This document shows, in pieces, positions 1 to 35,412 of a stretch of DNA of 35,412 nt. Made by a program: the position numbers and the translations under genes. Below the pieces are notes generated by a model. The model had not been told where the DNA came from and searched no databases. It saw only the letters and a list, made by a program, of their open reading frames with translations. Within the stretch, counting starts at the first letter, position 1. Every line of letters starts with the position of its first letter. This stretch comes from Sulfurovum sp. Lineage in GTDB: Bacteria; Campylobacterota; Campylobacteria; Campylobacterales; Sulfurovaceae. The stretch is from positions 1 to 35,412 of the forward strand of contig JAQVHV010000009.1 of NCBI GenBank assembly GCA_028696055.1, written 5' to 3'.

Positions 1-1
1 A

Positions 2-922
2 ATGATGTACGAACTGGATGCGAGATATTTGCCCCTGGTCAAGGCTGTGGCATCCGTACTCTATGGCAAAGAGGAGAGCATCACCCTGGCACTGGCCGCT
101 TTTTTCGCCAAGGGACACCTGCTGGTCGAAGATATCCCAGGTGTGGGGAAGACAACACTCGCCAAAGCGCTGGCTTCACTGCTCGGGCTTGAGTTCAGCC
201 GTATTCAGTTCACCTCCGACCTCCTCCCCTCCGATATCCTCGGGGTCAACTACTTCAACCAGAAACAAGCAGAGTTTATCTTCAAAAAGGGGCCGATCTT
301 CACCCAGTTCCTGCTCGCCGATGAGATCAACCGCTCGATGCCCAAAACCCAGTCGGCGCTCCTTGAGGCGATGGAAGAGGACAGCATCACGGTCGACGGC
401 AAACAGTATGAGCTCCAGCAGCCCTTTTTCGTGATGGGGACACAAAATCCCTATGAGGAGGTCGGTACCTTCAAACTGCCCGATTCTCAGCTTGACCGGT
501 TTATCTGTGCCATGAGCATCGGCTACCCTGCCCGTGAGGCAGAGAGAGAGATCCTTGCACAGAAAAAGCCCAGAACACTTCCTGCCGGTACCCACATCAC
601 GCCTGAAGAGATCAAAGAGATACAGGAGAGGGTCGATCGCGTACACCTGAGCGATGCGCTGCTCGATTACCTCCAGGAGATCATCTCACTGAGCAGAAAC
701 GGCGTATACTTTATGCACGGGCTCTCCACACGGGGCGCACTGGCACTGGCCCAGATGACACGCTCTTGGGCCTGTCTGCACGGCAGGGACTATGCAATTC
801 CCGATGATGTGACCGCGGTTGCCCCCTATGTCTGCCTGCACAGGCTGCACTTCAAAGAGGGTAAAACAACCCTGGAACGCATCAGAGATGTTATCACTTC
901 GAACACTCAGCCGGACGCGTAA
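2..922 (+). CDS. MoxR-family AAA+ ATPase
   Basis: MoxR ATPases are AAA+ chaperones thought to use ATP to activate or assemble partner proteins, often with VWA- or DUF58-domain partners. Visible motifs are Walker A (IPGVGKTT, residues 45-52), Walker B (LLADEINR, 104-111), sensor 1 (MGTQNP, 145-150) and the LPDSQLDRF segment with the arginine-finger region (159-167). At 306 aa the length is normal for the family. Two ATG codons stand in tandem at 2 and 5; the upstream region lies outside the window, so a slightly earlier start or more operon genes cannot be excluded. The end overlaps the DUF58 gene by 35 bases, and MoxR-DUF58-transglutaminase is a recurrent bacterial gene set. Family is certain; the client protein is unknown. 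Confidence 0.93.
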   Translation: MMYELDARYLPLVKAVASVLYGKEESITLALAAFFAKGHLLVEDIPGVGKTTLAKALASLLGLEFSRIQFTSDLLPSDILGVNYFNQKQAEFIFKKGPIFTQFLLADEINRSMPKTQSALLEAMEEDSITVDGKQYELQQPFFVMGTQNPYEEVGTFKLPDSQLDRFICAMSIGYPAREAEREILAQKKPRTLPAGTHITPEEIKEIQERVDRVHLSDALLDYLQEIISLSRNGVYFMHGLSTRGALALAQMTRSWACLHGRDYAIPDDVTAVAPYVCLHRLHFKEGKTTLERIRDVITSNTQPDA

Positions 923-1757
923 GCGCCTGAAGCAGAAAGCCACCCTCGGTTCCCTGTTGGTCGTACTCCTCCTCTTCGGACTTTTTCTTGAAGCCTATAT
1001 GCACAACTTCAACCTGGTCTATATCGTCCTTTTTTTTGTCTTTGCACTGGCATTTGTCGCTTCGCCTTTCGGGATATACAATATGGCAAACCTCACCCTT
1101 ACCCTCCAGGGCTCAGAGAGGCTTTTCGCCCAAAAAAGATCGGCTATCTACCTTTCGCTGAAAAATGACAAAAGCGCCGAAAGTTATGCCCTGAAGCTCG
1201 AGTGCATGGGCCAGAGCCTTTTTGTTCCCGTGCTCAAAGCACAGAGCGGGGAGATACTTGCGCTCTCTTTCAGTCCGGAACGCAGAGGAAAGATGAAGAT
1301 AGGTATATGCTCTCTGCAGAGCCTCTTTCCCCTGGCCACTATCCGCTTTCTCCTTCCGCTTGATCTTGCCACACATAAAGTGGTCTATCCCCGCCCGCAA
1401 GGCAGCAGCCTGGAGACATTTTTAAGCCGCAGAAGGGGGCGATACGGACTGGAGAGCGATTTTGAAGGGATCTCACCCCATGCCGGAGATGCCCCCATAG
1501 GAAAAATACACTGGCCCTCTGTCGCAAAAGGGGAGAGTGCATTGAAAAAATTTACCCATGAGATACCGCTGGAGCACCTCAACTTTGATTTTTATCAAGC
1601 TGGTAAAAACGATGAAGCCAGACTTTCCCAGCTCACACGCTGGATACTGGAATGTGAAGCACAAAATCTGGACTTTCAGGTACAGATGCCCCATGAAAAC
1701 CTGGATTCAAAAAGGATGTCGACCGATGCAATACTTGAAAAACTTGCTCTCTTCTAA
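888..1757 (+). CDS. DUF58 domain protein
   Basis: This is the DUF58 partner of the MoxR ATPase, 289 aa. Two hydrophobic segments near the N-terminus (about residues 20-35 and 41-59) suggest membrane anchoring, followed by a beta-rich part. The conserved DUF58 core appears around the RRGRYGLES and GDAPIGKIHW segments, corresponding to the family's usual GD-x-RRIHW motif. An earlier in-frame ATG at 819 lies deep inside the MoxR gene. The ATG at 888 leaves a 35-base overlap and gives a natural basic start, MLSLRTLSRTRKRLKQK, before the first membrane segment, so it is preferred. The 3' end overlaps the next gene by 32 bases, so the three genes are probably translationally coupled. The molecular role of DUF58 is unknown. 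Confidence 0.88.
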   Translation: MLSLRTLSRTRKRLKQKATLGSLLVVLLLFGLFLEAYMHNFNLVYIVLFFVFALAFVASPFGIYNMANLTLTLQGSERLFAQKRSAIYLSLKNDKSAESYALKLECMGQSLFVPVLKAQSGEILALSFSPERRGKMKIGICSLQSLFPLATIRFLLPLDLATHKVVYPRPQGSSLETFLSRRRGRYGLESDFEGISPHAGDAPIGKIHWPSVAKGESALKKFTHEIPLEHLNFDFYQAGKNDEARLSQLTRWILECEAQNLDFQVQMPHENLDSKRMSTDAILEKLALF

Positions 1758-3657
1758 ACCGGCACTCCTGAGAACACTGGATATCGCCTATATGGCAACC
1801 CTCTTGCCGATGCTGTTTTTCCTCAAGCTTCCTATGCTCTTTTTCCTGCTTCTGGTACTGGGATTGCTGCTTATCGGCAAGAAACCCACCGCTGTCACAC
1901 TCACGGCGGTTGCCCTGGCAGGTGCAGCTGCGATTTTTTTCTCCCTCTACGGCAGTTTCAGTTTTGCGGGCCTTTCACGTCTCAAACTCTTTGTCGAGCT
2001 GATGATCTATCTGTTGTTCATCGCCATCGCACTGCAGCGCCTGACCCGAGAGGTGAACTTTTATCTCAAGATCTCCCCTCTGCTGCTGCTGGCAACCACC
2101 CTTTTCTTTTTTTACTCTCTTCCGATGCTCATCTATCTCCTGGCGGAGATTTTTATCCTGATCGCGATGCTGGTCTGGCAGGTGATGCGGACCGACCTTG
2201 ATCGTGCCCTCAGAGTCGCTTCAAAACTCTATATCGCTTCTCTGCCGATCGTGATACTCTTTTTCATCTTCTTCCCCCGTATCTCCTTTGAACATGCAAG
2301 CTACGGATTTAAAGGGGATCTGGTCCACAGAAGTGGCCATGACGGGCTGATGCACCTGGATAAAAACGCCCTCCTTGTCCCCTCCCGTCGTATTGTCATG
2401 GAGGTAGGATTCCAGAAGAAAATACCTTCTGCCGAAGATCTCTACTTCAGGGGAAGCGTCCTTTACCAAAAAACCGATCGTATCTGGAGGCCTCTGAACG
2501 CTTCGCTCTATCCCTCTGCCCCTGATCTTCCGACAGGGGAGATGACCAGCTACAAGGTAACACTCTACCCCACCAACAAGCGGTGGATCTATCTCCTCGA
2601 TACGCCCCTTCTGCTGCCGGAGAAAGCCCGCCTGGATTTTCATCTTCAAAGCACAATGCCAGAGCCGCGCAAAGAGACCTTCCTCTATAATGCCGGATCT
2701 ATCCTGCACTCAAGCTACAAAGGCCCGCTGCCCGCTACACTGGAAAAGATCGCCTTAGGCTATGACCACAAAAGTGATCCCCGGACACAGGCCCTCGCGC
2801 ATGACATCGGGAGAAAGTTCAACGGTCCGCACCAGCGGCTTGAAGCGGTCCGCTCCTTCTTCAGGGAGCAGAAGCTTGCCTATACGCTCAAGCCCCGGGA
2901 TTTTGATCTGAACAACTCCACCGACAGCTTTCTTTTTGACCGGAAAGAGGGCTACTGTGTACACTTTGCGGCTGCCTTCACAACACTGGCAAGGATGGTC
3001 GGAATTCCAAGCCGGATAGTTACCGGATACAGACCTGACGGGTCGGACAGTGTCGGGAACTATTTGATCGTCAGGGAGAGCGATGCGCATGCCTGGGTTG
3101 AAGTCTATCTGGATGGGCGCTGGCACCGGGTAGAGACCACAGCATTTGCCGGCGCGATCGAAGGAGGTACAGATCAGGGGAGCAGTACGGATATGGCTGC
3201 AGGAGAGAAAAGCCAATGGCAGCAACTCAATCTCTACCTCCACTATATCAAGTACCAGATCGATACCTGGATCCTGGAGTACAGTTCCCTGAGCCAAAAG
3301 AAGCTCTTCTCCTACCTCAAATCCGATACGCTTTTTCTGATCAAATTTATTTCGAGTTTTCTCCTCCTGCTTGCTTTACTGATCCTTGCCCTCTACCTGC
3401 TCAGCCGGTCGAAGTGCAGTGACAGGATCCAGTGCATACTCAAGCCGCTTCTTGAAGCGCTGGAGAAACAGGGGTTTTCGAAACAGCAGGGAGAGAGCCT
3501 CAACCGCTATTTCGGCCGTATCGAACAAGCAGAACAGATCCCCCTCTCCACAGTCAACGGGCTCTATCATCAGCTCAGATACCAAAAAACAGTAAAGCAG
3601 GAGACCCTGCGGAGTTTCGAAGAGGAAGTCAGAAGAGTGAAGAAAACCCTGAAGTAG
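1726..3657 (+). CDS. Membrane-bound transglutaminase-like protein (TgpA/DUF3488 type)
   Basis: A 643-aa membrane protein with about six N-terminal hydrophobic helices (residues 20-185), a large presumably periplasmic part, a transglutaminase-core domain (about 350-475) and one more helix (about 538-560) before a charged tail. The core has the nucleophile in KEGYCVHFAAAF (Cys411) and the histidine in SDAHAWVEV (His455). The third triad position, usually Asp in W-x-RVDPT, is Glu470 here (WHRVETT). The start at 1726 is preferred because AAAGGA lies 9 bases upstream and the longer frame from 1558 only runs inside the DUF58 gene. Last gene of the MoxR-DUF58-transglutaminase set, which points to a cell-envelope peptide or protein-modifying role. 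Substrate unknown. Confidence 0.88.
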   Translation: MQYLKNLLSSKPALLRTLDIAYMATLLPMLFFLKLPMLFFLLLVLGLLLIGKKPTAVTLTAVALAGAAAIFFSLYGSFSFAGLSRLKLFVELMIYLLFIAIALQRLTREVNFYLKISPLLLLATTLFFFYSLPMLIYLLAEIFILIAMLVWQVMRTDLDRALRVASKLYIASLPIVILFFIFFPRISFEHASYGFKGDLVHRSGHDGLMHLDKNALLVPSRRIVMEVGFQKKIPSAEDLYFRGSVLYQKTDRIWRPLNASLYPSAPDLPTGEMTSYKVTLYPTNKRWIYLLDTPLLLPEKARLDFHLQSTMPEPRKETFLYNAGSILHSSYKGPLPATLEKIALGYDHKSDPRTQALAHDIGRKFNGPHQRLEAVRSFFREQKLAYTLKPRDFDLNNSTDSFLFDRKEGYCVHFAAAFTTLARMVGIPSRIVTGYRPDGSDSVGNYLIVRESDAHAWVEVYLDGRWHRVETTAFAGAIEGGTDQGSSTDMAAGEKSQWQQLNLYLHYIKYQIDTWILEYSSLSQKKLFSYLKSDTLFLIKFISSFLLLLALLILALYLLSRSKCSDRIQCILKPLLEALEKQGFSKQQGESLNRYFGRIEQAEQIPLSTVNGLYHQLRYQKTVKQETLRSFEEEVRRVKKTLK

Positions 3658-3731
3658 GTTTTTGCACCAAGATTGAAAAAAGTTCTATCTGCTTCAGCCA
3701 AGTTACGCTATAAGATTATTTAATTTGATAC

Positions 3732-3753
3732 TCCACCCCATAAATGAGGTGGA
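3732..3753 (-). repeat. Right-end hairpin of the IS605-type element
   Basis: TCCACC and GGTGGA form a 6-bp stem around a 10-base loop, 15 bases past the tnpB stop codon. In TnpB systems the guide RNA (omega/reRNA) comes from the 3' end of tnpB and this right end, so the segment roughly 3720-3850 on the minus strand is the expected location; that is inference from the family. Confidence 0.7.
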
Positions 3754-3768
3754 TTCTTCCTCCATAGC

Positions 3769-4917
3769 CTAAACAGCTATTTGCAGGGAAGCATTATTGC
3801 CGTGTATCCCACGGGCAAGTATGTTTTTGGCGGCATTGGTATCAGCATTGTCACTGTGCCCGCAAGAATCACATACAAACTTGTCTTGCGTTTTTCTATT
3901 CTCTTTGGAAACATGACCGCATTTGTTACAGGTCTGAGAAGTGAACTTGGGATCAACTTTGATCAATTGTCCTCCATTTTCTCTTAACTTGTAATTAAGC
4001 ATTTCAAAGAACATACCCCAGCTCTTTTGAGTGATCACCCTGTTGAGTCCTCTTTTTGCTTTTGCATTTTTTACGGGTGTCTCGACAGTTCCTTTTGTTG
4101 CTTTTGTCATATTCTTTATTTTCAAATCTTCCACGACCACAGTTTGGTTTTCGCTGTATGTTCGTGAGAGTTTGTGTAAAAAATCTTTTCGCATATTGGT
4201 AATGCGAAGATTTTGTTTCGCTATCCTAGCTTTTGCCTTGGCTCTATTGTTTGAGCCTTTTTTCTTTCGGCTTAGCTGTTTAGCACGTGTCCTTAGTTTG
4301 GAAAGTTCTTTTTTCAGATCAAGAGGTTTTATTTTTGTGCCGCTACTATCAGCCACCATCAAAGAGACACCGACATCAAGGCCAATTGATTTAGAATTGT
4401 GTTTTATTGCTGTATCTTGTTCGTCCATGTCTATCAATATGCTTGCATGATATTGATATGCCTCATATGAAACAGTTACGGTTTTAATCTTGCCGTCGAA
4501 ATCTTTTCTCCATCCTTTCATCTTCACCCATCCCACTTTGGGCAAAAACACTTTGTTGCCGTCAATTTTAACCCGCTGTGGGTATTGATAGCCTTGTCTT
4601 GAGTGATGTCTGGATTTAAATTTTGGGTATCCGCCGCCTTTGAAAAAGTATTGATACGCCTTATCCATATTGGCTATGGATTGCTGTATGGCTTGCGAGT
4701 CGATCTCTTTAAGCCATGCTGTTTGTTCTCTTTTTTTGAGTTTGGTGATATGGTTTATCAGTGCAAACTTTCCGATTTTACTACCAAACTTCTGATAGGC
4801 ATATTTTCGCAAAGCCAATGCACGGTTGTAGACATATCTTGCTCCACCCAACTGAGAGGAAATGAGTTGCTTTTGTTCACTAGTGGGGTATAATCGAACT
4901 TTGACAGCCTTTAACAT
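3769..4917 (-). CDS. tnpB: RNA-guided endonuclease TnpB (IS605 OrfB family)
   Basis: TnpB proteins are RuvC-like nucleases guided by an RNA from the element's right end; they help IS200/IS605 elements persist by cutting donor sites and are the ancestors of Cas12. This 382-aa copy looks intact: N-terminal OrfB helix-turn-helix (KVRLYPTSEQKQ, 6-17), RuvC-I Asp181 in GLDVG, RuvC-II Glu263 in VVVEDLK, zinc finger Cys330/333/349/352, and RuvC-III Asp359 in NADTNAAKNI. The ATG at 4917 is chosen because AAAGGAG precedes it by 5 bases; a TTG at 4932 in the same frame would place that ribosome-binding site inside the gene. No frameshift or stop interrupts it. There is no tnpA neighbour. Activity is inferred, not shown. 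Confidence 0.92.
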   Translation of the reverse strand: MLKAVKVRLYPTSEQKQLISSQLGGARYVYNRALALRKYAYQKFGSKIGKFALINHITKLKKREQTAWLKEIDSQAIQQSIANMDKAYQYFFKGGGYPKFKSRHHSRQGYQYPQRVKIDGNKVFLPKVGWVKMKGWRKDFDGKIKTVTVSYEAYQYHASILIDMDEQDTAIKHNSKSIGLDVGVSLMVADSSGTKIKPLDLKKELSKLRTRAKQLSRKKKGSNNRAKAKARIAKQNLRITNMRKDFLHKLSRTYSENQTVVVEDLKIKNMTKATKGTVETPVKNAKAKRGLNRVITQKSWGMFFEMLNYKLRENGGQLIKVDPKFTSQTCNKCGHVSKENRKTQDKFVCDSCGHSDNADTNAAKNILARGIHGNNASLQIAV

Positions 4918-5028
4918 TTCTTCTCCTTTCAATATGGTGGGCTATTGATATATTGCCTACGAAATATAGAGTAGGGTTAAAATATTTCAAATTGTCATAC
5001 TTTCAGGATGTGCATAGGTATCTTATAT

Positions 5029-5048
5029 CCACCGCTTGAAAGAGGTGG
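5029..5048 (-). repeat. Left-end hairpin of the IS605-type element
   Basis: CCACC and GGTGG pair across a 10-base loop about 110 bases upstream of the tnpB start. Stem sequence and loop length match the hairpin past the tnpB stop, which is what identifies both as element ends rather than chance palindromes. Confidence 0.7.
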
Positions 5049-5130
5049 TTTTATGCTACGGTTTGATAATCACCTATCAGCAAAATTTCGATAAAATATG
5101 ACTATTTAAAACAGTATATTGCAGACATAA

Positions 5131-6414
<1,284 letters not shown>

Positions 6415-6418
6415 CCGG

Positions 6419-6673
6419 ATGGGAGCGATACAAAAAGCGGGAGAGATCGCAGGTTTATCGATCAAAACTTTCTTGATAAGTCTGCTTGGGATCCTGCTTT
6501 TTGGCATCTATCTTGGCATTTTGATCTACGGGGAGAATTCTCTCACTGTTTTGGAACATCTCAAAGGGAAAAAAGCAGCGCTGATTGATCGGGAAAAAGT
6601 CCTGAAGGCTGAGAACAGAAGACTGCAGAAAGAGTACTTTGAGCTGAAACAGCTTGAACCCAGTGCAAACTGA
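6419..6673 (+). CDS. Septum formation initiator, FtsB/DivIC-like
   Basis: Small 84-aa bitopic protein: short cytoplasmic N-terminus, one membrane helix (about residues 17-37, FLISLLGILLFGIYLGILIYG), then a charged coiled coil (about 48-78, rich in Lys, Glu, Leu and Arg). This is the architecture of FtsB/DivIC proteins that scaffold the divisome, and the position just after eno is the classic ftsB position. The ATG at 6419 is used because it puts a short cytoplasmic tail before the helix; an earlier ATG at 6323 would lie inside eno. Sequence identity in this family is low, so the call depends on architecture and context. Confidence 0.75.
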   Translation: MGAIQKAGEIAGLSIKTFLISLLGILLFGIYLGILIYGENSLTVLEHLKGKKAALIDREKVLKAENRRLQKEYFELKQLEPSAN

Positions 6674-6686
6674 AAGAGGAGTAAAT

Positions 6687-7418
6687 ATGAAGCGCTATCT
6701 ATGGACAGGAGTGGCAATACTTTGCATCGGGCTTGAAGCGTCCGATAACCCTTTTGATCTGAAAACAAACCTTAAGAATCTGGATGAGGAACAAAGCAGG
6801 TTGATCTCGGAACTGAGAGAGTCATCCAGCGGAGATACGTTCCTTCTCGATGGGGAAATAGATGCAGAAGAGTCGAAGACCGAAAGCATAGAGCTTGCTG
6901 ACCAAAATGGTTCACTTCCCCCGGAGTCAGCCGAAGCTATCCCTCACGAAAAAGCCGAAGAGACACAAGCAGACGCCAAAGAGCCTAAACCTGGAGAAGT
7001 GGCTGAATCACAGGGAACGGTCATGGCAGAGGAGCAGAAAAAGGCTGAGGAGGCACGCCTGAAGGCACTCGAAGAAGAGCGTATCGCAGTCGAAAAGTAT
7101 GAAGCCGAACGTCTGAGAAAAAAACATTCAGAAGAGGCGAAACATAACACTGAGCCCAAGAAACAAAAAGAGACGTTCCAGGAGACTGTCAAAGCTGAAG
7201 CCGAGCCGGAGCAGTCACTGGATATAGAAAAAGCGATGGAGCAGGCAAAAGAAGAAGTAGAACAGCCTCAGATGCCAAAAGATACCGCTTCTACCCAAAA
7301 GTCCACGGAAGGACGATCTGCCCCGCATAATATCCATCTAAGCCCAGAAGCAAAAGAGGCGAAAGAGGCAGCCGACAGGCTATATCGTGATGCCATTAAA
7401 GAGGTGGATGCAGAGTAA
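6687..7418 (+). CDS. Exported acidic coiled-coil protein, unrecognised
   Basis: A 243-aa protein with a short N-terminal signal-like hydrophobic stretch (YLWTGVAILCIGLEA, about 4-18), then a long low-complexity region rich in Glu, Lys, Ala and Gln with strong coiled-coil character (roughly 110-215). No catalytic motif is visible. The ATG at 6687 has AGAGGAG 5 bases upstream; the earlier in-frame ATG at 6654 overlaps the preceding gene and lacks this. Third gene of the eno cluster. In related epsilonproteobacteria an AMIN-domain envelope protein often occupies this position, but I do not see a convincing AMIN domain here. A periplasmic or membrane-anchored spacer role is a guess. Confidence 0.65.
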   Translation: MKRYLWTGVAILCIGLEASDNPFDLKTNLKNLDEEQSRLISELRESSSGDTFLLDGEIDAEESKTESIELADQNGSLPPESAEAIPHEKAEETQADAKEPKPGEVAESQGTVMAEEQKKAEEARLKALEEERIAVEKYEAERLRKKHSEEAKHNTEPKKQKETFQETVKAEAEPEQSLDIEKAMEQAKEEVEQPQMPKDTASTQKSTEGRSAPHNIHLSPEAKEAKEAADRLYRDAIKEVDAE

Positions 7419-7456
7419 CGGTCCGGGTCCCTCCTCTCTTCCCTGTTTTTCACCCA

Positions 7457-8602
7457 CTATACTTTTCTGCCATTAAGGAACTTGATCGTGATCATTGAGA
7501 TCAGGATCTCAAAAATACTCGCAAGAATCAACTGGTAATAATGCAGTTTCTCCAGCAGATGTGCTTCATGCCCTATCGTTGCCACGGCGATAAGAAGCGT
7601 CAGGGGCATAGACAGAGAGAGGGCAACCAAAAGGGCATCCTTCTTTTTGCTTATCCCCTGAAGGACAACCGCAGCCAGAACCCTTGAAGAGATCATCAAA
7701 AGAGTGATCAGAAGTGCCCCCGAGACAACCCCCGGCATACCAAGAGCCTGAAGATCAAATGAAGCCCCGATATAGATAAAGAAGAGGGGGACCAAAAACC
7801 CAAAACCAAGGCTGGACATCTTCTCTTCAAGTTTCTTTTCATGATGGAAAAAGGCGGAGATCGCAACACCCGCAATAAATGCCCCCAGTGCCAGTTCAAG
7901 CTCCAGAGAGAGCATCACCGCGATCAGAATAAAAAAGAGTGCGATCGCCAGGCGTATATCCTGATCAGAAGTATCAAACTTAGGCACCAGTGTACTTTTC
8001 AGCTCCGGGTACCACCAGAAGAGAAGATGCAAAAGACGGTAGATAAAGTAGATAATGACCATAAAGAGCACCAGATAGCCCAGATGCACCATCAGCGTGA
8101 TATTGAACCCGGTCTTGCTTGCAGCATCAAAGATCGTCAGAACCGCAATACTTGCTATCTCTCCCAGCACACCGGCGATAAATGCCATACGTATCCAGGG
8201 CTGATCCTTTCCATATGTTTTGGAAAGTGACGCCAGAAGCCCTATAGAGATCAAAGGCATCGAGATAATGATCACCGTATCAAGATGAAAGAGAAATCCC
8301 GTAAGCGTCGAAAAGAAGACCATTGACGAGAGAAAGAGTATCGACTGTCTGATCACTTTACGGGAGCTGCCTGTGATCTGCTTGAGATCCACTTCCATAC
8401 CCGCCAAAAACATGAGATAGAGAAACCCCATTTTTGCGATCAAAGCAAAATATTCACTCTCCGCAATAAACCCGAGATAGGCAAAAACAGACCCCAGAAT
8501 GATCTCTATGGGAGGAGTGGGGATACGCAGTATCTTTGCGATAAAAGGACTTCCCCATATCAGAAAAGAGAGCGTTAAAATAAGCAGTATATTCTCTTGC
8601 AT
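7457..8602 (-). CDS. Monovalent cation:proton antiporter (CPA2/Kef-like)
   Basis: A 381-aa polytopic membrane protein with roughly a dozen hydrophobic helices and no cytosolic TrkA-type domain. The N-terminus carries the CPA2 pattern, with RIPTPPIEIILGSVFAYLG followed by GFLYLMFLAGMEVDL, the segment that in this family holds conserved acidic residues on broken helices. The likely role is Na+/H+ or K+/H+ exchange for pH and ion homeostasis. At 381 aa it is a minimal transport domain, shorter than KefB/KefC, which have C-terminal RCK domains. It starts 15 bases after the bioB stop, so the two are probably co-transcribed. Ion specificity cannot be read from sequence. Confidence 0.85.
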   Translation of the reverse strand: MQENILLILTLSFLIWGSPFIAKILRIPTPPIEIILGSVFAYLGFIAESEYFALIAKMGFLYLMFLAGMEVDLKQITGSSRKVIRQSILFLSSMVFFSTLTGFLFHLDTVIIISMPLISIGLLASLSKTYGKDQPWIRMAFIAGVLGEIASIAVLTIFDAASKTGFNITLMVHLGYLVLFMVIIYFIYRLLHLLFWWYPELKSTLVPKFDTSDQDIRLAIALFFILIAVMLSLELELALGAFIAGVAISAFFHHEKKLEEKMSSLGFGFLVPLFFIYIGASFDLQALGMPGVVSGALLITLLMISSRVLAAVVLQGISKKKDALLVALSLSMPLTLLIAVATIGHEAHLLEKLHYYQLILASIFEILISMITIKFLNGRKV

Positions 8603-8617
8603 GCTTTCCCGCCAGGC

Positions 8618-9475
8618 TTAGTGTCTTTCGCAGCTTGTTGCGATCTCGTATCCCAGCGATTGAAGCATCTGCTGATCACTCAGAGGTTCACTCCCTTTGG
8701 TTGTCAGGTAGTTACCGATCACCATCGCATTGGCACCTGCTTCAAACATCCTGTTTTCATTGCCGGCAAAAAGCAGTTCCCTTCCTCCTGCAACCATCAA
8801 AAGTTTATCCTCGCCTAAAAGCTTCCGTGCTTTTTGGATCACTTCCACTGCCTCATCAAGCCCTATGTTGCGCGTTTTTATCGGCAGAGCGGGATTTGGA
8901 TGGTAGAAGTTCAGAGGCGCTGACTCCGGTTGGAGAGAAGCGATAGCATCAAGCAGGTCATTACGATCCTGCTCTGTCTCACCCATACCGAAAATTCCGC
9001 CACTGCAAAGTGCCAAGCCTACAGACTTTACGTTTTCACAGGTACGATAACGCTCTTCCCAACCATGGGTCTGGCAGATCTCAGGATAGTATCGCTCTGA
9101 TGTCTCAAGATTATGGTTATAACTGTCCAGGCCATGTTCTTTGAGATACCTGAGCTGCTCAACGGACGCTGTACCGTTACAGGCGATCAGATTCAATCCT
9201 TCGACCTCTTTTTTAATCGCCTGCGCTGTTCGTGCGACAAAATCTACTTTTTTATCGTCAAGCCCCTTGCCTGCCGTTACCAGGCAGTAGCCAAGCGCTC
9301 CGTTGGATCGTGCAGCTTTCGCTTCTTCAACGATCCTGCCGATATCTTTATAGGTGTAGCGTTCAATATCGGCATGGTACCGTACACTCTGCGTACAGAA
9401 CTTGCAGTCCTCTTTACATGTCCCCGAAAGGATATTGTTAATTGCACATAAAAATATCTGTTTTTGTTTCATCAT
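8618..9475 (-). CDS. bioB: Biotin synthase
   Basis: Radical SAM enzyme that inserts sulfur into dethiobiotin. The CxxxCxxC cluster is CKEDCKFC (Cys20, 24, 27), followed by TQSVRYHADIERY. At 285 aa it is a short BioB, similar in size to those of Campylobacter and Helicobacter. It has family landmarks such as YNHNLETSERYYPEIC and GGIFGMGE. Two tandem ATG codons (9475, 9472) are possible. No ribosome-binding site precedes them; instead TATAAT sits at 9487-9482, only 6 bases upstream, which suggests a leaderless message starting at 9475. Co-directional with the antiporter gene downstream. No other bio genes are in the window. Confidence 0.95.
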   Translation of the reverse strand: MMKQKQIFLCAINNILSGTCKEDCKFCTQSVRYHADIERYTYKDIGRIVEEAKAARSNGALGYCLVTAGKGLDDKKVDFVARTAQAIKKEVEGLNLIACNGTASVEQLRYLKEHGLDSYNHNLETSERYYPEICQTHGWEERYRTCENVKSVGLALCSGGIFGMGETEQDRNDLLDAIASLQPESAPLNFYHPNPALPIKTRNIGLDEAVEVIQKARKLLGEDKLLMVAGGRELLFAGNENRMFEAGANAMVIGNYLTTKGSEPLSDQQMLQSLGYEIATSCERH

Positions 9476-9481
9476 GCTGGG

Positions 9482-9487
9482 ATTATA
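9482..9487 (-). promoter_or_regulatory. -10 box for bioB, placed for a leaderless transcript
   Basis: A perfect TATAAT on the minus strand ends 6 bases before the first bioB ATG. With usual spacing, transcription would begin at or within a base or two of that ATG. No clear -35 box is seen, as is common in epsilonproteobacterial promoters. Confidence 0.55.
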
Positions 9488-9617
9488 CCCAAATCCTTTC
9501 AGATATCACTAAAGCGTAATAGGCAATTTATCAATTGATTGGGATCAGTTCCGGGATAGATCTTCTCACCGCTGCGATACAAAAAAGGGAGGGATTTTGA
9601 GCTTAAGATAACGGATT

Positions 9618-10652
9618 TTACTCCGTCATCTCGCTTTCATCAGCAGAAAGCAGCGTACTGAAGCCGAGCGCTTCTTTGATCTTTCCTTCGATCTCGGCAC
9701 GCAATTGGGCATTGTCCTTAAGGGTCAGTTTTGCATTCTCTTTCCCCTGTCCAAGCTTTTCAGCGCCATAACTGAACCATGCACCCGATTTGTCGATGAT
9801 ATCCAGTTTTACGCCATAATCGACCAATTCTCCTTCAGCAGAGATCCCTTCACCGAACATGATGTCAAATTCCGCCTGCCTGAACGGAGGCGCCACTTTG
9901 TTTTTGACCACTTTTGCTTTCACCCGGTTGCCGATCTGTGATTCACCCTGTTTGAGTGTAGCGATACGTCTCACATCGATACGTACCGAACAGTAGAACT
10001 TCAATGCGTTACCGCCTGTCGTAGTTTCCGGACTTCCGTACCCCATGGTTCCGATCTTCATACGTATCTGGTTGATGAAGATCACGGTGGTATTCGTTTT
10101 ATGAAGCAGTCCTGTCAGTTTTCTTAATGCCTGGGACATCAATCTTGCCTGCAGTCCTACGTGCTGGTCACCCATTTCACCCTCAATTTCATTTTTGGGA
10201 GTCAGTGCCGCGACGGAGTCCACCACGATCAGATCGACTGCCCCCGAACGTGCCAGTGTTTCGAGCACATCAAGCGCCTGCTCCCCGAAGTCCGGCTGAG
10301 AGACCAGAAGGTTTTCAGTATCTACTCCAAGATTCTTTGCATAGATTACATCAAGCGCGTGTTCTGCGTCGATAAAGGCACAGATCTTTCCATCCTTCTG
10401 TGCAGAAGCAATGGTTTGCAGGGAGAGCGTGGTTTTCCCTGAGGATTCCGGTCCGTAGATCTCGATGACTCTTCCTACCGGTATACCTCCTATCCCCAAC
10501 GCCATATCAAGCCCCAATGAACCGGTACTGATCGCTGCAATAGGCTCAAACTCTTTGTCTCCGAGCCGCATCAAGGTACCTTTGCCAAAAGCTTTATCAA
10601 TCTGCTTAATCGCCATTTCCAATGCTTTTTGTTTGTTTGCATCCATTGCCAT
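9618..10652 (-). CDS. recA: Recombinase RecA
   Basis: ATP-dependent strand-exchange protein for homologous recombination and DNA repair, 344 aa. Walker A is GPESSGKTT (67-75); the [19 protein letters not shown] and INQIRMKIG segments and the [10 protein letters not shown] loop are typical. Three in-frame ATGs lie close together (10658, 10652, 10646). The middle one gives the usual [19 protein letters not shown] start and has AAGGA 8 bases upstream. A longer frame to 10733 has no family support. It is a monocistronic-looking gene with about 140 bases on its 3' side before bioB and a divergent mqnD beyond the promoter region. I see no recognisable SOS box, and many epsilonproteobacteria lack LexA. 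Confidence 0.97.
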
Positions 10653-10868
10653 AGTCATGATCCTTACCTTCTTAATGTGAAATTCTATCACCATTTTAAT
10701 AGGATTATGATATCGTAGAAAAAAAAATGTCATATTGTCATATTTTTAAAAGTATTTTCTCTTGCAGCATCCATGTATCTCCGGGACCTATACTTCTGCA
10801 GGTGGTTTTTCTTTTTGGCACCCTTATGATAAAATGGCATTATTACTAATTTAAGCGAGTTTAATCTG

Positions 10869-11732
10869 ATGAATCCTATACAGTTAGCCCACTCACCCGA
10901 TGCCGATGATATCTTTATGTACTATGCGATCAAATTTGGCTGGGTGGATACCAAAGAGTATCAGTTTGAAAATATCGGATTGGATATCGAAACACTCAAT
11001 GAAAAGGCACTGAAAGGTACCTATGATGTCACTGCGATCAGCTTCGGCATGTACCCGCTGATCAAAGAGGAGTATGCGCTGCTTCGTACGGCAGTCAGCT
11101 TTGGCGAGGGGTATGGGCCAAAACTGATACGCCGCAAGGATAAAAAGCTCAAGCGCAACTTCAAGGTGGCACTCTCCGGCAAATACACCACCAATGCCAT
11201 GCTCTTTCGCATCTACTATCCCGAAGCGCGCCCTGTCTATATGAACTTTCTGGAGATCGAAGAGGCAGTGGTCAACGGTGTGGTGGATGCCGGAGTACTG
11301 ATCCATGAGTCGATCCTTGATTTTGACGAAAACCTGGAGGTAGAGAAAGAGATCTGGGATATCTGGGTGGAGCTGGCTGGAAAAGGTCTGCCGTTCCCGC
11401 TGGGGGGTATGGCGATACGCAGAAGCCTGCCATTGAACCGTGCGATAGAGATAGAGAATATTCTCATCGAAGGGGTGAAAGTAGCAAATGCCCGCAAAGA
11501 AGAGCTTTGTGCCAAATTGGAGAAGGACGCACTGGTACGGATCTCCGATGCCCTGCTTAAAAAATACCTCGACATGTATGCTTCTGATACATCGATAGAG
11601 CTGAACAAACTCCAGATTCAAGCACTTGACAGGCTCTATGAGATCGGTTTCGAACATGGAATGTGGGAAGCGCCCCTCAAAACGGAGGATTACCTGATCC
11701 CGAGAGAATACTGTGAGCTTCGCTCAAGATAG
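10869..11732 (+). CDS. mqnD: 1,4-dihydroxy-6-naphthoate synthase MqnD
   Basis: Acts late in the futalosine route to menaquinone, converting cyclic dehypoxanthinyl futalosine to 1,4-dihydroxy-6-naphthoate. The 287-aa protein has a periplasmic-binding-protein-like fold; the N-terminal AHSPDADDIFMYYAIKFGW segment (7-25) is characteristic of epsilonproteobacterial MqnD, and the later VDAGVLIHESIL and LPFPLGGMAIRR segments fit. Its relative MqnA (chorismate dehydratase) starts differently, so MqnD is preferred. The ribosome-binding site is weak. TATGATAAAAT lies about 40 bases upstream as a possible -10 region. Menaquinone is the quinone pool used by the SQR-like enzyme encoded elsewhere in the window. 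Confidence 0.88.
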   Translation: MNPIQLAHSPDADDIFMYYAIKFGWVDTKEYQFENIGLDIETLNEKALKGTYDVTAISFGMYPLIKEEYALLRTAVSFGEGYGPKLIRRKDKKLKRNFKVALSGKYTTNAMLFRIYYPEARPVYMNFLEIEEAVVNGVVDAGVLIHESILDFDENLEVEKEIWDIWVELAGKGLPFPLGGMAIRRSLPLNRAIEIENILIEGVKVANARKEELCAKLEKDALVRISDALLKKYLDMYASDTSIELNKLQIQALDRLYEIGFEHGMWEAPLKTEDYLIPREYCELRSR

Positions 11733-11756
11733 CAGATAGTAAGGAGGGGATAGGAG

Positions 11757-11873
11757 ATGAAGAAAAGAGACCTTATATATCATCGTGTTGCAAAGCAACA
11801 CATACCGGACCTGTTACCTGCTACCTGCTACCTGCTACCTTTAAAAAAAGAAGGGATCTCCCTTGTTTTTTAA
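11757..11873 (+). CDS. Possible 38-aa leader peptide ahead of murB
   Basis: An ATG at 11757 has AAGGAGG 9 bases upstream, one of the best ribosome-binding sites in the window, and opens a 38-codon frame (MKKRDLIYHRVAKQ...) that runs through a 7-bp GTGTTGC/GCAACAC hairpin (11785-11801) and the heptamer array (11809-11840), ending at TAA 11871-11873, 8 bases past the first base of murB. The overlap would allow translational coupling. The peptide resembles nothing I recognise, and its repeat-coded part need not be functional. A chance frame is possible. Confidence 0.32.
   Translation: MKKRDLIYHRVAKQHIPDLLPATCYLLPLKKEGISLVF
11809..11840 (+). repeat. Heptamer tandem repeat (GCTACCT)
   Basis: Four consecutive heptamers, one GTTACCT and three GCTACCT, preceded by a partial ACCT. 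On the other strand the unit reads AGGTAGC, close to the AGGAAGT register of the array near 35.1 kb. It ends about 20 bases before the murB start codon. Confidence 0.9.
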
Positions 11874-12639
11874 AACCATCGATTTTTCGAAATACTCCAG
11901 CATCAAAATAGGACAGCCCACGGAGGTGCTGGTAGTGGAGGAAGGGGATGCGATACCCCGGGACCGCTACCTCATCGGAGGGGCCAACAACCTCCTGGTC
12001 TCCCCTGCTCCTCCTCCGCTGATGATCCTGAGCAAAGCGTTCGCTACGATCAGAGAAGAGGACAATATGCTTATCATCGGGGCAGCCACCCCCACGGGGC
12101 GTATCGTATCCTATGCCAGAAAACACAATATCGCAGGCTTTGAGTTCTGTGCCAAACTTCCCGGGACGCTTGGCGGCATGCTAGCGATGAACGCGGGAGT
12201 CAAAGAGTATGAAATTTTCAATATACTCCACTCTGTTAAAATAGACGGGAAATGGGTGAAGGCGAAAGATATCCAACATGGGTACCGTTATGCCAGACTG
12301 GACGGCATTGCAACAGAAGCGAAATTCGAGATCAAAGAGGGGTTCAGCCAAGATCTTCTGGATACCCTGCTCTCCTTGCGGACCAATCAGCCGCCCCAGC
12401 CAAGCGCCGGCTCGGTCTTCAAAAACCCGGAGGGTGACTATGCGGGCCGGCTCATTGAAGAATCCGGATTAAAAGGAGTGAGAAAAGGGGGCATGCAGTG
12501 GAGCCCCATCCATGCAAACTTCCTCGTCAATCTGGGCGGAGGCACCTTTGAAGAAGCCATCTATTTGATCACCCTTGCGAAAAAAGAGGTAAAAAAACTA
12601 TTTGGCATCACCCTTCAGGAAGAGATAAAGATTCTTTAG
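11863..12639 (+). CDS. murB: UDP-N-acetylenolpyruvoylglucosamine reductase MurB
   Basis: FAD enzyme that reduces UDP-GlcNAc-enolpyruvate with NADPH to UDP-MurNAc, the second committed step of peptidoglycan precursor synthesis in the cytosol. 258 aa, as in other epsilonproteobacteria. Landmarks are the FAD-binding IGGANNLLV (38-46), LPGTLGGMLAMNAG (99-112), and SAGSVFKNP (181-189) with the proton-donor Ser184; a Glu near the C-terminus (EEIKIL) matches the catalytic Glu. The start is TTG at 11863 with AAGGGAT a few bases upstream; the frame is closed by a stop at 11842. A heptamer repeat and possible leader peptide lie immediately upstream. Confidence 0.95.
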   Translation: MFFKTIDFSKYSSIKIGQPTEVLVVEEGDAIPRDRYLIGGANNLLVSPAPPPLMILSKAFATIREEDNMLIIGAATPTGRIVSYARKHNIAGFEFCAKLPGTLGGMLAMNAGVKEYEIFNILHSVKIDGKWVKAKDIQHGYRYARLDGIATEAKFEIKEGFSQDLLDTLLSLRTNQPPQPSAGSVFKNPEGDYAGRLIEESGLKGVRKGGMQWSPIHANFLVNLGGGTFEEAIYLITLAKKEVKKLFGITLQEEIKIL

Positions 12640-12641
12640 TC

Positions 12642-13139
12642 CTATTCTGTGCAGCGTACACATCTAACATAGTTGCTTTCGCTTGTTTTTCTCTCATAAC
12701 GATAGGCATCCGCCGGAAATACTACAAAATATTTTCCCGTGACAGCCGGCGTTGATGTCCAGAAATCCGAACCTCTGAAATTGATGAACACCTGTCCCGG
12801 TTTTCTGTGCAGATGCATCAACTCATCGGAGGTCGGCAATCTCCAGTCGGAATGTCCTGCGTAGTAAAGCGTGTTGCAGTAGTTTTTTGCATGCTGAAAA
12901 CTCCCTGCTTTCCCTGCATTGCCATTGTTTTTAAAGGCACCGTCCTCGGCATCGGTGTAGGCTTCGTCCTGCCACATCAACCCGCTATCCTCATCATTGT
13001 AGACGGTATTTTTTGCACAGTCATTCGCAGGTGTCTCTATGGCGGGTACAAGCTCAGGAATATCCTCCGGCGCCAGTTTCCCTCCCGCCATCAGTAGAAC
13101 CGCTGAAAGTAAAGCGGTTGATACCAAAACCTTTCTCAT
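12642..13139 (-). CDS. Exported DUF1566 (Lcl C-terminal-like) domain protein
   Basis: A 165-aa exported protein: signal peptide (MRKVLVSTALLSAVLLMAGG, 1-20) with no lipobox cysteine, then a DUF1566 domain recognised by SGLMWQDEAY (52-61), AKNYCNTLYYAGHSDWRLPTSDEL (starting near 84) and the C-terminal YVRCVRC segment. Family members are surface or periplasmic proteins with a C-type-lectin-like fold; their ligands are mostly unknown. Four cysteines (41, 88 and two near the C-terminus) could form disulfides. GGAGC a few bases upstream supports the ATG at 13139. It ends 2 bases from the convergent murB stop. It lies downstream of the transpeptidase operon but is separated by about 70 bases. Confidence 0.8.
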   Translation of the reverse strand: MRKVLVSTALLSAVLLMAGGKLAPEDIPELVPAIETPANDCAKNTVYNDEDSGLMWQDEAYTDAEDGAFKNNGNAGKAGSFQHAKNYCNTLYYAGHSDWRLPTSDELMHLHRKPGQVFINFRGSDFWTSTPAVTGKYFVVFPADAYRYERKTSESNYVRCVRCTE

Positions 13140-13211
13140 CGTTGCTCCTTTTTACCAATATTATTCAATATCATAATATATCCTTACTCAATTTCAACTA
13201 AAACGGCTTCA

Positions 13212-13808
13212 TTATGCATGAATCTCTATCCTGGCGCCGTTTTTGATCGATTTCCAGAGAATATCAATTGCCACATTGGTCACTGCGATACACCCCTCGG
13301 TCCAGTCATGCGCCAAGGTATACTCATCGCCTCTTCCGTCAGCATTCCATTTGGGCTGTCCATGGATCGTAATATAGCCTCCGGGGTCGACTCCGCGCTT
13401 TTTAGCTTCTGCAAGATCCTCCTGGTTGGGGTAGGAGATCATCAGCGACTTGTAGAGTCTGCTGTCACACTTTTTTCTTACAATCGTATAGTCCCCGACG
13501 GGTGTCCGGTAATCCCCTTTCTCTATCTTGCCCCCTTTTGTGCCGTTTTTTCCCAGCGAGATACGGAACTCTTCGACAACCTTCCCTTTGCGGTAGAGAT
13601 GCATCAGGTGCTTCTCTTTGTAGACGACGATCTTGTCTGCCAGCATCGACTCATCTATCTCTGTCCCCGCGGTAAGCTCTTTCCAGCATGCTTTTGTCTC
13701 ATAGGGAGTCTTGTCTGCTTTCCCATATACGACCGGCTTTTTGTTACATCCGGTGATCCATAGCATCGCTGCTGATACCAGAAGCAAAAATTTTACTTTT
13801 CTCTGCAT
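13212..13808 (-). CDS. L,D-transpeptidase (YkuD family) lipoprotein, copy 2
   Basis: A 198-aa predicted lipoprotein (lipobox ending ITGC, Cys21) with a YkuD domain of the YafK-like kind. The catalytic region is ITIHGQPKWNADG (His149) through DWTEGCIAVTN (nucleophile Cys173). Such enzymes form or trim meso-DAP peptide crosslinks, or anchor proteins, in the periplasmic peptidoglycan. GGGAG 6 bases upstream supports the ATG at 13808, which lies 3 bases after the preceding small gene. A close paralogue sits two genes upstream, so the pair probably arose by duplication. In epsilonproteobacteria related enzymes influence cell shape; the exact activity here is not determinable. Confidence 0.88.
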   Translation of the reverse strand: MQRKVKFLLLVSAAMLWITGCNKKPVVYGKADKTPYETKACWKELTAGTEIDESMLADKIVVYKEKHLMHLYRKGKVVEEFRISLGKNGTKGGKIEKGDYRTPVGDYTIVRKKCDSRLYKSLMISYPNQEDLAEAKKRGVDPGGYITIHGQPKWNADGRGDEYTLAHDWTEGCIAVTNVAIDILWKSIKNGARIEIHA

Positions 13809-13811
13809 GAT

Positions 13812-14201
13812 CTACTCCCACTCTTCATGATGATGTTTTGTTTTATGTTTTTCTTTTTTATAGGAGACACTGTTTTTCATTTTCTGCAAACGGTTAAGAT
13901 TGCTCATCTCCGCCTCACGGATATCAGTAAACTCATCCTCGCCAAAATCCTCTTTCTGACAGGTTTGCTGATAGAGTCTGTTGATATAGGACTTCAACTC
14001 CCTATGATACTCCGCATCAAGGTGGGTCTCCTCTCTTTCATCCAGCTTCTGCTTGAGCATTCGAAATTTGGTGACAAAAGCGTGTGATGTGCTGCTCTCA
14101 TCCCTGAACATACGGAAAAGATTCTTTGCTACCTTTTCCAGCTCACCGATATATTTCTGACGTTGATACTTATCGATCTGTTTCTGTGTATAGCGTGCGA
14201 T
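13812..14201 (-). CDS. Small charged protein between two L,D-transpeptidases; likely ATC start
   Basis: Unrecognised, highly charged protein with predicted helical or coiled-coil character and a His/Lys-rich tail (KHKTKHHHEEWE). The first ordinary start codon is ATG 14111 (99 aa), but it lacks a ribosome-binding site, and the frame continues upstream with protein-like sequence (ARYTQKQIDKYQRQKYIG...). A perfect AGGAGG at 14213-14208 lies 6 bases before an in-frame ATC at 14201, with no ATG, GTG or TTG in between; a TAA closes the frame just above. I therefore start it at ATC (129 aa); ACG 14204 is a lesser alternative, or ATC may be a base error for ATG. It follows the first transpeptidase by 10 bases and precedes the second by 3. 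No signal peptide is visible. Confidence 0.6.
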   Translation of the reverse strand: MARYTQKQIDKYQRQKYIGELEKVAKNLFRMFRDESSTSHAFVTKFRMLKQKLDEREETHLDAEYHRELKSYINRLYQQTCQKEDFGEDEFTDIREAEMSNLNRLQKMKNSVSYKKEKHKTKHHHEEWE

Positions 14202-14211
14202 CGTTCTCCTC

Positions 14212-14784
14212 CTAGCGTATGGTTACGGGAACACCTTCCCGTACGGCATACCAAAGCTCTTCCATCACACTGTTGGTGACAGCAACACACCCCTGTGTCC
14301 AGTTCTGGCTCAATGTATATGCATCCTGTTTCCCGTCGGCATTCCATTTCGGCTGTGCATGGATCGTAATGTCCCCGCCGGGTTTCACCCCTCTTTTTTG
14401 GGCATTTTCAATATCCTCTGGCCTGGGATAGGAGATACAAAGCGACCGGTAGTACTTGGGCGAACAGAGCTTACGATGGATAAAGAACTCCCCTTCGGGG
14501 GTACGGTTGTCCCCCTGCTGCTGCTTGTGCCCCACCGGGTTTTTTCCCAGAGATACAGGCAGTACGCCTACAGTCTCATTGCCTTTATAGAGATACATTT
14601 TCCTTTCTGTCTTCTCCACAATGATATGGTCTATGCTCCCCTCGCTTTTAAAATCGTTTGCTTCCAGCAACTCCTCTCTGCACTCCTCCATGTTATACTG
14701 ATCTTTCGGCAAGGCGGGTTCACCGCAACCAGTGAAAAAAAAGATCGGCAGAGACAGCAACACTGTATATGAGATATATCGCAT
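14212..14784 (-). CDS. L,D-transpeptidase (YkuD family) lipoprotein, copy 1
   Basis: A 190-aa paralogue of the downstream transpeptidase. Its signal peptide ends in FFTGC (lipidated Cys20). The YkuD site is ITIHAQPKWNADG (His142) to NWTQGCVAVTN (Cys166); the two copies share the QPKWNADG block and surrounding pattern, although this one has HAQ where the other has HGQ. The start is ATG 14784: the TTG at 14802 in frame would place the AAGGA ribosome-binding site inside the gene. First gene of the transpeptidase - small protein - transpeptidase operon. Its stop codon overlaps the AGGAGG of the next gene, implying coupled translation. Substrate stem peptide not determinable. Confidence 0.88.
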   Translation of the reverse strand: MRYISYTVLLSLPIFFFTGCGEPALPKDQYNMEECREELLEANDFKSEGSIDHIIVEKTERKMYLYKGNETVGVLPVSLGKNPVGHKQQQGDNRTPEGEFFIHRKLCSPKYYRSLCISYPRPEDIENAQKRGVKPGGDITIHAQPKWNADGKQDAYTLSQNWTQGCVAVTNSVMEELWYAVREGVPVTIR

Positions 14785-14884
14785 GGAGACTCTATCCTTC
14801 AACGAAACAAGATTTTAAATATATAAGGTATTTTAGCATAAGTAGACTAAGGTGTGTTGCTAAAAAGTGAAGAGACACAGGGAG

Positions 14885-14913
14885 AAAAACACCCCCCGCT
14901 ATGCGGAGGTTGT
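14885..14913 (-). terminator. Rho-independent terminator after tpx
   Basis: On the minus strand an 11-bp stem (ACAACCTCCGC with GCGGGGGGTGT, one mismatch and one G-T pair) with a 3-base loop is followed at once by TTTTT. It lies 11 bases after the tpx stop codon. Confidence 0.8.
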
Positions 14914-14923
14914 GTAGAAAAAA

Positions 14924-15439
14924 TTAGAGTGCTGCTTTCGCTGCTGCAAGCGCTTCTTCGTAGTTTGGCTCCTGAGTAATCTCAGGTACCACTTGTTTAT
15001 AGCTAACTTTACCGTCTTTGCCGATCACAAAGATCACTCTTGCAAGCACACCTGAAAGCGGACCGTCTGCAAGCAATACGCCGTATGCGTTACCGAAATC
15101 TTTGTTTCTGAAGTCTGAACATACTTTGATGTTTTCGATGCCTGCTGCACCACACCATCTCGCTGCCGCAAACGGAAGGTCCATAGATACAGTCATTACC
15201 TCTACACCCTCAAGACCAGCAGCCTCCTGGTTAAATCTTCTCGTTTCAGCATCACAGACACCTGTATCAAGTGAAGGTACTGCGATAACAAGTTGTACTT
15301 TCCCTTCTCCGCCTACGGTTTCGTCCTGAAGCATCGGGTTGCAGTTTGTGACGGTTACTACCGGTGCTGTATCACCTACGTTTACCTCTGTTCCTGCCAG
15401 ATTGCATGTAATGTCGTTTTTAAAAGTTACTGTTGCCAT
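14924..15439 (-). CDS. tpx: Thiol peroxidase (atypical 2-Cys peroxiredoxin)
   Basis: Reduces hydrogen and organic peroxides using thioredoxin, protecting a microaerophilic cytosol or periplasm. 171 aa. The peroxidatic site is PSLDTGVCDAETRRFN (Cys62), and the resolving cysteine is in ARWCGAAG (Cys96), as in E. coli Tpx; Cys107 is extra. The ATG at 15439 is preferred over an upstream ATG at 15472 because AAAAAGG lies just before it and family members begin at MATVTFK. Monocistronic: its own terminator follows, and a long gene-free stretch lies upstream. Confidence 0.95.
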   Translation of the reverse strand: MATVTFKNDITCNLAGTEVNVGDTAPVVTVTNCNPMLQDETVGGEGKVQLVIAVPSLDTGVCDAETRRFNQEAAGLEGVEVMTVSMDLPFAAARWCGAAGIENIKVCSDFRNKDFGNAYGVLLADGPLSGVLARVIFVIGKDGKVSYKQVVPEITQEPNYEEALAAAKAAL

Positions 15440-15775
15440 TAATTTTTCCTTTTTTAATTTATGTAGAAGCATTATTCCTTAAATAGGATAAAAATAGTCT
15501 TAATTAAAAATCAATTTCCCTATTTTTTTCTTTTAAGTCTGCTTTCCGCTGATCCGGCGCTCTTGGAGTGCAGCCTACTGTACGGTTTTCGCCTGAAAAC
15601 TAATCATAACATCTATAAGCTTTTACTCTATGACGAATTTTTACCATCAAATTCACATCTATCGCTATTATTCCAAAGGAAAAGATGTCAGATGCAGCTG
15701 CAAAAATAGGCCGGAGAGAGAGCACAATACGGCTTATTGCGCATATTTCATCTGCCGGAAATGGTTTTTATTGTG

Positions 15776-15813
15776 AAAAAAAAATGAAGAGAGACTCTTC
15801 GGGAAGAAGTCTC
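15776..15813 (-). terminator. Rho-independent terminator after the 130-aa gene
   Basis: On the minus strand GAGACTTCTTC and GAAGAGTCTC form a stem with a single bulge and tiny loop, followed within 6 bases by nine consecutive T. It lies about 80 bases past the stop codon at 15894. Confidence 0.75.
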
Positions 15814-15815
15814 CC

Positions 15816-15837
15816 GGCCAGTAACATTTACTGGGCC
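15816..15837 (-). repeat. Second hairpin adjoining the terminator
   Basis: GGCCAGTAA and TTACTGGGCC pair around a 3-base loop with one bulged G. It directly precedes the terminator hairpin on the minus strand, giving two stems in tandem. Confidence 0.6.
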
Positions 15838-15893
15838 GTAGAGAGTAATTCTCATAAATTATGAGTAAAAATGTAACATAATGTAAAACGTAT

Positions 15894-16286
15894 TTACAGG
15901 TTTGCAACACCCTTCGCCCATTTTTCCATCGCCGCATTGGCATCCGGGTTTGGTGCTTCAAGAAAACTGATGACAAAAGTGTTTTCCATCTCTACAATCC
16001 CTATAGAACGTGGTCTTACCGCCAACACTTCAGGTTTTGGCAATGTTTTGCCAAAACAGCAGATGAAAATTTTTGCATTTTTGATATCTTCCGAGATCTC
16101 ACCGACTTCAAGCGAAGAAGTGTGCCCATAGTGATCAAATTCACCGATATACGTAGCGACAGGGTGTGCTTCTACCTGTGCCTTAAGATACGCCAGGATC
16201 TCATCGATATTCTGGTAGCTTGTTTCGCTCTTCTCTATCTCTACTGTATATACGGGATATTTTTCCATCACTGTGATTTGTTTCAT
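15894..16286 (-). CDS. Small conserved-looking protein (possibly DUF6858)
   Basis: A 130-aa soluble protein without signal peptide or membrane helix. Notable segments are MEKYPVYTVEIEKSET (7-22), EILAYLKAQVEAHPVATYIGEFDHYGHT and IFICCFGKTLPKPEVLAVRPRSIG. It resembles, from memory, the small epsilonproteobacterial family annotated DUF6858, but I cannot verify that. AAAGGA a few bases upstream supports ATG 16286. It appears monocistronic with its own terminator. The vicinal cysteines in the ICCFGK segment could bind metal or be redox active. Its upstream region is the heavily structured gene-free segment, so its expression may be controlled by RNA or DNA structure. Confidence 0.7.
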   Translation of the reverse strand: MKQITVMEKYPVYTVEIEKSETSYQNIDEILAYLKAQVEAHPVATYIGEFDHYGHTSSLEVGEISEDIKNAKIFICCFGKTLPKPEVLAVRPRSIGIVEMENTFVISFLEAPNPDANAAMEKWAKGVANL

Positions 16287-16354
16287 TATATTCCTTTTGG
16301 TTTAAGTTTGGTTTTCTGATTCCCATCATCCTGCAAGCGTAAAAAAACTCACAG

Positions 16355-16480
16355 AAGTGGAGACTTTAGTCCCATAACTATTTTCTGATATGAAAAAGTT
16401 GTTGTTTTCATAATTTTCAGTCCTTTTTGAGGTAAAAACTGAAAATCTCACACTTCTCGGTGGGACTCAAGCCTCCACTT
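16355..16480. repeat. Three nested inverted repeats (structured element)
   Basis: Three stems are concentric: AAGTGGAG (16355-16362) with CTCCACTT (16473-16480); AGTCCCA (16368-16374) with TGGGACT (16461-16467); and ATTTTCAGT (16413-16421) with ACTGAAAAT (16438-16446). All are perfect. On the minus strand the outer stem is followed, 8 bases later, by a run of T (16341-16347). This looks like a folded RNA or a mobile palindromic element. Confidence 0.7.
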
Positions 16481-16520
16481 CAATATAAATACAAATTCTT
16501 TTACAGTCTCTCCTCGATGA

Positions 16521-16583
16521 GAATGCATACCTGAACCTGAAGGTTCAATTCATTTTCAGTCTGTTAAATTCAGGTATGCATTC
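16521..16583. repeat. 15-bp perfect inverted repeat with an internal hairpin
   Basis: GAATGCATACCTGAA (16521-16535) is exactly repeated in inverse at 16569-16583. Inside, TGAACC/GGTTCA forms an overlapping small hairpin (16532-16547), and ATTTTCAGTC recurs at 16552-16561, the same ten bases as in the neighbouring nested element. Confidence 0.75.
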
Positions 16584-16710
16584 ATCAGCTTGAAGCGGAA
16601 ATAGGAAAAAGATGGAGCAGTCTGCTTTTGCTTCACGGCTCTCATGGTTTCGCACAAGGTTCTGGCCTCCATGGCTACGCTATCGCTCCGACCACTCCGG
16701 TTTCGCAGCT

Positions 16711-16736
16711 ATAATCGACACGCAGGTGTCGATTAT
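16711..16736 (-). terminator. 11-bp perfect hairpin after the SQR-like gene
   Basis: ATAATCGACAC pairs with GTGTCGATTAT around a 4-base loop, 10 bases past the stop codon at 16746. Position fits a terminator, but no T-run follows on the minus strand, so a factor-binding site or transcript-stabilising hairpin is equally possible. Confidence 0.45.
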
Positions 16737-16745
16737 TTACGCTGC

Positions 16746-17927
16746 TCACATTCCAGGGAGTCTTGGGATTTTGCCTAGTTTGGACATTTTGCAGTACCAG
16801 CCCCATCCCTTTTTCATCCAGTGTCCCACAAACGGCATCGGAATGATCTTTCCGCCCTTATTATTTCTATAGACAAAGGCTGCACCGTTACCGGTATCCA
16901 TGACACACAGGATATTAAGGTGCTCGATATAGCTCTCTTTGGAGTCGATATTCTGAGAATCCTGGAAGATGTTATAGGCGGTATTTCTTGCCATTACCTC
17001 TGCCACATGCCCCTGTTTCGCTCTCCAGTCAGGCCCCATCAAGTTTGCAGAGTCTCCGATCGCATAGACGCCGTTAAACCCTTCCACTTCATTGTATTCA
17101 TTGGTCAAGACAAAACCTGCTTCGCTCAAAGGAAGGTCCGAAGCCTCCAGGATAGGGTGCCCCTTGCCCGCGGAGATAAACATCGTCAGATCAGACTCCA
17201 GTCTGCTCCCGTCTTCGAAGCTGATCCCGTCCGCTTCAAAAGCAACGATTTTGGTACCTATTTTCTTTTTAATATTGAACATATTGAACATCTTGTCCAT
17301 CATATCCAACGCTTTGTCCCCCATCTTCTGCCCCGGTTTCTCCATCGGTGCAAAGAAGGTGAGCTCGAAGTTGTCACGGATACCCTTACGTTTCAGGTAG
17401 GTATCTACGTTGAAGAGCACTTCAAACGCAGGACCGCCACGCACCGCAGAGCTGTCTTTCGGGTTTCCTCCGAAGCCCATAGCGATCTTTCCTTTTCCCT
17501 GGGCGACAAGCTTATCCAATTTTCCGTAGAGCGCAGTAGCCTCTTCGGGAGCGCCGCAGATAGAGAGTGAGTGCTCACCCATACCCGGCATCTGGATCTT
17601 GCCCTGGCCGATCGCAACCACAAGATAGTCATACCCCTCCATCACACGTCCGCTCTCCAGTGTGACTCTTTTTTCTGCTGCTTCGATTTTGCTTACGGGA
17701 TCAATGATCAGTTGAAACCCGTGCGCCACTGCCAGCTTGTCAAGGGGGACCGAAACATCCTCTCTCGTTGCCTCCCCGGTAGGGATCCAGATCGATGTCG
17801 GATAGATATAGAAGTAGTCCCTGTCGCTCACCAGGGTGACATCCATCTCGTTTTTTCTCAGGAAGATCGCCGCTTCTACACCGGCAAATCCCCCGCCCAA
17901 TACCAATACGCTTTTTTTGCTAGACAT
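16746..17927 (-). CDS. Sulfide:quinone oxidoreductase-like FAD protein
   Basis: A 393-aa pyridine-nucleotide-disulfide-type flavoprotein. N-terminal dinucleotide fold LVLGGGFAGVEAA (8-20), ATR/IG-type segment DYLVVAIGQG (100-109) and second FAD motif GVYAIGDSAN (286-295). Cys124 (SICGAPEEA) and Cys341 (ILCVMDTG) occupy places matching the two redox cysteines of SQR and FCSD flavoproteins; Cys379 is additional. The C-terminal PMPFVGHWMKKGWGWYCKMSKLGKIPRLPG is amphipathic and could sit on the membrane. It would pass sulfide electrons to menaquinone. The SQR subtype cannot be fixed by eye, and a related NADH dehydrogenase-like role is possible. Start ATG 17927 with an AAGGAA-type site. Confidence 0.8.
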   Translation of the reverse strand: MSSKKSVLVLGGGFAGVEAAIFLRKNEMDVTLVSDRDYFYIYPTSIWIPTGEATREDVSVPLDKLAVAHGFQLIIDPVSKIEAAEKRVTLESGRVMEGYDYLVVAIGQGKIQMPGMGEHSLSICGAPEEATALYGKLDKLVAQGKGKIAMGFGGNPKDSSAVRGGPAFEVLFNVDTYLKRKGIRDNFELTFFAPMEKPGQKMGDKALDMMDKMFNMFNIKKKIGTKIVAFEADGISFEDGSRLESDLTMFISAGKGHPILEASDLPLSEAGFVLTNEYNEVEGFNGVYAIGDSANLMGPDWRAKQGHVAEVMARNTAYNIFQDSQNIDSKESYIEHLNILCVMDTGNGAAFVYRNNKGGKIIPMPFVGHWMKKGWGWYCKMSKLGKIPRLPGM

Positions 17928-17948
17928 TTCCTTCTTTCCTTTTACTGT

Positions 17949-18137
17949 TTATTCTGGCTGATGCTTGAAGAGAACTGATACTTCCTGCTGATTGACAGCT
18001 TCGGAAGGAAGTGCAGTGTTACGTTTCACCTCTCTGCAGCCGGAGAGGATCACCACCCCCCGACTGTCAATTTTTTCGTTAAAGAGGCTCTGTCTCTCCT
18101 CTTCCAAACTCTCTGATGCGTGGTTTGACCCCCGCAC
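17949..18137 (-). CDS. Possible 62-aa small protein after ccoG
   Basis: A GTG at 18137 follows the ccoG stop by 8 bases with AAGG 6 bases upstream, opening a 62-codon frame (MRGSNHASESLEEERQ...SVLFKHQPE) that ends 21 bases before the SQR-like gene. It is soluble and charged, with no recognisable domain. It fills most of an otherwise empty 218-base interval. Coding status is uncertain because GTG start and weak site could be chance. Confidence 0.3.
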   Translation of the reverse strand: MRGSNHASESLEEERQSLFNEKIDSRGVVILSGCREVKRNTALPSEAVNQQEVSVLFKHQPE

Positions 18138-18145
18138 GAAACACC

Positions 18146-19582
18146 TTACTTTTGCAGTGCTCCGAGTCTGGGATAGGTAAAGATCAGGTCTCTCTCGATC
18201 ACGATTTTCTCTTTCTCATCGATCGCATAGGCTTTGATCTTCACAGGGATAGAGACATCCTTGTCTTGACTCTGCGCCAATGGTTCTTTTGCCTCAAGGA
18301 TAACAACCTCTTTCGCTTTAAATCCCGGTCCTATCTTGATAGGATTTTTCGGGCGTACGATTTCGATCTTGTCGTTATTAATGATCTCAAAAGTATAGGT
18401 GTGCGGTTTGCTATCTGTATTCTGGAACAGGAAAAGATAGTCATTTTGCACCACTCCGTTAGGCAGCGTTTTATAGAGTCTTGTACTTTTATTGATATTG
18501 AGAAGCATATGCTCTTTTGTACTCCCCATCATAAAGAGTGCCACAAGTACGATCGCCAGGACAACAAAGTAAGCGATCACCTTTCCTCTGAAGTAGTTGG
18601 TCTTGCCTTCATACTTCACAGCCTCTTTTTCACTGGACCAGCGCACAAGAGACGGCTTATTAAATGCAGCCATCACCTCAGTACACGCATCCACACACTC
18701 CAGACAGTTGATACACTCAAGCTGAAGCCCTTTACGGATATCGATGTGCGTAGGACATACCGTTACACAACTCTCACAGGTCGTACACTCTGCACCCGGC
18801 TCGACGGAAAGAAGGTCTTTTTGTTTTGTATACATCTTCTTTCTGTCATAACCGTGTCCCTGATAGATCTCGCCACCACGTTTCGGGTCATACACAGCCA
18901 TAATGGTATCGTCATCATAGAGTACCGACTGCACACGGCTGTAGGGACAGATATAGACACAGAAATCCTCTTTAAGGAAGACCACATCCACGATCAAAAA
19001 GGCTGCCAGGCCAAGCAAAAATCCAAGCAGTACCGTGTGTTCCATCGGATCTTTCAGGTATGCGAAGAACTCTTCAGGAGGGACAAAATACCACATGAAG
19101 TTCGCAGCCGCCACCAATGCAAGGAGTGACCACATGAGAATCGCCACCACTTTCTTCACTTTGTTCTCGGCTTTGCTCATATCGGGCTCTTTCTGCTTAT
19201 TGCTGATACGCTTGCGGAGTCCGAGGATCTTCGTCTCGATCAGGTCTCTGTAGATCACCCTGAAAATGGTCTGCGGACAGGCCCATCCACACCATGCTCT
19301 ACCGCCCACTACCGTCACGGCGAAAATACCGAGGAAGAGAAGCATCAACAGGAACGGCATCAAATATAGCTCCTGCATATCAAACACCACTCCCGCAAGG
19401 TGCAGTTTCTTATGATCGAAACTGAGCAGGAAAAGGTGGTTACCGTTGATGGTTATCCAGGGGATACTGATCCCTACGATCGTCGCGGCCAGATAAGCCC
19501 AATACCTCTTCACACTGTAAGGGATCCACCCCTTTAAGTACTCTTTTTTACTCACTTTCTTTTGTTGTGCTGTTGCTTCCAT
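18146..19582 (-). CDS. ccoG: Cytochrome c oxidase accessory protein CcoG
   Basis: Polytopic membrane ferredoxin-like protein (RdxA/FixG) that reduces Cu(II) for cbb3-type oxidase assembly. 478 aa. Helices near residues 28-47, 75-93, 145-163, 183-203 and 335-352; GRAWCGWACPQT (95-105, Cys98/102); CVYICPYS (Cys208/212); and two 4Fe-4S motifs, CTTCESCVTVCP (266-277) and CINCLECVDAC (290-300), then an Ig-like periplasmic tail. The start is ATG 19582, with GAGG 9 bases upstream; the ATG at 19597 lies inside the previous gene. It begins one base after the stop of the recombinase-like gene, so the two are translationally coupled. No ccoNOP genes are in view. Confidence 0.93.
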   Translation of the reverse strand: MEATAQQKKVSKKEYLKGWIPYSVKRYWAYLAATIVGISIPWITINGNHLFLLSFDHKKLHLAGVVFDMQELYLMPFLLMLLFLGIFAVTVVGGRAWCGWACPQTIFRVIYRDLIETKILGLRKRISNKQKEPDMSKAENKVKKVVAILMWSLLALVAAANFMWYFVPPEEFFAYLKDPMEHTVLLGFLLGLAAFLIVDVVFLKEDFCVYICPYSRVQSVLYDDDTIMAVYDPKRGGEIYQGHGYDRKKMYTKQKDLLSVEPGAECTTCESCVTVCPTHIDIRKGLQLECINCLECVDACTEVMAAFNKPSLVRWSSEKEAVKYEGKTNYFRGKVIAYFVVLAIVLVALFMMGSTKEHMLLNINKSTRLYKTLPNGVVQNDYLFLFQNTDSKPHTYTFEIINNDKIEIVRPKNPIKIGPGFKAKEVVILEAKEPLAQSQDKDVSIPVKIKAYAIDEKEKIVIERDLIFTYPRLGALQK

Positions 19583-19583
19583 G

Positions 19584-20252
19584 TTACAGTACCTCATCTT
19601 TTAGTTTATTTTTTTCGAAAGGACAGATCAGTACCCTGTCCTCGCTCTCTTTTTGCTTGTCTGAAAAATCTGTCTCCAGCCAAGCCCCGGCGATCAACTC
19701 TCTAAGCTTTCTTGACTCGATATAATCTTTAAGAGAACTACGACTCACCTCAAGCTCCCGTGCAATAGCACTGACACTCATGCCCTCTTTCAGGCCTTCC
19801 ATGATCCGAGCTTTAAATTTATCGAACTTTGAAGAGGATCTGCTTCCTTTGGGACGCCCGATCTGGGTGTTTTTGGATGCTTCTGCCTCCCTCAAGTCAT
19901 TGATCAGAGGAAAGAGATCGATGATTTTAGTGTTTTTGTTGATGACCCTCTTGGGAGACACAACATAAAGCGTCGCCTCCTTGCTAAGCGAACAGTTGAT
20001 CAGTTTGATCAACTCCTCGGCACGCTGACTGAGCACAGAAAGCGTCGAAACAACGATGCTGTCCCCTTCGCGTAGAAAGCGCAAAAACTCCTCAAACTCT
20101 TTTCTCTCCTCTATTTTAAGCGGTCTGTTTGAATACTCCACTACCTCTTTGTCGATTTGAATATCATTCGCCAATGAAAAAGAGAGGATATCACGCTGCT
20201 GTTCAGCAAGGCTGCTTAAGCCATGAAGCTGTCTGATGTAGCCATATACCAT
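19584..20252 (-). CDS. Catalytically degenerate serine-recombinase homologue, likely regulator
   Basis: A 222-aa protein with resolvase/invertase layout: N-terminal resolvase fold (about 1-105), a GRPKGS linker (138-143 region) and a Hin-type helix-turn-helix (about 155-182, [26 protein letters not shown]). The active site is gone: the YxRVST serine motif is YGYIRQLHG, and the LDRLGRD motif is LSVLSQR, removing the catalytic Ser, the Asp-Arg pair and the second Arg. It should bind DNA but not recombine it. AAAGGA 6 bases upstream supports ATG 20252. It is fused into one transcription unit with ccoG (1-base gap), suggesting control of respiratory genes or itself. Function is inferred. Confidence 0.82.
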
Positions 20253-20423
20253 TCTATTTCCTTTCTCATTTTTATTATCTTACTCTATTTGATGAAGAAA
20301 GTCAATAGTTTTAAAACAAAAATCGTCAATGAAATCTTTTTTACGTCAAGCAAGTCTTTTGTTGACTGTAATATTATGTTAAAATATCTCGATAATCATT
20401 TGGAAACATTTCAAAGGAACAGC
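20253..20423. promoter_or_regulatory. Divergent promoter region with GTCAA motif cluster
   Basis: An AT-rich interval separating the recombinase-like/ccoG unit (-) from moaC (+). GTCAA occurs at 20301-20305, 20325-20329 and 20345-20349 and its inverse TTGAC at 20362-20366, spaced about two helical turns apart. The last also reads TTGACT, a possible -35 for moaC. These repeated half-sites are candidate binding sites for the recombinase-like protein. Confidence 0.45.
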
Positions 20424-20894
20424 GTGAACCTTACACATTTAGATGAAGAAAACAAGCCCAAAATGGTGGATGTCTCGGACAAAGAGGACACCACACGTAT
20501 CGCCGTGGCCTCAGGCATGATCGAAGTCACACCCGAAGCGTATGATGCCGTCATTGCCAATACGGCCAAAAAAGGACCGGTCCTGCAGACTGCGGTCATC
20601 GCTGCAATACAGGGGGCCAAACAGACCAGCACCCTGATCCCTATGTGTCATCCTCTGATGCTGACGTCGGTGAAAACGGATATCGAAGAGCTCCCCGAAC
20701 TTCCGGGGTTCAAACTGACAGTAACAGCAAAGCTCAAAGGGCAGACCGGGGTAGAGATGGAAGCCCTTACGGGTGTCAGCATCGGTCTGCTGACGATCTA
20801 TGATATGCTCAAAGCGATCGACAAGGGCATGGTGATCAGAAATATACAACTTGAAGAAAAATCAGGAGGGAAAAGCGGTGATTTTAGACGGTAA
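20424..20894 (+). CDS. moaC: Cyclic pyranopterin monophosphate synthase MoaC
   Basis: Second part of step one in molybdenum-cofactor synthesis, making cPMP from the MoaA product. 156 aa. Signatures are [13 protein letters not shown] (15-27), the LIPMCHPL block (71-78), [22 protein letters not shown] (109-130, with the catalytic Lys region) and the KSGGKSGDF tail. The start is GTG 20424 with AAAGGA 5 bases upstream; the ATG-led longer frame from 20223 encodes an unrelated hydrophobic extension across the promoter. Its end overlaps the DUF493 gene by 17 bases. It supplies cofactor to SoxC and other molybdoenzymes. No other moa/mog genes are in view. Confidence 0.95.
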
Positions 20895-21147
20895 TACCCA
20901 GGAGAAACCACAGATCGAATACCCTACCCAGTGGGGTTTCAAGATCATCGGACGGGATAAAGATGCGTTGCTGGCGTGTATCAAAGAGATCATGGGAGAG
21001 AAGGAGCATCTCTGTTCTCTGGGCAATAGTTCCAGAACAGGCAAATTCACGACATACAATGCTTCATGTGTCGTTGAGAGCAAAGAGGAGCGTGACCGGA
21101 TCTTTAAGTATTTTCAGGAACATAAAGAGGTGCAGATGGTGATCTGA
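20878..21147 (+). CDS. DUF493 (YbeD-like) family protein
   Basis: An 89-aa protein with the small ACT-like alpha/beta fold of the DUF493 family: [20 protein letters not shown] (17 onward), [12 protein letters not shown] and a [12 protein letters not shown] ending. In gammaproteobacteria the relative YbeD sits between dacA and lipB, but its role is unsettled. The start is GTG 20878 with AGGAGG 8 bases upstream; an ATG at 20851 lies far inside moaC and lacks this. It overlaps moaC by 17 bases, so the pair is co-transcribed and coupled. Three cysteines are present but not arranged as a metal motif. Confidence 0.82.
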
Positions 21148-21152
21148 TATTA

Positions 21153-21986
21153 TCATCTCTCTTCTTCACCTTCCCTTACACTTTCCAGCATCTTATCCGC
21201 ACTCAAACTCACCAGCATAGAGACAAACACATAGGCCAAAAAGAAGTAGAGCCCTATCTGTACCTCAGCATGGCTGACATCCGATCCATCACCGGTCAGG
21301 TAGACCAGCAAGACAGCCACGACAAAGACATCCAGCATCGACCACTTTCCGATCACTTTGAAAAACTTCACAATACCGTGAGCAAACCTACTCTCCATCA
21401 CCACCGCAACAAACATCAAAGAAAGGGTTTTGATCAGCGGTACAAGCACCGAAAAGAGCAGGATCACCAGTGCTACGACGATATCACCATTCCCCCAAAG
21501 CTTTACAACAGAGCCCAGGAGGCTTTTGGACTCAAAAGAGAGCACCACATCACCGATATACTCAAGCTCTTTATGGATCGTCACGGTCAAAAGAGGGGTA
21601 AAAAGACCGAAGTAGAGTACGACCAGTGCCGCCAAACCTCCAAAAAAAGTGAACAGTCTCAATCCTGCCAGAAAAGCAGCGATCAAGATCACAACCAATA
21701 TACCCATGACATAAAGCGTATAGCGCTTTGCCTCCGAGCGATGCATCTCTTGCGCTTTGATGATCGCTTCGCGTAAAAGACGTTTCTCGTTGGCATAATG
21801 TCCAAGGCTTAGCTTCTCCAGCCACGCTTTTGCCTGGTATTCACTCTGTTTTGAAACATCCTTCTCCATGACTAACTTTTGGGTACTCTGCTCATACTTC
21901 TTCGCCTGTGCGTAAGCCTGCAGCCCAAAATATCCCATCATGATCACCATCAGAAGCAATAAGGGCGTCATTATCTTTTTCTTCAT
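21153..21986 (-). CDS. PqiA-like membrane protein
   Basis: A 277-aa protein with one N-terminal helix (about 6-26), a charged helical segment (27-85), then four membrane helices (about 89-110, 113-135, 166-190, 213-235 and a last near 245-265). The segment GKWSMLDVFVVAVLLVYLTGDG is the hallmark of the paraquat-inducible protein A family, which works with MCE-domain proteins in lipid movement between membranes. Only one PqiA domain is present and the usual zinc-ribbon cysteines are missing, as is an adjacent pqiB. No ribosome-binding site precedes ATG 21986; a TATAAT box ends 6 bases upstream. It is convergent with the DUF493 gene. Confidence 0.78.
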   Translation of the reverse strand: MKKKIMTPLLLLMVIMMGYFGLQAYAQAKKYEQSTQKLVMEKDVSKQSEYQAKAWLEKLSLGHYANEKRLLREAIIKAQEMHRSEAKRYTLYVMGILVVILIAAFLAGLRLFTFFGGLAALVVLYFGLFTPLLTVTIHKELEYIGDVVLSFESKSLLGSVVKLWGNGDIVVALVILLFSVLVPLIKTLSLMFVAVVMESRFAHGIVKFFKVIGKWSMLDVFVVAVLLVYLTGDGSDVSHAEVQIGLYFFLAYVFVSMLVSLSADKMLESVREGEEER

Positions 21987-21992
21987 AGAGAG

Positions 21993-22005
21993 ATTATACT
22001 ATAAT
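21993..22005. promoter_or_regulatory. Divergent -10 boxes for leaderless pqiA-like and suhB transcripts
   Basis: TATAAT on the minus strand (21998-21993) ends 6 bases before the pqiA-like ATG, and TATAAT on the plus strand (22000-22005) ends 7 bases before the suhB ATG. The two boxes lie back to back in a 26-base intergenic gap that has no ribosome-binding site for either gene. Confidence 0.55.
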
Positions 22006-22012
22006 CACTGCT

Positions 22013-22789
22013 ATGAATATAGATACACTGAAACAGATAGCACTGGATGCAGGAGAGATCGTCAGAGAGGGATACCGTTCCCATAAAGAGGTTTCACACA
22101 AAGGGGTGGTCGATCTGGTCACCGAGTTTGATGTCAAAACCGAAAATTTCCTTATCGGCCAGCTCACGGAGGCATTCCCCGGGTATACGCTCGTAGGCGA
22201 AGAGAGCCACCGGGGGACATACCACTACGACAAGGCGATCTATATTGACCCTATAGACGGCACGACCAACTTCGTCCACGGTATCCCGCACCTTGCGATC
22301 TCACTTGGCGTCTGGGAAAATGGAGAGCCGGTACTGGCCGTGGTCTACAACCCCATACTGGAAGAGCTTTTCTGGGCAGAGAAGGGAAAAGGCGCCTACT
22401 GTAATGGGAAACAGCTTGCAGTCAGCACACAGGATAAACTGCAGAACGCCCTGATCGCGACAGGGTTCCCCTACGCCAAGGTCAATGCCGGCATCGAGTA
22501 CCGCTGGGTCATCGACTGCATGACCAACCTGCTGCCCCATATCCAGGATATCCGCAGGCTAGGTGCTGCCGCGGTCGACCTCTGCTATCTTGCACAGGGG
22601 AAAGTAGAGGCCTTCTATGAGATCGATCTCAAACCCTGGGATGTGGCTGCAGGTATCCTGATCGTTCAGGAGGCAGGCGGACAGGTGAGCAATGTAGACG
22701 GCGAGAGATATAACTTTGATAACAAGAGCATCATAGCCAGCAACGGAAAAGTACACAGGCAGCTTCTGGAAAAGCTGGAAAAGATATAA
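22013..22789 (+). CDS. suhB: Inositol-1-monophosphatase family protein (SuhB-like)
   Basis: Mg2+-dependent sugar-phosphate phosphatase of the inositol monophosphatase fold; bacterial SuhB also binds RNA polymerase during rRNA transcription. 258 aa. Metal and catalytic motifs are VGEES (61-65), YIDPIDGTTNFVHG (77-90) and KPWDVAAG (207-214, Asp210). Length and motifs are complete. The start codon has no ribosome-binding site; a -10 box lies 7 bases upstream, implying leaderless translation. It is divergent from the pqiA-like gene. The symbol follows common annotation; the physiological substrate is not known. Confidence 0.9.
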   Translation: MNIDTLKQIALDAGEIVREGYRSHKEVSHKGVVDLVTEFDVKTENFLIGQLTEAFPGYTLVGEESHRGTYHYDKAIYIDPIDGTTNFVHGIPHLAISLGVWENGEPVLAVVYNPILEELFWAEKGKGAYCNGKQLAVSTQDKLQNALIATGFPYAKVNAGIEYRWVIDCMTNLLPHIQDIRRLGAAAVDLCYLAQGKVEAFYEIDLKPWDVAAGILIVQEAGGQVSNVDGERYNFDNKSIIASNGKVHRQLLEKLEKI

Positions 22790-22815
22790 CCACCCGATCC
22801 GCCATCGTGATCAAG

Positions 22816-22861
22816 ATTGCGGATGCCCGCAGGAAATGCCCTTGGGGTGCGAGCCCGCAAT
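22816..22861. repeat. REP-like palindrome between convergent genes
   Basis: ATTGCGG (22816-22822) and CCGCAAT (22855-22861) enclose GC-rich sequence that itself has pairing potential; a short T-rich stretch follows on the plus strand. The wording resembles the widespread intergenic palindromes built on CCCGCAAT. It sits between the convergent ends of suhB and the phytase-like gene and could also terminate both. Confidence 0.45.
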
Positions 22862-22898
22862 GACGGGTTTATTTTATCCTCAACCTCTTCATCTTCGC

Positions 22899-23837
22899 TT
22901 ACTCTATCACCTCAAAGTAGATCAGCAGCGTCCGCTGAAAGAAGTTATCATTGTCATCACTTATCATCAGATAACGGTTCTTCCCCACACGGGCAAGCCC
23001 CTCGAAGTTGTCGACATCCCATCCTTTATAGGAGTCCATCTTGATGAGTACTTTGCTTTTGCACAGCGTGTTTTGCCTGCACCCTTCCAGATAGACCTTT
23101 TTCAGTGTGACCACAAAGGGATCGAGAAAGGCCGTAAAGGAGCGCTCCAGCACCAGAAGGTTGCCATCATCCATCACCTCTATCGCTGTGGTTGCGCTTC
23201 GCGCCTCAGGTTCTACCCTGAAGTGCCATTGCTTCCCGCTGAGCGCATAGATCGTCTGGTGTTTTTTGGGATCTTTTTTGAGCGGCCACTCTGCTACCAT
23301 CAATGCGCCGTAACGGAGATGAAGCGCAAGCGCCTCAAGTGACTTGTTTCTGCTGCGGTAGTTCTCCGCATCCTTCAGCGGTTTGGGCAGTTTGTATGCT
23401 CTGATACGCCGGCCGTCTGTATCAAAAAGCCCAAGTCTTGGCTCCCCTTCAAAAGAGATAAGCAATCCTCCCTTTGAGCCCACACAAAGCCCCTCGCTGT
23501 CCCTTTTCCATTTTTTGAACTTCTTTCCGTTCTCCCTTGTGACAGGAGTTGCACTCACAGCTTTTAAAATATCGATCCTGTCAGAAAATAGGGCATGAAA
23601 AGTAAAAAGTTTTCCCTCATCACTGATCATATAAAGTTTTTTTTCTTTCGGATCATAGGTCAGATCCGACAGCTCCGAAAATCCAAGCCCGCCGATCTGC
23701 TTATAGGAGAGATACTTTTGGTCAAGTATCTTGATCCCCCATTTTTGATCACTTTTGCCAGAAGGCGTAATATCTACAGGAAGCACCTCTCCATAAAGCG
23801 AGGTGAAAAAGATCAAAAAGAGGGGGATCAGTCTCAT
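22899..23837 (-). CDS. Exported phytase-like esterase-domain protein
   Basis: A 312-aa protein with a signal peptide (about 1-16, ending SLYG) and a beta-propeller-like domain of the family annotated as esterase-like activity of phytase. Supporting segments are GGLGFSELSDLTYDP, the repeated LYMISDEGKLF and YLMISDDNDNFF motifs, RDSEGLCVG and NFEGLARVGKNRY. Probably periplasmic. Its ATG overlaps the lspA stop by 4 bases, so it is the last gene of glmM-lspA-phytase-like. Two cysteines flank a short loop (EGCRQNTLC) and could form a disulfide. Enzymatic activity is unproven for this family. Confidence 0.78.
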   Translation of the reverse strand: MRLIPLFLIFFTSLYGEVLPVDITPSGKSDQKWGIKILDQKYLSYKQIGGLGFSELSDLTYDPKEKKLYMISDEGKLFTFHALFSDRIDILKAVSATPVTRENGKKFKKWKRDSEGLCVGSKGGLLISFEGEPRLGLFDTDGRRIRAYKLPKPLKDAENYRSRNKSLEALALHLRYGALMVAEWPLKKDPKKHQTIYALSGKQWHFRVEPEARSATTAIEVMDDGNLLVLERSFTAFLDPFVVTLKKVYLEGCRQNTLCKSKVLIKMDSYKGWDVDNFEGLARVGKNRYLMISDDNDNFFQRTLLIYFEVIE

Positions 23838-24283
23838 TTTATTTCTGATTTATCAGGGAAAAAGTAGATCACCACCAGCAGCCAGACAATACCGATATCG
23901 ATGGCCACATCCGCATAGTTGAATACCGCGAATTCAAACCCGCAGTGCCATGCAACATAATCGACCACTCCCCCGTGTACAAAACGGTCATAGAGATTCC
24001 CGATTGCACCGCCGATGATCAGACCGACAGGAAACGCATAGCGCTTGATATACCCCTCCTTGATCACATAAGCGAATATCCCCGCGACCAATACAGCCTG
24101 CAGCCACTTCAGATAGGGTCCAAGGAAAGCAAAAAGAGAAAATGCCACACCCTTGTTATAGTGCAGCTCCAGATCGATGCACTCTCCTGCACGGTAATAT
24201 CCTTCGATAAAAATCGACTTTATCCCCTGATCGATGATAAAGGTACCGACAGCCACCAGCAGAAATATAAAAATACTACGCAT
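23834..24283 (-). CDS. lspA: Lipoprotein signal peptidase LspA
   Basis: Membrane aspartyl protease that cleaves lipoprotein signal peptides ahead of the lipidated Cys; the two transpeptidase lipoproteins in this window are natural clients. 149 aa with four helices. Catalytic aspartates are Asp108 in GNLYDRFVHGGVVDYV and Asp125 in FAVFNYADVAID; the ELHYNKGVAFSLF segment is also diagnostic. The ATG at 24283 shares its A with the glmM stop (TGATG), giving tight coupling; the longer frame from 24316 only reads back into glmM. It overlaps the following gene by 4 bases. Confidence 0.96.
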   Translation of the reverse strand: MRSIFIFLLVAVGTFIIDQGIKSIFIEGYYRAGECIDLELHYNKGVAFSLFAFLGPYLKWLQAVLVAGIFAYVIKEGYIKRYAFPVGLIIGGAIGNLYDRFVHGGVVDYVAWHCGFEFAVFNYADVAIDIGIVWLLVVIYFFPDKSEIK

Positions 24284-25620
24284 CAGGCCAGTGCCCTTTT
24301 GAAGAATCCCACACACTCTTCCATCATCTCTTCAAGTGCTTTTTCATCCTTTCCTTCAAGCAGGAGGCGTATCTTGTTTTCCGTGCCGGAGTATCTGAAG
24401 AGATGGCGCATTCCCAGTTTCTCTGCCTTCTCTTTGAGTTCAGCCAGCCCCTCTATCTCATCAAAGTCCCTCTTCTCGTCGACAAGAAGGTTGACCAGCA
24501 TCTGCGGATAGGATTCATAGGGGTTGAATGCTTCACTCGCTTTCTTCTCTTCACTCACCAGGTATGCCAGCGCCTGAAGGGCACTGGAGAGCCCGTCGCC
24601 TGTCTTTGCATAATCAGAAAAGATGATATGCCCGCTCTGCTCTCCTCCGAAGTTCATACCGTGTGCCATCATCATCTCCACCACATGCTTATCCCCCACT
24701 GCTGAACGGTGCAGGGTAAGGTTGTGTGACTGAAGATACTCATCCAGCCCCTTGTTGCTCATCACGGTGGCAACCATTCCGCCGCCTTTCAGCTCTCCTT
24801 GGCTCTGGAGATGCACAGCAAGTACCGCCATGAGCTTGTCCCCGTCAACAACCTCTCCCCTCTCGTCAACCACGACAAGTCTGTCCGCATCTCCGTCCAG
24901 CGCGATCCCTATATCTGCACGGTACTCCAGTACAGCTTTTGCCAGTACCTCCGGATGCATTGCTCCGCAGCTCTCATTGATATTGAACCCGTTCGGCTCA
25001 TCCCCGATCACGACAACATCCGCACCAAGCTCCTGCAAGATCGTCGGTCCGACCACATAGCCTGCCCCGTTCGCACAGTCAATGACGATACGTTTTCCCG
25101 CCAATGTCAGGTGCGTCGGAAACGAGTTTTTAATATGGACGATATAACGCCCGATCACATCATCGATACGTTTTGATTTGCCGATCATCTTCTCCGTAGC
25201 CTGCGAAGCGGCGATCAGTTCACTGTCATTATAGATCTTTTCGATCTCCTCCTCTTTGTCACGGTTGAGCTTGTTTCCTTCACAGTCAAAAAACTTGATC
25301 CCGTTGTCATAGTAGGGATTATGGCTGGCAGAGATCATGATCCCCGCATCACAACGCATACTCTCTGTCAGAAATGCGATAGCAGGTGTAGGCATAGGTC
25401 CTATCTGTATCACGTCAAAACCGACCGCAGTAAGTCCTGAGACGATCGCATTCTCTATCATATAGCCGCTGCGTCTGGTATCTTTCCCCACCAGTATTTT
25501 TTTTGTTTTGGCAAACTGTTTAAAATAGATCCCTGTTGCCATCGCCAGACGCATTGATGCCTCCGCCGTTACCTTTTTACCTGCTTTCCCGCGAACCCCG
25601 TCAGTACCAAAAAGTGTCAA
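24283..25620 (-). CDS. glmM: Phosphoglucosamine mutase GlmM
   Basis: Converts glucosamine-6-phosphate to glucosamine-1-phosphate for UDP-GlcNAc, feeding peptidoglycan and lipopolysaccharide synthesis. 445 aa, complete. The phosphoserine is Ser99 in ISASHNP; the metal loop is DGDADR (242-247); the sugar-binding loop GEQSGH (326-331); and the phosphate-binding [10 protein letters not shown] (409-418). The start codon is TTG at 25620, with AAGAAGGAT 6 bases upstream and the expected [11 protein letters not shown]-terminus. First gene of a unit with lspA. The pairing glmM-lspA is familiar in epsilonproteobacteria. Confidence 0.97.
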
Positions 25621-25682
25621 GATTTATCCTTCTTAGAGAATTTTTCTAATATTTTACCCAAATAGCATAAACAATTCGGTTA

Positions 25683-25696
25683 TGAACAACTGTTCA
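25683..25696. promoter_or_regulatory. Perfect palindrome TGAACA-AC-TGTTCA
   Basis: Two perfect 6-base half-sites separated by two bases, placed between the divergent glmM and rpsT starts, about 30 bases above the rpsT -10 candidate. It has the form of a dimeric-regulator operator. No regulator is assigned. Confidence 0.4.
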
Positions 25697-25724
25697 CTTT
25701 AATATTACTTTAAGTTTAAAATGG

Positions 25725-25730
25725 TACTAT
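25725..25730 (+). promoter_or_regulatory. Candidate -10 box for rpsT
   Basis: TACTAT 28 bases before the rpsT start codon, downstream of an AT-rich tract, with AAGAAGGAT between it and the ATG. No convincing -35 box. Confidence 0.4.
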
Positions 25731-25758
25731 TCGCACAATATTTATAAGAAGGATCATT

Positions 25759-26025
25759 ATGGCACACCATAAATCAGCACAGAAACGTATTATCCAAACT
25801 GCAAAAAGAGCAGAGAGAAACAGATACTACAGAACAAGAATCAAAAACATCACAAAAGCAGTAGAGGGCGCTGTAGATGCTTCAGATAAAGCAGCTGCGA
25901 CTGAAGCGCTTAAAGTAGCGAACAAGCAGATCCACTCAATGGTCAGCAAAGGTTTCATCAAAAAAACAACTGCTGCAAGAAAAGTAAGCCGTCTTCACAA
26001 GATGGTAAACGCTATCGAAGCATAA
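25759..26025 (+). CDS. rpsT: 30S ribosomal protein S20
   Basis: Primary 16S rRNA-binding protein of the small subunit, 88 aa, strongly basic and helical. The sequence begins [21 protein letters not shown] and ends with [15 protein letters not shown], both typical of bS20. AAGGAT precedes ATG 25759 by 6 bases. prfA follows 76 bases later in the same direction, a conserved epsilonproteobacterial order. Codon choice is strongly biased, as expected for a highly expressed ribosomal gene. Confidence 0.98.
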
Positions 26026-26055
26026 GTTACGCTTCACTCTTTCTATACCGGTCAG

Positions 26056-26074
26056 ATACTCCTTCCTGGAGTAT
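26056..26074 (+). terminator. Hairpin between rpsT and prfA
   Basis: ATACTCC and GGAGTAT pair around a 5-base loop 30 bases after rpsT. No T-run follows, so it may be an attenuator or processing hairpin that lowers prfA expression relative to rpsT rather than a full terminator. Confidence 0.45.
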
Positions 26075-26101
26075 TGACAATTCCAACACAAAGAACACCC
26101 T

Positions 26102-27169
26102 ATGTTCAAAGAAAAACTTCAACCATTTATTGACAGACATAAAGAGATATCCCAACAGTTAAGCGCACCTGACATCGCAAGTGATATCACTAAAATGACT
26201 GAACTGAGCAAAGAACAGGCCGGACTGAATGAACTGGTCGAAAAAGCCAAACTCTATATCCAGACCGCCAACGCGATCGAAGAGAATAGAGAACTGATTT
26301 ACGATCCGGAACTGGGAGAGCTTGCAAAAGAGGAACTCTCAGAACTCGAACCGATTCTGCCACAGCTCGAAGAGGAGATCAAGGTACTTATGATCCCCAA
26401 AGACAAGAACGATGACAAAAATATCTATCTTGAACTTCGTGCAGGTGCGGGAGGAGATGAGAGTGCACTCTTTGTTGCCGATGTCTTCAAGATGTACACA
26501 CGTTATGCTGAACTTGTAGGCTGGAGAGTAGAGATCGTCAGTTCGAGCGACGGGACGGCAGGAGGGTACAAAGAACTGATTGCCCTGATCAAGGGTGACG
26601 GTGTCTACTCCAAACTCAAGTATGAAGCGGGTACGCACCGTGTCCAGCGTGTACCGGAGACCGAAACACAGGGGCGCGTACACACTTCAGCGATCACTGT
26701 AGCGGTCATCCCCGAAGTGGATGATGTCGAAGTGGACATCAAGCCCAATGAGATCAAGATGGATGTCTACCGCTCCAGCGGATGCGGCGGGCAGTCAGTC
26801 AACACCACAGACTCGGCCGTACGCCTTACGCACATCCCTACAGGAATCGTCGTTGCGATCCAGGATGAGAAGTCCCAGCACAAGAACAGGGACAAGGCAA
26901 TGAAGATCCTCAAGGCAAGGGTCTATGAAGCAGAGCTTCAAAAACAGCTGGATGAGACATCCTCTCAGCGTAAACTGCAGGTAGGGTCAGGAGACCGTTC
27001 CGAGAAGATCAGAACCTATAACTATCCTCAGAACAGGATCACCGATCACCGTATCGGCCTTACGATCTATGCACTTGAGGATGTGATGAACAATGGCAAA
27101 CTCAGCCTGATTGTCGATCCGCTGATTGCGCATGCCCAGATTGAGGCAATCAAAGAGGCAGGCCTCTAA
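26102..27169 (+). CDS. prfA: Peptide chain release factor 1
   Basis: Recognises UAA and UAG stop codons in the ribosomal A site and triggers peptide release. 355 aa, full length. The GGQ motif is at 229-231 ([14 protein letters not shown]); the stop-codon-reading PxT motif is PET (185-187) in [14 protein letters not shown], which marks RF1 rather than RF2 (SPF). The N-terminal helical domain precedes the [17 protein letters not shown] segment. The ribosome-binding site before ATG 26102 is weak. It probably shares the rpsT promoter. Confidence 0.97.
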
Positions 27170-27254
27170 GCCTCCTCGTCTCCCTTCGCCTCCCCCCTTT
27201 CTCCTTTAAACCAATTCTCTCTATAATATCATAAACCAATACAAGAGTAATACC

Positions 27255-27719
27255 ATGAAACAGTTTGAACCGCTATTCCACGAAGACAACCTCAAGGCGA
27301 TCATCAGCTCAGCCTTCGACATGGATCTTCCTATCAGCGGGGGATGGGGATACAGCCCGGAAGAGGCGACGATTATCCATCACCTCGACAATATCCCCCT
27401 GACCCAGTTTGAGCATACCTTTGCCTCCATGCGTGCCTATGGCGAGATGAATATGTCACTTCCGGAAGATCAAAGGTATGGGAGTATCAATGTCAATGAA
27501 TGCCAGAGAGAGCAGATTGATCTTGAAGGCAAAACCTACGATAAAGTTACCTACGAGATCAGCGCGATGAAGGAAGATGTATACGCGGCATTGATCGATG
27601 AATACAAAGCGGGCTATGGAAAGATGGAGTTTGATATGGAGGATCACTTTCGAAGGAGAAAAGAGAGTACCCTGAAAAGAGAGGTGATACACTGGTTTGA
27701 GATCACTCAGGTCGCATAG
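27255..27719 (+). CDS. Unrecognised 154-aa cytosolic protein
   Basis: Acidic soluble protein with no signal peptide or membrane helix and no motif I can name. Notable segments are SGGWGYSPEEATIIHHL (28-44), which hints at a conserved surface, and a charged C-terminal half with MEFDMEDHFRRRKESTLKREVIHWFE. It has its own likely promoter: TATAAT about 30 bases upstream, then AAGAG before ATG 27255. It is convergent with the sox operon and shares a bidirectional hairpin terminator with it. Function unknown. Confidence 0.75.
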   Translation: MKQFEPLFHEDNLKAIISSAFDMDLPISGGWGYSPEEATIIHHLDNIPLTQFEHTFASMRAYGEMNMSLPEDQRYGSINVNECQREQIDLEGKTYDKVTYEISAMKEDVYAALIDEYKAGYGKMEFDMEDHFRRRKESTLKREVIHWFEITQVA

Positions 27720-27720
27720 A

Positions 27721-27746
27721 TATAAAACAGCTGCTTTTTAGCAGCT
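27721..27746 (-). terminator. Terminator of the soxCDYZ operon (possibly bidirectional)
   Basis: AGCTGCT (27729-27735) and AGCAGCT (27740-27746) pair around four bases. On the minus strand the stem is followed by GTTTTATAT, a moderate U-tract, about 50 bases past the soxZ stop. On the plus strand it lies just after the 154-aa gene but lacks a T-run. Confidence 0.6.
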
Positions 27747-27798
27747 CTGTGATATCTAACGCTTCTCACCTGACCGGAAGGCCAGAGAGAATGATATG

Positions 27799-28116
27799 TT
27801 ACTTAAGACCTTTGATCTCTTTGTCTTCAGTCACTGTTTTCCCGGAAAGGTCAGTCCAGGTCATCTCAAGTTTGTCACCTTTTTTTAGGCCTTCTTCGCT
27901 GAAGTCAAATTTGATCAACGGGTTTTTTGAGAGGAACTGGCTTGTAGACATATCAAGAACCACTTTACCGCCTGCTTTAGCAGTAATGTGTGTAATGAAG
28001 TTTGCTTCCGTTCCTTTTGCTTTAGCTTGATCATATGTAAGCATATCATGCTTCATCATTACCTTACATTTTACAACGCCGCCTCTTGCACTTGCTTTGA
28101 TTTTCATATTTGCCAT
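27799..28116 (-). CDS. soxZ: Sulfur-oxidation carrier subunit SoxZ
   Basis: Partner of SoxY in the periplasmic SoxYZ carrier, which holds the growing sulfane chain during thiosulfate oxidation. 105 aa, Ig-like beta fold, no signal peptide, as is usual because it is exported by riding on Tat-exported SoxY. Recognised by MANMKIKASARGGVVKCKVMMKHDM, FITHITAKAGGKVVLDMSTSQFLSKNP and the KGDKLEMTWTDLSGKT ending. AAAGGA upstream supports ATG 28116. Last gene of soxC-D-Y-Z, with a hairpin terminator after it. Confidence 0.95.
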   Translation of the reverse strand: MANMKIKASARGGVVKCKVMMKHDMLTYDQAKAKGTEANFITHITAKAGGKVVLDMSTSQFLSKNPLIKFDFSEEGLKKGDKLEMTWTDLSGKTVTEDKEIKGLK

Positions 28117-28184
28117 AGGTTTTTCCTTTATTCTATTTCTACACTAATTCTACTGACTTTTACTCTACGTTAAGCGGGTGAAGA

Positions 28185-28631
28185 TTAACCTTCACATCCA
28201 CCAAGCGCAACTTCTAGTGACTGCTTACCAAGGTAGAATTTACCGTCTTTTCCTTCTACGATTGCAGTGATAGTACCAGACGCCTTCATTTTGATCTGGA
28301 TAGAGTAGTCGATGATCCCGCCTTCGCTAAGGTCGAATACAGCTATGGTCGCTTCCGGGTTCGCATCCTGGAATACCGCCACAGTTTTCGCCGGGATATC
28401 AGATTTGATTTTTACCGGTACAGCACCACCGTTTGACGCAACTTTTGGAGCCTGTACGGTCACGCCCTCTTCTACTGGAGTGATCTTTCCGTAGAGTGCC
28501 TCTATTGCAGCATCTACTTTCTGTGCAGTCCATGTATCAGGCTTCTCTGCTCTAAAATCTTTTGCATTCAATACTGCCGGCAATACTGCAGCTGCAGTCA
28601 AACCTAAACCTAAAAATTTTCTTCTTTCCAT
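28185..28631 (-). CDS. soxY: Sulfur-oxidation carrier subunit SoxY, tail GGCEG
   Basis: Carrier subunit whose C-terminal cysteine on a flexible arm bears the sulfur substrate. 148 aa with a Tat signal (ERRKFLGLGLTAAAVLPAVLNA, 2-23). The substrate cysteine is Cys146, but the tail reads GGCEG where the family norm is GGCGG; Glu replaces the first Gly after the cysteine. The start is ATG 28631, with AAAGGA 6 bases upstream; an ATG at 28646 would put that site inside the gene. It lies between soxD and soxZ. Apart from the tail the Ig-like domain looks complete. Confidence 0.93.
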   Translation of the reverse strand: MERRKFLGLGLTAAAVLPAVLNAKDFRAEKPDTWTAQKVDAAIEALYGKITPVEEGVTVQAPKVASNGGAVPVKIKSDIPAKTVAVFQDANPEATIAVFDLSEGGIIDYSIQIKMKASGTITAIVEGKDGKFYLGKQSLEVALGGCEG

Positions 28632-28721
28632 TTGAATTCCTTTCATTCATTCTACAAGCCAGGATGGCTTGCATCCTGGATAATATTACTGACTAATTGT
28701 GAAGCAATAGTGAATGTACTA

Positions 28722-29852
28722 TTACTTGCTCGCATTGATCATATAATCTACGATCTCTTTGATCTTCTCGTCCGACAATGCAGTTCCGCCTTTTGGCGGC
28801 ATAGCGTTGATACCATGGATCGCGTTATGATATACCTGATCGATACCTTTTTCCATGACTGCTCCCCACGCTTTCTGATCACCTACAGCAGGTGCACCCA
28901 TTGCATCTGTAGCGTGACAAACGGCACAGCTTGCTTCATACTCTTTTTTGCCGGCAACCTCTTCACCTGTTTTGGCAGGCATAGATTTTTCTGTTACAAG
29001 CGGCGGATCGTAGTCACTGATTCCAACCCCCTGGATTCTTGCAATCTCAGGCTCTCCGTCAAAACAGTTCTTCATACATCTAGTACCGTTACCGTAATTG
29101 CTGAAATCATTATAGTATTTACGGACATCTTCCAGCGCATGTTCGCCATCGATATTAGGCTCGAAGCCATCCTCGTTTGGCATCTTGATCTTCAGGAATT
29201 TCTCTCTGTCAAGCTCATACTCGTCATCGACCAACTCACCGTCAATTTCCATTTCATTCAGGTAAAGCATGTAGGCAACAAGCGCATAAACTTCATCATC
29301 TGTCAGACTGAGCGGTGCCGGGTGTGGCATTGCTGTCTTGATGTACCACCATAGTGTACTCGCTTTTGGCCAGTAAGATCCGAATACACGGTTTGGGGCA
29401 TCTACAGTATCATCTGTTCTCTGATGTTTAAGTGTTGCAACATTTTTATAAGCATTGCCTTTTGCAAGTGCCGGGTATCCTGCACCGCCTGCACCAAAAT
29501 CGAAGTGACATGATGCACACTTCTCTTCATAGATCTCATCACCGTCTTCTACAGTACCGCTCCCCTCAGGAAGGCCTGTTCCATCAGGCATGACATCGAT
29601 ATCCCAGGCTTTGATCTCGTTATCGGTAGGTTTTCTACCAAAGGTAAATCCGCCTTTGCCGTGCGCCTTTTCATTGACATGGTAAGCGGAAGTTTTTCCT
29701 TTTACCACAGGATAAGTAGCACCTCCGTCAATCACTTTCTTGCCGTTTTCATAAGTGCCGGAAGCGGGTGCATCCCCCGCCACCGCAGCGGATGTAGCTG
29801 CGGATACAACGACTGCTGCTGATACCAATAATTTATGATAAGACTTGAACAT
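28722..29852 (-). CDS. soxD: Sulfane dehydrogenase diheme cytochrome c subunit SoxD
   Basis: Electron-transfer subunit of the SoxCD sulfane dehydrogenase. 376 aa with a Sec signal peptide (about 1-25). Heme c sites are CASCH (112-116) and CAVCH (309-313); Met351 in NAMPPKGG is a probable axial ligand of the second. A further pair, CMKNC (259-263), is not a heme motif and could form a disulfide or bind metal. Its start overlaps soxC by 20 bases, with AGGAG inside soxC as the ribosome-binding site, so SoxC and SoxD are translationally coupled in near-equal amounts. Cytochromes downstream of it are not in view. Confidence 0.94.
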   Translation of the reverse strand: MFKSYHKLLVSAAVVVSAATSAAVAGDAPASGTYENGKKVIDGGATYPVVKGKTSAYHVNEKAHGKGGFTFGRKPTDNEIKAWDIDVMPDGTGLPEGSGTVEDGDEIYEEKCASCHFDFGAGGAGYPALAKGNAYKNVATLKHQRTDDTVDAPNRVFGSYWPKASTLWWYIKTAMPHPAPLSLTDDEVYALVAYMLYLNEMEIDGELVDDEYELDREKFLKIKMPNEDGFEPNIDGEHALEDVRKYYNDFSNYGNGTRCMKNCFDGEPEIARIQGVGISDYDPPLVTEKSMPAKTGEEVAGKKEYEASCAVCHATDAMGAPAVGDQKAWGAVMEKGIDQVYHNAIHGINAMPPKGGTALSDEKIKEIVDYMINASK

Positions 29853-31152
29853 TGTTCACCTCTCCTTTTGCTGTAACTTCCCAAGTATGTATAGCATTTC
29901 TATGATATACCGACTCAATTCCCATAACCGCCCTCTCCTGCTTAACAGTTGGCTGGATATGGCTCGCGTCATCTCTTGCACGGCTGCCAAGGATCAGCGG
30001 CTTGCCTTCATATCTGTACATGAAACTGAATCTTGTCCATGCTTTAGGCAGTACCAGTCCTTTGAGGCTGGCTTCTGCCCAGTTCTTGCCGCCGTCAAAT
30101 GTGATATCGACACCTTCAACGGTACCGTGACCACTCCATGCCAATCCTTCGATCTCAACCAGATCACCTTTCTTGAGGTCTTTCCAGTCATACTCAGGAC
30201 ACGGATAGGTGATGACAGAGTTCACTTCGTTCGCATAGAAGTGCTGGATCGCTTTTCCGCTCGGTTTCAATGCAGTATATTTCGCTGTCTCTTCTTTCGC
30301 ATAGAAAGGCTCATCAGCAAACTCAAGTCTACAGAGCCATTTTACACACAGGTTACCTTCCCAGCCCGGAACAAGCAGTCTGATCGGGTATCCCTGCTCA
30401 GGACGCAGTGCTTCACCGTTCTGAGCCCATACGACCATCGCATCATCAAGCACTTTGTCGATCGGCACAGTTCTACCCATATGAGAGTTGTCCGCACCTT
30501 CGGCCAGCATCCATCTTGCATTTGGCTTCAATCCAAGGTCTTTAAGGATATCTTTGATATAGACACCGGTCCACTCAGCACAACTCATCATACCTTTGGC
30601 AAACTGAAGCGATGGGAACTGCGGATTTCTCCACTCCGGACCACCATTCGCCGGACACTCGATAAAGTGGATTCTACTTACGCTTGGATATTTTTTCAAC
30701 TCGTCCATCGTGAGCACTAGTGGCTTCTCGACAAGTCCGTGGATCATCAGACGGTGCTGATTTGGATCGATCTCCGCAGTACCACCGTGGCTACGGCTGA
30801 AGAAAAGCCCATTTGGCGTGATAATACCGCTGAGCTCATGGATAGGACACATGGCGATCGAGGCATAATAATTCCCTGAGGAAAGAAGCTCTGTATTCCT
30901 TCTTGTCACATTGTGCTCATACGGAGATGGTTGTCCGTATAGATTACGAGTTACAGGGTAACCGAATGTTGTACCCCATGGTTTCTCTTCAACGATCGCC
31001 GGATCATCTTTTTGTCCGGCTGCGTTGACTTTCACCGGCGCCATGACACTTGCTGCTGCAAGGGCACTTACAGAATACGCCGCAGTCTTCCTAAAAAAGT
31101 CTCTTCTCTCTGACTGAATTTCAGTTTGAGAAGCATTACTTATCTTAGTCAT
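29833..31152 (-). CDS. soxC: Sulfane dehydrogenase molybdenum subunit SoxC
   Basis: Molybdopterin subunit of SoxCD, which removes six electrons from the sulfane sulfur on SoxYZ so that thiosulfate is fully oxidised without sulfur globules. 439 aa, sulfite-oxidase fold. Tat signal SERRDFFRKTAAYSVSALAAASVMA (15-39). The molybdenum-ligating cysteine is Cys166 in HFIECPANGG; the C-terminal dimerisation domain contains the EVNSVITYPCPEYDW and FDGGKNWAEASLKG segments. A strong AAGGAGG precedes ATG 31152. First gene of soxCDYZ, divergent from a MOSC-domain gene, and dependent on the cofactor made with moaC. Confidence 0.95.
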   Translation of the reverse strand: MTKISNASQTEIQSERRDFFRKTAAYSVSALAAASVMAPVKVNAAGQKDDPAIVEEKPWGTTFGYPVTRNLYGQPSPYEHNVTRRNTELLSSGNYYASIAMCPIHELSGIITPNGLFFSRSHGGTAEIDPNQHRLMIHGLVEKPLVLTMDELKKYPSVSRIHFIECPANGGPEWRNPQFPSLQFAKGMMSCAEWTGVYIKDILKDLGLKPNARWMLAEGADNSHMGRTVPIDKVLDDAMVVWAQNGEALRPEQGYPIRLLVPGWEGNLCVKWLCRLEFADEPFYAKEETAKYTALKPSGKAIQHFYANEVNSVITYPCPEYDWKDLKKGDLVEIEGLAWSGHGTVEGVDITFDGGKNWAEASLKGLVLPKAWTRFSFMYRYEGKPLILGSRARDDASHIQPTVKQERAVMGIESVYHRNAIHTWEVTAKGEVNNVQVLS

Positions 31153-31495
31153 ATAACCTCCTTATAGTAGTTAACAGTACTCATTTTTGTTTATATAATA
31201 GAATCACTATTGCCACCGATTGTATTAGAAAATAAATTAAAATGTCAAGAAATTTTATAAAGATTTAGCTATATAGGACAATATCATTCAAAATTCTACA
31301 AAATTACTCCTAAATAAATTTTAAATCAATAAAATAGCTTATTTGAATCAAATAAAGTGATGAGTATTATGATGAGGAGTTATATTTTTCTTTTTTTTTA
31401 CTTATTTTTTGCGGCGGATTATATCATATTTCTCTCAGATATACTCATCAATTATGTTAAAATACATTTATAATACTTTTCAAAACAGGATAAAT
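31153..31495. promoter_or_regulatory. Divergent soxC / MOSC control region
   Basis: About 340 AT-rich bases without a gene. TTATTTGA-A-TCAAATAA (31339-31355) is a perfect palindrome of operator form near the middle. TATAAT at 31470-31475 with AGGAT downstream would serve the MOSC gene. The soxC side has AT-rich -10-like sequences but no single clear choice. Confidence 0.5.
31339..31355. promoter_or_regulatory. 17-bp perfect palindrome, candidate sox operator
   Basis: Half-sites TTATTTGA and TCAAATAA flank a single A. It lies about 190 bases above soxC and 140 above the MOSC gene. The TTGA/TCAA core resembles FNR/CRP-type sites in outline, but those have longer spacers, so no regulator is assigned. 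Confidence 0.45.
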
Positions 31496-31939
31496 ATGGA
31501 AGCAACCAAAGCAGGAAAAGTGATCGCTTTGTATATCACTACAACTGAAAGTAAAAAATCGATTCCAAAAGATGAACTGCAGGTCGATGAAAAAGGTATT
31601 TTGCTCGATAAACACTACGACAAAGATATTGCCCGTTCTATCCTGGTCACCTCTCTGGACAGTTATGCACTGGTGGAAGATCAGGGCATAGAGATTCCGC
31701 GGAGTGCACTGGGAGAGAATCTTCTGATAGATTACAATCCTTATGCGCTCCCTGCCGGCACACAGATGCAAATCGGCAGCGCGGTTGTTGAGATCAGCCA
31801 GGACTGCACAATGTGCAAGCACCTCTCCTCGATTGATAAAAGAGTGCCGAAGCTGCTGAAGAATGACAGGGGTATTTTTGTAAAGGTCGTGAAGCCGGGT
31901 TTGATAAAAAAGGATGATGAGATATCTGTTCTGGGATAA
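31496..31939 (+). CDS. MOSC domain-containing protein
   Basis: A 147-aa single MOSC domain, the fold shared with the C-terminus of molybdenum cofactor sulfurase and YiiM-type proteins, which handle sulfur and molybdopterin. Diagnostic features are the GENLLIDYNPYALPAGTQMQIG segment (73-94) and a conserved cysteine in ISQDCTMCKHL (Cys104, with Cys107). The start is ATG 31496 with AGGA 5 bases upstream; the longer frame to 31409 runs through the promoter. Being divergent from soxC, a molybdoenzyme gene, it may act in cofactor maturation or sulfur transfer for SoxCD; this is inference. Confidence 0.82.
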   Translation: MEATKAGKVIALYITTTESKKSIPKDELQVDEKGILLDKHYDKDIARSILVTSLDSYALVEDQGIEIPRSALGENLLIDYNPYALPAGTQMQIGSAVVEISQDCTMCKHLSSIDKRVPKLLKNDRGIFVKVVKPGLIKKDDEISVLG

Positions 31940-31946
31940 ATACCCA

Positions 31947-31978
31947 GTTTCTCCAGAAAATATATTTCCTGGAGAAAC
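31947..31978. terminator. Long hairpin after the MOSC gene
   Basis: GTTTCTCCAG (31947-31956) and CTGGAGAAAC (31969-31978) form a perfect 10-bp stem, and three more pairs continue inside after one mismatch, leaving a TATA loop. It lies 7 bases past the stop codon; a strong T-run is absent on either strand. Confidence 0.6.
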
Positions 31979-31979
31979 C

Positions 31980-32003
31980 ATAGATTCGGATATCCGAATC
32001 TAT
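31980..32003. repeat. 24-bp perfect palindrome
   Basis: ATAGATTCGGAT is followed directly by its exact inverse complement ATCCGAATCTAT, one base after the previous hairpin and 8 bases from the convergent DUF302 gene stop. It can serve as a terminator stem for either gene or as a protein-binding site. Confidence 0.65.
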
Positions 32004-32011
32004 AGTTAAAT

Positions 32012-32950
32012 TTATTTTTTGATCTTATCGAGGATAATTTCAAATCTTTTTTGTGCATCAAGCAATACATCGATCGATGGTTGATCGGTGATGTTCAGTG
32101 CATCGATCCACTTATGAACATTCGGGAATGCTACATGGATCGTCTTTTCTCCGCGTTTTTGATACATATACGCTGAACATGGAGCAAACGCACCTGCTTC
32201 AGGATGAAGTTTCGAAACTTCATAGATCACGGCGATTTTACAGATAGAGTAGACATCATAGAAGTAGTAATCTTCTAGATCATTCTCTTCAAAGTCGTAG
32301 TTCAGGTCAGTAAATCCTGCCATTACAAATCCGTGCGGTGCAAGCTCACCCTCAAATCCCATCTGGTAGTTGTCTTTTGACTCTTCCCAGTCATCACCGT
32401 CCTGCTGGAATGTCGTACGCGTGATAAAGTCATGCTTTTCATTTTTCATCTCATACGGAAGTGTGATCCACTTGCCGTTAGGCATAGCGGCCTTGAGCGC
32501 CTCTTCGACTTTTTTTCCGTAAGCGATGATGTGCTCGTTATCTTCAGGCACCCCCATGATTCTCGCCATTGCATGCGGAGCGATGGAGGAAACAGAGATC
32601 GTGTTATCCCCTTTTTTTGTCCAGATTGACATACTCATCGGAGTAAAAAGCCCGATCTCGGGATAATCTTTTGCCAATGCCAGTGCCGTATCTTTTCTAA
32701 ATACTACCGCAAGGTTATAAAAGTCAAAAGAGGTGTCATTGAAGTCTCTCAAATAGGGTGCATTCATATCATTGTTCGCTGCGATCACGAACCCCGCTTT
32801 TTGAAATGCCTCTTCTATCGTAGCCGAAGTGATCTTTTTATCAGCATTCTCTGATACAAAGACTCTCACATCATGTTTTGCTGCATCCGCAGCTATCAAG
32901 CCTGCTGTCAAAAGCAGCATAGCTGCAAAGAGTTTTGCCATACGTTTCAT
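32012..32950 (-). CDS. Exported protein with two DUF302 domains
   Basis: A 312-aa periplasmic protein: signal peptide (about 1-20, ending LIAADA) and two DUF302 domains in tandem (about 25-150 and 180-300). Each has the family pattern of an N-terminal strand-helix unit then a conserved segment, EIGLFTPMSMSIWTKKGDNTI in the first and EAGAFAPCSAYMYQKRGEKTI in the second, showing internal duplication. AAAAGGA upstream supports ATG 32950. DUF302 proteins are frequent in sulfur-oxidising epsilonproteobacteria, but their function is unknown. It lies between a MOSC gene and a porin gene. Confidence 0.85.
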   Translation of the reverse strand: MKRMAKLFAAMLLLTAGLIAADAAKHDVRVFVSENADKKITSATIEEAFQKAGFVIAANNDMNAPYLRDFNDTSFDFYNLAVVFRKDTALALAKDYPEIGLFTPMSMSIWTKKGDNTISVSSIAPHAMARIMGVPEDNEHIIAYGKKVEEALKAAMPNGKWITLPYEMKNEKHDFITRTTFQQDGDDWEESKDNYQMGFEGELAPHGFVMAGFTDLNYDFEENDLEDYYFYDVYSICKIAVIYEVSKLHPEAGAFAPCSAYMYQKRGEKTIHVAFPNVHKWIDALNITDQPSIDVLLDAQKRFEIILDKIKK

Positions 32951-33051
32951 AGTATTCCTTTTTCTTTTTGTGTATTATAACTCAAATCTTTTAATCCACA
33001 AAACTATTTTCTATCATCGTAAATATAAAAGATAAAAGTATAGAAATTGTG

Positions 33052-33100
33052 AAAAAAAGAGTCGGGTTGTGTTCAACAAAGGGAGGAGATCCCCTTTGTT
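33052..33100 (-). terminator. Probable terminator after the porin gene
   Basis: On the minus strand AACAAAGGG and CCCTTTGTT form a perfect 9-bp stem (33100-33092 with 33083-33075), 10 bases past the stop. A run of seven T comes 16 bases further on, later than usual, so termination efficiency is uncertain. Confidence 0.5.
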
Positions 33101-33109
33101 TGAGTGAAA

Positions 33110-34663
33110 TTAGAATCTGTATCTGATGTAGAATCTAATATCTTGTGCTTTGTCAACAATACCAGGTACCATTGCTTGTGCAGTTGGGTCACCTGCCGCT
33201 GCTGCTGCTTTTAGTGTGTCAATCTTCATCACATATCCACCATCACCGTAGAATCCGGCACTTCCTGTATAATCATAATCAATTGCTACGTATCTAAGCT
33301 GGGCACTAAGCGCATCAGTCAACTGATATGTATAGTTGATTTCATAAGCATCACCACGTGCAGCCATTTTAGAACCGATCATCGTATCTTCACCCTGAGT
33401 AAATGGCTTCCAGTATTTACTTCCATGGTTGTACTCTAGCCCCAGTTTGCCACCTTCAAGAACCGGTAAATAGGTACCAAACCAGTAAGAAGTACCACTC
33501 TCCTCATCCATGCTACCTAGCATACTCTCAACTGGAACATCTACAGCATCCATTGGTCCTCCACCTACAAAGTCTCTAAGGTTTGCTACCGAAGGATCGG
33601 ACTTGGACCAGGCAAATGATCCGAACACTTTTACACCTGAAAGATAACCATCATCAGTTAAACCGTCAACAAGTACAGAGAGTGCTGCACCGTACATATC
33701 ACCCGTATTGACAAATTGCATTGAGCTTGGGTCAGGCATATATGTATTATATGCGGGGTTCCATCCCATTGTACCTGCAGCAAAACCTGGTACATCAAAC
33801 GCTTTATATGCAGTCGTTTTTACAATATATTGGCCATCATTGTATGGTTCAAAAATGAATCCTGCCAGTGCAACATCATCCAAGGCATTATCATCGTTAA
33901 CATATGCTGCATTGTCCATTCTACTGAACAACGGCGCTGCATTGGTGGATCCCTGTCCCATACAAAGCTTGATACTCATACCGGGCACACCTGTGACACC
34001 TGAAAGGTCAAGTTTGGAACTGAGCCCGTCAAACTCTACGTTGATCACATGTCCGAGAGGAGATTGCTCAGGATCATCTTGACTCAAGTTTGCAAGGAAA
34101 CCGTTCGTCGATGGTCTTCTACCGATAGAGAAAGTCCAAGGCATGCCTGTACCGAATGCATCATCGCCGAGGTAAAGCCAGTACGCCTGTCTCACTTTTA
34201 GTGTACTATTGCCCAAGGCTTCATTGGTCACCCAGTCGAATGAATCCATTCCTGTTCCACGCATACCGAATGGAGAAGTTAAGGCATTACCTGTTGCTCC
34301 CATATCTGCACCAAAGGCTTTATTCATAGAGAGTTGGCCTTTAAAGATGTTTTTGCTGTCTGCGGCATACTCCATGTTCAACCAGAGTCTCAGAGACATA
34401 AGATCACTTTTACTATAATCATGGCCGTCTGCCATATCATAGTTAATGTTATCAATTGCAGTTCTTACATCTGCACCCCACTTGATGTTATCGCCAGCAT
34501 CGTGTGCTTTTACCTCATTGATCTTCTTGTTCTGTTTTTTTAGATCTTTCTTGAGTTTTGCCAGTTCAGTTTCAAGTTCGTTTATTTTATCGTTTACCGA
34601 ACTCGCATTTACGCTTGTCAATGCCATAGCAGTCACAAGTGAAGCCGTTAATAATTTTTTCAT
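33110..34663 (-). CDS. Porin-like outer-membrane protein (DUF3373-like)
   Basis: A 517-aa outer-membrane protein: signal peptide (about 1-20, ending SVNAS), a short coiled coil (NDKINELETELAKLKKDLKKQNKKIN, about 24-49), then a long beta-rich region with alternating polar and aromatic residues and a C-terminal phenylalanine (DIRFYIRYRF), the beta-barrel assembly signal. The coiled coil probably trimerises or binds peptidoglycan. It resembles the DUF3373 proteins abundant in Sulfurovum and Sulfurimonas. AAGGAGT 4 bases upstream of ATG 34663 suggests high expression, and it has its own terminator. Solute specificity unknown. Confidence 0.82.
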   Translation of the reverse strand: MKKLLTASLVTAMALTSVNASSVNDKINELETELAKLKKDLKKQNKKINEVKAHDAGDNIKWGADVRTAIDNINYDMADGHDYSKSDLMSLRLWLNMEYAADSKNIFKGQLSMNKAFGADMGATGNALTSPFGMRGTGMDSFDWVTNEALGNSTLKVRQAYWLYLGDDAFGTGMPWTFSIGRRPSTNGFLANLSQDDPEQSPLGHVINVEFDGLSSKLDLSGVTGVPGMSIKLCMGQGSTNAAPLFSRMDNAAYVNDDNALDDVALAGFIFEPYNDGQYIVKTTAYKAFDVPGFAAGTMGWNPAYNTYMPDPSSMQFVNTGDMYGAALSVLVDGLTDDGYLSGVKVFGSFAWSKSDPSVANLRDFVGGGPMDAVDVPVESMLGSMDEESGTSYWFGTYLPVLEGGKLGLEYNHGSKYWKPFTQGEDTMIGSKMAARGDAYEINYTYQLTDALSAQLRYVAIDYDYTGSAGFYGDGGYVMKIDTLKAAAAAGDPTAQAMVPGIVDKAQDIRFYIRYRF

Positions 34664-34944
34664 GTTTACTCCTTAATTCTTTTTGTCCAAAACATGTAGC
34701 CCATATCTTATGACAGTGTGACTAAGTGTAGACTTAAAAAAATAATGTTTTTTAAAAAAATTATATATCTTTATATAAGGTTATAAAAATTATTTTTATA
34801 GACAAAGATGAGAAGGAAAAATAAGCATAAACGTTCATTTTAAAGGATGTGATGCATAAAACAACTCATAATAATTATATATTTTACTGATGAAAAATTG
34901 GGAGAAATTAGAAAGGATGCAGAGATCATTCAAAGGGAGCCGGG

Positions 34945-35002
34945 GGAAGAGTCAAACAAGGAGATTTACATATTTTGAACAAGGAGTAAAAGAGACTCTT
35001 CC
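34945..35002. repeat. 9-bp inverted repeat with internal direct repeats
   Basis: GGAAGAGTC (34945-34953) and GACTCTTCC (34994-35002) are exact inverse complements, 40 bases apart, with AACAAGGAG twice in the loop. It may be a remote terminator of the rRNA operon or a remnant element. Confidence 0.5.
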
Positions 35003-35083
35003 AAGGTTGGCTGCCTTTTCTAAGACCATTATAAACGATGGGGGTTAATGGGGAGTAAATCAAACATCAACTGATGGTAGGCA

Positions 35084-35118
35084 GGAAGTAGGAAGTAGGA
35101 AGTAGGAAGTAGGAAGTA
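35084..35118. repeat. Heptamer tandem array GGAAGTA, five copies
   Basis: Five perfect copies of GGAAGTA, with a degenerate partial copy on each side (GCA before, GGAGTG after). The next array begins 6 bases later. Confidence 0.95.
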
Positions 35119-35124
35119 GGAGTG

Positions 35125-35180
35125 AGAAATTAGAAATTAGAAATTAGAAATTAGAAATTAGAAATTAGAAATTAGAAATT
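35125..35180. repeat. Heptamer tandem array AGAAATT, eight copies
   Basis: Eight perfect copies of AGAAATT in an uninterrupted run. In register it differs from the neighbouring unit (AGGAAGT) at two positions, so the two arrays probably share an origin. Confidence 0.95.
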
Positions 35181-35276
35181 ACGAATGATATAAGGATTAT
35201 AAAGATCGTTTGCTGAAAGAAACTTGTAATGAAATGAATATGTGATTGTTAAAAGAATAAAGAAAGTAAATCTCAA

Positions 35277-35391
35277 AGTGGCAGTGACCTACGTTTCCAC
35301 AAGCGCAGCCTGCAGTATCATCGGCGATGGGAGGCTTAACTTCCAGGTTCGGAATGGAGCTGGGTGTGACCCTCCCTCTAACCCCACCACA
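35277..35391 (-). rRNA. rrf: 5S ribosomal RNA
   Basis: The minus strand shows a complete 5S rRNA. Terminal helix I is GTGGTGG (35390-35384) with CTGCCAC (35284-35278), pairing over 7 bp with two G-U pairs. Internal hallmarks are CCCAGCTCCATTCCGAACCTGG, broken here by no gaps, then GGAAGTTAAGCCTCCC and GATGATACTGC. Length is about 115 bases. Because 5S is normally last, the 23S and 16S genes should lie beyond the right edge of the window, transcribed leftward. Confidence 0.96.
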
Positions 35392-35412
35392 AAGAGAAAG
35401 AAATACATCGTA

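Follow-up and report, generated by a model that had tools for sequence, protein, structure and literature searches.

A serine recombinase homologue without its active site precedes ccoG in much of the order Campylobacterales: a candidate autoregulating repressor

The Tn3 resolvase (TnpR) represses tnpR and tnpA from res, where its sites overlap the promoters, as a side activity (PMC7157771), and the Sin dimer is inactive at regulatory site II, whose half-sites lie head-to-tail (PMC2428073). TnpR is catalytically active on its crossover site and Sin is an active recombinase whose site II serves recombination, whereas the protein described here, X, has no active site. Transcription factors derived from mobile elements, such as Ner/SfsB and antitoxins, follow the same principle of a DNA-binding protein co-opted for host regulation; passages of a review on these (PMC8987985) treat serine recombinases only as recombinases, and a dead one acting as a transcription factor was not found in it. 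Full activity of the cbb3 oxidase requires CcoG, a cupric reductase (PMC8267372). In the open-access literature we found nothing on the control of ccoG in Campylobacterota, nor any precedent for regulation by a dead serine recombinase or for the combination of X with ccoG; as evidence of novelty this is weak.

The window, the whole stretch of 35,412 nucleotides analysed, corresponds to contig C53 of a Sulfurovum-like MAG that is 87% complete; among named records, a Sulfurovum sp. MAG comes closest, with 91% identity. An open reading frame of 222 aa was found on the minus strand exactly where the original prediction had placed it (19584-20252), and the features that it was said to retain (resolvase fold, GRPKGS linker and helix-turn-helix, HTH) are borne out by profile matches, alignments and a predicted structure (Table 1). 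The N-terminal resolvase domain is recognized by Pfam Resolvase (PF00239; 37.6 bits, cut-off 23.3), and a C-terminal HTH was assigned although HTH_7, at 22.8 bits, is marginally below its cut-off of 23.8. The top NCBIfam match is the Mpi master DNA invertase (NF009949), of which X is not a member (68.5 bits against a cut-off of 272), and the closest sequence match in the PDB is the Sin resolvase 2r0q (E 5.4e-6). A structure model built with 36 rows (X and 35 relatives) reached a pLDDT of 80.7, compared with 36.5 for a single-sequence model. Full-length structural alignments of the model to 1gdt, 1zr2 and 2r0q were obtained; its predicted fold matches the catalytic domains of gamma-delta and Sin with Z 14.4-14.5, the value for 2gm5 (Tn3/gamma-delta resolvase) being Z 14.5 with rmsd 2.4 across 116 residues. 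X resembles Tn3/gamma-delta resolvase in fold, HTH and minor-groove linker, and the region of the HTH and GRPKGS is its best-conserved portion.

Table 1. Features of the X-ccoG locus and their positions in the window
Feature	Position	Strand	Description	Basis
X	19584..20252	minus	Serine-recombinase-like protein without catalytic residues, 222 aa	ORF, Pfam, alignment, predicted structure
Parts of X (residues)			Resolvase domain 1-125; truncated helix E ~110-130; GRPKG linker 132-136; HTH ~142-180; C-terminal tail with C210	
ccoG	18146..19582 (alternative start 19597)	minus	Cupric reductase / cbb3 oxidase assembly factor	TIGR02745, Fer4_18, FixG_C
moaC	20424..20894	plus	GTG start; divergent, sharing the intergenic region with X	
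FAD/NAD(P) oxidoreductase	16746..17927	minus	Pyr_redox_2 family (sulfide:quinone-reductase-like), downstream of ccoG	
Candidate X operator	20290..20328	minus	39 bp, TGACGATTTTTGTTTTAAAACTATTGACTTTCTTCATCA, inverted TGACG/CRTCA half-sites	
Extra direct half-site	20338..20348	minus	TGACGTAAAAA, 20 bp upstream of the left half-site of the operator	
-35 box	20300..20305	minus	TTGACT, within the candidate operator	
-10 box	20277..20282	minus	TAAGAT, 7 bp past the right half-site, 17-bp spacer	

The columns of S10, R68 and R71 of gamma-delta resolvase are occupied by L9, V73 and Q76 in the X of the window. In an alignment of 79 X orthologues with 11 distant intact homologues, the catalytic serine is present in none of the orthologues and in each of the 11 intact homologues from this order; arginine is found at 73 in 0/79 and at 76 in 1/79 orthologues, while both arginines occur in 11/11 intact homologues, which without exception carry YxRVS and the ELSRLGR-type arginines. 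A stray serine stands one position later in 13 of the 79 orthologues and one position earlier in seven, neither being conserved. The predicted absence of the catalytic serine therefore holds throughout the clade, and the possibility that the catalytic set is displaced yet present is ruled out both by the intact relatives and by the structural match. The original prediction had also counted an Asp-Arg pair and a second Arg as lost; this is correct for the arginines, whereas the loss of the aspartate is not diagnostic since intact relatives carry serine at that position (ELSRLGR). The old active site retains two other arginines, R8 and R45, as R7 in 72/79 and as R50, which aligns with the NRP arginine of Sin, in 79/79. 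The stretch that holds helix E, up to the GRPKG linker, measures 58-61 residues in X against 73-77 in intact relatives, about 15 fewer; the deletion is also visible in alignment with viral invertases, and the model places the helix at 110-130.

Orthologues were sought in 175 genomes of the family (Sulfurovaceae) and 399 genomes of the order (Campylobacterales), most of the genomes compared being MAGs. The search scores split in two: the orthologues cover E ~1e-105 to 1e-38, and most of the distant homologues fall between 1e-20 and 1e-12. The orthologues, from about ten families of the order, form one clade with branch support 100/100 relative to 43 intact recombinases. The X and ccoG trees run parallel (Mantel r 0.73, 0/1000 permutations), and comparison with three close relatives gives a dN/dS of 0.11-0.14, which indicates purifying selection. 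No second homologue was found in the window genome at E<=1 and no orthologue in viral contigs, and plasmids yielded only recombinases of ~30% identity. The nearest intact homologues within the order are Mpi-family invertases of the same genomes, with 25-30% identity to X and 53-70 bits compared with 160-350 for X orthologues. These invertases lie outside the X clade and not beside ccoG, and unlike X they keep all catalytic residues (YxRVST / ELSRLGR) and the full helix E. The clade-wide absence of the residues, the single supported clade, the tree that tracks ccoG and the low dN/dS argue, at the level of sequence, that X is an old and functional protein without catalysis. An ordinary decayed mobile element is ruled out by the clade-wide conservation, the low dN/dS and the linkage to ccoG.

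The survey of ccoG neighbourhoods that accompanied the original prediction was carried out, and X was found immediately 5' of ccoG on the same strand at 53/53 loci of the family and 28/28 more distant loci, i.e. at 81/81. The other genes around X-ccoG vary between families, and none of the 11 intact homologues fetched adjoins ccoG. The product of ccoG belongs to the CcoG/RdxA/FixG family (TIGR02745; 489.6 bits, cut-off 316.7). The predicted one-base distance between the X stop (19584-19586) and the ccoG start is confirmed for the ATG at 19582, and the alternative ATG at 19597 would give an overlap of 14 bp. The divergent moaC was rejected as the true partner of X because it is a neighbour only in Sulfurovaceae and the sister family f4, whereas ccoG adjoins X everywhere. 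A long moaC ORF call begins at 20223 (plus), within X on the opposite strand; its real start is most likely the GTG. The Pyr_redox_2 oxidoreductase downstream of ccoG occurs also in f4 and f18, and, going by names read from the sequence except for Pfam-matched ones, X-ccoG is accompanied elsewhere by, among others, a divergent three-gene set (f20) or peroxidase-like and aldo/keto-reductase-like genes (f18). We did not find ccoN in the window genome (87% complete), yet it is present in all 15 relatives searched, so that its absence probably reflects an assembly gap.

An inverted pair, TGACG-N28-30-CRYCA, is present in 73 of 79 distinct X upstream regions, compared with ~0.1 expected when the same sequences are resampled at first order. 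Its width is 39 bp in 52 cases, 38 bp in 17 and 40 bp in four; among the six upstream regions without it, several show visible near variants or a misassigned start. Families with otherwise unlike intergenic DNA have a common layout, TGACG(A/T-rich)...TTGAC(TTTWT)CRTCA...TANNNT, in which the pair encloses the TTGAC -35 box and the -10 element follows 7-8 bp past the right half-site, which consequently sits in the -35/-10 spacer. The candidate operator thus overlaps X's own promoter, as far as the promoter can be read from sequence, an arrangement characteristic of an autoregulator. In the window the site matches the operator model with E 5.4e-6, the top match in the window genome, and it falls within 20253-20423, the stretch that the original prediction had singled out for DNA binding. 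Most of the Sulfurovaceae have further direct TGACG half-sites in 20-21 bp steps, while most families outside Sulfurovaceae have the inverted pair only. In f16 (L096-L101, L117, L118) a second TGACG lies 52 bp downstream of the first, with CGTTA/CGTCA near the X start codon, possibly forming a second operator across the ribosome-binding site. A standard crossover site is ~26-28 bp wide, so the 39-bp pair is wider by about one helical turn, and an inverted site of standard width was not seen at the X locus, where the pair measures 38-40 bp. Together with the shortened helix E, the 39-bp pair suggests a different bound geometry.

In order to see whether the site belongs to X, the operator sequence model was scanned over 19 whole genomes, 15 with X and four without. 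The X promoter is the top site in 14 of the 15 X-bearing genomes and ranks second behind another site in G351, whereas the best matches in the four genomes without X reach only E 0.019-0.040. No operator was found upstream of ccoG in nine fetched loci that lack X. Two cases of loss are informative. In G271 (L148) X is absent and the promoter, TTGACTTTTTAAATCTAAATTGTTATACTT, is retained with both half-sites altered; half-sites lost while the promoter stays are what is predicted for a binding site of X. In G293 (L149, f20) an X pseudogene split across two frames remains on the minus strand upstream of ccoG and next to it, with no TGACG before the pseudogene; this locus represents a natural loss of the X-operator system.

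In most genomes the site was found once, at the X promoter. Both G269 and G351 (f16) have a second strong site between two genes for small membrane proteins. A homologue of one of these two proteins is encoded right behind ccoG in the X operons found in Sulfurovaceae and f18. In G351 a third site and, after it, a TATAAT precede two rhodanese-domain-like genes (named from sequence). These sites are suggestive, although not proof, of a small X regulon beyond X-ccoG; they are few and come from one family (f16) only. One-helix membrane proteins of 63-73 aa with the pattern EPTL...DY... are encoded at L036 4782-4976, L104 5968-6189, L235 1709-1900 and L151 1871-2068, either after ccoG or behind an X-type site, and this family is perhaps an oxidase-assembly partner. 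Three other matches were rejected as X sites: position 12564 of C121 in the window genome, a site that lacks the pair with the spacing needed and resembles a plain palindrome; position 4374 of C144 in the same genome, which is weak and not convincing; and position 953464 of G177, which falls across a start codon and is probably a chance match.

We consider it likely that X is an exapted resolvase that acts, through the candidate operator, as an autoregulating repressor of the X-ccoG operon, a verdict drawn from comparative genomics. The idea of a dedicated transcription factor for ccoG, already put forward in the original prediction, gains support from the linkage at 81/81 loci, the operator-like site and the decay of that site upon loss of X. 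According to this model, X would be a small serine recombinase (resolvase/invertase type) whose catalytic activity disappeared in the ancestor of one Campylobacterales clade and which now serves as a dedicated local transcription factor. Its C-terminal HTH would bind the TGACG half-sites with the GRPKGS linker in the adjoining A/T-rich minor groove, a proposed layout like that of resolvase and Hin sites. An X oligomer on the 38-40 bp inverted pair would cover the -35 box and the -35/-10 spacer, reinforced in Sulfurovaceae by the direct half-sites 20-21 bp apart, and its occupancy would exclude RNA polymerase and thereby repress the operon. A signal, perhaps copper or redox state acting via C87 and C210, would relieve repression, so that CcoG could be made on demand, independently of the ccoNOQP operon. 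The several promoter-overlapping sites and the repression of its own and a neighbouring gene proposed for X would be analogous to what is known of TnpR (PMC7157771), from which X differs in its lack of the Ser, R68 and R71, the short helix E, the 38-40 bp inverted pair, two invariant cysteines, the C-terminal tail and the linkage to a host respiratory gene.

Alternatively, X might be an activator or dual regulator that recruits RNA polymerase from the upstream direct repeats, or switches with the signal. The extra half-sites of Sulfurovaceae do lie upstream of -35, the usual position for an activator, and a promoter-overlapping site is in principle compatible with activation. However, what does not vary in the site is the inverted pair, with its right half inside the -35/-10 spacer, and most families outside Sulfurovaceae have nothing more than this pair. 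The promoter moreover appears good unaided (-35, -10 and a 17-bp spacer), and its boxes persist in L148, where X has been lost. We regard activation as unlikely on these grounds, and prefer repression.

Several genomes of f4 and f18 have a second copy of ccoG, 97.7-100% identical to the first over ~1.41-1.44 kb in flanks that are unlike (locus pairs L103/L130, L104/L131, L132/L133, L105/L134, L090/L135 and L136/L137), which looks like the result of gene conversion keeping the copies alike. Where it was read (L131, L135, L138), the second copy follows ccoNOP-type genes, and X and its site occur only at the other copy. X-ccoG is hence a separately placed supply of CcoG and, by inference, a separately controlled one. 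In G334, three ccoG copies on C1 (at 1108913, 1219930 and 1330947; L138, L139 and L091) have identical scores, are exactly 111,017 bases apart and are accompanied by one X, as would arise from tandem duplication of a large segment or from an artefact of assembly.

The near-identical second copies might be taken as a sign that X retains an architectural or recombination role, e.g. as a regulatory subunit alongside an intact partner recombinase. Resolvase dimers at accessory sites, such as Sin site II (PMC2428073), are likewise catalytically idle yet essential, and head-to-tail half-sites are found both there and at X. Nevertheless, no second homologue turns up in the window genome at E<=1, the flanks of the second ccoG copies have no X sites, and what is conserved in the orientation of the half-sites and in the -35/-10 boxes is a promoter. 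Since most genomes have the site only once, there is also no partner site, and we consider such a role very improbable. Equally improbable is a function of X as a translational coupling leader or structural partner of CcoG with vestigial DNA binding: the X stop and ccoG start touch, overlap or sit a few bases apart in many loci, but the HTH and GRPKGS are the most conserved part of X and the operator decays together with it.

As for the signal to which the proposed repressor would respond, the X of the window has exactly two cysteines, C87 and C210, both invariant in 79/79 orthologues and absent from active relatives. Few residues of the old catalytic domain are invariant, one being C87; C210 lies in the tail that intact relatives lack. 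Because CcoG handles copper, sensing of copper or thiol-redox state by X is a natural hypothesis, and copper or redox sensing through these residues is plausible from their conservation; they may also be structural. A more speculative extension, possible but on balance doubtful, is that dead recombinases constitute a new class of cysteine-based copper/redox sensor-repressors, in which sensing of cytosolic copper or redox state by C87/C210 of the former recombinase would control ccoG and a small regulon (the small membrane protein and the rhodaneses) apart from the cbb3 operon.

It was already known that repression of their own promoters can be a side activity of resolvases; the candidate operator of X is new in this analysis. 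If our reading is true, the side activity became the sole job of the protein across a clade, with catalysis gone and the operator kept over about ten families, and X would clearly exemplify the exaptation of a site-specific recombinase into a transcription factor. CcoG would gain a candidate regulator and operator that are open to testing, for which the two invariant cysteines suggest a concrete copper/redox hypothesis. For the annotation of these genomes, it would mean that a "recombinase family protein" need not imply DNA rearrangement.
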